From positions 1-64,000 of the forward strand of contig JAQMWT010000428.1 in assembly GCA_029834535.1 (NCBI GenBank): a stretch of DNA of 64,000 nucleotides. Reading direction: 5' to 3'. Of this stretch, positions 1 to 64,000 are shown in pieces; positions within the stretch are counted from its first letter, which is position 1; the number at the start of each line of letters is the position of its first letter. The position numbers and the translations under genes were made by a program. The notes under the pieces were generated by a model. The model was not told the DNA's origin. It made no database searches and worked only from the letters and a program-made list of their open reading frames with translations. This DNA is from Chrysophaeum taylorii (taxonomy: Eukaryota > Sar > Pelagophyceae > Pelagomonadales > Pelagomonadaceae).

Positions 1-188
1 CCTCCCTTACCCTTCCACAATTACTTATTCATGTAAACGCTTCTTCTATGGGACGACCTAATGTCCTTAAGGAGTTAGGGCTTAAATCCCTACCTTGTGT
101 AGTAGCATGTGACAAGCGGAATGGTCTGTACACGCCTAAGACTGCACGCAGTCTCTACCATGTACCCGGAGAGGGTCAAATCTCTCCA
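1..188 (+). repeat. Copia-1 5' LTR (right part; left end outside window)
   Basis: Positions 1-188 match about 21,414-21,711, which lies downstream of the last Copia-1 ORF, so these are the two LTRs. The shared block includes 'aggagttagggcttaaatcc' and ends in TCTCTCCA at 188 and 21,711, giving the usual CA 3' terminus. The LTR start is not visible here because the window begins inside it. Confidence 0.85.
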
Positions 189-202
189 GGTTATGGGCCC
201 AG
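189..202 (+). promoter_or_regulatory. Copia-1 primer-binding site, internal initiator tRNA-Met type
   Basis: GGTTATGGGCCCAG follows the LTR end directly. It is complementary to the anticodon stem-loop of eukaryotic initiator tRNA-Met (CTGGGCCCATAACC), not to the tRNA 3' end. Drosophila copia and some other Copia elements are known to prime from such a cleaved half tRNA. The match covers all 14 bases of the known sequence. Confidence 0.8.
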
Positions 203-619
203 ATGCGTAGGTGTCAGCCCAACTGTGTTGTACGTATAAATGGAGTGATCAATTTACGCCTGATCACGAGTACAATGCGACAATGTGTTTGGCGGTGGTC
301 TACTGTACATATTTGTTGTGTGACGGTATGTGCCCACCAGTTAATTTGGTTTGTGACCGAGTTGGGTCGGTCACTGGTCATATGCACTCGCATAGCCAAT
401 AAAATTAAAATTTTTCCTACACAAGCCGCGGAAACTTGTACGGGTTTTTCCTCCTATTCCCCAACAAAAGACTGACTGCTCGAGAATTAATCCATTCTTC
501 AGTCTCAAGTCATCCTGTTTTTAAATAGCATGTTGATTTGTTTGGTCTTGTAAATAAGCCCACGCTTAAAATAGCGTACTGTACATATAACCCGCACTCG
601 AGAAACCCTTCATTCTTAT
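203..619 (+). other. Copia-1 5' leader
   Basis: Untranslated leader between the primer-binding site and the Gag-like ORF. It holds only short ORFs that look accidental. Nothing else is recognised. Confidence 0.5.
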
Positions 620-2176
620 GTGTCGAATATGTCTATCAATCCTATAACCTATTCTTTAATAGGTCACAACCATGTCAAAACAAAACCAATATCCATCACG
701 GATATCTACAAACAAGAAAAAATCCTCGTTGATAAAATCAACGCAGGATTGCGTTTCCAAGACATCTCAACCAAGGTGAGCTTACAAATTGAGGTGCTTC
801 GCAGGCATATGACAAGTCCATACGTGGACGCGTTATTCTGCTTCGATTCATATGAAGCTTACACCCGGAATGCTCCGGAGTATAACCAACTTCTTGAACA
901 AGAAGTTGATATCATCTTCGCTCAATGGAAAGCTGAACAAGTAAACGATTTAAACTTACCTGATGAAGATGCCCTGCCTGATCATCTTAAAACTTGGCAC
1001 GTCAACTCATCACATCAACTATCAGTTAATGTCCGTAATAATCTCGTACGATTTTACTACCAAGAGTCATACAATCTCGTTCGTCCCGAATTAAATGAGG
1101 ATGTTAAACGTGTCCTCACTTTATTAGATACCCGATTCCCTAAATCAATTGTGTATGATTCATCTCTAACTAACATATCCTTTACAGGTCTCTCTAATAC
1201 CGACTGGATCAAACACTGCGAAACTTATGCTGGTTTCTTGTACACATTTTTAAATCTGGAATCACAAGACAAACCCGCACTCGCTATGTGGCCTCAATTA
1301 AAGAAGATATATGCACTTACTGCACATCCTAATAAACTACGTGCAGTAATGCTTTTAGCTTACCATTACTATGAGACAGTGTCTTGTACAGATGTCACTG
1401 AGCTTAAATCTCAGTTTAATCGAATGTCTTTAAATGTTAATTGGTATGCCCATGTATTTGTCGAACAACTCCTTGCTTTCCAATCTCAGGCAAAGCAATT
1501 AAATAATGATGAAGCATCAATCCAATTTAATGATTCCATAATCACTCTTAAAGCTCACGAGGAGATCTACCGTCTATATGCTAATCCCTCGGATCACGAG
1601 CGCTATTCTCAATCTTTATTGGAATGGTGTAAACTCTACGAGACACGCTCTGGGAACAACTCGATTCACGATCCTGAATTGTTAAAGCTAGTTGATCCTA
1701 ACGACGTTCGTCCGTTATTGGAGTTCTTGTTAAAGATATACAATGAAACAAAGTTTTCCTCTAACCGACGCTTGGATAAACCCGCTTCCTGGATCCCTTA
1801 CATCCCTGGTACTACCGCTGACAAGCCACCTAAGGTATTATTGATGGATACTATTCATCAATCCCACGACTCTCTAAACAACGCTTACTCGTTGTTAGCT
1901 ACTGTAGCTGGACAGTCTGGCTTCAACGCTCGTGAGCTTCGTAATGCAAAGATAAAGCATCGACAATTTTACCTCGTGACACGTCGTACTATCGTCCACC
2001 TTCAAATTATAACGTCAAAGGTACCAGCTTCGATCGTCCTGTCTACTCACCCTCCTCTAACCGTAATGCACGCTCTAATATGTCTCTTATGGACCGGGCT
2101 ACTTATCAAGTTGATCGTCTTCGCCACCTGTTTGGTAAATTACAGGAAGCGAATCCCAACCCTCTACCGACTCTAA
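620..2176 (+). CDS. Copia-1 Gag-like ORF
   Basis: An open frame of 518 codons, AT-rich, the first large ORF after the leader. It is mostly hydrophilic and helical with no catalytic motif, as expected for a Copia capsid protein. I see no clear CCHC zinc knuckle in this stretch. The assignment as Gag rests on position, length and lack of enzyme motifs. Coding-like sequence of the same element continues downstream to about 2,510. Which methionine is used cannot be decided. Confidence 0.55.
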   Translation: MSNMSINPITYSLIGHNHVKTKPISITDIYKQEKILVDKINAGLRFQDISTKVSLQIEVLRRHMTSPYVDALFCFDSYEAYTRNAPEYNQLLEQEVDIIFAQWKAEQVNDLNLPDEDALPDHLKTWHVNSSHQLSVNVRNNLVRFYYQESYNLVRPELNEDVKRVLTLLDTRFPKSIVYDSSLTNISFTGLSNTDWIKHCETYAGFLYTFLNLESQDKPALAMWPQLKKIYALTAHPNKLRAVMLLAYHYYETVSCTDVTELKSQFNRMSLNVNWYAHVFVEQLLAFQSQAKQLNNDEASIQFNDSIITLKAHEEIYRLYANPSDHERYSQSLLEWCKLYETRSGNNSIHDPELLKLVDPNDVRPLLEFLLKIYNETKFSSNRRLDKPASWIPYIPGTTADKPPKVLLMDTIHQSHDSLNNAYSLLATVAGQSGFNARELRNAKIKHRQFYLVTRRTIVHLQIITSKVPASIVLSTHPPLTVMHALICLLWTGLLIKLIVFATCLVNYRKRIPTLYRL

Positions 2177-2639
2177 AATGGTACAGGAGGAAATGAAAAG
2201 CTTACTGAGTACCCTCTGGACAACCGCTTCTCAAGCTTCGACACAGTCCTTAGATCCTGATGAAGCCACCCAAGTTCATCTCTACTTATCTCGAGTTGAT
2301 ACTATGTCCAATACCATATCGAACCTCTTAGAAGCCGATAAGGAATCTCTTGTTTCAGAAGAAAAGTATCAAACTGAAACATCTGCTCCTGAAGCGCCCC
2401 CCAGTGATGCGGAGCAGAGGGGGGCTGATACAGAGAAATGTTCCACACTTTTCTGTCCATTAAAGATGATGAAATCGATAACATCCCTCAGCCGCTATTG
2501 CAGCACATAAATGCTAAAGCTCAGAATGCTATCGTTCGTCGTCAAGCTCGGGAAACTTCCTCGCACTCTGAGCTCCCCAGTAATCTACCCAATGAAGATA
2601 ATGAAGATGGTACAGATCCCCCTGTGTTGCTACCAAAAT

Positions 2640-3160
2640 TAAATACTGGTTTTACACTCGTCGTTGTGCCTTCCGAACAAACGCAAAGTTCCATGACACA
2701 GTACGTGTTTGGTCAAAGCTCAACACATGCCTGTTATGCAACAATGCTTGAACTGTACAACGAGTACAATTTGCCGCTAATGACTACGCCAGGATATGCT
2801 GACACATGTGCTTCTCAACATGTAATTAACTTTAAACGTTATGCTGATCCTATCCACATCGTAAAGCTACCCGAGTCCTTATCACCTGCTATCCAGACTG
2901 CTACGGATACGCAGAGAATCACACGTGCTATGATTATAAGGACCGTCATTCCCGCTCTCCCAAAGCATCCAAATGTGGGATATGTAAAGCTAGACGTTGC
3001 GCTTTTTCTACCCAAGCAAAACGACCATAACGATCCCGATCTGCACATCATCAGTATGATTCAATGGGGAGAACATAAACTTGGTATACATCACTTGGTA
3101 TACATCTTTATGGAGTTGAATTTAAAGGACAATCATCTATCCAGAGTAAAATTGATGATA
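2640..3160 (+). pseudogene. Copia-1 aspartic protease region
   Basis: Around position 2,790 the translated sequence reads GYADTCASQHVINF. This fits the retropepsin active site of Copia elements (DTGAS-H with Gly replaced by Cys), followed by a hydrophobic beta-rich stretch. It lies downstream of the Gag-like ORF and upstream of the methyltransferase domain. It is part of a broken element and is treated as a fossil. Confidence 0.6.
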
Positions 3161-3479
3161 ATGTCAAGATTACTTTGTTTAGACTTAATAACCTGTTGCC
3201 TACTCTACCAATTTATTCGCTACAACAAGCAAAAGCGCGTAAAATGGAACTTCGCTCACTACATTTCAGACTATGTGCTTTTAATGAACAACGCGAAATG
3301 CTTAAACTATATTCCACCCTCATGGAACGCGTAAATTACGTCCCATGGCTTAAAACCATCTTGGAGTCAATGCATTCGCAGCTGCCTTACATACGCAAGC
3401 ATTTCCCACCTCCCGTATGACGCAAGGTTACCACACGTTTGCTTCACACAGTAACTACGTCTCCTAGCTCACGAACACC

Positions 3480-5250
3480 TACTGTAACTCTAATTTGCTC
3501 TGGGATGTCCGCTCCTGCATTCTTGGCTTGCGCTTCTAATGACTTGCAAATCAACATCAACGTTAAAGTTCTTGTTGAGAGCGACGACAATCTCACGCAC
3601 ATGCTACGAAGACGTTTTGGTAATTCCATCGAAGTTTTCCCATCCCTACCTAAGTTTCTGACATATCTCCATCGAGCATCGGACGCTCAACGTGCACGAT
3701 ATTACACCGATATAGTGGAATTGACATCACCATGCACAAATCGCAACATAATCAATGGGAGATCCTTTCCACCTTGGAGCGTGATATGGATGATTCCTTG
3801 TTTCCAAGTGCTCTAATTGTACTTGAGCTTTTAAAGCCGCTTGTTCTTTTCATGGAAATGACACCACCACACTCCGCATCGTATGAAGACCATATACGAG
3901 TTGCTAATCTCATCTTCTCAACGATGCACTATACGGTGGATATATGTGACCGATTTCCATGCTGTCTGTGTGGAGATTATCAAGCCAGAGAAAGATGGAT
4001 CCTCGTTGCACGCAAATATAACACCGGCCATCTTGATCTGCTTTCCTGGCCTAACAAACGAGTCACTTCCTTTCTGGACATTGCAGACCACGCTAATTCC
4101 ATCAGTCGCAAGTTAATGGTCGACGAACCTTGGACGCAGGTCTTTCCCGACATACCATTCGTGTCCACACCTAAAACCTACAACATCTTTAGTCGTACAG
4201 GATCCGTGCGCTTAACTGTGACTGAGCTTGAAACCTTAACTATGCTGTTCCTTCGTCTGCACTCTAACAAAACACTCGAACACCCCAGTCAAGATGAAAT
4301 GGTGGGCATTTCTAACTTTCGCCTGGGATTCTTGACTAATTCAAAAAAACCACTTGCTTGCATGAGATCCCCTACTGAACTCAAAGCTTTTGTGCTCCTC
4401 TATAATATTATGGGACGTTTATTCCCTAAATCTATCACATTACCTGTGTCCTTTCGTATTACAACTATCGAATCCTGTGTCCTTTCGTATTACAACTATC
4501 GAATCTAACCAACCATCTCACAGGTTATTCTTAAATAAATCCTCTACTTCCTCCATCATTTACATCACCGGTGGAAGACATACAGGCGGAGACATAACAG
4601 TTTCTAACTCCTCTTCTAAATACCAGGCACATATAAATGCTTTTGGCGAAACCTATACCTTCCTAACACATGATGCCGGAATTGATAAGACTGCTTCTCT
4701 CGAACCTGTTAATGGTTTTCTTTGGCTTTGCCGAGCATACCATAATAATAATGAAAATCAAGACACGCGTCGTCTAGTACAAGCACGGGTCCCCTATACT
4801 TCTCCTGTACTTCACGATTCTTTTGTCTTTAAATGTCGACTGCTAAGAGGGGGGTGTGTGTGGGGAGCATGAAGGATGTGGGTGGGTTTGTGGGGTATGA
4901 GGGATGGGCCTGACGGGCGGAGATAAGCACGCGGGACCTAGTCGGGGTCATCGCCGAGGCGTGGGACAGGCGAAGAGAGGACAGGCCCCGCCCGTAGGTC
5001 GTACGCATGCTGCCGCCGGACGATCCTTTTGTCTTCTACCCTCAGGAAAATCGTCTCGAATTTATCGATAAAATGTTTGCTTTAAGTGACATGCATCTAT
5101 CCCAAAGCAGATATCTGGGCTTTTTTACATCAAGCGATAGGAAGATGGGTGCCAAAGTTCATTCTATATACACTCCTACTCCTACCATTCGTGGATTTGC
5201 TAATATGCTCGTGTACGATCCACGACTCGATCGCATTCGACACTACTCAA
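3480..5250 (+). pseudogene. Cytosine-C5 DNA methyltransferase domain carried by Copia-1 (main part)
   Basis: Several C5-cytosine methyltransferase motifs appear in the family order. Motif I/II is near 3,487-3,620 (LICSGMSAPAF, then VLVESDDNLTHMLRRRFG). A motif IV-like DIVELTSPC lies near 3,708-3,740, with the PC of the catalytic PCQ loop. Motif VI-like FMEMTPP is near 3,849, where most enzymes have ENV. Motif VIII-like GDYQARERWILVA is at 3,971-4,009 (QxRxR). TPTPTIRGFANM near 5,170 resembles the stretch before motif IX. A motif X-like piece lies beyond two nested elements at about 12,276. The enzyme family transfers methyl groups from S-adenosylmethionine to cytosine C5 in DNA. It sits between protease and integrase, AT-rich like the rest of the element, so it is element cargo and not a host gene. 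It is broken, so no present activity is claimed. Confidence 0.78.
4830..5020 (+). mobile_element. TIR-element copy a (one-ended)
   Basis: A 191-bp insertion in the Copia-1 methyltransferase region. It is flanked by 15-bp duplications CGATTCTTTTGTCTT (4,815-4,829) and CGATCCTTTTGTCTT (5,021-5,035) with one mismatch. Its left end, GTCTTTAAATGTCGACTGCT if the junction GTCTT is included, matches the ends of the 46,445-46,782 element. Internal pieces (CCTGACGGGCG; GGGGTCATCGCCGAG) also match that copy. The right terminal inverted repeat is missing. Confidence 0.7.
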
Positions 5251-5341
5251 GGACCGGGTCCTCTTGGGATAATGGTTTACGTACCCAGGGATATTAAATT
5301 TTGGGTACCCCTATGGCACTATAAGAAGTCCAATGTTGGGA

Positions 5342-6521
5342 TCAAGTGTTTAACGGTGCTACGTGGCTGCAACCCTGCCCTGACTCGCTTGAAACCGCTC
5401 TAGAAAGAGGGACGCGCACAGTGGTGGCGGTGCGGGTGCTTGAAGGTTTTGGTGTGGTGTGTGGGCACGCGCACAGAGGTGGTGTGGTGTGGTGTGGGGT
5501 GGGGTGGGGTGGGGTGGGGTGGGGTGGCAGCCGAGCCTGGAATGGCAGCGCGCTTAGTTGCGGCCGCGGCCGCGGCCGCGGCCGCTGTCGAGCAGGCTTC
5601 GCGCTCAACGCCTCTCCGCCGTGCGCTTTGGCACCGCGACCACAGCCGCGCTTGCGGAAGGGCAGGATAATCGTGTTTTCCGGGACTTGAGCGTGCTTGA
5701 GGCGGATTGCGAGAGCGAAAACGTGCTTGCACTTGTAGTAGTGCCAGAATTTGGGGCAGCTGCACGTGTAGAACGTGGGCGATTGATGTCCGGGTCCAGC
5801 CTTTTTGAGGACGTGGGCCGCCCCGACGATGCTCAGAGCCTCGTCCAGGGACTTCCCGTCCAGGGTGCGAGACAAGCCGCCGCTTTCTGCGACGACGACA
5901 AAGTCACGGAGAAATCCAAGGGTCTGCTCGCTCTTGGTCGCCTTGACAGAAATGCCCTTGACTGCTCCGTGTCCGGACGACAAGAGTAAGACGAAGGAGT
6001 CGGACTTGACTTTCTTGAGGAAGTCGCCATCGAGCTTGCCAGCGTGAATGTACTCCTGCGCCTCCTTCCAATCCCTGCCGTTGATCTGCGGGTGCTGAGC
6101 AAATAGCCATCGTTTGGCTCTTAGTCTCGAGGTACCGGACGATGCTTCTCCAGGCTGGAACTACGAGAACGACCTCGCGGGCAGTGCCATCCACCTTGAT
6201 GAGGTTGTTGCAGGATTCGTTGCCGTTGTTGTCGCGCGGCGTACCGGGAGCACCCGTTCGAGCCCGGATCCAGCCGGCCTTTTTCTCATACTTCGCCAGA
6301 CCGTACTCCGGGCACCAGACTTCGATGAATGCGGGGCACTTCTCGGTCCACTCGTCGGTGAAGCGACGCAGGAGTACCTTGTCGAGACCGCCGCCGATCG
6401 TGACGACGCTAATTTGCTCCATCTCGAGCACACAGGACGTTCCGTCGCACTCGTTCCCAGTGAGCATCTTCAAAGCAGCGACAAATATCTCGTTGAGTGG
6501 TCGCAGCGGTCGCTCCGCCAT
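5342..6521 (-). pseudogene. MULE transposase remnant with SWIM zinc finger
   Basis: Two overlapping minus-strand frames (6,521-5,904 and 5,983-5,342) show transposase-like sequence. The upstream frame has a stretch typical of the region before the SWIM finger (ESCNNLIKVDGTAREVVLVV). The downstream frame holds TCSCPKFWHYYKCKH, the CxCx(n)CxH pattern of SWIM fingers in MULE/FAR1 transposases, at about 5,727-5,775. The frame changes within 5,904-5,983, so the gene is broken there. The N-terminal DDE catalytic region is not seen. The C-terminal end is proline/histidine low-complexity made by the GTGTGGGG repeat. Confidence 0.75.
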
Positions 6522-6635
6522 GCTGAACGCAGATTTTTTTCATCGCACGCCTCGCGCGCCATCTCGAGCACACAGGACGTTCCGTCGCACTCGTTCCCAG
6601 TGAGCATCTTCAAAGCAGCGACAAATATCTCGTTG
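6419..6635. repeat. 77-bp direct duplication inside the MULE
   Basis: Positions 6,419-6,495 and 6,559-6,635 are identical over 77 bp, beginning CCATCTCGAGCACACAGGAC. The spacer is 63 bp. The identity implies a recent duplication or gene conversion within the element. Confidence 0.9.
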
Positions 6636-6805
6636 CAGCGGTCGCTCGTGTGCATCATGAGTGACGTCACGACTTCAAGACTTCTTATAGTGCCATAGAG
6701 GTACCCAAAATTTATTATCCCTGAGTACGCAAACCATTATCCCCCAAGGGAATTTTCCCCACTACTCAACTCGCACGCGCCAATAACTTCACAGCGTACC
6801 AAATC

Positions 6806-6969
6806 TGTTACGAATGGTATGAGGCGTTAGACTAGCGATAAGAGAAAGACGTAACCCACCCACATCCTTCATGCTCCCCACACACACCCCCCCCTCTTAG
6901 CAGTCGACATTTAAAGACGTAAGGATACTGGATACGTGGTGCAGGGGTAAGTGTCATAGCTTCCTCACA
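6806..6969 (-). repeat. Copia-2 3' LTR, with TIR-element fragment inside
   Basis: The LTR starts TGTTACGAATGGTATG and ends CTTCCTCACA on the + strand. After removing the 60-bp insert and its 8-bp duplication it is 96 bp, the same length as the other LTR. Confidence 0.93.
6853..6912 (-). mobile_element. TIR-element copy b (60-bp fragment)
   Basis: A 60-bp insert in the Copia-2 3' LTR with 8-bp flanks AAAGACGT at 6,845-6,852 and 6,913-6,920. Read on the minus strand it matches the first 60 bp of the copy at 4,830 almost base for base. Confidence 0.75.
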
Positions 6970-7145
6970 CAGGTGCTGGAAAAGAAGGAAAAGGAAAAAG
7001 GGGTAAGTGAGGTCCTCACACAGGTGCTGGAAAAGAAGGAAAAGGAAAAAGGGGTAAGTGAGACGCTCACAGAGGAGAAGCTTTGAGGAAGACGTCACAG
7101 AGGCATTGTGGCAAGAAAAAGAGACAACAGAGATCAGGGCGAAGA
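6970..7145. repeat. Short duplication at the Copia-2 3' end
   Basis: Positions 6,970-7,065 repeat the unit CAGGTGCTGGAAAAGAAGGA plus AAAGGAAAAAGGGGTAAGTG twice in tandem. On the element's own strand this is a pyrimidine-rich tract just inside the 3' LTR, a position where the polypurine tract should lie. The duplication may therefore involve plus-strand priming, but that is a guess. Confidence 0.5.
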
Positions 7146-8720
7146 TCACGAAGTGAGGTAACGAGCACGAAGCCGGAGGAAGGAAGGAGCTTCCGTACTG
7201 CGGGTGAAAATGTCGCTAAGATTGTGAAGGCGGGGTATGTGCTTGAGATCAATGATGTGGTTGCGATGATATTCGGCGGTACTGTAAAAGCGAATGTCAA
7301 TATGGCGGGTGCGCCGTGTGAGACATTGGAGACGAACTTGGGTGACGGTGGTGCTATTATCAACATACATTGGGACCGTGTGACGAGGGAGATCAAAGTC
7401 ATCAAAAAGTTTGAGAAGCCAAGAGAGCTCAGCAGTAGCAGCGTAGAGAGCAAGCAATTCAGCTTCGAAAGAAGAACGAGCAAGTAAGTATTGCGAGCGG
7501 GAGCAGTAGGCTATCATAGAGCCGCCGAGAAGGAAGCAAAACCCAGTTGTAGAGTGGCGGTCATCAGGGTCGTCGGCCCAGCTGGAGTCGGAATAACCAC
7601 AGAGATGAAGGGTAGAATCGCGACCAAGAATAAGGGCAAGATCCTGAGTACCGTTGAGATAACGCAGAGTGTGGGATAAAACGTGCCAGTGGGGTTTACC
7701 AGGATTGTGGGAAAAACGCGCACACTGATTGACGGGCCAAGTGATATCAGGGCGAGTCATGATGGAGATGAAGAGGACACAGCCAACAATACGGCGAAAA
7801 GGGATGCGTGCCATGAAAATGTGATCTGGAGAACCAGGAGCCGGACAATCAGCCGCAGAAAGATGAAGACCTTTGGGAGCGGGAGTGAGTTCGGGTTTAC
7901 TGTTGATGAAGCGATGTTCGGTAAGGATTTCACGGATAGTATGGGATTGGTCAAGAGTGAGGGTGAGATCGAGTTCATTGACGTCAGTGAAAGCGCGGAA
8001 ACGGAGGAAAAAGGCTTGGTAATGGCCAATGCAATGAGGAGGGTGCGCCACAAGAAGATCATCAACGACCAAAACGAGACGGAGGACCACGGTAGAATTG
8101 AGCACGAGCTTGTAATGGCAAGTGTCACCAGATCCGCGGACGAAGCCACAATCATTGAGAAGGAAGCGTTCCAAATAAAGCCACCAATTGCGACAAGCTT
8201 GTTTGCAACCATACCAAGAGCGACGGAGCTTGTAAACGATTTTGGAACCATCGGTGGGTTGGCGAGGAGCATAGCCTTCGGGTGGCCAGACATAGATGTC
8301 TTCGTCAATGGGAGCTTGAATAAAAGCGGAGCTAACATCCAACTTGTGCAAATCCCAGTCATGAACAGCGACAAAGGTCAGAAAGAAACGGATCGTGACG
8401 ATGTTGGCAACCGGTGAGTAGGTGCCATGATAATCAATGCCGTGAACCTGGGTGTAACCGCGGACGACAAGGCGAGCCTTGTACGATTTGAAGCGGCCAG
8501 AGTCATACTTCTTGCGGAGGATCCACTTGAGGGTACAAATGTTGCCAGAAAAAGTCTGAGGGAGGCGAATCACATCCCAACAACCAAGTTGACCAAGAGA
8601 GCTGTATTCTTTAGCGATGGCTTGCAACCAGCCAGGACGCTCAGGATTGGTCGGAGCTAAAGCTTCACGTAAATGGGTGGAAGTGATAGTAGTTTCGTCA
8701 AGGTCTGAATACTGGGACAT
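7146..8720 (-). CDS. Copia-2 reverse transcriptase and RNase H
   Basis: A 524-codon open frame. The RT domain shows the Copia hallmarks WILRKKYDSGRFKSYKARLV, LHKLDVSSAFIQAPIDEDIY and the catalytic VVDDLL box (YVDD in most Copia). The RNase H part has GYSDSSWADDPDDRHSTTGF and SSFEAELLALYAATAE, the conserved D and E positions. It copies the element RNA into DNA. It follows the integrase region on the same strand, as in Copia pol polyproteins. Confidence 0.93.
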   Translation of the reverse strand: MSQYSDLDETTITSTHLREALAPTNPERPGWLQAIAKEYSSLGQLGCWDVIRLPQTFSGNICTLKWILRKKYDSGRFKSYKARLVVRGYTQVHGIDYHGTYSPVANIVTIRFFLTFVAVHDWDLHKLDVSSAFIQAPIDEDIYVWPPEGYAPRQPTDGSKIVYKLRRSWYGCKQACRNWWLYLERFLLNDCGFVRGSGDTCHYKLVLNSTVVLRLVLVVDDLLVAHPPHCIGHYQAFFLRFRAFTDVNELDLTLTLDQSHTIREILTEHRFINSKPELTPAPKGLHLSAADCPAPGSPDHIFMARIPFRRIVGCVLFISIMTRPDITWPVNQCARFSHNPGKPHWHVLSHTLRYLNGTQDLALILGRDSTLHLCGYSDSSWADDPDDRHSTTGFCFLLGGSMIAYCSRSQYLLARSSFEAELLALYAATAELSWLLKLFDDFDLPRHTVPMYVDNSTTVTQVRLQCLTRRTRHIDIRFYSTAEYHRNHIIDLKHIPRLHNLSDIFTRSTEAPSFLRLRARYLTS

Positions 8721-8869
8721 TTCTTCGGAAGCAGAGTAATAAACGTGTGCATGAGGATCAACAAGGGTGTTAGCTAAAGGGGAAGGAAGACATAATGAAC
8801 TAACAAACGAAAGCTAACAGAAGAGACATACAAAGAGTTACAGGGGGAAACAGAAGCGACAGAGGAAAC

Positions 8870-8957
8870 AGAATGGCCCGTATCGACATCAGAATGGCCC
8901 GTATCAACATCAGAATGGCCCGTATCAACATCAGAATGGCCCGTATCAACATTGTGA
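8870..8957. repeat. 21-bp tandem repeat in Copia-2
   Basis: About four copies of a 21-bp unit (ATCAGAATGGCCCGTATCAAC), nearly identical. On the minus strand the unit encodes repeated DTGHSDV in the linker between integrase and RT. Confidence 0.9.
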
Positions 8958-9191
8958 CAGGATGAAACATGGCCCGTAAAAAAGTTTGTTGGTTGTTGTA
9001 ACGCGCGTTGGTCGACTTTGCGCGGTCGGCCCCGTTTGGCACGACGTAATGGTGCACGTTTCGTATTGGCCGGTAACAGTGTAGGCAGTGACTCTGGGGT
9101 GATCAGTCCTGATAAGGCCGGCTCCGGAGCATCAAAAACAAACGATATTGGGGCTACGGCCGAAGATAGACGAGGGTCGTAATAAAACAAG

Positions 9192-11558
9192 TCAGGGAAA
9201 ACGAGAATCCACGAGAGACGGAGGAAGGGGTTGGGTGGACAGTGACTTACGCAGAGCGAAATTTTCGTCAGAAACAACATCAATCGAGGTGTGGATGACA
9301 GGACCTGTGGGGCGTTGAAGCAATATGCGATATCCAGGGCCAGCAGAGGGATACCCAATGAAGATGCCGGTTATAGCTTTGGTAGGCCATTTGTCGCCAG
9401 TAAGAATTGCAGCAGGACAGCCCCAAACACGAAGAAAATCGACACGCGGGAGTGTTTCATATAGCATTTCATATGGCGTCATATATCCAGGATTAGAGGC
9501 ATTTGGCATAGAGATGAAGTCAGCCGTTTCCATGGCCCAACGCCAAAAATCAGGTGGACGGTGCGCATGTACCAAAAGAGTGCGAGTAATATCCGCGGTT
9601 GCGCGATGAGAGCGTTCCACAACACCGGAAAAAGCGTGAGCCTGTGAAGTTTTGGACTGTGCTGCCGGAGCGCGCCGAAGCGCAATATTGTTGCCCAGAC
9701 AGAAGGTTTCGAATTGGCCCATAAGAGAGCGGCCACGATCGGTGTAGATGAGGGCAACGCGGTATCCGAATGGGCGAACCACGGTAGACAGAAAAAGTTC
9801 GAGTTGACGAGCGTTCGTAAGGGCATCGTGTCGTGGAGCAAAGTAACGCGTGCGGCGGCGCGTATGATCATCGACAAACGTGAGGATCGCGCGATCTTGA
9901 TATATGTAGGATGGGACGCCAGCAAACATGAGATCGGCGTGGATAATAAGGTAGGGCGCAACGGCACGTGGACGAGACAAAGGCTCGGAGGAAGGAGACG
10001 AAGTGGAAGCATGAGCTTTACGTTGGCCAACATGCGCAGCATGCATTTTACCGAGAGCACAAGCAGGACAAAAAGAAAGCGACGCGGAGCTCGGGAAAAA
10101 CGGTGCGCCAACAGCAAGAGAAGACAAACGCCGAAGATAGGGAGGACTATAATGACCAAGACGAGCATGCCAAAGATCGAAAGTTAGTTGAGTGCGTTGA
10201 GACACAGCGGGAAACGCACAAGGATCATGGACACGAGGGGAAGAAGAAAATGCCACAAAAGGTGAAACGTAGTCCGCGTAGGGCGCAGCGGTCGTATTGC
10301 CGATCCAACAGACGATCAAAAGAAGACCACAGCGACGAAGCAGGGGAATAACGTGATGCGTTTGGCGGTGACGTAAAATACGTTGTGGATAAGCAGGATC
10401 AACGGCCTGAATGGTGTGGCAATCGTAACCAACTTGTTCAAGGGAATGATCCGAAAGAATCCGTTTGTCACCAAGGCCAGGAGAGATGAGGGTATGCGGA
10501 AACGCGACATGTATACCATGAGGGGCGGAAAGAGTGGGTGCAGGAGAAGGAAGACCACGATTGTCAAGAGGACCAATTGAAGGGAACGTTAAGTGAGCAG
10601 TGCCAGAACCGGAAACAGAGCCAGTGCCGATAGCAGAAGTGATGGAATGCTGTTGAGTGTTGTCAAGGTCAGTGAAGCCAGCAGGAGAATTAAAAAGGCT
10701 GACGTTGGCGCCGGTATCATAGACAACGAGACGAAGGTTGGTGCTGTGAAGGTAGTCGCGCTCACGAGCGGTGAGCAGAGCGGTAAGGGCGTTGGTGGAG
10801 GAAAGGACTTGGTGAATGGAGGGGGAGATGGAAAGAAGGTGGAAATTGTAGGACGGGTAGGTGGGTGCAGAAAGGGATGGGTCAGGAAGGGTGACAGCGG
10901 TGGAAGGCGGGACAGAGGGTGTGGTGGAGGGTGGCAACGCAAGAAGCGGCGGAGAGGATTGAGATGGTGGCAAGGGTGGATTGGGGGTGAAAAGATGGTG
11001 TTGGTAGAAGGGTGGATGGGGCCTAGGTGGGTATTGGGGAGTGGACCGAGGTGGGTATTGGGGAGTGGACCGAGGTGGGTATTGGGAATGCAACCGACGT
11101 GGGTATTGGTGTTGATGCCGTGGGCGGGCGGTAGCTTGTGAGAGCAAATAGCGCTGGCGCTTATGACAATCTTTCTGGTGATGGCCAGGAATACCACAAA
11201 AGTGACAAAGATCAGTATGGCGTTGGCGCTTGCGATGAAAACCACGTGAAGATGAAGGTGGGTGACGGAATGATGATCGAAAAGAGGGGCGTGGGCTAGA
11301 ACGTTGTTGAGAGCGCAAAGCATTGAAGCGATGAAAGTACTTTTCAGAAGGATGGCGACCGTAAAAGTTGGAACGTTCACGATGACGGGGACTTTCACGG
11401 AACGTAGCATGGACGTGCACAGACTTGGTCTGAAGATAATCAAAAACTTTACTGTGGAGGCGATCAACGAAACCATCATATGTGCGCAATTTAGGATCAA
11501 GTGCAATGAGATCCTTAGACAAGAGCGAGTCGGGGATTTTCGTTTGAAGCAATTGCAA
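9192..11558 (-). CDS. Copia-2 Gag C-terminus, protease and integrase
   Basis: A 788-codon open frame. In order it shows a CCHC zinc knuckle CHFCGIPGHHQKDC in a basic stretch, a repeat-rich spacer (QYPPRSTP units), the protease site VVYDTGANVSLF, the integrase HHCC finger (HARLGHYSPPYL ... CPACALGK) and the integrase core with IHADLMFAGV, FVDDHTRRRTRYF and VVERSHRATADITRTLL. The C-terminal GCPAAILTGDKW ... GIFIGYPSAGPGYRI is the usual Copia integrase tail. These parts package, process and integrate the element. Confidence 0.93.
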   Translation of the reverse strand: MQLLQTKIPDSLLSKDLIALDPKLRTYDGFVDRLHSKVFDYLQTKSVHVHATFRESPRHRERSNFYGRHPSEKYFHRFNALRSQQRSSPRPSFRSSFRHPPSSSRGFHRKRQRHTDLCHFCGIPGHHQKDCHKRQRYLLSQATARPRHQHQYPRRLHSQYPPRSTPQYPPRSTPQYPPRPHPPFYQHHLFTPNPPLPPSQSSPPLLALPPSTTPSVPPSTAVTLPDPSLSAPTYPSYNFHLLSISPSIHQVLSSTNALTALLTARERDYLHSTNLRLVVYDTGANVSLFNSPAGFTDLDNTQQHSITSAIGTGSVSGSGTAHLTFPSIGPLDNRGLPSPAPTLSAPHGIHVAFPHTLISPGLGDKRILSDHSLEQVGYDCHTIQAVDPAYPQRILRHRQTHHVIPLLRRCGLLLIVCWIGNTTAAPYADYVSPFVAFSSSPRVHDPCAFPAVSQRTQLTFDLWHARLGHYSPPYLRRLSSLAVGAPFFPSSASLSFCPACALGKMHAAHVGQRKAHASTSSPSSEPLSRPRAVAPYLIIHADLMFAGVPSYIYQDRAILTFVDDHTRRRTRYFAPRHDALTNARQLELFLSTVVRPFGYRVALIYTDRGRSLMGQFETFCLGNNIALRRAPAAQSKTSQAHAFSGVVERSHRATADITRTLLVHAHRPPDFWRWAMETADFISMPNASNPGYMTPYEMLYETLPRVDFLRVWGCPAAILTGDKWPTKAITGIFIGYPSAGPGYRILLQRPTGPVIHTSIDVVSDENFALRKSLSTQPLPPSLVDSRFP

Positions 11559-11579
11559 TGCACTAGAGTCAGGGAAATC

Positions 11580-12131
11580 TTAATGATGCCGAGCAACTTG
11601 AACACCAGTGATGAACTTGTTAAGAAAAGACTCAAGTTCATCGATGTTGTTGCACACCAAGGAATGCAGTGAAGCAATTGCAGACTGAGCGACACGATCT
11701 CCATGACCCATGTAAACATCAGTAATGCGATTGTAAAGCCGCGTGAAGTTCATATCGCGGTTTTCACGGATATCCGCACGATCAGTATCATGCATTGGTA
11801 GTGCCATGAAGAGTGCACTGTACCAGCGTTGCTGCTTGAGACCAAATTCTTCTTCAGAGCAGCCAGAAGCGGAAATGCTAGTCCAAGTGTCAGTGGTCAA
11901 GATAATGCGATCACCGGTGGAAATGATCATGTTTTCCAGGCGCGGGGTCCATTGGTGAAAAAGATGTCGCTCACCACTGAAAGCATCGAGTTTTTGCGAA
12001 AGCTTGCTATCCTTAATTTCGATCGAGGACATGATAGACGACAACGAACCGAACACGTAGCAATGAACTGAAGCCGAGGAGGAGTCGCTGTTGTCCGTGA
12101 AGTCAAGCGGTCGTGCGACCGTGACGGACAC
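11580..12131 (-). CDS. Copia-2 Gag N-terminal part
   Basis: A 183-codon open frame starting just inside the 5' LTR and primer-binding site. It contains KLDAFSGERHLFHQWTPRLE and a helical stretch with YNRITDVYMGHGDRVAQSAI, consistent with the Copia UBN2/gag-polypeptide fold. Its neighbour downstream carries the zinc knuckle. Confidence 0.7.
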   Translation of the reverse strand: MSVTVARPLDFTDNSDSSSASVHCYVFGSLSSIMSSIEIKDSKLSQKLDAFSGERHLFHQWTPRLENMIISTGDRIILTTDTWTSISASGCSEEEFGLKQQRWYSALFMALPMHDTDRADIRENRDMNFTRLYNRITDVYMGHGDRVAQSAIASLHSLVCNNIDELESFLNKFITGVQVARHH

Positions 12132-12143
12132 CAGCTGCTACCA
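12131..12143 (-). promoter_or_regulatory. Copia-2 primer-binding site, tRNA-Met 3'-end type
   Basis: On the minus strand TGGTAGCAGCTGG follows the 5' LTR directly. It is close to the complement of a tRNA-Met 3' end (TGGTAGCAGAGC or similar), the common plant and protist priming mode. This differs from the internal priming of Copia-1. Confidence 0.75.
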
Positions 12144-12239
12144 TGTTACGAATGGTATGAGGCGTTAGACTAGCGATAAGAGAAAAACGTAAGGATACTG
12201 GATACGTGGTGCAGGGGTAAGTGTCATAGCTTCCTCACA
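12144..12239 (-). repeat. Copia-2 5' LTR
   Basis: A 96-bp LTR with TG...CA ends (TGTTACG...CCTCACA on the + strand), followed by the AAATC target duplication at 12,240-12,244. It is short for Copia. Confidence 0.95.
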
Positions 12240-12473
12240 AAATCAATTTCTTTTGTCTTTGTCCCCGGACCTATGCTGTGACATAATCGCTAATGCTATT
12301 CCGGCTGGAACATATCATATAATTTATGAACATTTGTGTCAGCTTGTCTATGACTTGCGTAAATTAACGCTATCACCATCGTTTGACCCTGATCATGCCC
12401 CTCTAACCAAAAACTATAGGTCAACCTTCTTCACAAATATATTCCCAACAGATACATCCTTAATATTACACCA
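12240..12473 (+). pseudogene. Copia-1 methyltransferase domain, C-terminal part (motif X-like)
   Basis: The stretch right of Copia-2 continues Copia-1. Near 12,276 it encodes CDIIANAIPAGTYHIIYEHL, which fits motif X of C5-cytosine methyltransferases (GNAVPPxLA...) with Ala for Gly. It lies where the C-terminus of the domain at 3,480-5,250 is expected, displaced by the MULE and Copia-2. Confidence 0.55.
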
Positions 12474-12485
12474 GAGTTCCATTAC

Positions 12486-12711
12486 TAACTAACTAACTTC
12501 AGACCTCTCCCGAGCATGGGAGCCAGGCCGGACCGACAGGAGCCAGTCCGGAATCACGGGCCTGTAGACGAGGAGCGCCGAAAGGTCGGTAGGCGGAGAT
12601 TGACCATCAAGCTTGTCGCCATGCGACGAGGAGACCGCGATGTGACTGACAACCAACTCGTCGATAGCCTTCCGTCTTCGCCCCCCGGCCATAACCCGTC
12701 CCACTGCGAAT
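12486..12711 (-). mobile_element. SINE-like element, copy 1 (5'-truncated)
   Basis: A 226-bp insert flanked by a perfect 12-bp duplication GAGTTCCATTAC (12,474-12,485 and 12,712-12,723). On the minus strand it ends with a stem-loop (GGACTGGC-TCCT-GTCGGTCC), then CATGCTCGGGAGAGGTCTGA and a TTAG-repeat tail. Variable target duplications and a simple-repeat 3' tail indicate target-primed reverse transcription. It lacks about 100 bp of 5' sequence present in the copies at 13,858 and 20,058. Confidence 0.85.
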
Positions 12712-13876
12712 GAGTTCCATTACAATGTTCTACATCTCCAATAAAAAACTCTCATGTTGTGATAATCTTGCTTCTAACCACGAACTTCCATCTTTTCATA
12801 TCGATTCAGTAGCTCATGTCTTCCTCTCTAACACCTCATCCGCAGATATATCATCTCCTACTAAAGAAAAACAAATTCCTCTTATAACGCCAAGACAGCT
12901 CCATGAGAAGCATGCGCCCTTCGATAAGAAAGTTCATGCTAGGGGCACCCTCGCATTTCGAGATGCGCAACAACGAGCTACAAATTTTCACAACATCCAC
13001 CATTCTAGTGATTCTCAAGCTATAAAATCTGTTCAGGTTATTGCCAGTCCTGGACACCACCCATCTGACGTACCCTACCGTAAGTTCAGTGTGGATTGTA
13101 CGATTCATAAAAAGCGCTTTCCTCATCCACATCACCTTACCAAGCAACCATCATTCGAAAAAAATTTTCAACCTGGTGAAGCCTGGGCATGTGACGGTGG
13201 TTACGTATCCGTTCTCTCAGAATGGAGATCCTTTCGACATATCATTGGTTTTAAGTGTCTCATTTCTAAATCTTTGTTAGTGTACTTTTGTCGTAGCACT
13301 AACTCCAGCGAATTTTGTAACGCCCATGAGTTTGTCCGCAATTTTTGCTCTACTTATGTTCATGCACAACTCAAACAAATCTATCGTGATTCCTTTAAAC
13401 CCTGTTTATCTCAGCATGTTACAACCCCCTTTCGTGTGGAACATGGTATTAACATGTCCGCGTTCCCCCCTTACTTACATGTCTTTAATCATGAAGTAGA
13501 AGCCGCTGTTGGTCACATAGCCACTGCCGCGTCTACACGACTCCGGCATATGCTTAATGTATCCTATAAAGGTCACCCCCTAACAGACCCGGCACTACAC
13601 TACCCGTGGGCTGTTATACATGCCATCCAATCGTATAATCTCCTCCCTAACGTTTCCCTCGAACGTATTTATAATAAAGTCCTAAGCCCCCAACAAGTTT
13701 TGTTAGACCAATGTAATGTTCCCCAACAGGACTACCTCAAACCTTTTGGCCCTGTTTGTTATCTGCATTTGGAACCTAACGAATTTCATAAATATGAGCC
13801 TCGATGTCGTCCTTACATCTACTTATGTGGTGCTAATGTTATGAACCCTTTAATAACTAACCAACTAACTAACTAA
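12710..13876 (+). CDS. Copia-1 integrase region
   Basis: A 388-codon open frame with an integrase-like region. A His/Cys-containing N-terminal part is followed by FQPGEAWACDGGYVSVLSEW, the first catalytic Asp context of rve integrases. The C-terminal part reads FGPVCYLHLEPNEFHKYEPR and YIYLCGAN, matching the Copia GCxxY...K..FR..C.FLGY module. The RT ORF at 14,130 begins with the same NEFHKY residues because the SINE insertion duplicated this target. Part of the fossil element. Confidence 0.75.
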   Translation: MSSITMFYISNKKLSCCDNLASNHELPSFHIDSVAHVFLSNTSSADISSPTKEKQIPLITPRQLHEKHAPFDKKVHARGTLAFRDAQQRATNFHNIHHSSDSQAIKSVQVIASPGHHPSDVPYRKFSVDCTIHKKRFPHPHHLTKQPSFEKNFQPGEAWACDGGYVSVLSEWRSFRHIIGFKCLISKSLLVYFCRSTNSSEFCNAHEFVRNFCSTYVHAQLKQIYRDSFKPCLSQHVTTPFRVEHGINMSAFPPYLHVFNHEVEAAVGHIATAASTRLRHMLNVSYKGHPLTDPALHYPWAVIHAIQSYNLLPNVSLERIYNKVLSPQQVLLDQCNVPQQDYLKPFGPVCYLHLEPNEFHKYEPRCRPYIYLCGANVMNPLITNQLTN

Positions 13877-14269
13877 CTTCAGACCTCTCCCGAGCATGGG
13901 AGCCAGGCCGGACCGACAGGAGCCAGTCCGGAATCACGGGCCTGTAGACGAGGAGTGCCGAAAGGTCGGTCGGCGGAGAGTGACCATCAAGCTTGTCGCC
14001 ATGCGACGAGGAGACCGCGATGTGACTGACAACCAACTCGTCGATAACCTTCCGTCTTCGCCCCCCGGCCATACCCCGTCCCACTGCGAACGTTCCGGCT
14101 GCCAACCGGCCCGCCCGAGAGGCGAATAGGTGCCAACCTACGCCGGGAGGGCGGATGCCCTCGCAAGGCTCAGGATTCATGAGGCACCTAACGAATTTCA
14201 TAAATATGAGCTTCGATGTCGTCCTTACATTTACTTGTGTGGTGCTAATGTTATAAACCCTTTAATAAC
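13774..14269. repeat. 84-bp target duplication around SINE copy 2
   Basis: Positions 13,774-13,857 and 14,186-14,269 are direct repeats of 84 bp with four mismatches. They start ACCTAACGAATTTCATAAAT and end CCCTTTAATAAC. They flank the SINE exactly. Confidence 0.88.
13858..14185 (-). mobile_element. SINE-like element, copy 2
   Basis: A 328-bp insert on the minus strand ending in the same stem-loop and TTAG tail as copy 1. Its 5' part begins GCCTCATGAATCCTGAGCC and includes the hairpin GAGGGC-ATCC-GCCCTC. I do not see convincing Pol III A and B boxes, so it is called SINE-like on structure only. It lies inside Copia-1. Confidence 0.85.
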
Positions 14270-17183
14270 ACCCCATGTTAATCATTTAGCCGATGTTGTC
14301 CTTAATCCTGAAAACGGCCAAGTCCGTGTTTCCTCTAAACTGACTTTTCCTCATCTTATTTCTAAATCTCCTCCTGATTATGAACAGCATCCACCTCCAG
14401 CACCTTCACCCGACATTCCCTTCTCTGTTCACAGCACCCCCAATGATGCGGCGCAGAGGGGGAATGCTATGCCTACCGACACTGACCACGAGAGGGGGAC
14501 TCCTTCTTTTCATCTCCATACTACCTCTCCCGTTCCCAAATGTGCTCCAGCTGCATCTGCACCCGCTACTTCCGCCACCACACCTACATCTGAAGTGTCC
14601 ACCAACACTTTGCCACTTTTACCATCTTATCGGTCTCTCTATTCCCAGGATGTCCTACGTCTCACCCGTGGTCCTCATCACCCTCAACCTCGTCGCAAAA
14701 CCAATCTCAAGGATGTTCTTACTCGTATTGCCTCGCCTACTGTTGCCGCTTATAAACAAGCCGGTGGTGCGCTTGCCGACTTCAAGTATGACCTCTCCAA
14801 GCAGTACATCACTTTCTGCGACCCCGCCCTCCACTCCCTTCATCTTGCTCATGGCATCCACTGGACGGTTATACCTCCAGAGGGGGAATTTACATCATCC
14901 CTTCATCACCATGTGCACCAAGCGCTTTCACAGTCCTCTTCAGTTATGTGTCATAGGAGCCATAGCCACCCATCGCCTGATGCTCCTCACGTTCACTTCT
15001 GCGACGACGTCAACCTTGCAGACTTTCACCTTCCTCAAGCTCTCGTTCATTTAATTTCTGAACATGCTCACGCCTTTCAAGTTCCTCCCGCTCAATATGT
15101 TTATGCTTTGTTCACGCCCCACTCCATTTTGGATCATAATGACGCTTCTTATGGTGCCTCCGAGCCTCACCTCTCCGCCATCGAAGACTATATCACCGTG
15201 CAATCGCATTACATTGAGACCCACCTTGGTGATGCTCCTCTACTAGTTGTTCAACTCGTCGAAGATCCCGATCACGCTCACACTCACGATAATGTCGCTT
15301 CTTACGCAATTACTCATCTTACGACGACTCATGACCCCAGCACGGTTGGTTCGGACGAATACAAGATTCAAGCCAAAGATATCAAAATTGATGAATATGA
15401 GTTGAACTGCCTCAAAGGTCTCTCAGACGCTGATCGCAAAGCTTATGTCGCCGCCATCTCCAAAGAGATTTTTGATATTGTTAAGTTTGGCTGCTTTAAA
15501 CTAGCGCTGCCAATGGTCAACTCAAAGCCCATTGACACCCGCCTCGTCCTACGTATAAAAACCAACGCTGCTGGTCAGTACATTAAGCATAAAGCACGCC
15601 TGGTCCTACGAGGCTTCTTAGCCTCTTTGGGCACCGATTTTTTCAACACATTCAGCCCTATGGCACAGCTTACTGGCATCCGTTGTGTTCTGGCGCTAGC
15701 AGCTCATCTGCGACTTCCCGTCTACCATGTCGACGTACCTAACGCTTTTGTTCAAGCTCCCATCGACTCTCATGTCTATGTCAAACTGCCACAAGGCATT
15801 TACCTTCTCGATCCCGAAGATACTAAATATCAAGGCCGTCGTCTCCCAAAGCTACTTAAATCTCTCTATGGATTACGTCAGAGCCCCGCCCTTTGGAATC
15901 AAACCATAAACGGCTTCTTTGATTCATTAGGCTATACACGATTTCGAACAGACACCTGCATTTACGCTAAAGTCCAAGCTGACGCTACATTTCTAATTTG
16001 CACGCTCTCAGTAGACGACGTCGTCATTACTTGTACTTCGGAAACTCTACGTCGTGAATTCCAGCAAGCCCTGAAAAAGGAATACTCAGTCGACACCTTC
16101 GAGGAAGTCCATACTCTCTTAGGCATGCGCATAACGCGTACAACTGATGGTTCTATATCACTGGACTGTCAGGCTAAACTTGATGCATTGTTCGAAGAGT
16201 ACCCCATTTTAATGCAGTTACGTCCCACCTCCACACCGATGTCACCATCAACCACGTATAAAACTGGAGAGCCATCTTCTGATATGGACAAGTTCATCCT
16301 TCATACCTTCTCCACTCTACTCGGCAAGCTCACGTTTGTCCAATTGGCCTGTCGCCCTGATCTATCACAAAGTCTTAGTCGTTGCTCTCGAGGAATGCAT
16401 AATCCAGCATTTCTACATGTTCAAGTACTAACAGGAACGCTCCGCTACTTGCGCAAGCCCGAAAATCGTAATCTTCGCCTCTGGTACTACTCTGGCTCTT
16501 CCGCTCTAATGGACCATCTTCGACTTCTTATCGGTAATCGTACTGACATGGCCACCATGTTGGATTACACTAAAGAACAAGTTAATTCAGGTAATTTTGA
16601 TCCATTGGTCGCGTTCGTTGATGCCGACAATGCACCCTCTTATGAACAAGACCGCAAGTCTACAACCGGTTACGCTATCTTTTTGTTTGGTTCTCTCATC
16701 ACTTGGAAGTCTAAGTTGCAGCCTATTACGGCTACTTCTACGCATGAGAGTGAACTTATCGCCCTTAATATGTGTGCCGATGATGTGGTCTGGTTACGCA
16801 AATTGTTAACGGAAATGGCATTCGCTATAAATCCTCACTTCTATCTCCGCCAACCTTCAGGGAAAGACTTGCTACTAGATTATGATGCTCACGATCCCCT
16901 CCCATCGGACATGTCGTTCATACGTAACAGTCCTATACTTGGAGACTCGGCCTCTGCTATTCATCTATCCAACAATCCCGACAGTGCGACTAAGGCCAAA
17001 GCTATTAGCACACGCTGGTTCCGTATTCGCGACTACGTACAGTTAAAACGTATACGTCTACATCATGTTTCCGGTACCCATAATATCGCCGATGGATTTA
17101 CTAAACCCTTTGGAGCTCCGCTCTTCAGCAGATTTCGCACGTTACTCGGCTTACAACAAACCATAGCTCAACAAGATGGTTAA
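14130..17183 (+). CDS. Copia-1 reverse transcriptase and RNase H
   Basis: A 1,017-codon frame; codons before about 14,190 are SINE sequence. After a Ser/Pro/His-rich spacer the RT domain shows RLVLRIKTNAAGQYIKHKAR, YHVDVPNAFVQAPIDSHVYV, KLLKSLYGLRQSPALWNQTI and LSVDDVVIT (DD box). RNase H shows FVDADNAPSYEQDRKSTTGY and THESELIALNMCADDVVW, with the final HHVSGTHNIADGFTKP. This is the best-preserved part of Copia-1. It would copy the element RNA if active. Confidence 0.93.
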   Translation: MPTYAGRADALARLRIHEAPNEFHKYELRCRPYIYLCGANVINPLITPHVNHLADVVLNPENGQVRVSSKLTFPHLISKSPPDYEQHPPPAPSPDIPFSVHSTPNDAAQRGNAMPTDTDHERGTPSFHLHTTSPVPKCAPAASAPATSATTPTSEVSTNTLPLLPSYRSLYSQDVLRLTRGPHHPQPRRKTNLKDVLTRIASPTVAAYKQAGGALADFKYDLSKQYITFCDPALHSLHLAHGIHWTVIPPEGEFTSSLHHHVHQALSQSSSVMCHRSHSHPSPDAPHVHFCDDVNLADFHLPQALVHLISEHAHAFQVPPAQYVYALFTPHSILDHNDASYGASEPHLSAIEDYITVQSHYIETHLGDAPLLVVQLVEDPDHAHTHDNVASYAITHLTTTHDPSTVGSDEYKIQAKDIKIDEYELNCLKGLSDADRKAYVAAISKEIFDIVKFGCFKLALPMVNSKPIDTRLVLRIKTNAAGQYIKHKARLVLRGFLASLGTDFFNTFSPMAQLTGIRCVLALAAHLRLPVYHVDVPNAFVQAPIDSHVYVKLPQGIYLLDPEDTKYQGRRLPKLLKSLYGLRQSPALWNQTINGFFDSLGYTRFRTDTCIYAKVQADATFLICTLSVDDVVITCTSETLRREFQQALKKEYSVDTFEEVHTLLGMRITRTTDGSISLDCQAKLDALFEEYPILMQLRPTSTPMSPSTTYKTGEPSSDMDKFILHTFSTLLGKLTFVQLACRPDLSQSLSRCSRGMHNPAFLHVQVLTGTLRYLRKPENRNLRLWYYSGSSALMDHLRLLIGNRTDMATMLDYTKEQVNSGNFDPLVAFVDADNAPSYEQDRKSTTGYAIFLFGSLITWKSKLQPITATSTHESELIALNMCADDVVWLRKLLTEMAFAINPHFYLRQPSGKDLLLDYDAHDPLPSDMSFIRNSPILGDSASAIHLSNNPDSATKAKAISTRWFRIRDYVQLKRIRLHHVSGTHNIADGFTKPFGAPLFSRFRTLLGLQQTIAQQDG

Positions 17184-17440
17184 TCCTTACCATTTATTAT
17201 GTCCGAAATGACTTTAAACTAACCCTCCTATATAAAGGAATACTGGCTCGCTAAAATGTGAAATGCAATGAAAGATGTGATGTGGAGATCCCTTTTAAGA
17301 TGAATCCCACTAAAAACAAAGATGCTGCGAGCCGGCGCCATTCTGTACTGAACCGTGGCCGTGGTGGTGTGTCGTCACTATCCCCACCTTTTAATGCCCT
17401 AAATCCAAGCGTTGCTCCGACTAGTTCTCCTAATAACTAA

Positions 17441-18970
17441 CTAAACTAACTAACTTCGGACCTCTCCCGGGCATGGGAGCCAGGCTGGGCCGGTAGTAGC
17501 CGGTCCAGGATCACAGAGCAAAAAATCACACAGTTGGGGTAGAAGCTTGGGAAGAAATTGCATGGATGGCGGACAGCCACTGCGCGCGGTCTTGTGCGAG
17601 GTCGTGCCACGAGTTGAAGGGGATGTCGCATTTCCGGAGTGCCTTGGCGAGCGACCTCCCGTACGTCATCTGCGGAGCCCCCGGTGGGCGCTTGGAGCGG
17701 ACCCAAGACGAGAGCATCTTGCGAGGGAGTCGGGAGAAGGGCATGCGGGCGACGTGACCGGCCCAGCGGAGCTGGCGGCGCGTGACGTAGACGTCGATGG
17801 ACTCGAGGCCGAGGCGCCGCCGCAGGATCTCCGTTGAGATGTGGTGGGACCAGGTGTGTTTCCGGGTCACACGACACATGACGCGGGCGCACTGCGCGTG
17901 GAAACACCGCAGCCGGCGGAACAGGACCTCGGTGAGGCACCACGATTCCGCACCGTGAAGGAGGATGGCCAGGACGAGCGAGACATAGACGAGGCGCTTG
18001 GCGCGAGCAGAGACGGACTTCGAGGCGAAGATGCAGTCCCGCAAGGCACCGAAGGCCTGAGACGCCTTCTTGATCCGCGCGTCGACGTCTGAGTCGTCGC
18101 GGCAGTCGCGCGAGAGGACCGAGCCGAGGTACTTAAACTGGTCGACGACCGGTATGAAGCGGCCGCGCCCGAGCTCGATGTCCGAGAGGTTCGTGTCGTC
18201 GAACGACTTTGGGTCGCCGTACAGGTGTGCCGGGCGAGCGACGAACAGCATCTCCGTTTTGGACGCCGCTTTCGTGTGTCGGTTGCCGCAATGCACCTCC
18301 ATGCCCCAGGCGTCGCAGTGTTCGATGAGGCGCGGTGTCTCGCTGGCGGCGATGTGGCGGTCCCAGAAGAGAAAGGCAACGTCGTCGGCGTACGCCGATT
18401 CATCGAAGGGAAACTCGTCGCCGCGAGCGGACCAACTCCGGTTCGTCATCTGAAAGTCTTTCCGCGTACGGTAGACACATGGGGTGCGGCCATGGCGTCG
18501 TCGAAACGACGTCGTCAGTGCCGCCATGAACAGCACGAACAGGACGGGGCCCAGGACGTCGCCCTGCTTGACGCCGATGATCGAGTCAACCGAGGCGACG
18601 ACACCGCTGACCGAGAAGTGGACCTGGATTCGGTGGAGGCCCTTGATGACTGCGACGAGCTTCGGCGGGACGCCGAACTTCAGGAGCACCTCCCAGAGAA
18701 GCTCTCGCGGGACGCGGTCGAACGCCTTAACGAAATCGATGAACAGTACCCACGAGTCCTGACCGTGCTCACGCCGCTTCTTCAGCGCTAGCTTGAGCGA
18801 GAAGGTGGCGTCGGACGTACCGCGCTCGGGTCGAAAGCCACATTGAGACTCGTGATCGAGGGCCTCGCAGATGACGTTGAGTCGTGCACGGACGATGTTC
18901 GAAACGATCTTCTGCGCGACCTCGAGCATCATGATCCCGCGGTAGTTGCCCGGCAGGGAGAGGTCAAACC
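17441..18970 (-). mobile_element. LINE copy A, 5'-truncated non-LTR retrotransposon
   Basis: A non-LTR element on the minus strand. It contains a long RT ORF, then a short 3' UTR with the CCTGGCTCCCATGCCCGGGA block and a TTAG-rich tail at 17,441-17,456. The apurinic-type endonuclease and any ORF1 are absent, so the copy is 5'-truncated near 18,970. No clear target duplication is visible. It interrupts ORF3 of Copia-1. Confidence 0.9.
17526..18932 (-). CDS. LINE reverse transcriptase (partial)
   Basis: A 468-codon open frame. RT motifs in order are NYRGI just upstream of the first Met, GFRPERGTSDATFSL, VLFIDFVKAFDRVPRELLWE, GVKQGDVLGPVLFVLFM and the catalytic ESAYADDVAFLF. A C-terminal part follows with RRLRCFHAQCARVM and RRQLRWAGHVARMPFSRLPR, which is common at the end of Jockey/RTE-like LINE proteins. 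It primes reverse transcription at nicked target DNA. The frame continues upstream of the first Met, showing the start is lost by truncation. The exact LINE clade is not assigned. Confidence 0.9.
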   Translation of the reverse strand: MMLEVAQKIVSNIVRARLNVICEALDHESQCGFRPERGTSDATFSLKLALKKRREHGQDSWVLFIDFVKAFDRVPRELLWEVLLKFGVPPKLVAVIKGLHRIQVHFSVSGVVASVDSIIGVKQGDVLGPVLFVLFMAALTTSFRRRHGRTPCVYRTRKDFQMTNRSWSARGDEFPFDESAYADDVAFLFWDRHIAASETPRLIEHCDAWGMEVHCGNRHTKAASKTEMLFVARPAHLYGDPKSFDDTNLSDIELGRGRFIPVVDQFKYLGSVLSRDCRDDSDVDARIKKASQAFGALRDCIFASKSVSARAKRLVYVSLVLAILLHGAESWCLTEVLFRRLRCFHAQCARVMCRVTRKHTWSHHISTEILRRRLGLESIDVYVTRRQLRWAGHVARMPFSRLPRKMLSSWVRSKRPPGAPQMTYGRSLAKALRKCDIPFNSWHDLAQDRAQWLSAIHAISSQASTPTV

Positions 18971-20057
18971 TATCTGTCGGTGGCTCAAGGACATCAATCT
19001 ACGCCCGTTACGCCTAAGGCGCCCAAGGCAACTGTCCAACAACAGTCTAAATCGCAAACATCAAAGTCTGAGTATTTCCTGCTCAAACATTGCAAGTTTG
19101 ACGCACTTGCGATGATGTCAGGGAACATCACTGCTCTTGGTTCGTCGCCGCCGAACTTTCTTATCCCTCAACATAAGGATCCTCAGTGTTGGCTTAAGTC
19201 TTTGCAGCAGCTGCTTACCGAAGCACAACAGACAGAGTTTGTGGATAATGTCCAATATCTCAGTTCATTGCTGTGCGTCAAAGCAAAGCGCATTCGGAAT
19301 GCCCCCGCTATATCACCTAATGAAGGTATTCGCTTTCACCGCTTTCCACCCATTAAAGGGGTTGTCAAAGTACATGTGGCGTATTCCAATGTTATAACAA
19401 AACCGATATGCCGGGTACACCCCTTGTACTCATCATATGCACTGAAGATGAGCTTAAAACGGACAGGATACGACAAATTATTGAGGATCATCTCGCGTCT
19501 GAGCAACATGCATCGCACTGCTTCGATGTACCGCGCCCTTTCTTTCTGTTGATTTGTGTGATGTGTAACTTGTCCCACCACGGGATAGCGTTAATTCGCA
19601 ATAATCAGCACCCCTTCCAACTCTCTTGCTATAATGATCCAGCTGCCCACATAAGAGCTATAATCCTCCGCCTTGGAAAGTCCATTGCTATTAACAAGCT
19701 GCTCAAAGAGGCGCTCATGCAGATTACAACATCCCTTAACGTTGATGCTTCTAAAATTCTCGTCAACCCTGACGCTAACGCCCCGCGTCTACTTCAGCTG
19801 CCCTTCATTTCGAGTGTAAATCTCGAGATCCTTGTAGCAGCTTGGTCTTTGTTACAGTCCGTTGAAGATAAAACCTGTGTAGTTACCAATCCTGATGAGT
19901 TACTTAATGTGCTCATCGAACGCTTTGTTAACGATGTTTCTCATCAACTTGACGCAACTTCTTCCGAGACGGTACCGCCAATGCTTAACTACTTTCGCCA
20001 ACTTCCACAAGATCAACAATTCGCATTTAAAAACGTGTTAGTCCAAGTTGGCTACCC

Positions 20058-20405
20058 TAACTAACTAACTAACTTCAGACCTCTCCCGAGCATGGGAGCC
20101 AGGCCGGACCGACAGGTGCCAGTCCGGAATCACGGGCCTGTAGACGAGGGGCGCCGAAAGGTGGGTCGGCGGAGAGTGATCATCAAGCTTGTCGCCATGC
20201 GACGAGGAGACCGCGATGTGACTGACAACCAACTCGTCGATAACCTTCCGTCTGCGCCCCCCGGCCATACCCCGTCCCACTGCGAACGTTCCGGCTGCCA
20301 ACCGGCCCGCCCGAGAGGCGAATAGGTGCCAACCTACGCCGGGAGGGCGGATGCCCTCGCAAGGCTCAGGATTCATGAGGCACCGTCCTCCATCGCAACC
20401 ATGTG
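20058..20405 (-). mobile_element. SINE-like element, copy 3 (longest)
   Basis: A 348-bp insert with an 11-bp perfect target duplication GTTGGCTACCC at 20,047-20,057 and 20,406-20,416. It reads the same as copy 2 and extends about 20 bp further 5'. The 3' stem-loop and TTAG tail are present. It interrupts the Copia-1 ORF3 region. Confidence 0.87.
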
Positions 20406-21413
20406 GTTGGCTACCCATCCCACATAATTGGTAAATTCTCTGATAATACCTCTTCTGAAGATGTGTCACCAGCGCCGATCGATAATCCACCCGCTGAGCC
20501 CACGCCAGATAAAGCTAACGACAATATGGCTGAATCTTTACACCAATTAAAAGAAGAGATTCGGTCTTTATCCTTACGTCTCACTAACACCGAACAGCAA
20601 TTGATGGCACGAGAACATCAACTATCGCTTGCACTAACTTCTCTCACACAGATGCAAGAGACCTACGAAACGCTAAATACTCAAGTGACCGAGAACATCA
20701 AGCATGTCTCTTTGTTAGATAACATCTTGTCAAGTCTTCAAATGCATCAGGACACCATAATCCCGGCCTCTGCTGTATTTGTCCATATCATTTCTCGGTC
20801 GCTTATCTTGTCTATTGGACAGTTCCCTCCAGATACGTATAATGAGGCACAGCGAGTTCTAATCGACGCAGCAGCTCATAGCCTCCACACAGCTATGTCT
20901 GATGCACATGATCGTGTTATTCCTGCATTGGATCTACACGCTCTTACACCAGATGCTGCTATGTCCCTCCTCTCGTCTGTTATGTCACCCTTGGTCACCT
21001 TGAGTGATGCAATAACTACGCACAATACCAATACTGCTAACGACCTATCCTCCGATGATCATAATTCGTCTTCTCCAGAGTTAAAGGAACTGGACGATAA
21101 TAGCGAGGATGAATTGGACCACACATCGACCACACATCTGATGTTGTGGATACCGATACCGCTTCTTTACGCAACATCACAACACGCTCGACATCATAAT
21201 TAATTTGCCCTTTTTTTGTTGTTGTTTGTTCCATTGTTCACTGTTCTCATGTATATTGCACAAGTTCCGCCTCAAGAACGTCTGAAATGCATAAACCATT
21301 TTCACACGTTGAGGGGGTCCAGAGAGCTACACTATTATGTGTGCGACACTGGAACATTTCACACCTATCTCTACAAGAGGGTTTTCTCTCCGTAATACGG
21401 CTTACCCTCTCTC

Positions 21414-21711
21414 CTTCCTTACCCTCCCGCAATTACTTATTCATGCCTATGAAGAACCCAGTCTGAAGCTCTTATCCAACATGGAGTAGGCCTCCAGGTG
21501 CGTACCGTCAGGTACGGGGTTTTCTGTTTAATTAACAGAGGCGTCGTTCCTCGTTATCAGTGTAAACGCTTCTATGGGACCTAATGTCCTCAAGGAGTTA
21601 GGGCTTAAATCCCTACCTTGTGTAGTAGCATGTGACAAGCGGAATGGTCTGTACACGCCTAAGACTGCACGCAGTCTCTACCAAGTACCCGGAGAGGGTC
21701 AAATCTCTCCA
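21414..21711 (+). repeat. Copia-1 3' LTR (right part)
   Basis: This matches the 5' LTR at 1-188 and ends at the same TCTCTCCA. The LTR may start further left, between 21,204 and 21,413, but its TG end cannot be fixed because the 5' copy is cut by the window edge. Confidence 0.8.
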
Positions 21712-21760
21712 GTGTTTGGTCTTGGTTTTTTGTTTACCCATATGACAGCAAACACATCCC

Positions 21761-21985
21761 GGAACGTTCGCAGCGGGACGGGGTATGGCCGGGGGACGCA
21801 GAAGGAAACGTTAACGACGCGGTGGTTGTCAATTAAATCGCGGTCTCCACGCTGCATGGCGATAGGCGTCAACCTCCTTTTTCTGGACCCTTCATCTCTC
21901 GGCCCCGTGGCGCGTGAGATGGCCCCGTGCCTTTTGATCTCACTCGCCACAGCGCTTGGGATCAGCCTACGCCCCATGCACTGGA
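21761..21985 (+). mobile_element. Diverged SINE-like fragment in opposite orientation
   Basis: CGGAACGTTCGCAGCGGGAC and the next 110 bp match the reverse complement of the SINE copies with many substitutions (shared CATCGCGGTCTCC/AATCGCGGTCTCC, GCATGGCGA). It is older than the three SINE copies and sits just right of the Copia-1 3' LTR. Similarity fades after about 21,890. Confidence 0.6.
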
Positions 21986-22006
21986 CTGGCCATAGTTAGT
22001 TAGATA

Positions 22007-23136
22007 ACTAACTAACTAAATAACTTCAGACCTCTCCCGAGCATGGGAGCCAGGCTGGACCGGCAGGAGCCGGTCCAGGATCACAGAGGAAAATCACATA
22101 GTTGGGGTAGAGGCGAGGGACGAGAACTTGTGGATGGCGGACCGCCACTGCGCGCGGTCTTCTGCGAGGTCGTGCCACGAGTTGAAGGGGATGTCGCATT
22201 TCCGGAGCGGCTTGGCGAGCGTCCTCCTGTACGTCATCTGCGGAGCCCCCGGTGGGCGCTTGGAGCGGACCAAAGGCGAGAGCATCTTGCGAGGGAGTCG
22301 GGAGAAGGGCATGCGGGCGACGTGACCGGCCCAGCGGAGCTGGCGGCGCGTGACGTAGACGTCGATAGACTCGAGGCCGAGGCGCCGCAGCAGGGTCTCC
22401 GTTGAGATGTGTGCAGCCAGGTGTGCTTCCAGGTCACGCGACACATGACGCCGGCGCACAGCGCGTGGAAGCACCGCAGCCGGCGGAACAGGACCTCGGT
22501 GAGGCACCACGACACCGCGCCGTGAAGGAGGATGGCCAGGACGAGCGAGACGTAGACGAGGCGCTTGGCGCGAGCAGAGACGGGCGTCGAGGCGAAGGTG
22601 CAGCCCCGAAAGGCAAGAGAGAGGGCCTGAGACGCCTTCTTGATCTGCGCGTCGACGTCTGAGTCGTCGCGACAGTCGCGCGAGACGAGCGAGCCGAGCT
22701 ACTTGAACTGGTCGGCGACCGGTGTCCGAGAGGCCCGTGTCGTCGACCGACTTTGGGTCGCCGTACAGGTACGCCGGGCGAGCGACGAACAGCATCTCCG
22801 TTTTTGATGCCGCCTTCGTGTGTCGCTTGCCGCAATGCACCTCCATGCCCCAGGCGCCGCAGTGTTCGATGAGGCGCGGTGTCTCGCTGGCGGCGATGTG
22901 GCGGTCCCAGAAGGGAAAGGCGACGTCGTCGGCGTACGCCGATTCATCGAAGGGAAACTCGTCGCCGCGAGCGGACGAACTCCGGTTCGTCATCTGCAAG
23001 TCTTTCCGCGTACGGTAGACACACGGGGCGCGGCCATGGCGTCGTCGAAACGACGTCGTCAGTGCCGCCATGAACAGCACGAACAGGACGGGGCCGAGGA
23101 CGTCGCCCTGCTCGCCACCGATGATCGAGTCGAACG
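22007..23136 (-). mobile_element. LINE copy B, 5'-truncated
   Basis: A second copy of the LINE at 17,441, on the same strand, shorter at its 5' end. It has a 13-bp target duplication AGTTAG(T/G)TAGATA at 21,994-22,006 and 23,137-23,149 with one mismatch. Its 3' UTR keeps a perfect stem-loop GGACCGGC-TCCT-GCCGGTCC. The RT frame (22,094-23,136) has internal frame disruption relative to copy A in the middle (around 22,430-22,720), so it is not functional. Confidence 0.9.
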
Positions 23137-23320
23137 AGTTAGGTAGATATGAAAGCAAAAGGCGTAGAAGCTGGGTTTATTCTTGAGACAGCGCGACGGC
23201 CACGAGAGTCACTTCGAGCGCGTTCTTGCGCTGAAGAAAAAAACAAAGATAAGAAACCTAGCCGGGATTCGAGTCACTTCGAGCGCGTTCTAAAACACTG
23301 TAGCAAAAATCAAAATTAAG
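23137..23320. repeat. Rearranged spacer with tRNA relic and 21-bp direct repeats
   Basis: GAGTCACTTCGAGCGCGTTCT occurs at 23,206-23,226 and 23,271-23,291. Between them, 23,254-23,272 repeats the last 19 nt of the neighbouring tRNA-Arg gene (acceptor and T-arm, AAACCTAGCCGGGATTCGA). This suggests a duplication that started inside a tRNA gene. T-runs on the minus strand around 23,300-23,315 could end Pol III transcription of the tRNA at 23,321. Confidence 0.75.
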
Positions 23321-23417
23321 AAACCTAGCCGGGATTCGAACCCGGAATCTCAAGATCCGTAGTCTTGCGCGTTCGACAGCCACTGCTCTGGCAGTGTATC
23401 CATTGCGCTACCAGGTC
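23321..23417 (-). tRNA. trnR-ACG: tRNA-Arg(ACG) with a 24-nt D-loop insert, copy 1
   Basis: Minus-strand gene of 97 nt. Acceptor is GACCTGG/CTAGGTT with discriminator T. The anticodon arm CAAGA-CTACGGA-TCTTG gives anticodon ACG (Arg CGN), and the T-arm is CCGGG-TTCGAAT-CCCGG. Box B (GGTTCGAATCC) and box A (TAGCGCAATGG) are present. Compared with tRNA-Arg(ACG) of other eukaryotes (GCGCAATGGATAACGCG), 24 extra bases lie between GGATA and ACGCG in the D-loop. They form a perfect 6-bp stem CACTGC-CAGA-GCAGTG followed by GCTGTCGA. Removing them leaves a standard 73-nt tRNA. Position 37/38 of the anticodon loop, the usual eukaryotic intron site, has no insert. Alternatives are a non-functional relative or a tRNA with an enlarged D-arm. 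Confidence 0.88.
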
Positions 23418-23499
23418 ACGATACCGCTTGAATCGAGCACCTCTCCAAGACCGAATTTTCAGCAGGACCCAGACACGTTCAACGGAGATGTAGAAAGTC

Positions 23500-23596
23500 A
23501 AACCTGGCCGGGATTCGAACCCGGAATCTCAAGATCCGTAGTCTTGCGCGTTCGACGGTCACGTTAACGTTCGTGTATCCATTGCGCTACCAGGTC
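23500..23596 (-). tRNA. trnR-ACG: tRNA-Arg(ACG) with a 24-nt D-loop insert, copy 2
   Basis: Same strand, 82 bp upstream of copy 1, also 97 nt. Acceptor GACCTGG/CCAGGTT; anticodon arm and T-arm identical to copy 1. The D-loop insert is again 24 nt at the same place. Its sequence differs (base CACG...CGTG stem with an 8-nt loop, then ACCGTCGA) while the end GTCGA is shared. Exon parts are nearly identical in both copies while the insert loops differ, the pattern expected of an intron. No clear T4 terminator follows this copy at once, so joint transcription with copy 1 is possible. Confidence 0.88.
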
Positions 23597-25439
23597 ATCA
23601 ACGCGGCGTACTCATGCGCCCACCGAGAGTCGATCTCACTACTCGTGACAATTCACCTGCGTCGTCTGCGCCCCCGAGCACGGGTTGATTCGTTTCGACA
23701 ACGCTCGACCTGATGTGTGTGGAATGCGTTTATTAATGCAGGGCTCTCTTTTCGAAACTACATATAGTTCGGTTCAAGAGAAGCGGTTCGAGGTCAAGGT
23801 TCGTCAACGCGAAGGTGATGGCATCGTGGCCGCTGGGAGCACCGGGTCACGCTGCTGCACCTCCCAAATCAGGTTCTTCTTCTGCGGCCGATGGTCCTTT
23901 CGATCACTCTTCACGGCGATCGGGAACTCTCCGTCGAAGTTCTCGCCCTTCACGATCAACCGGGCGGTCCCGTACCTCAGCCGCTCGTGCCTTCTTCGGG
24001 TTCGGAAGTCGGCGATGGGCGCGCCGGGTGATCTTCCGCCTCGCTGGGCGCCGGACGGTTTGTGTCGTCATCCCGAGCCTCGTGGCAGTCCGCCGTCGCT
24101 CGCCACGACGCGGTTTATCGCGAGAAAATCCGGAAGACGTCCGAAAGATCTTGAGTCCTATAGGTAATTTCTTTTTTCTAGCAAGTATAAAGATAATACG
24201 GAAGAACACCGTTACCAGACGGGACAGACGCGCACATTGAACTTCCCGTTTTTTTGCGATCCGTTTAGTCTCCAACATACTACTGAAAAACTGATCCAAC
24301 ATACTGAAAAACTGAGCTGGCGACGACGGTTTTGCCAACGCATTAATTAATTACCCGAAGACTTGCACCTTCTCTTCGAGAGCGCTAGTTTTGATCAGCC
24401 GAAGAGCTTTCGGTCACAACCTCTTCTTTTCGAGAGGGCTAGTTTTTCAACCAAATGATTAACTTGCTCATGTGGTGAAGGCGGATTGGGCGACAACTAC
24501 GGTTTCTCATCCCAAACCGCGTGCAGTAAAAACCGCAACAAAACACACCGCGGCCTGTTACATATTTTGGTCCGTTCAGAGCGTCTGACGGAAGCCCGCA
24601 CTGAGAGGCCGCAGCGGCGGTAACTACCGTCCAGGCAGCCTTGCCCTTGCTGACGCCACCGCGTCTTCAAGCGACACCTCCTTCTTTCCATCAAGCCCCC
24701 TAGCATCCAGTCATCCACCTACCATCCATCAAGAAGACTTGTTACCATGAACGAGACTCTCTAGCTTCAAGAAGCTAACTTACGCGCGAACTTAATAGTG
24801 AGTAGCGAAGAAACTCCCCCGCGGTCACCCAACCGGCGTTCTACGAGGCACCGAAGTCTAAGGCCGCATCCGGGTAATCAAGGAGTCTTCTGTACCGCCA
24901 CAGGCGCTGCTGGTCGCCCCCGATGAGACGTAAGGCGGAAAGCGAAGCACCACTAGCCCAGGGGTACTCACTTAAACACGCCGGCACCTCTAGAACCCGA
25001 GGTCGACGCACTAGGCAGGGGGGTGCCTGGCTATATAATTATTTATGGCTCGTCGCCATAAACTATCGCTCGCCAATACCTCTTAAGTTGAGGCTGGGAG
25101 GAGATCGTTTATGATAGAAGGTACTCCTCCTCTGAGGTTCGTGACGTAGCCGTCACAGAAAAGGGTAAGGAAAAGGATGTAGGGTAAGCCATGAGAAGCA
25201 GGAGTTTCTGCCACAGGACTCCCCTAGTTTGATTACGAGCTGTCCTCAGCGAGTGCCTCGTTTGCGCTTAGCGCGCGGGCTTTCGCATCTCGGAACTTGA
25301 CTCGGTCGTACACGCGCTTGATAGTGTGATCGCGCACCTTGCGGTTGCACAAAATGAAAATTTGTGAATCAACACATCAATCTCGCGAGGAGAAAAGTCG
25401 GTAACACAGGCTGTTGAATTTTTGGTCAGCTTCGACCTA
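23597..25439. other. Non-coding stretch with one coding-like fragment
   Basis: No convincing gene. On the minus strand about 24,010-23,820 reads LRYGTARLIVKGENFDGEFP and AVKSDRKDHRPQKKNLIWEV, which looks like a real protein fragment of unknown family ending in a stop near 23,816. From about 24,780 to 25,240 there are several short hairpins (for example TTATGGC-TCGTC-GCCATAA near 25,044). This may be the 3' LTR side of the Gypsy remnant that follows, but no second LTR copy was found. Confidence 0.35.
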
Positions 25440-27912
25440 TCGGTGAAGCTACAACCATCAATATCCTTGGATTCGGGCTTTGCGAGTAGAAAGATGAGAG
25501 GTAGCCTTTAAGCAGGAAGGCTTGTTGTTGTCATGGGGACCGAGATCGGAATTAAAGTGCAAAGCAACACGATCGTCCTCGAAATCGTAACGTTCATACA
25601 CTTGAGCCAAATTAAATCTTCTTGCATATTGGACTTTTTGTGATCCGTAATCCGGAAAACAACGAACCTGCCGTGCTTGTAGTCGTACCGGAATGTCTCT
25701 TTCGGCTTGGGAACACCACGATCGATTATCGGAGGGACCATAACAGGGGCGTGATCTGCTGCTGAACCGACATTGTCCGTCGTTCGGGCGGAGAGTCAAG
25801 AGACTCAATTTGATAGGACACGGGCGAAAGTCGCTTGGTGAGGACAAACGGTCCGCGCCACTCGGGTCGCAGCTTGTTCTGCGGGCGAGGGATATACGAC
25901 AAGACGTGAGCCGCATCAGCATACTCGACATCGACTTGATCAGCGTCGTAAGCCAACTTCTGCTTGTGCTTGGCCTTCTGGTGAGCTTCAGCAACAAAAC
26001 TTGCGCGTAGAACTTCAACGCGTTTTGATTTCAGGCATCAGCACGGGTTTTGGGCAATCGGCGTATTGGCTGGATGAGTAAAGTGCAGTCAGTCGGGAGC
26101 ATTGGCTGGCGGTTCTGACGAAGTGGTAACGGTGAAATCTGAGTACCAGGGATGAACTTGCGATTGTAGCAAAAAAGGAGCGACGTATTTCGCAAACGCG
26201 GGGGCCAATGATACTTCGACCTTGAAGGCATGCTCGAAGAAAAGCTTTGAGGAAGCGGGTCACGCGCTCTGCAGGATTAGCTTGAGCGTGATAGGGAATC
26301 GTAGTCTAGTATCGGACGTTAAAAAGATTGCAGAACTCTTCCATCAACTTATTGACAAACTCACGACCATTATCAGTGCGATTCGTTTGCGGCAAATAGA
26401 AGCGCAACAAGATGTTCGTGACAAAAGACTCAAGAATAGCCTCAGCGGTCTTTGTATGAAGCACTACGTCCAAAATCAAAAAGTGAGTGAGAAAAATGAT
26501 CGAAGAATACGATGATGTACGGGACCGGAACTAGGCAAGGGCCCGAAGAGAGAGATCCACGCATTGGACAGAACAATCACCTTCATAGACTGGCTGCTGA
26601 AGTAGACCAGATTTCTTCGGTTTGGGCATGCGAGCTTTTCTAGACACACACCACAAGGCATTGAGTAAGCTCCAACTTTGTTTGACATGTGCGGCCACCA
26701 GAAACGCTCTAAAATCGCCCGAACAGTGCGTTCTCGCGACCCGTACGACCACCATTAACAGGGTTTGTCGTGGTACAGTCTAAAGAGGCGATCGCGCAGC
26801 TTCGCATAGGCAACAATCATAGGATGCAAATCGACAGCAGTGCGATACAGCACTTTCTTGATTAGGTCGAAGCGAGTATTAGCTCTATCACGACGAAGAG
26901 AATGGCCTCGAGCCATCCGAGAGCGAATATTCTTGCACGTCGGATCTTCCTTCTGAGCTCGAATAATCTCATCAAGCGTAAGGTGTTGTTTGGAATCTTA
27001 TCGATATACTCCTGGAAAGCAGCAGCATCGTGCAAAGGGTGAGGTTGAGTCTTTAGACGACGCTTTTGACGTTGAGTCGTCGCGCTAGCCACAGCCAAAT
27101 GCATAAAGTCATCTGGTCTCCTCCGGTATGTCCGTCGTAATAAATATGACAACATGACATGGCACCTAGGCAAAACTACTCAACTCTTGTCACTCGGCTT
27201 CGGCAGCTCCTGGAAAAAACCAAATAAGCGTGGTTGAGCGGCTCACCAAACTCGTCAGTCTTGATCACACGATCTATAGGATTGCGAGAGAGACAATGAG
27301 GAATGCTCATTCTTGGCGATTTACCCGGCTTGTTCAACAACCAAGTTCTGGGCCAAAGTCCGCGAGTCGCATAGCCCATCGAGCGAGCTGGCCAGACGAA
27401 AGCGCGTCGCTTTCCGCAATGATCTGTCTCTCAAGAAGAAAAAGTCCTATGTCCTTCGATGTAGACTCGAAAGTGTACTCTAGAGAGAGAATGTCGGCTA
27501 ACAGCTCCAAGCGGCGGCGGGGTTCGTAATGTCGCATCTCCTTTGGCACGGCACGGCTCCAGTACTCAAGCACTCGCTCCTCTCGATTAACTTTCCCAAT
27601 TCTCGTCCTTCGATGGAAGGTGCGAGAATGGGCCGAGCTTAACCACGCCAAGCCGTGGGAAACTGCGGGCGAGGTCGCTGCCCCGACTACCCCAAACTGA
27701 TAATCACCGCGCCGTCTCGGAATCTCCTTCTCAGGCGGTCGCGGTAAATCTGCGTAGCCGCAGCACCTATTAGCTCGTACTTTACATAGCATTTTTTGCA
27801 CCAACTCGCGCTCACGCGCCCCCTTAAATTTCGTTTGGTTGTCACGTTTTGCTTTTCGCTTCGCTGTGCTTCCAGTGATAAAAACCTCGTTGACAAATAG
27901 CTTCAGTAACAT
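25440..27912 (-). mobile_element. Decayed Ty3/Gypsy element (RNase H and integrase remains)
   Basis: Minus-strand Gypsy pol remains in the family order. RNase H-like sequence near 27,560-27,334 includes YWSRAVPKEMRHYEPRRRLE and GQLARWAMRLADFGPEL. An integrase core region lies near 27,100-26,480. An integrase C-terminal module near 25,950-25,730 reads RPQNKLRPEWRGPFVLTKRL followed by VSYQIESL, the GPF/Y region. The order RT/RH before integrase separates it from Copia. It is heavily broken, about ten or more interruptions. No LTRs could be paired, so age is old but unmeasured. Confidence 0.75.
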
Positions 27913-28824
27913 GGCGTGACGACAAAAAGGCTCGTGTGGTCCAAACGGTAATTACGTTAAATTTTGCACAATTCAGTTCGTGAAACGACCACGGCGCGAA
28001 ATCGGCCGCAACGATTTCGCGCTCTGGTCGGCGGGGCGGGAGTGGTTTTCATCATTACCGCAGAAGAACGCCGACGTCCACGCAAAAAAAAAACGTTGGA
28101 GGAGATCATGTCACCGAGGGTCTGCCAACCACCGCGCGTGTTTGGGAGAAGGCCCGAAGCAACGCCACCCTCGCGCTTCGCCTCATCTTCAAGTCGCTCT
28201 TCGACTCGAGGCTATGGTAATCGGTTTCGTGTCGCTCGTATGATAGCCGCCCTCGTGTCGCTCATTCGACGACGGAGCAAGCAGGCGCATCCGTCTCTCG
28301 AGGCATGGATCGGCAGCAATGGCTCGCAGGGCAAGACCGTCGCGGAAGCTCGTCATGAACAGGTCAAAGATGCCAACGAGGGAAACATCAGCGGCGTTCG
28401 CACGCGCCAAACGCGCGGACGATCCTCGCTCCTGCTCTTCGAGCTCAAAAACTGTCGACGACGGCATATTATAGCAGCTGCTGCTGCTGCGGAGGAACGG
28501 AGAGATCTCGAGAGAGTATTGCCACGACCGCGTCCCAGAGAAGAGGAATGGTTTATCATCCCCGGGCGGGTCCAAAATGGAGAGCATCATCTAGGTACCC
28601 CGGCCTAGTCCGTGCGGCGGCGGCGGCGCTAGCAGCCGTCGTGCGAGACATGCGCATTGTAAGATATATTATATAGGGAGGTGGACGGTCGGTCGTGATG
28701 GCAGCTTAGTCCGTGCGACAGACAGACAGACAGACAGACATTTGGGGTGTGGGAGGGAGCCACCACCACGACCGGTTGGACGTATGGCTCTGGCAATCGC
28801 GTTGTTCAGTCACACACGCAGCAA
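27913..28824. other. Intergenic region with a possible minus-strand exon
   Basis: Both strands are open for about 400 bp. The minus frame 28,590-28,189 (133 codons, starting MMLSILDPPGDDKPFLFSGT) has a more protein-like composition than the plus frame, but it is not recognised and may be chance. A (GACA)n microsatellite lies at about 28,717-28,741. Nothing else is seen. Confidence 0.3.
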
Positions 28825-29127
28825 TTAGCTAGAGGTGACAGCCGCGTATCGTCGGCGGCGGCGTAAACAGCAACATGCAAAACTATCGTCCTCTTCGATT
28901 GGGGGAGGGGGAACTGGTGTCCACTTGGCTTCTCCCGTCGTCGTTTTGTTGTAGAGGTAGGCGTAGCCCGTGGCGGGGTCGATGTCCCGCGTCCAGGAGG
29001 ATTGCACCTCGAGGTGTTGTTCGATTTTGGCGAGCATCGCCTCGTCCTCGCCCATGTCGGCGAGCATCAGCTTGTGGTCCCGCAACCACCTCAAGTCATC
29101 ATCACCACCGTCGGTATCTTCTTTCAT
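28825..29127 (-). CDS. Small WW-domain protein
   Basis: A 100-residue protein starting MKEDTDGGDDDLRWL at 29,127. Residues about 48-82 form a WW domain: SSWTRDIDPATGYAYLYNKT, then TTGEAKWTPVPPPP. It has the two signature Trp, the central YLYN and the final Pro. WW domains bind proline-rich peptides. The N-terminal helix (LMLADMGEDEAMLAKIEQHL) and the C-terminal CCCLRRRRR tail are not assigned. The start was chosen because it is the only Met before the domain that leaves a spacer to the divergent gene at 29,162. The upstream frame is open without another strong start. The two start codons are 34 bp apart, so they probably share a bidirectional promoter. Confidence 0.78.
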   Translation of the reverse strand: MKEDTDGGDDDLRWLRDHKLMLADMGEDEAMLAKIEQHLEVQSSWTRDIDPATGYAYLYNKTTTGEAKWTPVPPPPIEEDDSFACCCLRRRRRYAAVTSS

Positions 29128-29161
29128 AACGAATCGAATACTAATAATAAGGGTAAGCGTA

Positions 29162-30421
29162 ATGGAGCCGTGGCCAAAGGAGAACGATGTCGTGGTGGCT
29201 TCGCGGCTCCAGAAACTGAGCGCGGCCCTCGCGCGGCGCGCGACGAGCGAAGCGGCGCGCGAGCGGCAGGACGGAGTGGTCCTCGGCGAGTTGCGACGGC
29301 TCCGGACGAAAATTTCGGAGCGTAAGAACTTTCTTGAAGAGCAGGTGCAGGCGGCGGCGGACTCGGTCGCCATCCAGGAGGACGACGAGGCGCTCCTGTT
29401 TTCGGGGGATTTTCTCGGGACCGACGGGCTGTTTAGCGGTCTCGACGGCTTTGGCGACGACTTGCTCAACGACGAGCTCTTGTTTGGCACCGCCACCGCC
29501 ACCGCTACCGCCGCCGCTCGGGAGGAGGCGCCCGCGCCTCCGCCGCCGCCGCCGCCGCCGCCCCCCGCGCCCGAGCCGCCCAAAAAGCGCCACGACGGTA
29601 AAAACAACAAGAAGCGGACCAAGGTGACGGTGAAAATACGGTTCGTTGTCAACGGAACCGTGGCCGCGAGAACGTCCGCGTCCATGTTCTGCGACGCGCC
29701 TTTCGTTGCCACGTTGAGCGAGGCGCAGATCCACAAACGAAAAAAAAAGGTCCCGCCACAGGATCCGTTGGATCTGTCCTTTGGCCCGCCCTTGGAAACC
29801 ACCTCGGGCGTCTGGGAGTGGCTCGAACAGCTCTATAAGCCCGAGGCGGCCGACGTCGACGACCTCTTAAAGCTGACATCGCGCGGACCAACCGACGATT
29901 ACCTGGGCTCGCCCTTGCTGTCGTCGGTCCTCGTGAGCGACGAGGACTTTGAGGACGAGACGGCCTCGGAGGCGCCGCCGGACACCCTGGCGCGCCGTCT
30001 CGTGGCTGCCCTCGTACCGCCCGCCGACACTCTGACCGCGCGACGCAAGCACCCAGACAGGGAAAGCTTCGCGATGCCGTCGATTCTCGAGAAGGACGCG
30101 CTCTACGACCGCTGCCTTTTCCTCGCGTGTCGCGACGCGGGTCTGGAGGTCGTCGACGACAAAAAGCGACTCGATTCGCCGCTCTACGCGAGAGCCCGCC
30201 AGGTCGCCGCGAGGCTTCGCCGCGCCCAGAGTCTCACCAACGCCCGCGTAGCCAAGCTCGCGCACGCGGCCCTCGAGCGCAAGGCTCAGGAGGCCGCCCA
30301 GGCGCGCCACGACCTCCAGCTCGAACTCCGTTGGAAACGCCTCCAGAAAAAGCAGACATCCGACACAAAAAAACGAAAGGCCGAGGCTAAAGCCCAGCGC
30401 AAGAGCTTTCTTCCCTGGTAG
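29162..30421 (+). CDS. Coiled-coil and proline-rich protein, unknown function
   Basis: A 419-residue protein starting MEPWPKENDVVVASRLQKLS. Residues 10-75 look like a coiled coil. An acidic stretch with LFSG/LFG repeats follows, then Ala-Thr and a run of about ten prolines near residue 130. A basic segment comes next, a central part (RFVVNGTVAARTSASMFCDA) that may be a small beta fold, and a long basic helical C-terminus ending KAEAKAQRKSFLPW. No family is recognised. The proline run could bind the WW domain of the divergent neighbour; that is speculation. A longer frame opens at 28,970, but it would overlap the neighbour's coding region on the other strand, so the start at 29,162 is preferred. 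Confidence 0.7.
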   Translation: MEPWPKENDVVVASRLQKLSAALARRATSEAARERQDGVVLGELRRLRTKISERKNFLEEQVQAAADSVAIQEDDEALLFSGDFLGTDGLFSGLDGFGDDLLNDELLFGTATATATAAAREEAPAPPPPPPPPPPAPEPPKKRHDGKNNKKRTKVTVKIRFVVNGTVAARTSASMFCDAPFVATLSEAQIHKRKKKVPPQDPLDLSFGPPLETTSGVWEWLEQLYKPEAADVDDLLKLTSRGPTDDYLGSPLLSSVLVSDEDFEDETASEAPPDTLARRLVAALVPPADTLTARRKHPDRESFAMPSILEKDALYDRCLFLACRDAGLEVVDDKKRLDSPLYARARQVAARLRRAQSLTNARVAKLAHAALERKAQEAAQARHDLQLELRWKRLQKKQTSDTKKRKAEAKAQRKSFLPW

Positions 30422-31285
30422 GAGTGGTCTAAAGATGTATAAATATAGTCTCTAAGCGAGCCGACGATATAAGCTATACGCGCGGCCCCGGATGGATGGG
30501 TCCCACGGCACGGGGTCCGTCCCGCGCACCGGGTGGTTTGCCGTGGCCCGTACTCAGAGCGTCGGTGCCCACGCGCGGACAGTCACTCACACAGAGCGTA
30601 GCACGTCTTAGACCCAGCCAGATTGGACAACGAGCACCCAGCACCAACGCGCCCCCGGAAAGCACATCTCGCGCGTCAGGCACCTCGCGGTCATTTTTTT
30701 GCCTGCGTTCGAAGGCCGTAACCGCAGCTGCGCCTCGGCAGGGCTACCCCGAACCGCAGTCTAAATCCGTTGAGGACCTCCTGACCGCCGAAGCACTGCA
30801 GCCACTTCACATCTGCGCCCGTTTTCGAGCCTGCACCCAAAGCCATTCGCAGCTGCGGTACTCCCGTATCTACATTCTTTCGCAATCGCACAATTCACCC
30901 TCTTTCTCCATTAACGCCCTAGAAACAGGTCGAAGAGGTTCGCGCCTGTCGCGTCTTGTGTTGGAAAAGGAAGGGCGCAATCAATCGCTGCTCCAGACCT
31001 TGCTGCTGGACCTTTACTCCTTTCTCGCGGCCCATCATCATCATCATCGAACACTTCGCGTCCGTACATGTATAAGATACCTTCCAAAATAAAATCATAT
31101 CTGGAACTACTGACTGACTCAGAATGATACTTTTTCTGAAACCACCAGCCGCAACACAACGAAGCGTCGCCCCACTCACGGTCTTCGGACCACGACCGCA
31201 CGCGAACTGCTACCATGCGTCGACCGCAGCCACGAGTCGCTTGCATGGGCTGGCTATCTGCGCAACCGCAGGCTACTACTTGCAA
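30422..31285. other. Intergenic region
   Basis: Open frames exist on both strands (30,496-31,092 +; 31,285-30,911 -) but their composition is low-complexity (His run at 31,029-31,047, Asp run on the other strand) and no domain is seen. I do not call a gene. Confidence 0.3.
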
Positions 31286-31711
31286 CTATCCTGCAGGTCT
31301 GCAGATACTCGCGGTCTCGGCCGAAATTCGCAGGTCGGTCGTGGTTGCAAACCGCGTGTTGCTTGACGAGAAAGCGAACCTGGACCCGCTGTAGTCCCTC
31401 CGAATTTCAAAGTCCGCCATCATCTGTACAGTCCGACAACAATGGCCAATCTCGTCAACGTACGCGCATGGCTCAGCATGACTACCATTTTCTTCGAGAT
31501 AAGCTTCCGCTTTAATAGCCTTCCGATATGATGCTACAAGCGAGCGTGCGACGCGTGCTTTGATGTGTAAACTCCCTCCCTCCGGAACTTCTCGAAGGGA
31601 GCGACTCCGGTTGGCCACAGGACGAACGAAGACCACCACGCTGGATGCCGCGGTGTTTTTCTCAAGAACAGCGGGAATATCCGAACCATGTTTTCCGAAA
31701 ATGCTCGCCAA
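31286..31711 (-). CDS. Hypothetical ORF, unrecognised
   Basis: A 141-codon minus-strand frame starting MASIFGKHGSDIPAVLEKNT. Its middle (GGSLHIKARVARSLVASYRK and AEAYLEENGSHAEPCAYVDE) has a balanced, protein-like composition. No family is recognised. It lies downstream of the broken Roco gene on the same strand and could be a separate exon or a gene fragment. Confidence 0.35.
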   Translation of the reverse strand: MASIFGKHGSDIPAVLEKNTAASSVVVFVRPVANRSRSLREVPEGGSLHIKARVARSLVASYRKAIKAEAYLEENGSHAEPCAYVDEIGHCCRTVQMMADFEIRRDYSGSRFAFSSSNTRFATTTDLRISAETASICRPAG

Positions 31712-32112
31712 GGCGGAGCTGGGTTGCCGAGTTGAATAATGAGCCTATTCAACCTGAGTTGCTGACCTGAAATCGTTGACAGACCGCGCGCCCTTCCTCA
31801 AACAACAAACGGCCAGCTACCGCCAAACGGCCGCAACGAACGGCTCGTCGCCATCCACCGGCAGTGTGCATTCTGTGAAACTGAATTTGGCCGAGGCAAC
31901 TGAGTATATCCCTTTGCGGGGCGACTGACTGCAACTTCGGAGTTGGGAGGCCCCGATCGTGCCAGTCCCTCGATCCTCACGACGTGCGATCTCTGGTCCT
32001 CGAAGCTATAAAACCGACCACAAAAACAAGCAACCGCAAAACGAGTGCACACTCCGCGGCGGCTAGCCCGCTAGAGTGGTGGGGCTCGTGCCTTTATATT
32101 TTCCTACAAAAC
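31712..32112. other. Intergenic region
   Basis: No supported gene. Short minus-strand frames are present without recognisable motifs. Confidence 0.3.
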
Positions 32113-35100
32113 TCAATGCAGCCTGCAGCAAGAACAAGCTACGCGCGTCGCAGGTTGTGGCGCTACAGTAACTTCCTCCGGCGGGTCGTCGATCGCGACC
32201 CAAATCACCACCTTGCCGCTGTCGTCGTAGTCCAACTTCATACGCAGCTTCGCACGGTCGAAGCCGACCGATTCGAGGAACTTCCCAAACTCGCGGTAGG
32301 AGGTCTGGCTGACGCACATCAACTCGCTCCGTTTTTTAGGGTTAAGTTCCTCGATTCCTTCCACGCCGGCCGCGGGTTGGATCGAACTTATCGTCGAGTG
32401 CTCGAATGCCGCCCGCCTGCAATGCGGCGTCGACAACCTCGCCGATCTCGGGCCCATCATACGACTCGATCGTCTCAACGGCTTTCGTTGCTTGTGCGGG
32501 CAGCAGCTTTGATGCCACACTAGTTGGCACCAAGTCCTTGAGATCTGTTCCTGTCGCAACCTTGACCGCCGTCGCGAGGTAGGCCGCCGAAATCTTGATA
32601 ATCGGGCCGTATCTCTCCCAAAACCGGAGCATACCCGCACCTACTTTTCCCGGGACGAGGAACTCGAGGCCTTCTTCTTCTTCTTCTTCTTCTTCTTCTT
32701 CGCCGTAGGGCACAAATCGCAGCGAGTTCTCGCACACGATTCGCACCATCAGCTCGTGGTTCAACCACCTATCTGGCGCGGTGAGGAAGTCTTTCTTCAA
32801 AGTCGGCTTGTCAGGCCCTGACACCGGGACAATACCGAACATCGGTGGATAGTTGTTGCCTTCGTCGTTGGCTATCCCCAACATAAAATTCAAGTTTCTG
32901 TCGATTTTCTTCCCAACGAGGTCGACCTTCATCTCAACGCGATCGAGCTGGGGCTGCATCTGCTTAATTTCGTCGAGCTGGGGCTGCAGCCATCTTTTCA
33001 AGCTCTCGTTGCTCTCCTCGTCGCGCAACGCACTGCGCTCCCCGCCCACGGCACCAGCCGCATCAATACGAATTTCGACACGCTCGCCACGTTTCACACA
33101 CAAACAAACGTCCGAGTCGTCTCTTCTATCTGTGGGCAACGTAAACATGCCAGCCATGTCGAGGGTCCGGCCGCTCGCGATACGCTCGGGACGCGCGAGC
33201 GAGACATCGAACACAACCCCCGGAAACCGCGCATCGCGATCCTTCTCGATAAGACCCATTAATTTTCGCAAAATCATCAAGGCTGCCGCCTCGCTCCCCG
33301 GCTCAAAACGCACCACAAACACGAGGCCCGGCGATGTCCCTTCGGCGAGCTCCACACAGATCCAGCATCTGCTCTTCGGATCGCGTACGACGGCGCCGTT
33401 TGTCCAAGCGCACGGCGTAACTCCGAACTGGTGCGCGGCCGCGGCGAGGCGTTCAGTGAGGAGGTTCGGCGGACGCCCTGTTGCGAACTCCAAGACAAGC
33501 TGCAGCTGGGGCCCGGCGGTGGTTCTCGAGTTCAAAAGCTCTTAAATTCTACCGGCGCTTTTTCCGCGAGTTTAAAAAGGACAACCGAGGCATTTGCCCG
33601 CTTGGTGTCGTGTTGCGAGGGGATAATAATCCTGCAGTCGACCAGCATGCGCATGATGACAGGTTCGTAGTCGAAAACGTGTCAATCGGCAGATCCCGCC
33701 AAAGCCATCTAAGGAGGCCAACGTCCAGCTCGCCACGTCGAACGTAAGTCAAAAGAGTCTCGACCAGCTCAGGGCGTGTCTGGTCCGGAAGTCCCTTGGT
33801 TTCGACAAACTCTGTGCGATGCTTTTTGCTTGGTAGCGATGTTGGCCTCGAGCGTGTGGTCAATGAGTGCTTTCATGATATTTACCAAAAACGACGGCCG
33901 TAAGACCACGATCCCCTCTCCGACGATGATGTCGCCTTGTGCCTGGTACGACTTCATCGCGTCGGCGAAGGTATCCTCGGTTCCTTTGAAATCAACGCGG
34001 ATCTTATTCCAGCTAGATTTGAGAGCACCCTCCCGTCGATATGCTCCTCGACGTGAGACCGTCGTCGGTTGCTCCTTCGAATCAGGCGTTCCACGAGGCA
34101 ACGCGGTATATATGGGCGTATAGAAGCAACCGCCAGGTCTCCGCGCCGAGCGATTTCACAAAAAAGTCTCCAAAGAGCCAACCACGATCGCGGAATCGTC
34201 TGCCCAACACTCGGAAAGAGTGCCTTGAAGCCGAAGATGGACTCGACCTTGTCGATCACGGCTTGGTCGTCGTCGTACATCAGCACCTCCGTTGGCAACA
34301 TCTCGACGATGGACTCTCGCGCGGCGTCGATCCCGGCAGCGTCGTCGACCGTCACTGCGAGCGCCTCTTCTTGAACTTTCAACATCTGGACGTCGGCGGG
34401 GGAAACCTTCTGATTTTTCGCTACCGCCTTTCGCCACCGGTTGAGTTCCTCAGTTGTTGACTGCATCGAGAAACCACTTTTTGCACTCGGAGACCGCGCT
34501 CTCCGTCGTTACCGACCAGGTCGGTCTTGGTGATGACGAGTTGCACGATGGCACCTGGTACTCGCGCTTGCAGCACCTCTAAAAATCGTCCAACACCATC
34601 CTGGAAGTTGTCGTTGTCGGCCTTGTTTATGGGAACAACAAGTAGGTAGAGAGCTGAGGGCGTAACGAACAGCGCCCGGGCGCTCGCGTACGCGGGCTGC
34701 CCACCCAAGTCGCAGCAAAAGAGAGAACGAGGTCGCCGATCTTAAATTTTTCGAGGTCGAGATACAGCGTGTGATCGTCCGGGGCGCCTGGCGCGGACTC
34801 TCGCGACCTTCGATCGCGTCGCGCGGGCTCGTCTTGCCCGCGCCGCCGTCTCCAACGAGAACGACCACGAGCTCCATTGAGACCGCCGCGCCCGCGAAGT
34901 CGAGCTCGGCGAAGTACCGCGCGATGGCTTCTAGACCCTGATCGACGACCTTCACGGGCGGCTTCCGGAACGGATTATTAAGGAGACCCAGGTGGTTTTT
35001 TAACTTCGTCAGCTTTACAATCGAGCGCGGCGAGGTTGTTTTCGGATAGACGTAACGTTTGGAGCTCAGGCAGCCGGACGCCAATGTCCGCGGGCAGAGG

Positions 35101-35516
35101 CGTGAATTTGCAACTTGACGCATCAAGACTCGTGAGGTTCGAACAGTCGGTGGCAATCGCCTCGAGCGCCTCGTCCGTCAATCTCCCGCACCCCGAGACG
35201 TCGAGACTCGTGAGGTTTGGACATTTGGGGTGGCGATCGCCTTGAGTGCATCGTCCGTGATGCCGCGACAACCAGTAAGGTTCACGCGCGTGACTTGGTC
35301 CGAGAGAAGGTATTTCGCGCGCGCATCTTTGACGCACCGGACCTCTTTTTTATGGAGAACATCGTATCTCCCAATGACCTCTTCCCACAACCAACGAAAG
35401 ACCACATTTCCCCCAAGGTTGATCGACCGGCCGTCGTCGGTGACGACGCGGTCGCGCTCTTGCTCCCAAACCTCGCGTTCCTCGGAGCGGCGGAGAGAGC
35501 GCTGAGGTCTCGGCAC
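32113..35516 (-). pseudogene. Roco-family (LRR-Roc-COR) GTPase gene, frame-broken
   Basis: Minus-strand pieces follow the Roco order. Leucine-rich repeats lie at 35,290-35,000 (VTRVNLTGCRGITDDALKAI; LTSLDVSGCGRLTDEALEAI). The Roc GTPase follows with P-loop VLVGDGGAGKTS near 34,850, GGQPAYASA (G3 region) near 34,705 and TKTDL (G4) near 34,520. The COR domain spans 34,466-33,690 (SVGQTIPRSWLALWRLFCEI; GEGIVVLRPSFLVNIMKALI; TLLTYVRRGELDVGLLRWLW). A long open C-terminal frame of 397 codons runs from 33,535 to 32,342, with a Glu run, and a last piece ends at 32,113. The reading frame changes about eight times (near 35,225; 35,000; 34,780; 34,475; 34,150; 33,795; 33,600; 32,400). Some could be short introns. 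A pseudogene or indel errors in the assembly are the likely readings. Confidence 0.78.
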
Positions 35517-37627
35517 CCATTCCTAACACCGTTCTTGGAAGATTCTCGGAAATACATCATAACTTCTCGGATGCAATCAAAACTTCAAGTATTAAGTGAG
35601 CTCCACCTTGCGAAACAAACCCGCGCTGGCTCACCAAGTGCCTCCCAATTTTCGTGCATCGCAGTCGCGTTTTGTGACAGCAGCAAGAGGCAGTGTGCGG
35701 GTACCAAGCTTACCCTGATACGGCCGCTGTCCTCGTAGGGATGCCGATCGAACTCGTGGTGGTCTCCAGTTCAAATCTACACCTGACATGAAAATACAAC
35801 CCTCTTCTTAGATCTCGGAGGGCGGGTGTCTAACCACTAAAATGGGGGGTGGCTGTGACCGCAAGCCACTAAGTAGCGGGAATGAAATGGGATCTCCGTC
35901 AGATCCGGAGAAGACGACCCCTCTTTACCGCAACACCTTTTGCCGCTATAGCCAGGCCGCCGGCGTTTCTGTATTCTCTATGCAGCCGGACCCGGCGAGG
36001 CCCTTTGCCCGGCACCAGCTAAGCAGAACCTAAAATTCGGCGAGTTACGAAAATGATAAGGGATTTTTTTTTGTGAGGTGACATCAGCTGCTCATGCTGC
36101 AGCGTAGAGATACTGCACTCGAGATGCGGGCCGCACATGCCATGGTAGCGAGCGGCCGGCGAAAAGAAGGGCTGGGGCGCAAAGAAAAATGGCGGCGCGC
36201 AGATGTCGGAGAATTGAGGGAGCGGCGAGAAGAAGGAAGCGGGCCTGTGAAGCGCCGGGTTGGTCGAGCGTTCTCGAGGGGCGTCTGCTAAAAGGGTGGT
36301 TGGTGACGTCGGAGGGGTCTGGAGAGGGCAGAAATCCGCACGAGGGTAAGTCCCGCTTCGGCGATGCGATTACACGGCCGGGGAAGCGAGCGACATATTT
36401 TCCGATTGTCTCGGCCGAAACCTGGGTATCAGCGACTCCACGAATTACGGGCGTGCCGGGCTCATTCGCCTCGGGTATGCGACCCGGACTCCCGTAATTC
36501 GTGGGTAGACCATTTCGTGGTCCAGTTCGGAGCGGTGTTGAAACAAACCCCGGTTCCAGGGGAATCATACCCGGAGTTTGGGCCGATCTGCAGAGGGTAT
36601 CAAATGCTCACGCACCCAGACCCACCGATGGATCCGACCCCGATCGTGCCAGGATCTTGGGCGTTCCCGCACCTTCGAAGTACCCGGACATTCAGCGTTC
36701 TCGTATCACCGAGACGTTCGCTTTCCTGCTAAAAAAAGCCTACTACCGCCTTTGACCCAATTGCCCGCGACGTCCCCGTGTTCCAGATATTATATTCAGC
36801 CCGCTACCCGCTGTAAATCGGCGCTATATTCCCGCCGGGTTTAGCCCCGGCCAGTATGGGTCCTCAGCAGCTCCGGCCGCGAGGCGGCGCGCCCATGACG
36901 CCGGCTTGGCGAATCGCGCCCATCGCGTGCCTCTCTTTATCAACGAGGTTTGCTTAAGCCCAGTGGCACATCCAAAGGGGCTCGCGCCACGACGAGGCGC
37001 AATATCTCCGTTTATAAAGCGATCGCAGTGCCAGTCGACGACGGACTTGTGCGAGTTCAAAGATTGTGGTCATCGCGGACACAGAAGAAGAAAAAGCGCG
37101 AAACGCCGCACAAATTCATTCATTCACGCGGGTCTCGCAATCCCGACAACAGCGAGGCACTGTTGCAACCGCACGATGACGTGTCTCGCATCCCCTGCTT
37201 CCTCCTTCATACACGGGAGGGTCCAGATCGTCGTCAAAATCGCCTTGCTCGATGATACGAAGTGAAGACGCGAGATGGTCATCGCCGTCACGATTCGAGC
37301 TTGTTGCCCTCGAATATCGGCGCCAAGACGCGAGCTCTGCGTCGGCAGCAGACGCAGCGGCAGTTCGTAAGATTAAGCTGGAGGAAGTCAGTTCGTCGAG
37401 AATGTCAGCGATGATGGGTTACGAAGATCTGGCGCCGATCCAGTGAAGCATCTGAAGCGACGCGAGTCCGTGCGGCGCACGCGGACGACTCCAGAAGGCG
37501 GAAGCGCTTCGGTTTAGGCTAAAGAGGGTGTCGCCCAGTGCCGAATCCGGCGTCGCTGTGGAGTATTTTTTTTCTCATCCCAATCGGTCTTTGGTCGACG
37601 ACTCGTTCTTCCCAACCTGATTCACGA
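35517..37627. other. Intergenic region with a hairpin
   Basis: No supported gene in 2.1 kb. A strong imperfect hairpin lies at 36,438-36,504 (see separate entry). Short frames on both strands lack motifs. The upstream exons of the Roco gene could lie in 35,520-35,740, but I cannot see them. Confidence 0.35.
36438..36504. repeat. Imperfect hairpin
   Basis: CCACGAATTACGGG (36,438-36,451) pairs with CCCGTAATTCGTGG (36,491-36,504) over 14 bp. An internal loop and a further 5-bp stem CCGGG/CCCGG follow, closed by a loop of about 22 nt. It could be an RNA structure or a small inverted-repeat remnant. Confidence 0.7.
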
Positions 37628-38491
37628 ATGTTCCGCAAAATTGAATTCCTGCTTGTCGTCGCCCTCGCAGCAGCAGCAGCAGCAGCAGCAGCCAAGGAGG
37701 AATGCGTCGTGTTCGTGCACATAAACAAGAGCGGCGGTCAGACCATAAAGAGCGTGCTGCACGCGCAGTCGCGTCAAATCGCGCTCTGCAGCGAGCGCGA
37801 GTTTCGTGCGAACAGGTGTCGTCCGCCGCGTCATTTTCGCGGGAAGAGCGTCCGCGGCTGGACGTTTGTCGGGGATTCGACGATGGCCCTCCTCGGGTGG
37901 CTCGGAGGCCGGTGCGTCGTCTTCTCGTTGTTCCGCGATCCGGTCGCGCGGCTCGTTTCCTCGCTGAGATACTGCCGGCGCTCGCCGAGCGATCATCTCT
38001 GCGGCACGGCCGTCCTCGACGCCAAAGACGCGACCCTCGAACAGTGGGCGCGCCACCAGAGAGGCTTTGTGTTTTTGAGGCTCGTCCTCGCCAACGCGAC
38101 GAGGACCAAGGTCGAGGCGCGGGGCGTCTACGACGACGACGGCGCCGCCGTCGTTCCGACCTGGATAGAGCATCAGAGGGCGATGCTCTATCCGCGCGCG
38201 GACATGGACCCGCGCTTGGCCGAATTGAGTCGCCAGCTCGAGCAAGGTCGCTTGATGGATGCCGTCGGCATTTTAGAATGGCCCGACGAGACGGCGCGAT
38301 TGTTCGATAGATGGGTCCCGCTCCGAGGTATCAACTGGACGGCCGCCCTGACCAAGTACAAAGCCAACGCCCACACGTCCACACGACCCTCGCTCCGAGT
38401 GGTCCCCCCGTCGGTTCGTGCCTATCTCGACTACGACTACCCCATCTTTCGGGCGGTCCAGAACCGCATCTTGGCGGCTTTGAAATCATAA
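37628..38491 (+). CDS. Sulfotransferase-like type II membrane protein
   Basis: A 287-residue protein from MFRKIEFLLVVALAAAAAAA, where the hydrophobic Ala-rich start (a CAG-repeat run) looks like a signal peptide or signal anchor. The motif VVFVHINKSGGQTIKSVL near residue 30 fits the 5'-phosphosulfate loop of the Sulfotransfer_2 family (HIPKTGGTS in most members). FSLFRDPVARLVSSLRYC fits the 3'-phosphate-binding RDPVxRxxS motif. Such Golgi enzymes transfer sulfate from PAPS to sugars or proteins. The substrate is unknown. The length is near the family minimum. An upstream in-frame Met at 37,538 would add 30 residues before the signal, so the start at 37,628 is preferred. Confidence 0.72.
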   Translation: MFRKIEFLLVVALAAAAAAAAAKEECVVFVHINKSGGQTIKSVLHAQSRQIALCSEREFRANRCRPPRHFRGKSVRGWTFVGDSTMALLGWLGGRCVVFSLFRDPVARLVSSLRYCRRSPSDHLCGTAVLDAKDATLEQWARHQRGFVFLRLVLANATRTKVEARGVYDDDGAAVVPTWIEHQRAMLYPRADMDPRLAELSRQLEQGRLMDAVGILEWPDETARLFDRWVPLRGINWTAALTKYKANAHTSTRPSLRVVPPSVRAYLDYDYPIFRAVQNRILAALKS

Positions 38492-39556
38492 GGACGTGTT
38501 GTCGTGGGTCTGTATTCGCTCTATCGACGCGCCACAACAGCAGGCATCTGCTGTGCGACTTCGAAATCATGTTCTCATAGGTCGCACCTCCTTCGCGACC
38601 ACGGGGGGGCGGCAGCACGGCGAAGAATGTGCGCGTGGGCTGCCTTGCGTCGTTGGTTCGATGTTGGTTCGATGATGAACAACAAGCCCCCCATTTCAAC
38701 GGACCTCGGGTTTGTTGTATTCTCTTGTTGAAGGCGTTGTTGGTGTGATGACGTGGAATCAAGTCCCTTTTGGTGGAATGTTTTGATGCGACGGAAGATG
38801 CTAGTCCGTGACGGCAGGCAGCCCCGTCGGGCTCTACTTTGAGCCTACAATGCTGTAAATTCCCAAATGTAGGTTTCCCGGTAGGGTCGCTGTCTTGTGC
38901 GCGCGACCGGCGCAAGCTTACACCGGGACATCTCTGTGATGTCGTAACCGGCCGCGGGGGCTTGACCGACGGTAACGACGAGGCCACAGCACTGCACTTG
39001 TCCACCTGAACAACTCTGCAACCGGAACTTCGACGAGCTTTTTGTGGACATACCGTCGACTGGGACCAAGAAACTGTTGTGTCCGACCCGACCGCACACA
39101 CTGGCTGGCCGTCGTCGCTCCCTTTTTCGCCGTCTAGCAGAGGCTGCAGAGCCTGGGGTTCGTTGGTTCGTTGCAAAAGGTGAGGGTAGGAGTGCCGGTC
39201 CTGGTGTGTGCGAGTGCCCGGGGCTAGCAGATGGCGTCGTCGTCTGCTGGGTCCCCACCGTCTCGCATTCATGCTTGACTCGCCCCAGATGTTCACGTTT
39301 CACTATGATGGGGAAGCACAGGGGTATATATAGCCCCGGGCACTCGCACACACCAGGACCGGCACTCCTACCCTCACCTTTTGCGTTGGTTCGTTGGTTC
39401 GTTGGTTCGTTCGTTGAGTTGAGCATAGATTTACGATCGTCAGAAGAGACAAAAAAATCGTTAGCGGGGTAAGGAATGTGATTGAATCTACGTCATGTCT
39501 TAGTTTTTGAAACGGACCTGTAGAAAGTCCGTTGGGATCCCGGTGTTAAAATTTAT
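38492..39556. other. Intergenic region with a large inverted repeat
   Basis: No gene is supported. It holds the perfect inverted repeat listed at 39,173-39,384 and flanking GTTG/GTTC microsatellite. A 321-codon minus-strand frame (39,296-38,331) overlaps the sulfotransferase antisense and has no motif. Confidence 0.4.
39173..39384. repeat. 54-bp perfect inverted repeat
   Basis: Arms at 39,173-39,226 (starting GCAAAAGGTGAGGGTAGGAG) and 39,331-39,384 are exact reverse complements over 54 bp, with a 104-bp spacer. Both arms are bordered outward by GTTGGTTCGTT-type simple repeat. It resembles a small TIR element or a hairpin-RNA source; no open transposase is present. Confidence 0.92.
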
Positions 39557-40738
39557 ATGGGTGAGTCCCCGCGAGAGAACGTGAACGCGCTCCTGCTCGC
39601 GTCTCGGAAGCGGTCGCGCAAGGACATGCATCGTCGGATACACAGCGAGCCGATTTTGGACGATTTTCCGATGTGGAGTTTGCCCGAGGAGTCGTCCTCG
39701 ACCGAATGGAAGCTGGAGAACTTTGACGACGAGTCGCCCAGCCTGTCGACGCTGCGGAAAACGCTCGTGGCCGTCGACGTCGAGAACGTGTTCGACGACG
39801 ACGTGGTGATCGAGGAGCCGAAGAAAAAAGACCGCGGCAAGGACAGGGGTAAGTACAAGTGCGGGCGGTGCGGGCAGGTCAAGGTGAACCACGTGTGTCC
39901 TTTTGGTTTGACGACGACGAGGACAGTACACCAGCAAACTGAGAGTCCTCTGGTGATCTCCGAGCGGAATACCTGGATAACGGTGCGACGCCGAGTCGAG
40001 GACGATTTCTGGCTCGTTCCGAAGGAGTTGGACGACGACGACGACGACGACGACGAGGACGATATGGATTTTGAAGTATTGGAAGCTATGTCGTCGAGCC
40101 CGACGAAATCGTCCGAAGTGGCCTTCGAGCCCCCACCCCCCGATACATCGCCCGCCCAGAGACCGCGAAAAGGACACCGTCGGGCCTCGTCCTGCGGAGC
40201 GCCCGCGCCGCCGCTGCCTCGAACTCAGCCGCAGAGACCCGCGAGCCTACCGCTGCAGCAGCCAATGATCAGACCGATGGTGCCGCTCTACCCGCGCAAC
40301 TTCCTCGCACCCCCTTTTCTCGATCAAAACGCCATCGCCCAGCTCTGTGCCGCCGACCAAATCATTCCCTTTAACCCCTGTCTCCCGCCGCCTCTCGGCA
40401 TGCCCGTTTTCCCCCCGCCGCCCCCCATGGTCCCGCACCCCGTCGTCGTCCAGCCCTTCCAGCCCGAGGCCCCCCGCGACAACAAACCCCACCCCCTTGT
40501 CGCGCCCCCCGCCGCTGCGGCGACTGGGCCGCCGCCTGCACTGCAGCCGCCGCCGCCTCCGCCTCCCAACTCGTCCTCCTCCTCCTCCTCCTCCTCCTCG
40601 GAAGCCGGCTTTAACCTCAACGAGCTCATGACGCATCTCAAGACGATGACGCCCCAGCAGCTCCAGGAGATCGCCTCCATGAGCCAGCTCGTCCTCGAGC
40701 GGCAGCACTCCTCGGACTGTGCCACTTCCCAGGCATAA
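39557..40738 (+). CDS. Proline-rich protein with CxxC/HxC zinc-knuckle-like motif
   Basis: A 393-residue protein starting MGESPRENVNALLLASRKRS. Near residue 101 KYKCGRCGQVKVNHVCPF shows a CxxC...HxC pattern, likely a small zinc-binding knuckle. An acidic run (about nine Asp) follows near residue 158, then a long proline-rich region, a Ser run and a C-terminal helix MTHLKTMTPQQLQEIASMSQ. The composition suggests a nuclear regulatory or RNA-related protein, but no family is recognised. The N-terminal RKRSRKDMHRR could be a nuclear localisation signal. The stop is TAA at 40,736. Confidence 0.72.
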   Translation: MGESPRENVNALLLASRKRSRKDMHRRIHSEPILDDFPMWSLPEESSSTEWKLENFDDESPSLSTLRKTLVAVDVENVFDDDVVIEEPKKKDRGKDRGKYKCGRCGQVKVNHVCPFGLTTTRTVHQQTESPLVISERNTWITVRRRVEDDFWLVPKELDDDDDDDDEDDMDFEVLEAMSSSPTKSSEVAFEPPPPDTSPAQRPRKGHRRASSCGAPAPPLPRTQPQRPASLPLQQPMIRPMVPLYPRNFLAPPFLDQNAIAQLCAADQIIPFNPCLPPPLGMPVFPPPPPMVPHPVVVQPFQPEAPRDNKPHPLVAPPAAAATGPPPALQPPPPPPPNSSSSSSSSSSEAGFNLNELMTHLKTMTPQQLQEIASMSQLVLERQHSSDCATSQA

Positions 40739-41048
40739 CAAAAGCGCCGCCGCACTCTTGATGATGATGATGATGCTGCTTTCCATCCCATCCCATCCCA
40801 TCCCATCCCATCCCATCCCGTCGGAACGGGAAAGAAAACCTTCTCCTCTCTCGCCTCGCCTCGCCTCGCCGGGGGAAAAAAAGAAAATCAACCGCCCTTT
40901 TTTTTTTCTCGTCGGTCGCCTGGGCGCTTTCCTCTCCGGTCTCGCGCGGGCAGACCGCAGATCTAGATCTATAGACCCCTCAAGCAAGCAAGCTCGAGTG
41001 GGTGGTGGTAAACAAAACATCCAACCGCGGGATTTGAAACAACACACC
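40739..41048. repeat. Intergenic microsatellites
   Basis: Contains (GAT)n near 40,758, a (CATCC)n pentanucleotide run at about 40,783-40,818 and CCTCG repeats near 40,850. No gene is seen. It separates the tail ends of the converging genes at 40,738 and 41,049. Confidence 0.8.
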
Positions 41049-41642
41049 TTATCTCGTATCGGGCTGTGGCGTGGTGCGGTACCACGGTCGCGCCTCGACG
41101 ACGAGACCCTCGGGAAAGATGGTTCGCGCTGCTCGCGCGGAGAGGTGGGAGGGAACCAGGACGTCCTCGCCATACACCCAGTTCGCCGGCGTGGCAACGC
41201 GGTGGAACATTGCGAGTTGCAGGGTGTCGAGGGTACGGAGGACCTCGTAAAAATTGCGACCGGTCGACGACGGCTGTCTCAAACTAAATCGAATCCGTCT
41301 GTCTATGTCGACCAACCAAACCACGGGACCGTCGAAATGGTCCGAAAGAACTAACGGAACAGCGATGCGGCAGTCTTCGAGTTCCTCGACTTGTGGAACC
41401 CATTTCCCGAGCGCCTCGTCGCTCGCGTCCAGAAACACGAGAATTCGCGCGTTCCGCGCCCGAAACTCCTCGTTGAGCTTGGCCAGCGCCCCGAGCTCTG
41501 TCGTCGCGACGGCGTCAAAGGCCCCCCCCACCGACACGATCACGCCCCAGGCGCCGTCGATAATGTCGTGTAGCCGAAACCTTCCAACGCTTGATGTACA
41601 CAATACGTTCGGGACCTCATCGCCAATCATCAGAAGACTCAT
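41049..41642 (-). CDS. Prx6-like (1-Cys peroxiredoxin family) protein without the catalytic cysteine
   Basis: A 197-residue protein from MSLLMIGDEVPNVLC. It matches 1-Cys peroxiredoxins along its length: GRFRLHDIIDGAWGVIVS, ATTELGALAKLNEEFRARNA, SSTGRNFYEVLRTLDTLQLA, HRVATPANWVYGEDVLVPSH and IFPEGLV. In active Prx6 the motif is PxxxTxxC, giving FTPVCTTELG. Here it is FDAVATTELG, with the peroxidatic Cys replaced by Ala46 and the Thr and Pro lost. The Arg of the ARVVF strand is also replaced (GPVVW). A segment of about 25-30 residues present in Prx6 before that strand is missing. It is therefore likely a pseudoenzyme or has another role. The frame is intact. An upstream Met at 41,711 is possible but would add an unconserved leader. 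Confidence 0.85.
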   Translation of the reverse strand: MSLLMIGDEVPNVLCTSSVGRFRLHDIIDGAWGVIVSVGGAFDAVATTELGALAKLNEEFRARNARILVFLDASDEALGKWVPQVEELEDCRIAVPLVLSDHFDGPVVWLVDIDRRIRFSLRQPSSTGRNFYEVLRTLDTLQLAMFHRVATPANWVYGEDVLVPSHLSARAARTIFPEGLVVEARPWYRTTPQPDTR

Positions 41643-43140
41643 CACTGCTGCACCGAGCTTCTTTTTTGTGCGGTGAACGAACACCCATTGGCAGGCACAA
41701 CGGCTCTTCACTTCTTCGAAACAAGTCTCGCACCTGTTTGTTATATAGATGAGAAGCCGATCGGAATATAACCATCCTCGCAGATGATGAGAGCCGACTT
41801 TACAAATAGCGTCCAGGACCCGCCCTGCTCGGCGTTGTTGGCTGGCGCCTTTGGGCGCGGGCAGCCTCCTTTTTGCGCTCGAGGTCCGGCACCTTGGCCG
41901 AAGAACTATGCTGGTTGGTGGTAATTCGGGCGTCGGTCTTCGGAAACATCACCGGGCTGCCGCTCGATGATATGCTTTTTATTGGCCTTGCTCTCTAGAA
42001 CTTACGGACTTGAAACCAACTTTCTTTGGGACTGCGTTAATTAAAATCCTGCGACGTCAGGTCGACCTCCTCGTCCGCTGGTGATGTTTCCGGGCTCGAC
42101 TACGATGATAACCCGCGTCCACGAGTCGTCGCACTCCCTGGATACCCACACGAAAAGTGCTCCTAGACCATCTCGTTTCCGCTCGCGCGCTCCATCTTCT
42201 GCTTGACCTTCCTTCTTGGTGACCAAGTGCCGCGCTTAGGTGGTGAAGGAGGCGCGCGAGAGGGCACGCGCTTGTAGGCGGCTCAGTCGAAGCTGCTCGC
42301 GCGTGCGTGCCGCCCTTGATTCGGTTCTGAACCCACCGCGCGGCGAGATCTGCCGCACCTTTGAAGAATCTCCTCGTCACCGTACTACTGCACCCGGCTC
42401 ATCTGGAGCACACCAACGCCTTCAATTTGATCTCTAGCGATTAGTATTCATGCGAACGCGAAGTGCTCGGCGTTCTCTTGTAGGCTCAACAACTCGCCCC
42501 TCGAGCCGGTGACCGGTCATCCTGAAGCTGCTTCGCAGTGTCTCTCTGGGTCCTCTTCGCCCCGACGTAGATACGAAAGCTCTGCAGCTGCGGGCACGCC
42601 GCGTCTTGTCAGCATCGGCGTCTCTTCGCCTGTATGCTTCGTCTTGGCACCAGGCACTTCTCTCACGCCGACTTTTGGGCACGCCACATCATCGGTCCTT
42701 ACTTCTTAAGCAAAGTGGATTATTTTTTTGTTGACTTTCGCGTTTTTTTTGAATGCGTCGTTTCTGACTCAGAAACCGAACTCAACAGATTCACAACAAG
42801 TTTTTTGTTGAATCGTACAATTATGGACGCAAAAAAATTCAACCAAACCAACTTTCAAAAATCCTGTGCCACCACTTTCCTTACCCATATTTCTATCGAG
42901 TTCTATTCTCTACCCCTGCTTACCGAACTTTCCCCGCACCACCACCACCACTGACGCACTACAACGCCACTTGGCGGTTGTTGTTGCTCGTTTCAAATTG
43001 ACTAATCACAACCATAATAATAATAAGAAGAAGAAGAAGAACTCTCGAGTCTTCGGTGTTTGAAGCTCGTGGGCAGGTGGTGGTGACAGCAAGGACGTGC
43101 TCCTCAACCCGCACGGCACCTTCTTCGATACGTCGAGGGC
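41643..43140. other. Intergenic region, no confident gene
   Basis: Minus-strand frames at 42,380-42,057 and 42,226-42,041 (ALFVWVSRECDDSWTRVIIV) have some protein-like character but no recognised family and no consistent start. Positions 42,720-43,060 are AT-richer with (CAC)n and (AAG)n runs. No RNA gene is seen. Confidence 0.3.
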
Positions 43141-43243
43141 TAACTAACTAACTAACTTCGGACCTCTCCCGGGCATGGGAGCCAGGCTGGGCCGGTAGTA
43201 GCCGGTCCAGGATCACAGAGCAAAAAATCACACAGTTGGGGTA
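43141..43243 (-). mobile_element. LINE 3'-end fragment with perfect 18-bp target duplication
   Basis: A 103-bp 5'-truncated copy of the LINE 3' end (same GCCGGTCCAGGATCACAGAG block and TTAG-repeat tail as at 17,441). It is flanked by CTTCGATACGTCGAGGGC at 43,123-43,140 and 43,244-43,261, identical. The perfect duplication and near identity to copy A suggest a recent insertion. Confidence 0.93.
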
Positions 43244-43723
43244 CTTCGATACGTCGAGGGCAAGGCCGGGTAAGACGAGAGTGCGCTCAATCCTTTTCTG
43301 TCGCACCCCCACTACCCTTTTTTGCGGAAGCAATCGTCGACCCTCGCCTGTCCACCACGATGGGCGCGACGACGCGCCCGCGCCGTGAGCCGGCTGGACA
43401 CTGTACTCTATGGCCAGCGCTCCAGCGACGTGAGGCCTCGGCCTCACCGCGGGCCCTTTGGAAACACCCATCCCCGCTATTGCCTATGCTCGGGAGTTTG
43501 TGCCTTTCGACATAAAAAGAAAGCTCTCCTCCTTCGACTTACCCTGGCGTAGGCCGACGCCTCTCCTCCTCCTCACATCCCGATACACCGAAGCACAGAG
43601 CAGCGGGTCTCGCGACCTCGCGCCATTGTAGTTATGGAGGTGGTGTTTGGTGGAAGTTGCAGCACGTCGTCTGAGCTCCGGTAGCGGAAATAAAAGACAA
43701 GCAGGGTACCAGTTTGCAATTAG
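43244..43723. other. Intergenic region
   Basis: No gene is supported. A minus-strand frame here runs into the LINE fragment and is an accident of the insertion. Confidence 0.35.
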
Positions 43724-44713
43724 CTAAGGGCGAGCATGGACGGGGACGCGCAAAGGGGACGAGAAGCGGCGCGCGTTTGTCGGCGTCGCGAGATCGAGGG
43801 CGATGAGGTCGTGTCCCTTGCGGGCTGCCTCGTCGGCCGCCGTCCGGCCGAAGTGATTCTTGAGATCGAGGCGGGTGCGGCGCGCGAGCCATAACGCGAG
43901 GTCGCGATGGCCCGCGTGCGCTGCGCGAATGAGGGCCGTGTTGCCCATAGCGTCTTGGTGGTTCGGATCGAGGTGACGCTTCTTGATAAGGTACTCGACG
44001 ACTTCGGTATGTCCCTGGGCGGCAGCGCGCTGGAGCGCCGTGCGATCCTTGTCGTCGCACTCCGAGGGATCGACGCCGTACCTTTCAACGAGCAGCTTGA
44101 GGACGTCGAGGTGACCCTCGGTCGCAGCGAGGTGGACGGGGGTCGATGCGGGCGTGGCCCCCGCCTCGAGCGCACGCCGAGCGTGGCTGACGCTGCCTTC
44201 GCGACACGCTGCTTGGAGTTCCGCGTTCCTCGCGTCGTCGCACAAGTCTTGCGCTCGACGCCTCTCTTCCGCGCAACGGGCGCGGCCCGCGAGGATGGTC
44301 GCCTCGATAGACGCGACGCGTGCCTTGGCAATGGTGGCATCCGCGAGGTTTGCCACTCGTGCCTCTAGCTCTTCTGTCGCCGCGACGGCCCGGCACGCGC
44401 GCGTCGTTCCAGAAGAAATTTTCGCACCCGCTCGCTTGAGTTTGATGCGGTAGGCCCGCGCGAACACCATCGCACGCCACGGAAACGGCGCCGAACACGC
44501 GTCGAGGATGCGGTCGATTGTCGTGCATGCTTCGTAATACATTCGCACGCATTCGGCGCATTCGGCGCCATCAAGCCGCTCGAGCCCCGCGACCACTTCG
44601 CAGGCCGCGTCCCCCGCGGCCTCGCACTCATCGTGGAGCACGCGGACTTTTAGGACTTTGCGGTGGATCAACGCCACCAGACTCGTGACCTCCGACGCGC
44701 TCACAACAACCAT
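43724..44713 (-). CDS. Ankyrin-repeat protein
   Basis: A 329-residue protein starting MVVVSASEVTSLVALIHRKV. The N-terminal half is helical with possible coiled coil (EELEARVANLADATIAKARV, RARCAEERRRAQDL). From about residue 165 four ankyrin-type repeats follow: LQAACREGSVSHARRALEAG, TPVHLAATEGHLDVLKLLVE, TALQRAAAQGHTEVVEYLIK and TALIRAAHAGHRDLALWLAR, then a partial one (GRTAADEAARKGHDLIALDL). Ankyrin repeats bind other proteins; the partner is unknown. Frame and start look sound. The overlapping minus frame at 44,340 is a shadow. Confidence 0.87.
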   Translation of the reverse strand: MVVVSASEVTSLVALIHRKVLKVRVLHDECEAAGDAACEVVAGLERLDGAECAECVRMYYEACTTIDRILDACSAPFPWRAMVFARAYRIKLKRAGAKISSGTTRACRAVAATEELEARVANLADATIAKARVASIEATILAGRARCAEERRRAQDLCDDARNAELQAACREGSVSHARRALEAGATPASTPVHLAATEGHLDVLKLLVERYGVDPSECDDKDRTALQRAAAQGHTEVVEYLIKKRHLDPNHQDAMGNTALIRAAHAGHRDLALWLARRTRLDLKNHFGRTAADEAARKGHDLIALDLATPTNARRFSSPLRVPVHARP

Positions 44714-46444
44714 CGTCGTCGTCGTCGTCCTTTGTTGCCTTTCTTCGGTGGTAGTAGTACCGTGAATTTACCCTTAATTTTTTTAATTCTCGGATCCCTT
44801 TCTCCGCAACTTTTGTACATTTTAAAGAGTATACTGCTATTTTCGTACCGCACCTCCTCGCGAAAAAAGGCACGGTGGTGTGATGGATGCTGACTGACAT
44901 TCGGAATGACACGGTGTGTGCATGCCACGCCTTTTTTTTGACAAAGGCGGCGCTTAGTGAGTGAGTGACACTGCGCCAGAAACCCTCAAAACCCTGCGTA
45001 CGCCTCTTGGCGCAAGGTCCGCTGGCGGCGAGAGGCCCCGATGTCCTGCCTGTCTAGGACTCCGAGAGGCTGCGAACATCGACCCCTGGTCGCCGGCGCC
45101 GCTCTTGGCGCGCGCGCGACTCTGGATTGGCGACCTTGTGGACCGCCTCACATGCGGCATCGGTGGTGAAGAGTCCGACCGTGTGCCAGCCGCTGTGCGG
45201 CGGTTGTGACATGATCTTCGATGATGTGGACCTGGGATGGTCGGGTACACCGTTCGTGCCGCGGTCGAGACGATGTCGCAACCATCGCGAGCGCGCGGGA
45301 TAAAAATCGCATGGCGTTCAAACGAGGGCTGCAGGAGGTAGCAATGAGGGCCTCTACCTCAAGAGTTTGTCACGGTCGTTAGCATCGGATGTCACGAGGG
45401 TTCCGAGCGAGGGCTGACACTTAAAAGCTGCCACGGCGAAAGAAACAGCGTTTTTTTATTTATGTGGCGAAAAAAATCACTTGACTCACTCTAAAATCGA
45501 CAATCTTGACACGGTCGGCAATGTTGACGGGGGCCGCCTCAGGGTCGGGGGGGCAGGTTATATCGTCTTAGGCAGGGCAGAGCGCCAAGGAAGGCAACAA
45601 TAATAAACGTCACCGGGACGAGAGATTCGCTGGGTCTGTGCCGCTGCGAGGGGTGACGCAGGACCGCGATACGGATCTATACAGCCTTGACTCGAGAAAG
45701 ATAGCGGGCATGCCCGTTAAGATCTGGCGCGACTTGAGAGAGAATAATGCGTCGACGTCCCTGAGGACGTCGTCGTCGGTTTGTGCGGTGCCGCTGCTGT
45801 GATGTGCTACATGGGAGGTTAAAGACAAAAGCAGCTGTTCTTGACATTCAGAGGCCTGTGCTCGCACATTCCGGCCTCTCGCAGCGCGTGCCTGGTAATT
45901 CATCCGCCCTTGGCTCACTCCGCGCCTTGTAGCGCATTTTTTGTTCATATGATAGCCTCGAGTGGGTGCGTGGCCACCCCAAAAGAATGCGACAGACAAA
46001 TCCCACCTATGTCGAGTTTCTCCAGCTGGTGGTCTAGCGGGGCGTGGTCGGCGTGGCCGCGGATTTTGATGGGGGTTGCTCGATTTTGCTCGCGCAGCTT
46101 AATGCGCGTCTTTGTGTAATTCATCTATTCGTCCGGACATTTATCTTTTGTCCGCCGGTGCAGGTAGTCACTTTCATACAACACGAGCTGGTAAACAAGT
46201 TCCTCACAGCGCACGGAATCAGAAGCCACCACCCGACAGCGTACTGCTTTTGCTGCAGCCTGGGGGTTTTTAATGTAGTCGTCCCTGATCACACGTGTCG
46301 CTGTTGTCCGTCCACCTGGTTCTTTCTTCCTTCCTTCCTTCCTTCCTTCCTTCCTTCCTTCCTTCCTTCCTTCCTTCCGACTCCTACACAGTGACCACAT
46401 CCGTGCGCAGTCTTTGCCTTCGAGGAGAGCGCGAAGGAAAGTAG
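44714..46444. other. Intergenic region with microsatellite
   Basis: No gene is supported. A minus-strand frame at 45,999-45,610 (129 codons) and frames near 45,054-45,281 have no motif. A (TTCC)n run lies at 46,325-46,378. A short AT-rich stretch with T-runs lies near 44,930 and 45,450. Confidence 0.35.
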
Positions 46445-46782
46445 GTCTTGAAAGGTCGACTGCTAAGAGGGGGTGGGTGCTTGAAGGTTGTTGTTTGTTG
46501 TTGCGTCGTGTGGTTCGAAAAAATGTGGGGACATGAAGAATGTGCCTGACGGGCGTAGTTGTTCATTCATTCATTCATTCACTCACAAAGTTTGGTATGC
46601 GGGGCCTATGCGGGGTCATCGCCGAGCCGCGGGGCAGACAAAAGTAAGTTATGTATCGACTCGTAACTCTCCTGCTCGATCACTCAGAAAAGAAGTCTAT
46701 TATGGCCCAGTGTGGATACGTATAGAGTATTGCGTACAACGCCCCACACACACCCCCCTCTTAGCAGTCGCCATTTAAAGAC
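46445..46782. mobile_element. TIR element, copy c (both ends present)
   Basis: A 338-bp element. The left end GTCTTGAAAGGTCGACTGCT and the right end, read on the minus strand, GTCTTTAAATGGCGACTGCT are inverted repeats that continue into AAGAGGGGG. Internal blocks CCTGACGGGCG and GGGGTCATCGCCGAG match copy a. It has no coding capacity and carries a (CATT)n microsatellite. It looks like a MITE. No clear target duplication is seen. Confidence 0.75.
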
Positions 46783-46873
46783 AACGCATAACAAGCAAGC
46801 ATAAATTCAAATTTGGCGATTAGGGTTGACGGAGTTCGTAAGCAGGGTTAGGGTGATATTTAGCGAGTACGGT

Positions 46874-49696
46874 ATGGCGTCGTGGTTACGAGGGATCGCG
46901 TCGCGATTCGTGCGCGAGTCGGCGAACGGAGAGCCGGCGGAGGAGCGTCCGTCGCGGAAGCGGTCTCTGCGATTCTCCGAGGACGTGGTCCTCCACAGCG
47001 CGCGATGTGATGAGGAGGAGGAGGATGAGGTGGAATACCGCCCTGCGAAGCGCCGTGTTGCGACGCCGCTGCCGCGACGTCGGTTTTGGGAGGAAGAAGA
47101 TCTTCCTCGGAAGCGGCGGTTCGACGAGGAGGTTCGGCCGGCGAGCGAGAGGCTTTGGGAGGAAGAGGAAACTCCTCGGAAGCGTCGGTTCGACGAGGAG
47201 GTTCGGAAGCGGCGGTTCGACGAGGAGGTTCGGCCGGCGAGCGAGAGACGTCGTTACGACGACGACTACGTGCAGCCCGCTGCCAAGCGGCGGCGTTCTG
47301 CCCCGCAGCCGATGCTCGCGAACAGCGCGAAGAGCTCCGCCGTGGCCCGCAAGATTCTGGACGCCCTCGCGCAGATCAACACTCCCCTGCCGGCGGAGGA
47401 GCCCCCGCTCCGACTCCTGTCGAACGTTCCCAAGAAGGAAACTCCGAGAGCTATCGAAGAGCCGCCGCTGTCGCTCGTGCCCGCGCCGCCGCTGTCGCTC
47501 GTGCCCGCGCCGCCGCCGTCGCCCGTGCTGTCGCTCGCGCCGTCGCCCGCGCCGCCGCCCGCGCTGTCGCGAACGCAAGCGCCGACAGAGGACGAGGATG
47601 CAGAGTTCAAGTTCACCACGCTTCCCGTCGAGGCGGAGGAGGAGGTAGACGAGAGAGTTGCTGCGCCGACGTTTGTGTTCTCGGCACAGCACGATCCGCC
47701 AAAGAAACCGTTCAATTTTATGCCAGAAACGCCTCCTGTCGTCGTCGTCGAAACTCCCAAGGAAAAGTCGAACGGGACGACTCCCAAGACGAAAGCCCCC
47801 GCGGAAGGATGGGGCGACCTCTTCAAGGCTAAAGAGGGGGAGTGGAAGTGCGAGGTGTGTCTGGTTCGAAACCCGGCGACCGCGACAGAGAAATGCGTTT
47901 CCTGCGAAGCCCCGAGGCCGGGCGCCAAGAAGAAGGTTACCTTTGGTGGCGAACCAAAGGAATCACCCTTCGTCCTCGACAAACCCTTCAATTTTGGTAC
48001 TCCCGCGCAGAGCGGAATGGACACTACGACCTCGCCCCAAAACCTACCTGCCTTTGCCTTCACTCCGTCGTCGGCGACGACGCCTGCCTTTACGTTCGGG
48101 GCTGGCACGCCGGCTTCGGCTCGTACCGCCCCCGCCTTTGGTGGTAGTGGCACCTCGGCTCCTTCCGCGCCTGCCTTTGGTGGCACGACCTTTGGTGGTG
48201 CAGCCCCTACCTTTGGCGGTGGCGCTACCTCCACGGGTGGTGGTGGTGGTGGTGCTGCTGCTGCTGCTGCTGCCCCGGCGCCCACTTTTGGTGGTGGCGC
48301 AACCTCCGCCGGTGCCGCGGCCTCGGTGCCCGCGTTTGGCGGCGGCGGCGGCGCTACCTCCACCGGTGGTGGTGGTGTTGGTGCTGCTGCTGCTGCTGCC
48401 CCGGCGCCCACTTTTGGTGGTGGCGCAACCTCCGCCGGTGCTGCGGCCTCGGTGCCTGCGTTTGGCGGTGGCGCTAACTCCGCCGGTGCTGCGGGCTCGG
48501 TGCCTGCGTTTGGCGGTGGCGCTACCTCCGCCGGTGCCGCGGGCTCGGTGCCTGCGTTTGGCGGTGGCACTACCTCCGCCGGTGGTGGTGCTGCTGTTGC
48601 TGCCCCGGCGCCTACGTTCGGCAGTGGCGCTACCGGTGCCGCGGGCTCGGTACCTGCGTTCGGCACCGGCGGCACCGGCGGCACCACCTCCACCGGTGGT
48701 GCGGGTTCGGTGCCTTCGTTCGGCAGCGGCGGCGCCGGCGCCGGAGCTGCGGGTTCGTTCCCTGCGTTCGGCAGCGGCGGCGCCGCCTCCACCGGTGGTG
48801 GTGGTGGTGGTGCTACCCCAGCGCCTTTGTTCGGGAGCGGCGGCGCCACCTCCACCGGTGGAGGTGGTGCTGCTGCTGCCCCGGCGCCTACGTTTGGCAA
48901 CGGCGCTGCCTCCACCGGTGCTGCTGGTGCTGCCCCTTTGTTCGGCAGCGGCGCTGCCTCCGCCGGTACTGGTGCTGCTGCTGCCCCCGCGCCTTTGTTC
49001 GGCGGCAGCAGCGGCGCCGCCTCCACCGGTTCTGCTGCTGGTACTGCCCCTTTGTTCGGCAGCGGCACCGCCGGTACTGCTGCTGCTGGCGCCCCCGCGC
49101 CTACGTTCGGCGGCAGCGGCGCCGCCTCCGCCGGTGGTGGTGCTGCTGCTGCCCCCGCGCCATTGTTCGGCGGTGCGGCGGCGCCCAAGTTCGGCGGCAC
49201 CTCAACAGCCTTGACTACGACGGCCTTCGGGCCTCCCGCGTCGACAACTCCGTCGTTTGGCGGCAGTGCCGCCGGGACGCCCGCCTTGGCCTCCGCCGCC
49301 CTTTCGGCCCCTGCCTTTGGCGCTACCACCTCTACAGCCTTTGCCACGACGACCACTCCCGCCTTTGGTGGAGCCTCCACCACCCCGGCCTATTTCCAGC
49401 CGGCAACGACCACCGGCTTTGGCAGCTCCTTCGAGACGACTCCCCAGTTTGGCTTTGGCACCCAGCAGAACTTTGGAACCTCCTTTCCTTCCTCGGAAAC
49501 CCCCGCCTTTGGGTCTTCCAACTTCCCCGCGGCTCCTTTCACCTTTGGCGGCCAGCAGCCGCAGATGCCCGCCGCGGCCGCCTTCCCGCAGCAGCAAGCC
49601 GGGTTCTCGCTCGGCGCCAATCCCGATAACAAGAACAAGAAAGGTCGACGGATCGTGAAAGCCCGCCGTCCCCCGGGGGCACGTCCCAACGTTTAA
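46874..49696 (+). CDS. FG-repeat nucleoporin of the Nup153/Nup1/Nup136 type
   Basis: A 940-residue protein. MASWLRGIASRFVRES at the start is an amphipathic helix like the membrane-binding N-termini of Nup1, Nup60 and Nup153. A basic/acidic region has repeated RRFDEEVRPASER units. AVARKILDALAQINTPL (about residue 155) matches the conserved helix motif of Nup153/Nup1/Nup136 proteins. A single RanBP2-type zinc finger follows at about 323-350 (WKCEVCLVRNPATATEKC ... CEAPRPG). Residues about 390-890 are dense FG repeats (AFGGG, LFGSG, TFGGG), which bind karyopherins in the nuclear pore basket. The C-terminus GRRIVKARRPPG is a basic tail like that of Nup1/Nup153. An upstream Met at 46,826 would precede the amphipathic helix, so the start at 46,874 is preferred. 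The Gly-Ala-Ser repeat DNA may vary in copy number. Confidence 0.87.
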   Translation: MASWLRGIASRFVRESANGEPAEERPSRKRSLRFSEDVVLHSARCDEEEEDEVEYRPAKRRVATPLPRRRFWEEEDLPRKRRFDEEVRPASERLWEEEETPRKRRFDEEVRKRRFDEEVRPASERRRYDDDYVQPAAKRRRSAPQPMLANSAKSSAVARKILDALAQINTPLPAEEPPLRLLSNVPKKETPRAIEEPPLSLVPAPPLSLVPAPPPSPVLSLAPSPAPPPALSRTQAPTEDEDAEFKFTTLPVEAEEEVDERVAAPTFVFSAQHDPPKKPFNFMPETPPVVVVETPKEKSNGTTPKTKAPAEGWGDLFKAKEGEWKCEVCLVRNPATATEKCVSCEAPRPGAKKKVTFGGEPKESPFVLDKPFNFGTPAQSGMDTTTSPQNLPAFAFTPSSATTPAFTFGAGTPASARTAPAFGGSGTSAPSAPAFGGTTFGGAAPTFGGGATSTGGGGGGAAAAAAAPAPTFGGGATSAGAAASVPAFGGGGGATSTGGGGVGAAAAAAPAPTFGGGATSAGAAASVPAFGGGANSAGAAGSVPAFGGGATSAGAAGSVPAFGGGTTSAGGGAAVAAPAPTFGSGATGAAGSVPAFGTGGTGGTTSTGGAGSVPSFGSGGAGAGAAGSFPAFGSGGAASTGGGGGGATPAPLFGSGGATSTGGGGAAAAPAPTFGNGAASTGAAGAAPLFGSGAASAGTGAAAAPAPLFGGSSGAASTGSAAGTAPLFGSGTAGTAAAGAPAPTFGGSGAASAGGGAAAAPAPLFGGAAAPKFGGTSTALTTTAFGPPASTTPSFGGSAAGTPALASAALSAPAFGATTSTAFATTTTPAFGGASTTPAYFQPATTTGFGSSFETTPQFGFGTQQNFGTSFPSSETPAFGSSNFPAAPFTFGGQQPQMPAAAAFPQQQAGFSLGANPDNKNKKGRRIVKARRPPGARPNV

Positions 49697-50019
49697 CCTC
49701 TCAAGTCGGCCACATCCTCCTCTTTATTAACCTCCTTGTGCCATCCCCGATTTCGTCGTATCTCCACTTGTATTCCATTATATTTGCTCCTTCTTCTCTG
49801 GAAACACACAATCCGGATATAATGGATGAACGGGAGCGGGCCTATTCCGCATTTTTTGTGCTGTCTCTTTTCGCGACTGACGACGACGACGACGACGACG
49901 ACGAGGAGGATTTATGCTGAAAGAAAATGAATGAATGAATGCACCATAGGTATTTATTATTATCACCGCACGAAGAAGAAGGAAGGACGGCGACCCCTCG
50001 TGTAGATGATGAGAGAAAA
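49697..50019. other. Intergenic region between converging genes
   Basis: No gene. It holds a (GAC)n run at about 49,880-49,906 and AATG repeats near 49,927. It probably contains the 3' ends of both neighbouring transcripts. Confidence 0.5.
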
Positions 50020-51012
50020 TTAGTGGCGCCAGTCCGAGAAGAGCTCGTTGTTGTCCTTGTCCTCCTCCCACCACGTGATGGCCTTGTAGCCGGTCCTCGC
50101 GAACTTTTGCATCTTGGAATCCTCGAACTTGAGGGCACTGGTGAGGGTATCCTTGAACTCGCCCAGGGCCGGCCTCTGGTCCTGGGCCTTGACGCACCTG
50201 TAGGCACCGCCGCCCGTATCGAGGAGACTTTGGTACTTGCCCGGGTAGCAGCGGAAGATGGCGCCCTGGTAGTTCAAGATGAAGGGAGGGGTGGGGAGAG
50301 AAAGCGAATACTGGCGCGTTCGCAGGTAATAGGCTGGTTTGACGCGCGACAAGAAGCGCCACTGGAGATCTTTGCCCGGGAAGGCGGGCAGGCCGAGGTC
50401 CCCGCGCTGCGTGTCGAGCTTCAAGTTGAAGAGGATGACGGGCTTGCGGAACTCTTCTAACTCGCAGAGCTTCTCCAAATCCGGGAGTTCTTGGGCAGAA
50501 AAGGTCAAGCAAACGTAAGCTTCGACGTCGTCGATCGCTTTGATAAGAGAATCGCCGCGTCCGATTAGTCCGAGCAGCGCGTCCCCGAGATTCGCGGCTT
50601 CCACGAAGGGCCGCCGGAGCGCATGGAGCGTGACGTTCGGGGCGGGCTGGTCCGTGCCGCAGTCTTCGACCGATCTCTCGAGCTCGGCCGCGTCGGGATA
50701 AACGACTGCCGTCGGCATCCTCAGCGCCGACGCGAACTTGATGGCGAGCTCGGTGTTGGCTCTCGATACGTCGTACGCCGACGTCTCGGCGGCCTCCAGG
50801 ACGTCAGCGGGAAGCGGCGGGAACTCGACTTCGACCAATTTCGTACCGTTCTCGATCGCTGCCATGGTCGCCCCCTGCGCCTGCTGCAGGCACTGCGCCA
50901 TCGTCTGGGGGGGCGCGGCCTCATCCACGGCCCGGAGCGCCATGCTTCTCTTTTGGACAGGTGGGAATGCGAAACCACTCCCGCGACTCAACAACCACAA
51001 CATCGCGATCAT
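50020..51012 (-). CDS. Plastid-targeted DUF1995-family protein
   Basis: The chosen start MIAMLWLLSRGSGFA gives a hydrophobic signal peptide followed by FPPVQKRSMALRA. The junction GFA/FPP fits the ASAFAP-type Phe motif that directs proteins across the four-membrane plastid of stramenopiles and cryptophytes. The mature part has VEVEFPPLPADVLEAAETSA and RANTELAIKFASAL, the start of the DUF1995 domain (found in plastid proteins such as the LPA3 group). Later come AYVCLTFSAQELPDLEKLCE and KPVILFNLKLDTQRGDLGLP. Its role in plants is linked to photosystem assembly; the role here is inferred only. The C-terminal ITWWEEDKDNNELFSDWR is Trp/acidic-rich. The upstream Met at 51,072 would put a basic stretch before the signal. 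Confidence 0.8.
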   Translation of the reverse strand: MIAMLWLLSRGSGFAFPPVQKRSMALRAVDEAAPPQTMAQCLQQAQGATMAAIENGTKLVEVEFPPLPADVLEAAETSAYDVSRANTELAIKFASALRMPTAVVYPDAAELERSVEDCGTDQPAPNVTLHALRRPFVEAANLGDALLGLIGRGDSLIKAIDDVEAYVCLTFSAQELPDLEKLCELEEFRKPVILFNLKLDTQRGDLGLPAFPGKDLQWRFLSRVKPAYYLRTRQYSLSLPTPPFILNYQGAIFRCYPGKYQSLLDTGGGAYRCVKAQDQRPALGEFKDTLTSALKFEDSKMQKFARTGYKAITWWEEDKDNNELFSDWRH

Positions 51013-51221
51013 GGTTGCTGACGCAGCAGAATCTCGAGACCGTTGCGTCGACCGTTTCTTGTTGGGAAGCACTGTGTAGATGGGGAGGGAGGGAGGGAGG
51101 GACCCAACAAAAAAATATATAGTTAGTTAGTTAGTTAGTTGTTGTTCTCTCTCACAAATTTTTAAAGAAAAAAGAAAAGCGGTCTGGTGGTAGGTCAATA
51201 AATCCTTATTAATAACTACTA
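51013..51221. other. Short spacer with (TTAG)n
   Basis: A (TAGT)n run at about 51,119-51,140 lies upstream of the DUF1995 gene. It resembles the LINE tail repeat but has no LINE sequence beside it. Confidence 0.6.
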
Positions 51222-53699
51222 TTAGAGGCGCTCGGGCCGGTTGTTGTAGGCGAGGTCCTGGGGCGTGACTACCCTGCCGTGTACGGTGGGAATTTCGACC
51301 TGGTCGGCTTGCACGACTTGCTGGGTGTCGCTGTAGTCGACGTAGACGACTTCGGGGGATGAGGCGCGCGAGAGGCCGACGGCCGCGAGGAGGAAATCCA
51401 AGAAGGAGACGCCAATCTTGTCGTCGGGAGTGTATTCAAGTTCGCATTTGACGGCGCGGATGCCGCCGCTGAGGCCCTGGCAGCGCCAGACGATGTTGTA
51501 GATGTAGGGCCAGGACTCGGCGAGGAGGATGAGTCCGGAGGTGACAATACTCAAGACGGCCCAGGCGGAGATACCCTGGTCTTGCCTAAAGTCTTGGCGG
51601 CTTCGGAACGTGGCGTCGACGACGGCGATGATGAGCTCGCCCGAGGACTCGAAGATGAGCTCCATCAAGATGTTGCTCTTGAACATGAGCTCGTACTCTT
51701 CGCGCGAGCAGGGCTGGCCGCCGGCTTGGAAGAAGGTGTCGGCGAAGTACGAGACGCACATGAGCTTGCAGGAGATGAAGACGAAGAGCACGAGGAGGTA
51801 GCCAAAAACGGAGAGCAGGAGTAGGAGGCAAAAGGCGCATACCGAGGCCAACTGGACCACGGGCTTGAACATCTCGTCCCATCGCTCGTAACGGACGAGG
51901 ACTTTGGCGTTCGAGCGATAGACGCGGGATAGGTGTCCGACGACCGTTCTCCGGTAGATCAGGAGAAAGCCCGCGAGAGGGAGAAGGTATGTCGCGAGAG
52001 CTGCCACAAATAGAACAGGCGTCACGAAGCGGTTGAACCCGATGAAGAGGGTGTCGCCGCCGTAGTCGAATTGCGAAAGGGCGATGGTGAACAGTACGCG
52101 GGCCAAGTTCTTCGATTTTTGCCTCGAAGTGAAATAAACGTACAACAAAACGACGATGCTTAGGGTGACGAAAATACCGCACCACGATGCGCAGGCTCGT
52201 TGAAAGTACTCGGACTGTGGATTTGCCCCAAATACCTGGGGTCCCCAATAGGTTGGTCGCTCCGAAGGCCGCGGCGACGGCCGCGACGTCGAGGGCCTCG
52301 GCGGCGGCTCAAAGGTCGGAGAAGTGGAAGCCGCAAATAAAGCGATGGAGGAAGGTGAGAAGGAGGATGGCTGCGAGATTCCCGGCAGCATCGTCGGAAG
52401 TCCCGATGGTGGTTCGACGACCGCATCGATCTCGAACGCGTACGCGGCCGTCGCGTCCCGCGCGCCCACCAAAACGTCGCCGCCGTCGACGGCTACCGCG
52501 TACCCAAACAGATCGGCCGTCGTCGCGTCGCTCGCTTCGAGCTTGTTGGTCTGGGTCCACGAAAGCCCGTCGTCGAGGGTCTGAAAAACGTAGGCGCTTC
52601 CTGCGATCGCCGTCGACTCGTCGTCGAGGGAACCGGCGTGCAGACCGACGACGACGACCGAGCCGGAAATGTCCACGGACCACCCAAAGTCGTCGCCAAT
52701 CGCCGCGTCGGAGGCCGTCAGCTTTTGGGTTTGTTCCCACGCGAGTCCGTCGTCGACGGTGCGGAAAATGTAGGCCGATCCCGCGCCGAGCAAGGTGCCT
52801 CGGTCGTCGCCGTTCATGCCGACGACGACCAACGAACCAGATATGGCCGCGCGAACCCCGAACTGGTCGGACTCCCCACCATCGGATGCCGTGAGCTCCT
52901 GCGTCTGCGTCCACGCGAGACCGCCGTCTGTGGTTCGAAACACGTACGCCGACCCCGCGTCGGTCCCGAGGTCGTCCGTCTCTGGCGCGCAAACCACGAT
53001 CAACGACCCAGAAATCGAAACGGCGTGCCCAAACTCGTCACCCGCCGCGGCGTCGCCCGCGGTCAGCTTCTGGGTCTGCGTCCACGTCAGCCCGCCGTCG
53101 CTCGTCACGAAAACGTAGACCGATCCAGAGAAGATCCCCGCGTCGCCGTCTTGCGGCGCGCAAATCGCCGCGATCGAGCCCGAAATCCCCACGTCGAAAC
53201 CAAAGTTGTCGTACTCCGCCGCGTCGCTCGCCGTCAGCCTGGCTGTCTGAGACCACGTCGCCCCCGCGTCGGTCGTCAGAAACACGTACGCCGCTCCCGA
53301 CTCCGTGAGATTTCCGCCGAGATAAGCGCCGACGACGACCAGCGACCCGTCGACGGCCACGGCGTACCCGAACAAATCGGACGACGCCGCATCGCTCGCC
53401 GTCAGTTTTTGGCTTTCAACCCACGTCGTCGTCTCGTACTTGTACACGTACGCCGACCCAGAATCTAAAATGCCGTCAGCGTCATCCAGATATGCACCAA
53501 CGACGGCGAGGTCACCGGATACAGCCACTGCGTTCCCGAACTCCTCGGCAGTGGCCGTCAAGATCTGCGTCTCCGTCGTCGTCTCGTCCAGCCGCCGTCT
53601 TCCCATCGTCGTCAACACGGGCTGCGCCGCCGCCGCCACCACCAGCATCTCCTTTATTACGACTACTACCATGCTCTCGCAATTGAATCCTTCCTTCAT
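51222..53699 (-). CDS. FG-GAP-like repeat membrane protein
   Basis: An 825-residue protein. An N-terminal hydrophobic stretch (MVVVVIKEMLVVAAAAQPVL) is a likely signal peptide. About seven repeats of 50-58 residues follow (residues 40-430), each with the pattern QKLTASDAA..D.FGYAVAV.GS.VVVGA....SGSAYVF. This is the FG-GAP-like/beta-propeller type found in integrins and in many algal and bacterial secreted proteins. A Ser/Pro-rich linker (residues 435-485) is followed by about five membrane segments (CGIFVTLSIVVLLYVYF, FVTPVLFVAALATYLLPLAG, CAFCLLLLLSVFGYLLVLFV, AWAVLSIVTSGLILLAESWP and others) and a cytosolic tail. It may be a surface receptor or adhesion protein. No enzyme motif is seen. The start is at 53,699 or, ten codons in, at 53,672. 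Confidence 0.82.
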   Translation of the reverse strand: MKEGFNCESMVVVVIKEMLVVAAAAQPVLTTMGRRRLDETTTETQILTATAEEFGNAVAVSGDLAVVGAYLDDADGILDSGSAYVYKYETTTWVESQKLTASDAASSDLFGYAVAVDGSLVVVGAYLGGNLTESGAAYVFLTTDAGATWSQTARLTASDAAEYDNFGFDVGISGSIAAICAPQDGDAGIFSGSVYVFVTSDGGLTWTQTQKLTAGDAAAGDEFGHAVSISGSLIVVCAPETDDLGTDAGSAYVFRTTDGGLAWTQTQELTASDGGESDQFGVRAAISGSLVVVGMNGDDRGTLLGAGSAYIFRTVDDGLAWEQTQKLTASDAAIGDDFGWSVDISGSVVVVGLHAGSLDDESTAIAGSAYVFQTLDDGLSWTQTNKLEASDATTADLFGYAVAVDGGDVLVGARDATAAYAFEIDAVVEPPSGLPTMLPGISQPSSFSPSSIALFAASTSPTFEPPPRPSTSRPSPRPSERPTYWGPQVFGANPQSEYFQRACASWCGIFVTLSIVVLLYVYFTSRQKSKNLARVLFTIALSQFDYGGDTLFIGFNRFVTPVLFVAALATYLLPLAGFLLIYRRTVVGHLSRVYRSNAKVLVRYERWDEMFKPVVQLASVCAFCLLLLLSVFGYLLVLFVFISCKLMCVSYFADTFFQAGGQPCSREEYELMFKSNILMELIFESSGELIIAVVDATFRSRQDFRQDQGISAWAVLSIVTSGLILLAESWPYIYNIVWRCQGLSGGIRAVKCELEYTPDDKIGVSFLDFLLAAVGLSRASSPEVVYVDYSDTQQVVQADQVEIPTVHGRVVTPQDLAYNNRPERL

Positions 53700-55148
53700 T
53701 CAAAAAAAATCCGCTTCAATTCTGAGTAAAATTCAAACACGTGTTCCACGTGGTGCTTGGTGGTAGGTACGTCGTCGTCATCGCTCTGCTGCTGCTGCTG
53801 CTCCTGGAGCGCATCTCAGCTCATCTCAGCTCATCTCAGCTCATCTCAGCTCATCTCAGCTCGTCGTCTCCGCCCCCGCCGCCGCGCGACACGGCGAGAC
53901 TCCTCGAGACCCAGCACACCAAGCTCCTTCTTCTTCTTCTTCTTCTTCTTCCAGTTATAACACAGTTTAAAGATAACGTCACTTTTGCTACGAAAATCCA
54001 TAAATCCCGAAATTTCGACATCGCGAAATCTCGGCCCCAGAGTACAGACTCTTCTTGTGACTCTAGAGGACAGACCTTAATATTAGCCCCTTCGGTGAAC
54101 AGACGTTTGGGAGGTCCGAACAACACAACGGATACCAAGGCAAGGCAAGCCACGTCGTGTCTCGCTTCGCACATATGAACAAAACGCCACAAGTCCGACT
54201 TAGTTATACGTACTCGCTCATCCGCTGTTCTCGGTTTCGTTCGCACGCTCCTATTAACATCTCGACGCGCCGTAGCTCCTCTGATGATGCAGTCGTCAAT
54301 CTAAGACAAGCATCACTTTATTTATTACGCGAGACGTAGGGGGAATTCTCTCCCAATTATATTAATTCTACCTAGCTCCTTACCATCAGAATTTCGTTGT
54401 CTCGCGCCTCCCGACAAGCGTCGTGCGCCGGGCTTGGCATTTATAATTACCCCATACTCACAGCGCCGGCCGTCCGTCGTGGCGGCACGGCCTCCGAGCG
54501 AGCGAGTTAGTTCGAGCCACGTTCAATTGCTCTCATGGCTTCCCTTTACACCTTTTCTTCAATTCGGGTTCTATGTCTAGGCCTGCTCCCGCTCAGAGCG
54601 TGGAAGCGAGAAAATATGGACCTGCAAAAGTTGTTACGGCAATCCACGTATAGGAACGCCCAAGTCAACAAACAAACGAGCCGTGTCTCCCTGTCCAGCC
54701 GGACATCGAAAAAAGTCGAAAGCTGGCTGGCTGATTTAAAAAGTCGCAGCAGCTGCTTGGCTCCTCGATCGCCGAGATTCTGGCGAATTATAGCCGTCGA
54801 ACGAGATTAATTTTGCGAACAAGCAAGAGACCTCTAACGATCGATATCCCTATTTTCGGCTGGGCGTGCCGACTCCCGATCTTAGCGGACGCGGAACACC
54901 TCCAGCACACACACACCAATTTCCGCACACTTACATATGTCTCGACGACAGTAAAGCTAACACTTCCCTTCTTCTTCGCTTGTCAATGATATTGCTCCTC
55001 CTCCCTCCCTCGGAAAGCTTGCAGCTCGGTCCCAAGAAGTGGCGAGGCGCGCAGCTGGGAGACAAGCTGAAAATTGGCGCCCGACGCGAATTGTACAAAT
55101 CAAAGCGGGAATCCTGACATTGGCGTTGCGAGCTTTCCCCGTTGTTCG
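53700..55148. other. Intergenic region with a 10-bp tandem repeat
   Basis: A tandem repeat of CATCTCAGCT (about five units) lies at 53,812-53,862 and a (TTC)n run at 53,925-53,950. Frames here are short and without motifs. No gene is called. Confidence 0.5.
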
Positions 55149-55812
55149 TCAAGAGATTGATTGATAGAAATATGTCAGAAACTCGATGATGGCCGCCACA
55201 ACTAAAAGTAAACGTCGCTTCTCACTTGTCCAACGGAAGATGATAGTCGTGTCATCTCCGACAGCTTGATACCACGCGGATCCCGAAGGTCGACGACGAT
55301 AAACAATGTCGAAGTGCCGTCGCTGTCGCGTTTGTGAGGCTACTGGAAGGAACACTTCGCCGACGAGAGAGATGCAAACCGCCTTAGTCCAAGAACAACA
55401 ACAGTTCGCGAGGCGCGACATCGGCAAAGCCGTCATTGCATTTCTAGCGCTCGAGTATCCAGGAGCGCTACAGCGCCATACGCGTCACGACGAAAATAGA
55501 GTCGCTCGCGAGCACCTCGCGCCGCTGGCCTCAACGAAGCCCGCCACTCCGGCGGCGACGCGTCGAGCACGCAGCCAAGGGACGAACCTTCGCGTACGAG
55601 GGAGGGATAGTAGTATCTCGGAGGAGACCGCGATATCCTTTGGGGCGATCAACAAGGCGCAACAGCTCTGCGGTGCGCGAGAACGGCGGAAGTTCAAAGC
55701 GAGCACTAACTTCCATCGACGTCCGAGACGAGCGCATCTCTTGCTGATCAAGGAAGGCAGTGCGCTTCAAAAGGCGAGTGCGCTCGAGCACTAGACGGTG
55801 TCGCGACCACAT
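55149..55812 (-). other. Possible minus-strand coding fragments, unrecognised
   Basis: Three minus-strand frames (55,436-55,149; 55,751-55,485; 55,812-55,531) have some protein-like stretches, for example DDTTIIFRWTSEKRRLLLVV. They change frame, have no recognised domain and no clear start. They may be an unrecognised gene with introns, a relic, or chance. Confidence 0.25.
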
Positions 55813-56466
55813 AAAACGATGGTCGCGGGTGCCGTTGTGCTCCGACAGAACAAACGGGTCTACGCGGTAGGCCGCCGTCGTTGCGGTTGTGTTGTCTCGG
55901 GCGGACGGCCGGCCGCTTCAAGAGAGACAAATGCCGCGTGCGATTCCAGGTTTTGATAAAATTCTTCAAGATCGCGGAGCGCTCGTCGTTTACGATCGGC
56001 GAGAGGTTGCGACCATTTGCGGAGCGCTGAAAAAAATCGAGCGTTCGGCGTGCGTCGCGTATCGATGAGTGCGTGGTCGCGAGGACGACGGCTTCGCCAT
56101 TATCGTGCGTGTGTGATGTGCGCGTATGATTTATAGCCTGGATCGATCGATCGACCGCTTTTGTCGCCGACGCGGCGCCAGGTCGTGCGTGTCGACAGCT
56201 TGCCGGCGAGGGTGAGGGTCTTCTTCCACCTCGTCGGCGACTACGTGGTGCGGTTGTCTGTCTGTCTCCAGCGCGTGTCGACGACCTCTAAGAGAGCATC
56301 GATGCGAATAAAAAGGCCGTCGTTTTCACGCAACTCCCCGACCCTCGCTGCTGTAGTGAGTCGTCGTCTGTTTGTAGACAAAATACTAGCTATATTGGCC
56401 GGCCGGCCGCCTATCCCTAGCGCTAGTAAAAAAAAGTCTCCACCGTTCAGGGGGTAGGCGGCGGCG
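55813..56466. other. Intergenic region
   Basis: No supported gene. Short CG-rich palindromes (CGATCGATCGATCG near 56,142; GGCCGGCCGGCC near 56,398) are present. Confidence 0.4.
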
Positions 56467-56790
56467 TCAAGCACGAGGGGAAGACGTGTCCGCCGCCGCC
56501 GCCGGCGCCGGCGCCGCCGCCTGAACCGAGGAGGAGTGGGCTTTGATGTGGTCCGCGATGAAGCGAAGAGCGTTAAATCCGTAGTCGTAGGAAAAGGAGG
56601 GTTCGTCGTCGAATTCGTCGTCATCGTCCAACGCGAGGTAGTCGTCGTAGGGGAGCTGGAGGCGGCCGCGGCCGTAGGGAGGTTCCGTTATCCCACGAGC
56701 CTTGGCCTCCGCCAGCAACGCCTCCAACGCCGCGTGGATCGCTCTGTCTAAGTCTAGGAGTGACGTCATAATATGTAGGAAAGAAGACAA
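56467..56790 (-). CDS. Small acidic protein, Dpy-30-motif-like
   Basis: A 107-residue protein starting MSSFLHIMTSLLDLDRAIHA; the second Met at 56,769 is an alternative. The N-terminal helix is followed by an acidic ALDDDDEFDDEPSFSYDYG and then FNALRFIADHIKAHS. That last piece resembles the short helix of Dpy-30-like motifs (NPIxFLAxYLxxN) found in flagellar and chromatin proteins. The similarity is weak and from memory. The C-terminus is an Ala/Pro run. Its start codon is 83 bp from that of the divergent dynein heavy chain, so the two may share a promoter and a flagellar role; that is inference. Confidence 0.6.
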   Translation of the reverse strand: MSSFLHIMTSLLDLDRAIHAALEALLAEAKARGITEPPYGRGRLQLPYDDYLALDDDDEFDDEPSFSYDYGFNALRFIADHIKAHSSSVQAAAPAPAAAADTSSPRA

Positions 56791-56873
56791 TCCTAGACCC
56801 TTGGGTGGGTGGGTGGTTATTCTGACGTAAAGAAGAGGAAGGACGAGGGTCGTCGTCGTTAAAAGCCTAGAAG

Positions 56874-57184
56874 ATGGCCGTCGCCTGGCTGAGGGCGCAG
56901 GTCAGGACGCACCTCGGGGGGGAACCCGCGGAAGAGGAGTTTTTGGAGGTGTTGCCGGCGATGTTCTTTTACTACGAGGGCGAGGAAGTGAAGGTTGGGG
57001 CGCGGGCGCCGCCGGAGACGAAGTGCGTGTTCGCCTTGAAGATCAAGGTCGAGGAGCCGCTTCCCGAGACCGCCGAGGACTGGCTGGAATACTTCGAGAT
57101 GGGTGTTTTGACGGGGGATTGCCTCGAGGATTTGATGTCGTTTTTGGAGCTGTTTCCCGGCGGCGCCGAAGGGCTAACGTCCAA

Positions 57185-57238
<54 letters not shown>

Positions 57239-60200
57239 GTCTAACGACGTCAAGGCGAACGCGCATCGATTCGAGGGAGCGCTGAAGAACGCGGCGAACC
57301 AGGTGAAGGGCGAGGCGATGCTGTCGGTACCCAAGGGATACTCTTTGGGAAATCCCGAAGAGGTGGCCCAGGACTACGACGCGGTTCAGCGATTGGAAGG
57401 AGTGGTCGAGGGTTGGGCAAAGTTGATTTGCAACGCGAACGAGCAGGAGAACTCGAAGAAGGTGAAGGGGAAGGGGCCTTTGGCCGAGATCGAGTTTTGG
57501 CGGCAGCGGAACGCGGCGTTGTCGGCGCTGTACGAGCAGATATCTATGCCCGAAGTTCAAGCGATTCTGAAAGTGTTGAAAGTGGCGGAAAACGTGCAGA
57601 CGACGACGTTGTTTAACTTCAACTTCTCCGAGTTGCAGAAGCTGTATGTCGAAGCGAAGGACAACGTGAAGTTTTTGAGTACCTTGGAGCGGCACTTCAA
57701 GAACATGACGTACGGGTCGTTCTCGACGATCCTCGAGACTTTACCGTCGCTGATGAACGCGATCAAGATGGTGTGGATCATCTCGCGGCATTACAACACG
57801 GACCTTCGGATGGTGCCGCTGATGGAGAGGATTGCGCACGTGATCGCCGAGAAGGTGGAGACCGAAGTGGATATCAAGAGTATCCTGAGAGGCCGCAAAC
57901 CAGACGCGGCGAAGCGCGCGATTACGGAAGCCCAGAGCGTTCTGAGTTCGTGGGAGTCGACGTATTTAGAAGTGAGACAGCGCATCGAGGACTCGGGGAC
58001 GCACATTCGCTGGGAGTTTGATAGGAAACGACTGTTCGAGCACACGAAATATATGGGTGTCGTGTGCGGGAATTTGGTTGAGGTCACGACGGTGTTGGCC
58101 CAGTTTCACGAGTTCCTCGGACCCGAGCTGCGGGCCGTTACGGGGGAATCGGACGGCATAGACGAGGTGGTGAATCGGGTCGACCAGCTCGTCTCGCCGC
58201 TCGAGGCGGTGCCCTTCAGCATCTTCGACCGGCGCTACAAAGATTCTTGGGCTAAAGTGATGGAAACGTTTTTTGAGAACGTCGAGGTGATCGAGAATAC
58301 GACGCGAAGATTTATCGAACAGTCGTTCCAGAAACTCCGGAGCGCCGAAGGCGCGTTTGATTTGGTGGAGAATTTCCGCAACATCCAAAGTCGCGAGTCG
58401 ATAACCACGCAGATCAACGCGCGGTACAAGGATATCTTGCGGCAATACGCGAAGGAACTCGAGGCGATCGACTCGATATTCGAGACGAACAAGAAGGCCC
58501 CGCAGATATACAAAACGTATCCGCCGGTGGCGGGGGCGATCGCGTGGGCACGAGACCTCTACCACCGCGCGAAAAAGCCGATCCTAAGGTTCAAAAACCA
58601 CGACGGCCTGCTCTCCACGGAGCACGGCGATCGCGCCAAGCAGCGGTACCTCAAGTTCGCTCGCGCGGTCGACGCGTACGTTACGGCGCTGCATTCCGAC
58701 TGGGAGGCTCACGTTCGCGTGACGGCGACCGACAAGCTCAAGCAACCGATCCTGCTCCTCTCGTCTTCGTCTTATCGCGTGAATTTTGGGAACGAGTTGC
58801 TCCTCGTTATGCGCGAATCCAAGTACCTCGATCGGATGGGCTTTTCGATTCCCGACGCCGCGCTCAACGTGACGCTTCAAGAAGAAAAATATCAGAAATT
58901 CCGCCACTCCCTCGATCTCAAAATCCGGAGGTTTGATTCGTTGGTCGGATCGCTCTCTAAAGTCGAATCCGAACTGTTGTCGAGACAGCTTTTGGCCCTG
59001 AGGGGCGTGATGAACCACGGGCACGCGCCGCTCAACTGGACGTCGCAGCGCATTCCGTTTTACGTCGAAGCGTGCGAAAAAGCCCTCAACGAGTTCGCAG
59101 GGGTTGTCTCTCAGATCCAAAAGTCATCAACCATGATCGACGAGGTCGTCGTCGCCATCGAGACGACGGTCCTCGACGACGACGACGACGATGGTGGTTC
59201 TCGCCTCCTCGAAGCGACGGAGTTCTACGATTCGATGGAAAAGAAACGGATCGCGCGGATCCAGAGCCTGGTTCAGAAATACAGGTCGATCGAATCGTTG
59301 TTGAAAAAGGTGGAGGAGGTGGTGGCCGGATCCAACTCGGGCAGGTCACCACTCCTCGCGGGGTACTACCTCTTTTGGGAAAAGAGAATCTTGAACGCGA
59401 TCACCGCGATGATCCTCGCGTCGCTCGCAAATTCGTTCGAGTCGAAATTGTTTGCACAAAACAATAAACCATTCATCTTAGCCAAGCTCTCGTTGAGCGG
59501 CGGCGGCGGACGGGACGTCGTCGTGACGCCGCCAATCGGCGACGTCGAGAAGTATTTGATGAAGGCTATCCGCGGCGTCGTGGATTCGGCAAAGATGTTT
59601 TCGAGGTGGAAACGGGGCACTTGCCTCGAGTGCGCGCCGATATTCCAAGAGGACGAGGAGGAGCCGATCGTCTTTAGCTTCTACGACGACGTCGCCCAAA
59701 ATCCGCACGTCGTTCGACTCGGAGAGCAGCTCGCCGCGCGCGTTCGGGGGTGGGAGGCCAAAATGAAATCGTTTTTGGACGCGACGTTTCTACGATTCCA
59801 AGCGCTGCTCTGGGATCCGAAAGCGAAGACTGCCTTGGACAAGCTGAGAGGGGACGAGGGGTTCGTGTTTTACGATCGAAAGATGGCAGAGTACGACGAC
59901 TTCGCGATCGACGCGAGAGTTCGAGTAGATTTTGTTGCGTTAGATTGCGAGGCCGTCGCGAGCGGCGTCGAGGCGTTAGCCGTCGAGCGGAAGAACGAGT
60001 ACGCCCAAGTTCTTCGGAAATCGGCAAGAGCAAAGATGGACGGTTTGATTCGTAGAATCGACCGGAACCTCGCTCACCTCTCTTCGATTGATGACGACGA
60101 CGACGAGAAGAACGTCGAACTCGAAGACCTCAAGTTCGTGCTCGGCGTTATCTTCGACGTCCGGGCCGAGTCGGCCGACGTCGAACTCGAGTACCTGGAT

Positions 60201-63200
60201 ATTCAAGAGTCCTACCGCACTCTCCAGAGGCACGACATAATCCAAGACGATGGTTTGGAACTGGCGGCCGGGTTGCCCGGGCGATGGCACGACCTCTGCG
60301 TCGCGGCCAAGACGACCGACTCGCGACTCGCCGGGGTCAAAGCCAAGTTCGGGCGAGTCACGAAAGACCAGACGGTCGCCTTCCAGGCAGAGATGGAAGA
60401 AACGGCGAGGAAGTTTCGATCGACGCTGTCTCTACCGCTCGACGACGGGTTGGAAGCGCTCAAACATTACCGCGACGTGGTTTTGGTCGACTGCCAATCC
60501 AAGCGCCGGGAGCTCGTCCAAGCCGAGAAACTTTTCGACTTGAACTTGACGTCGTATCCAGTCTTGACAGAAATGCAAAGCGACATCGACGAGCTCTCGT
60601 CGATATACAAATTGTACTCGGAATTCAAAGAATTCCGCGACGGCTCTTCGGCGACGTCGTGGGTCGACCTCGACGTCAACGAGCTCCAATCGGGCGTCGC
60701 CGCGACCGAAAGAGCCGCCCTCGAGCTGCTGCCGCCCGAATTACGGGAGCATCATCACACCCATAACCCAAAGTTCAAGGAGGTCGACGCCGTGATCCAG
60801 AACTTCAAAAACTCCCTGCCGCTCATCGTCAAGCTCAAAAACGACGACGCCATCAAGGAAAGGCACTGGCACAAGCTCCAGGAGGTGACGACCAAAAAAA
60901 GCAAGGGACCAGAAGAAGAAGAGGAGGAGTTATTTTCGCCACAAAAAGGAACTTTAGGGATGGTGTTCGCGATGGGACTGCACGAGTATGCCGCACAAGT
61001 CAACGAGATCGTATCTCAAGCCGCGAACGAGCTCAAGATCGAAAACGAGTTGCGGGCGATCGACGCGACCTGGGGCAGCACGAACCTCGTCGCGACGACG
61101 GCCGCCAAGCAGCAGTTTTTTATCCTCGCGAGCGCCGACGACGTGAAGCAGACCCTCGAAGACAACCTTCTCAACCTCCAGACGATGGCGGGTTCGAGGT
61201 TCGTCGGTGCCTTCGCAGGAAAAGTCAGGCGCTGGGAGAAGACTTTGAACGTCGTATCAGAAACCCTCGACGTCTGGTTCGCGGTTCAACGTCAATGGAT
61301 GTACCTCGAGTCGATCTTCGTGCATTCCCAAGATATCCGAATGCAGTTGCCGGAGGAAGCTATGACTTTTGATTCCATCAACAAAGCCTACAAGAAAATC
61401 ATGCAGCAGACAAATCAGCACCCAAACGTCATCAAAGCCTGCACGGCGAGCGTCCGGGACGCGCTCAAAAACCTCGGAGAGCGCCTCGACAAATGCCAAA
61501 AGTCCTTGTCCGACTACCTCGAGGGCAAGAGAGGCTTGTTCGCGCGATTCTACTTCATCTCCGACGACGAGCTCCTCTCGGTCCTCGGCTCCTCGGACCC
61601 CACCTCGATCCAAATCCACATGCTCAAGCTCTTCGACAACGTCAAAGAGTTGAAGTTCTCCAAGGCGGTAGAAGACGACGCGAAAATGAGGGTGACCGGG
61701 ATGATTTCGTCCGAGCAAGAGGGGTTCGATTTTTTTTGCGATGATGAAGAAACGGCGGTCGTGCTGGTCGAAGGGCCGGTGGAGTCGTGGATGACGGCCG
61801 TCGAGGCGGCGATGGCCCGATCGCTCCACCGCATCACCAAAGCCGGCGTCCACGACTACGCGTTCTTCTTCGACAAGAGGACCGACTGGCTCCGCGCGAC
61901 GCTGGGCATGGTTTCGCTCGCGGCCTCCCAGATCTGGTGGACCTGGCAAGTCGAAGAGGCGTTTCGAGCCGACGATCGACACGCCCTCGGCAATTTGAGC
62001 AAAAAATTAACCGCGCAGCTCAACGAGCTGGTCGCCATGGTCAGGGAGGACTTGGACAAGCAGACGCGAAAGAAGGTCAACACGCTGCTGATCATCGACG
62101 TCCACGCCCGCGACATCGTCAACAATTTCGTCACCACCACTACCCGGGATCACCAGCAGCAGCGGCGGCGGCCGGAGGGTAGCGTCCCAGTAGTCGACGA
62201 GAAGGATTTTGCGTGGGAGTCCCAGCTGCGGTTTTACTGGACGAAGGACGTCGACGATTGCACGATCCGCCAATGCACCGGGGCATTTCGGTACGGCTAC
62301 GAGTACATGGGCTTGAACGGACGCCTCGTCATCACGCCCCTTACCGACCGGTGCGGACGTCGTAGTCGCGATCGACCCAGCACTACTACTACTACTTATT
62401 CTTCTTCGTAGGTGCTACATGACGCTGACCCAAGCCTTGACGTTCAAGCTCGGAGGGTCGCCCGCGGGACCCGCCGGCACGGGAAAGACGGAAACGGTCA
62501 AGGATCTGGCGAAATCCCTGGCTCTCCCGTGCTTCGTGATTAACTGCGGCGAGGGGCTCGACTTCAAGGCGATGGGGTCGATATTCTCGGGTCTCGTCCA
62601 AGCTGGGGCCTGGGGGTGCTTCGACGAGTTCAACCGCATCAACGTCGAGGTGTTGAGCGTCGTGTCGGCCCAGCTTCGAAGCATCCAGAACGCGCTGATT
62701 CACGACAAGCCGAGGTGCGATATCGGGTCGGGAGAGATCCACGTGAAGCGCGTCGAGGGATTTGCGACGTGCGGGTTTTTCATCACGATGAATCCCGGGT
62801 ATGCCGGGCGGACGGAACTCCCCGATAATCTCAAGGCGCTGTTCCGGCCAGTCACGATGATCTCGCCCGACCTCGCCATGATCTGCGAGATCATGCTATT
62901 TTCCGAGGGATTCGAGGAAGCGAAGACCCTCGCGCGCAAGATGACGGTGCTCTACAAGCTGTCCAAGGAACAGCTGTCCAAGCAGCACCACTACGATTTC
63001 GGGCTCCGGAGCTTGAAGTCGGTGCTGGTGATGGCGGGAGGGCTGAAGCGCGCGTACTCCGCCGAGTTGGCCGAGGATTTGGTGTTGATGAGAGTCCTTC
63101 GAGACTCGAACATGCCCAAGTACGTGTTCGAGGACGAGCCCCTCTTCAAGGGACTGATCGCCGACCTGTTTCCGGGACTCGAGGCCACTCGAGTCGGGTA

Positions 63201-64000
63201 CGAGGAGCTCGCCGCCCAGATCGCTCGGGACCTCGAGGAAGGCGGATACAAGTGCAAGAACGACATCACCTTCCGGGAGCAGGTCGACAAGGTGCTGCAA
63301 GTGCACGAGACGATGCTCGTGCGGCACACGATTCAGGTCGTCGGGCCGACGGGCGGCGGAAAGACTCTAGTCTTGAACGCGCTGGCCAAGGCCAATCGCG
63401 CCAAGCAGTTCGTGTTGAACCCAAAGGCCCAGTCGCTCGACGAGCTTTATGGTTTTATGGACCCCGTCACCCGCGACTGGACCGACGGCATCTTATCTAA
63501 ACTGTTCCGCGACGCGAACGACGCGGCCGCGACGAAAACCACCAAGTGGATCGTCTTCGACGGCGACGTCGACGCCGTCTGGGTCGAGAACATGAACTCG
63601 GTCATGGACGACAACCGATTGCTGACTTTGCCGAACGGCGAGAGAATTCGGTTGCAGCCGCACTGCCACCTCGTGATCGAGACCTTTGACCTGCAATACG
63701 CGTCGCCGGCGACGATATCGCGCTGCGGGATGATCTGGGTCGACCCCAAAAATCTCGGCTACCGGCCGTTCTTCGACCGGTGGCTCGGCAGAAACAACAA
63801 CAACAACAACAACAAGCGTTACCCCGAACTCGTCGAAGACCAGCTCGAGCTGCTCTTCGACCAGTACGTCCCAAAGTGCATCGACTTCGTCCAGCTAGGT
63901 CTGGTCGACGGGGTCTTGGGGGGCGACGAGAAGCTCCGTTCGGTGATCCCGGTGTCGTCGGTCGCGTTGGTCAGACAGCTCACCGCGTGCTTGGACGTAT
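56874..64000 (+). CDS. Axonemal dynein heavy chain, N-terminal part (runs off the right edge)
   Basis: Two exons, 56,874-62,350 and 62,412-64,000+, about 2,350 residues here of a protein usually near 4,000-4,600. Exon 1 encodes the tail (DHC_N1) and the linker (DHC_N2: WFAVQRQWMYLESIFVHSQD, MQLPEEAMTFDSINKAYK). The AAA1 start GYEYMGLNGRLVITPLTDRC is joined through the intron to YMTLTQALTFKLGG. AAA1 has the P-loop GPAGTGKTE and Walker B WGCFDEFNRI. AAA2 has GPTGGGKT, IVFDGDVDAVWVENMNSVMD and DDNRLLTLPNGERIRLQ. The last motif and GEGLDFKAMGSIFSGL suggest an I1-alpha/DNAH10-like inner-arm dynein. It powers flagellar bending. A Ser run (residues about 103-123) and an Asn run near 63,790 are low-complexity inserts. 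Confidence 0.93.
57186..57241. repeat. (TCG)n run in the dynein tail
   Basis: An almost pure TCG trinucleotide run coding for about 20 Ser with a single Pro. It interrupts the dynein tail in frame and is probably variable in length. Confidence 0.9.
62351..62411 (+). other. Dynein intron, 61 bp
   Basis: A GT-AG intron: GTGCGGACG at the 5' end and CTTCGTAG at the 3' end. Removing it joins GACCG to GTGCTACATG, giving the conserved dynein residues DRCYM at the AAA1 boundary. It carries a (CTA)n run. Without splicing the frame stops at 62,411. Confidence 0.9.

Follow-up and report, generated by a model that had tools for sequence, protein, structure and literature searches.

Two tandem tRNA-Arg(ACG) genes on the minus strand of the window, by which is meant the whole 64,000-nucleotide stretch of DNA analysed here, each contain 24 additional nucleotides within the D-loop. 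This raises the question of whether such inserts are introns that leave the transcript, parts of an enlarged mature tRNA or the marks of pseudogenes. By far the best reading of the sequences is that they are ectopic introns of the 20/21 region, present in every Arg(ACG) and Ile(AAT) gene found in the genome assembly, which would be excised from the precursors; the probability of this reading is put at roughly 0.8.

The tandem genes and their genomic setting

The first-pass annotation placed these genes in a nuclear genome, which is supported by genes of the window for dynein heavy chains and retrotransposons and by the location of organelle genes on separate contigs. The contig is nuclear and belongs to a eukaryotic, photosynthetic organism: the protein domains recognised in the window are dynein heavy-chain, in two adjacent ORFs, RVT_1, RVT_2 and DUF1995, while contigs C697 and C696 are read as plastid and mitochondrial, respectively, from their tRNA clusters and photosystem or respiratory genes as assessed by eye. 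The description of the genome as 'stramenopile-like' is plausible, if not proven, as the best structure matches to psbD are 8iwh and 6j3y, which we take to be diatom photosystems. Three reverse transcriptase ORFs (one RVT_1 and two RVT_2) lie at 7146-18932, and a partial ORF that resembles the RVT_1 ORF by eye occupies 22094-23158, beside the tRNA pair.

The tandem arrangement, with 24 nt inserted into the D-loop of each gene between GGATA and ACGCG, was confirmed from the sequence; the genes are 97 nt apiece and offset by 179 bp (Table 1). The annotation had described near-identical tRNA parts around divergent inserts, and the two copies do indeed differ at one of 73 exon positions and at 11 of 24 insert positions. 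The insert stems beginning CAC and ending GTG, of 6 bp in copy 1 and 4 bp in copy 2, and the terminal GTCGA are likewise present as claimed, and removal of the insert leaves joined exons of 73 nt that ARAGORN identifies as a tRNA-Arg(ACG), in keeping with the proposal that a conserved tRNA is thereby restored.

Table 1. Features of the two interrupted tRNA-Arg(ACG) genes in the window
Feature	Position	Strand	Basis
tRNA-Arg(ACG) copy 1, 97 nt	23321..23417	-	Joined exons give tRNA-Arg(ACG) with ARAGORN
Copy 1 5' exon, 21 nt (20 if spliced at 20a/21); A-box region intact to G18G19	23397..23417	-	
Copy 1 D-loop insert, 24 nt, candidate intron	23373..23396	-	Sequence, comparison
Copy 1 insert hairpin CACTGC-CAGA-GCAGTG (helix h')	23381..23396	-	
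Copy 1 insert tail GCTGTCGA	23373..23380	-	
Copy 1 predicted pairing of CTG with U16 G18 G19	23377-23379 with 23400-23402	-	Prediction; not the lowest-energy fold
Copy 1 predicted 5' bulge ATA	23397-23399	-	Prediction
Copy 1 3' exon: anticodon arm with ACG, T arm, acceptor	23321..23372	-	
tRNA-Arg(ACG) copy 2, 97 nt	23500..23596	-	Sequence, ARAGORN on joined exons
Copy 2 5' exon	23576..23596	-	Joined-exon search
Copy 2 D-loop insert, 24 nt, candidate intron	23552..23575	-	
Copy 2 insert hairpin CACG-AACGTTAA-CGTG (helix h')	23560..23575	-	
Copy 2 insert tail ACCGTCGA	23552..23559	-	
Copy 2 predicted pairing of CCG with U16 G18 G19	23556-23558 with 23579-23581	-	Prediction
Copy 2 predicted 5' bulge ATA	23576-23578	-	Prediction
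Copy 2 3' exon	23500..23551	-	Rfam, joined-exon search
Spacer from copy 2 (upstream) to copy 1, 82 bp, without a TTTT run	23418..23499	-	

The first TTTT is found 5 nt past the end of copy 1. An adjacent pair of Ile genes on C334 (L129) is organised similarly: in both tandem pairs the upstream gene lacks a TTTT before the next gene begins, and the downstream gene is followed by one at a distance of 5 or 14 nt. The presence of TTTT only after the downstream gene in each pair suggests two-gene precursor transcripts. In the region downstream of copy 1, at 23206-23339, a 21-nt unit occurs twice alongside the tRNA 3' end in truncated form, the T-arm piece of which lies at 23254-23272; these are apparently debris of local duplication.

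The same interruption in other tRNA genes

The genome assembly searched comprises 70.8 Mb in 697 contigs. A DNA search revealed a third Arg(ACG) gene (C373:222059-222155, hereafter Arg3, the window copies being Arg1 and Arg2), which has 24 extra nucleotides in the D-loop but a largely different insert. Furthermore, three Ile(AAT) genes carry inserts of 20, 21 and 23 nt at the same D-loop site; the last of these was traced from a weak Rfam tRNA match and the other two emerged from pattern searches. The Ile pattern occurs at 19 places (control 8), which consist of the three interrupted genes, one Met tRNA, five places on organelle contigs and ten that are not tRNAs as judged by ARAGORN and a scan for arm pairing. 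In all six genes (three Arg and three Ile) the insert falls between 20a and 22, its boundary being ambiguous by one nucleotide (20a/21 or 21/22). The anticodon loops, CTACGGA or CTAATAA, are unbroken in every case, hence none of these interruptions occupies the 37/38 location, and the 5' half always precedes the 3' half, hence the genes are not circularly permuted. That the insert site recurs in Arg3 and in the Ile genes implies that the pattern seen in the tandem pair is more than chance.

No excess was found of the AGCTCAG...GAGCR pattern, designed to detect the same insert in other tRNAs, which matches at 66 places against 247 in the control; three of these are the Ile genes, two others are not tRNAs by eye and 61 were seen as matches only. 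A pattern based on the tail motif matches at 47 places (control 23), of which five are known genes, and none of the ten inspected by eye among the 42 others is a tRNA. On contigs beyond C696 and C697, 24 tRNA types (23 anticodons, with initiator and other Met separate) lack a D-loop insert, in a sample that leans to intact genes, leaves about 20 isoacceptors outside by general expectation and omits three genes, two bacterial-looking and one of doubtful identity (L163). As Ala AGC, Pro AGG, Thr AGT, Ser AGA and Leu AAG are among the types without an insert, A34 alone is not predictive of one.

Several other candidates were set aside. A query with human tRNAs gave 17 matches, and 11 places were inspected. 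Alongside two intact initiator genes, four initiator-Met places match only from nt 24-28 and thus have apparent D-loop breaks; these are read as 3' fragments and not introns, because the sequence upstream is unrelated. In each of them (L153-L156, on C441, C578, C459 and C374) the 3' part of initiator tRNA-Met is joined to such unrelated sequence, which in L156 resembles, by eye, a retroelement reading in the window, and reverse transcription is a possible origin of the fragments. A T-loop pattern, GGTTCGANTCC, proved unspecific (310 places against 64 in the control); among the first 100 matches, which were those listed, six T-loop-like motifs are spaced exactly 582 bp apart at C166:142858-145778 as a tandem repeat, and inspection of one unit of it (L102) found no tRNA. 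Four tRNA genes (L028-L031, on C658 and C667) are Val(GAC) according to ARAGORN, an anticodon that is unusual in eukaryotic nuclear genomes. A tRNA-Ser(GCT) with encoded CCA (L052, on C20) and a tRNA-Ala(GGC) (L116, on C427) look bacterial, a hint that the assembly may include contigs that are contaminants or were transferred.

The search for uninterrupted copies

Neither pattern nor DNA-similarity searches of the assembly detected an uninterrupted tRNA-Arg(ACG) gene, the existence of which had been a question of the first-pass annotation. The same holds for Ile(AAT) across the 70.8 Mb, in which an assembly gap could hide an intact copy of either. A query of joined Arg and Ile exons returned 14 matches, 12 of which come from the six interrupted genes, each matched in two pieces; the other two are the related Arg(CCG) gene, at 85% identity, and a T-arm fragment of 19 nt next to copy 1. 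The matching pieces stop at the insert, with two also extending into the adjacent half of the concatenated query. The 3' pattern for Arg(ACG) is present at seven places (control 4), comprising the three interrupted genes and four that are not tRNAs by ARAGORN, and none of the three places matching the 5' pattern (control 19) is a tRNA. The interpretation of the inserts as introns, raised in the earlier annotation, is thus supported both by the lack of any detected intact Arg(ACG) copy and by the existence of a second isoacceptor with a like insert.

With A34 edited to inosine, ACG and AAU tRNAs would serve CGY and AUY codons. Among the 1845 codons of the dynein ORF, CGC is used 30 times, CGT 4 times, ATC 61 times and ATT 11 times. 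It is thus highly improbable that the interrupted genes are pseudogenes while intact genes supply these tRNAs: the dependent codons are in use, the exons differ at just 0-2 positions and both isoacceptors are interrupted in all copies found, with no intact synonymous gene detected in the assembly. In favour of the pseudogene explanation, a review (PMC4090602, in part) holds that where eukaryotic tRNA genes have insertions in the D- or T-arm, mostly a single gene among many synonymous ones is affected, and that such genes are presumed to be pseudogenes.

Variation in the inserts

The Arg copies differ from one another at 1-2 of 73 exon positions and at 11, 16 and 12 of 24 insert positions, while the Ile copies have identical exons (74 nt) around inserts of unequal length, with gapped identities of 15-16 over 21-23 positions. 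All six inserts share a common plan, in which a hairpin of 4-6 bp starts from the first nucleotide of the insert and is followed by a tail. The stems are CACTGC/GCAGTG, CACG/CGTG and TTCCTT/AAGGAA in the Arg genes and GCTGC/GCAGC, GGTGC/GCATC and AGTGC/GCACT in the Ile genes. Single hairpins are weak evidence, since 1.6-6.8% of shuffled inserts equal them (p 0.016-0.068); their weight comes from the recurrence of the hairpin and from changes that preserve the pairing. The 7-nt tails are CTGTCGA, CCGTCGA and CCAACGA in the Arg genes, with one nucleotide between stem and tail in Arg1 and Arg2, and CTGTCAA, CCGTCAA and CTGTCAA in the Ile genes. The likeness of CYGTCGA in Arg1 and Arg2 to CYGTCAA in the Ile genes, from which the Arg3 tail differs, may hint at common descent beyond what pairing would need.

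Paired changes and hairpins in all six genes would also be expected if the insert were kept, so that both tRNAs had an enlarged D-arm with a hairpin projecting from 20a/20b, the variable portion of the D-loop. The insert site does coincide with a part of the loop that is naturally variable in length, and the unspliced form already has A14, G18, G19 and an A ahead of position 22. Retention sits less easily with inserts whose lengths are 20, 21, 23 and 24 nt and whose sequence has mostly been replaced within near-identical exons. Furthermore, removal gives a normal D-arm resembling that of the Arg(CCG) gene, which is uninterrupted in this genome, and a hairpin of 24 nt located at the elbow would be an unusual feature for contacts with the ribosome and synthetase.

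Predicted geometry of the splice sites

The first three letters of the tail (C-Y-R) can pair with U-G-G of the D-loop in each of the six genes, giving 18 of 18 possible pairs, as against 5-9 when the register is slid along the tail and 1-9 when it is slid along the exon. Even the Arg3 tail, odd in sequence, provides a CCA that pairs fully with UGG. Between this helix and the hairpin the predicted 5' bulge is exactly 3 nt (ATA, ACA or TTA), whereas the 3' side is longer, at 4-5 nt from the D-stem, and C-R-A precedes the 3' exon. The hairpin and the U-G-G/C-Y-R helix occur jointly in 0.05-0.22% of shuffles per gene (0.0005-0.0022), for a geometry that was defined after the inserts had been seen; as the three copies of each tRNA are related, they do not represent independent events.

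A bulge-helix-bulge motif is defined in PMC4090602, in the text drawn on here, as a 4-bp helix with two 3-nt bulges. The annotation had reported that no convincing structure of this kind could be folded. One can in fact be drawn for all six genes, each of which allows the 3-nt 5' bulge and three inner pairs, but it has to be called relaxed, because a fourth helix pair exists in only two of the six; folding energy does not single the structure out. In constrained folding, the U-G-G/C-Y-R helix is part of the lowest-energy fold for Arg2, Arg3 and Ile2 only, neighbouring registers being favoured in Arg1 and the two remaining Ile genes. When only the tail is shuffled, 51-94% of trials reach an energy as good or better. 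When the entire insert is shuffled, the proportion is 1.8% for Arg1 and 12.2%, 7.4%, 18.6%, 15.8% and 21% for the other genes; energy therefore supports the structure in Arg1 only, given values of 7-21% elsewhere. This failure of folding energy to favour the splice-site geometry fits retention of the hairpin, whereas pairing of the tail in a single register fits the geometry itself, and taken with the variation described above retention appears unlikely.

If the inserts are D-loop introns, Pol III would transcribe the entire interrupted gene, since the insert lies beyond the end of the A-box. The hairpin h' of the intron may stack, within the precursor, on the helix between D-loop U-G-G and tail C-Y-R beside the D-stem, and the stacked helices would expose three nucleotides as the 5' bulge (N-N-A) and three as the 3' element (C-R-A). 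By analogy with bulge-helix-bulge sites, the tRNA splicing endonuclease is predicted to cut at NN|A and CR|A, the position after the second bulge nucleotide being suggested by the 37/38 site. Ligation after both cuts would leave an ordinary GGAUAACGC or GGUUAGAGC D-arm, and the spliced ACG and AAU tRNAs, edited to inosine at A34, could then read CGY and AUY codons.

Two endonuclease catalytic domains (PF01974) are encoded, with scores of 76.7 and 73.6 bits (cut-off 27), and ordinary 37/38 introns occur in Ser, Glu, Asp and Cys genes of the same genome; three Asp genes have identical exons and 37/38 introns of 13, 20 and 25 nt. That the genome has such catalytic domains as well as ordinary tRNA introns, with no alternative enzyme suggested by the sequence, makes it very unlikely that true introns are removed here by machinery other than the tRNA splicing endonuclease, such as a hairpin-guided nuclease and a ligase. 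Such a route would accord with the relaxed form of the bulge-helix-bulge, and the splicing of the non-canonical introns of the Guillardia nucleomorph is described in part of PMC4090602 as not understood. A fuller scenario, in which one D-loop intron spread between the unrelated Arg and Ile families of a nuclear genome, both of them A34/inosine tRNAs, became fixed in all copies and is excised by a eukaryotic endonuclease able to use archaeal-style splice sites outside the anticodon loop, is tentative and on the doubtful side.

Detection by gene finders

With default settings, ARAGORN reports no tRNA in the window and detects none of the six interrupted genes when they are given artificial flanks. 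When introns are allowed, copy 1 is named Arg(ACG), an intron of 24 nt being placed at its position 32, and copy 2 is misnamed Gly; with joined exons, the correct tRNA, Arg(ACG) or Ile(AAT), is returned for all four distinct joined sequences. Rfam scores for the 3' parts are 29.9 and 28.8 bits, against a gathering score of 29; 63 of 1258 candidates were scored in the Rfam tRNA search of the genome, which hence gives no full tRNA list. In tRNAscan-SE 2.0, non-canonical introns are sought through the archaeal model, and a tRNA gene of a eukaryote is taken to have one intron at most, according to the portion of PMC8450103 used here. Together with the misses and misnaming by ARAGORN, this design means that such introns may go unnoticed in other algae, and gaps in annotated algal tRNA sets could be re-checked by a simple search.

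Comparison with known systems

In published descriptions the tRNA body positions the eukaryotic splicing endonuclease, and cleavage is confined to the anticodon loop (PMC4090602, PMC3978253, both in part). Were excision from the D-loop needed for the only known source of two essential tRNAs, these genes would offer a direct test of this rule, and the shared hairpin and tail allow exact splice-site predictions. Introns of this kind are already known; the setting and the distribution over two families appear to be new, and the open-access titles and abstracts searched, from a body of literature outside which most subscription journals fall, described no D-loop tRNA introns for a nuclear genome of stramenopile type.

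The inserts resemble the 37/38 introns in Asp, Ser, Cys and Glu genes of the same genome in being short and fast-changing between conserved exons, with the same presumed endonuclease, and differ from them in occupying the D-loop instead of the anticodon loop. They share the tRNA region, and a similar bulge-helix-bulge logic, with the archaeal 20/21 introns covered in part of PMC4090602. By contrast with the archaeal 4-bp helix and two 3-nt bulges, only three pairs are general here, the fourth being formed in two of the six genes.

Nucleomorphs provide a second parallel, as those of Guillardia theta and the chlorarachniophytes have non-canonical tRNA introns that include D-arm cases; in G. theta the non-canonical introns are 3-24 nt long, and their excision was confirmed by RT-PCR sequencing (PMC4090602, in part). 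The comparison with Guillardia is by description and not by sequence. Nucleomorphs are, however, relict nuclei, whereas the genome studied here is a 70.8-Mb assembly with dynein genes and retrotransposons.

A further likeness is to the red alga Cyanidioschyzon merolae, the nuclear tRNA genes of which are also broken in the D-arm with a bulge-helix-bulge-type structure; in the accounts drawn upon (PMC9602550 and PMC3978253, in part), they include a permuted Arg(CCT) gene with an intron at 14/15 and a permuted Leu(TAA) gene with its junction at 20/21. Several positions and permuted genes are thus involved in C. merolae, by contrast with the single position here, which is shared by two isoacceptors and interrupted in all copies found. 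The present genome also differs in being larger, in having its other introns so far seen at 37/38 and in the relaxed form of its motif.
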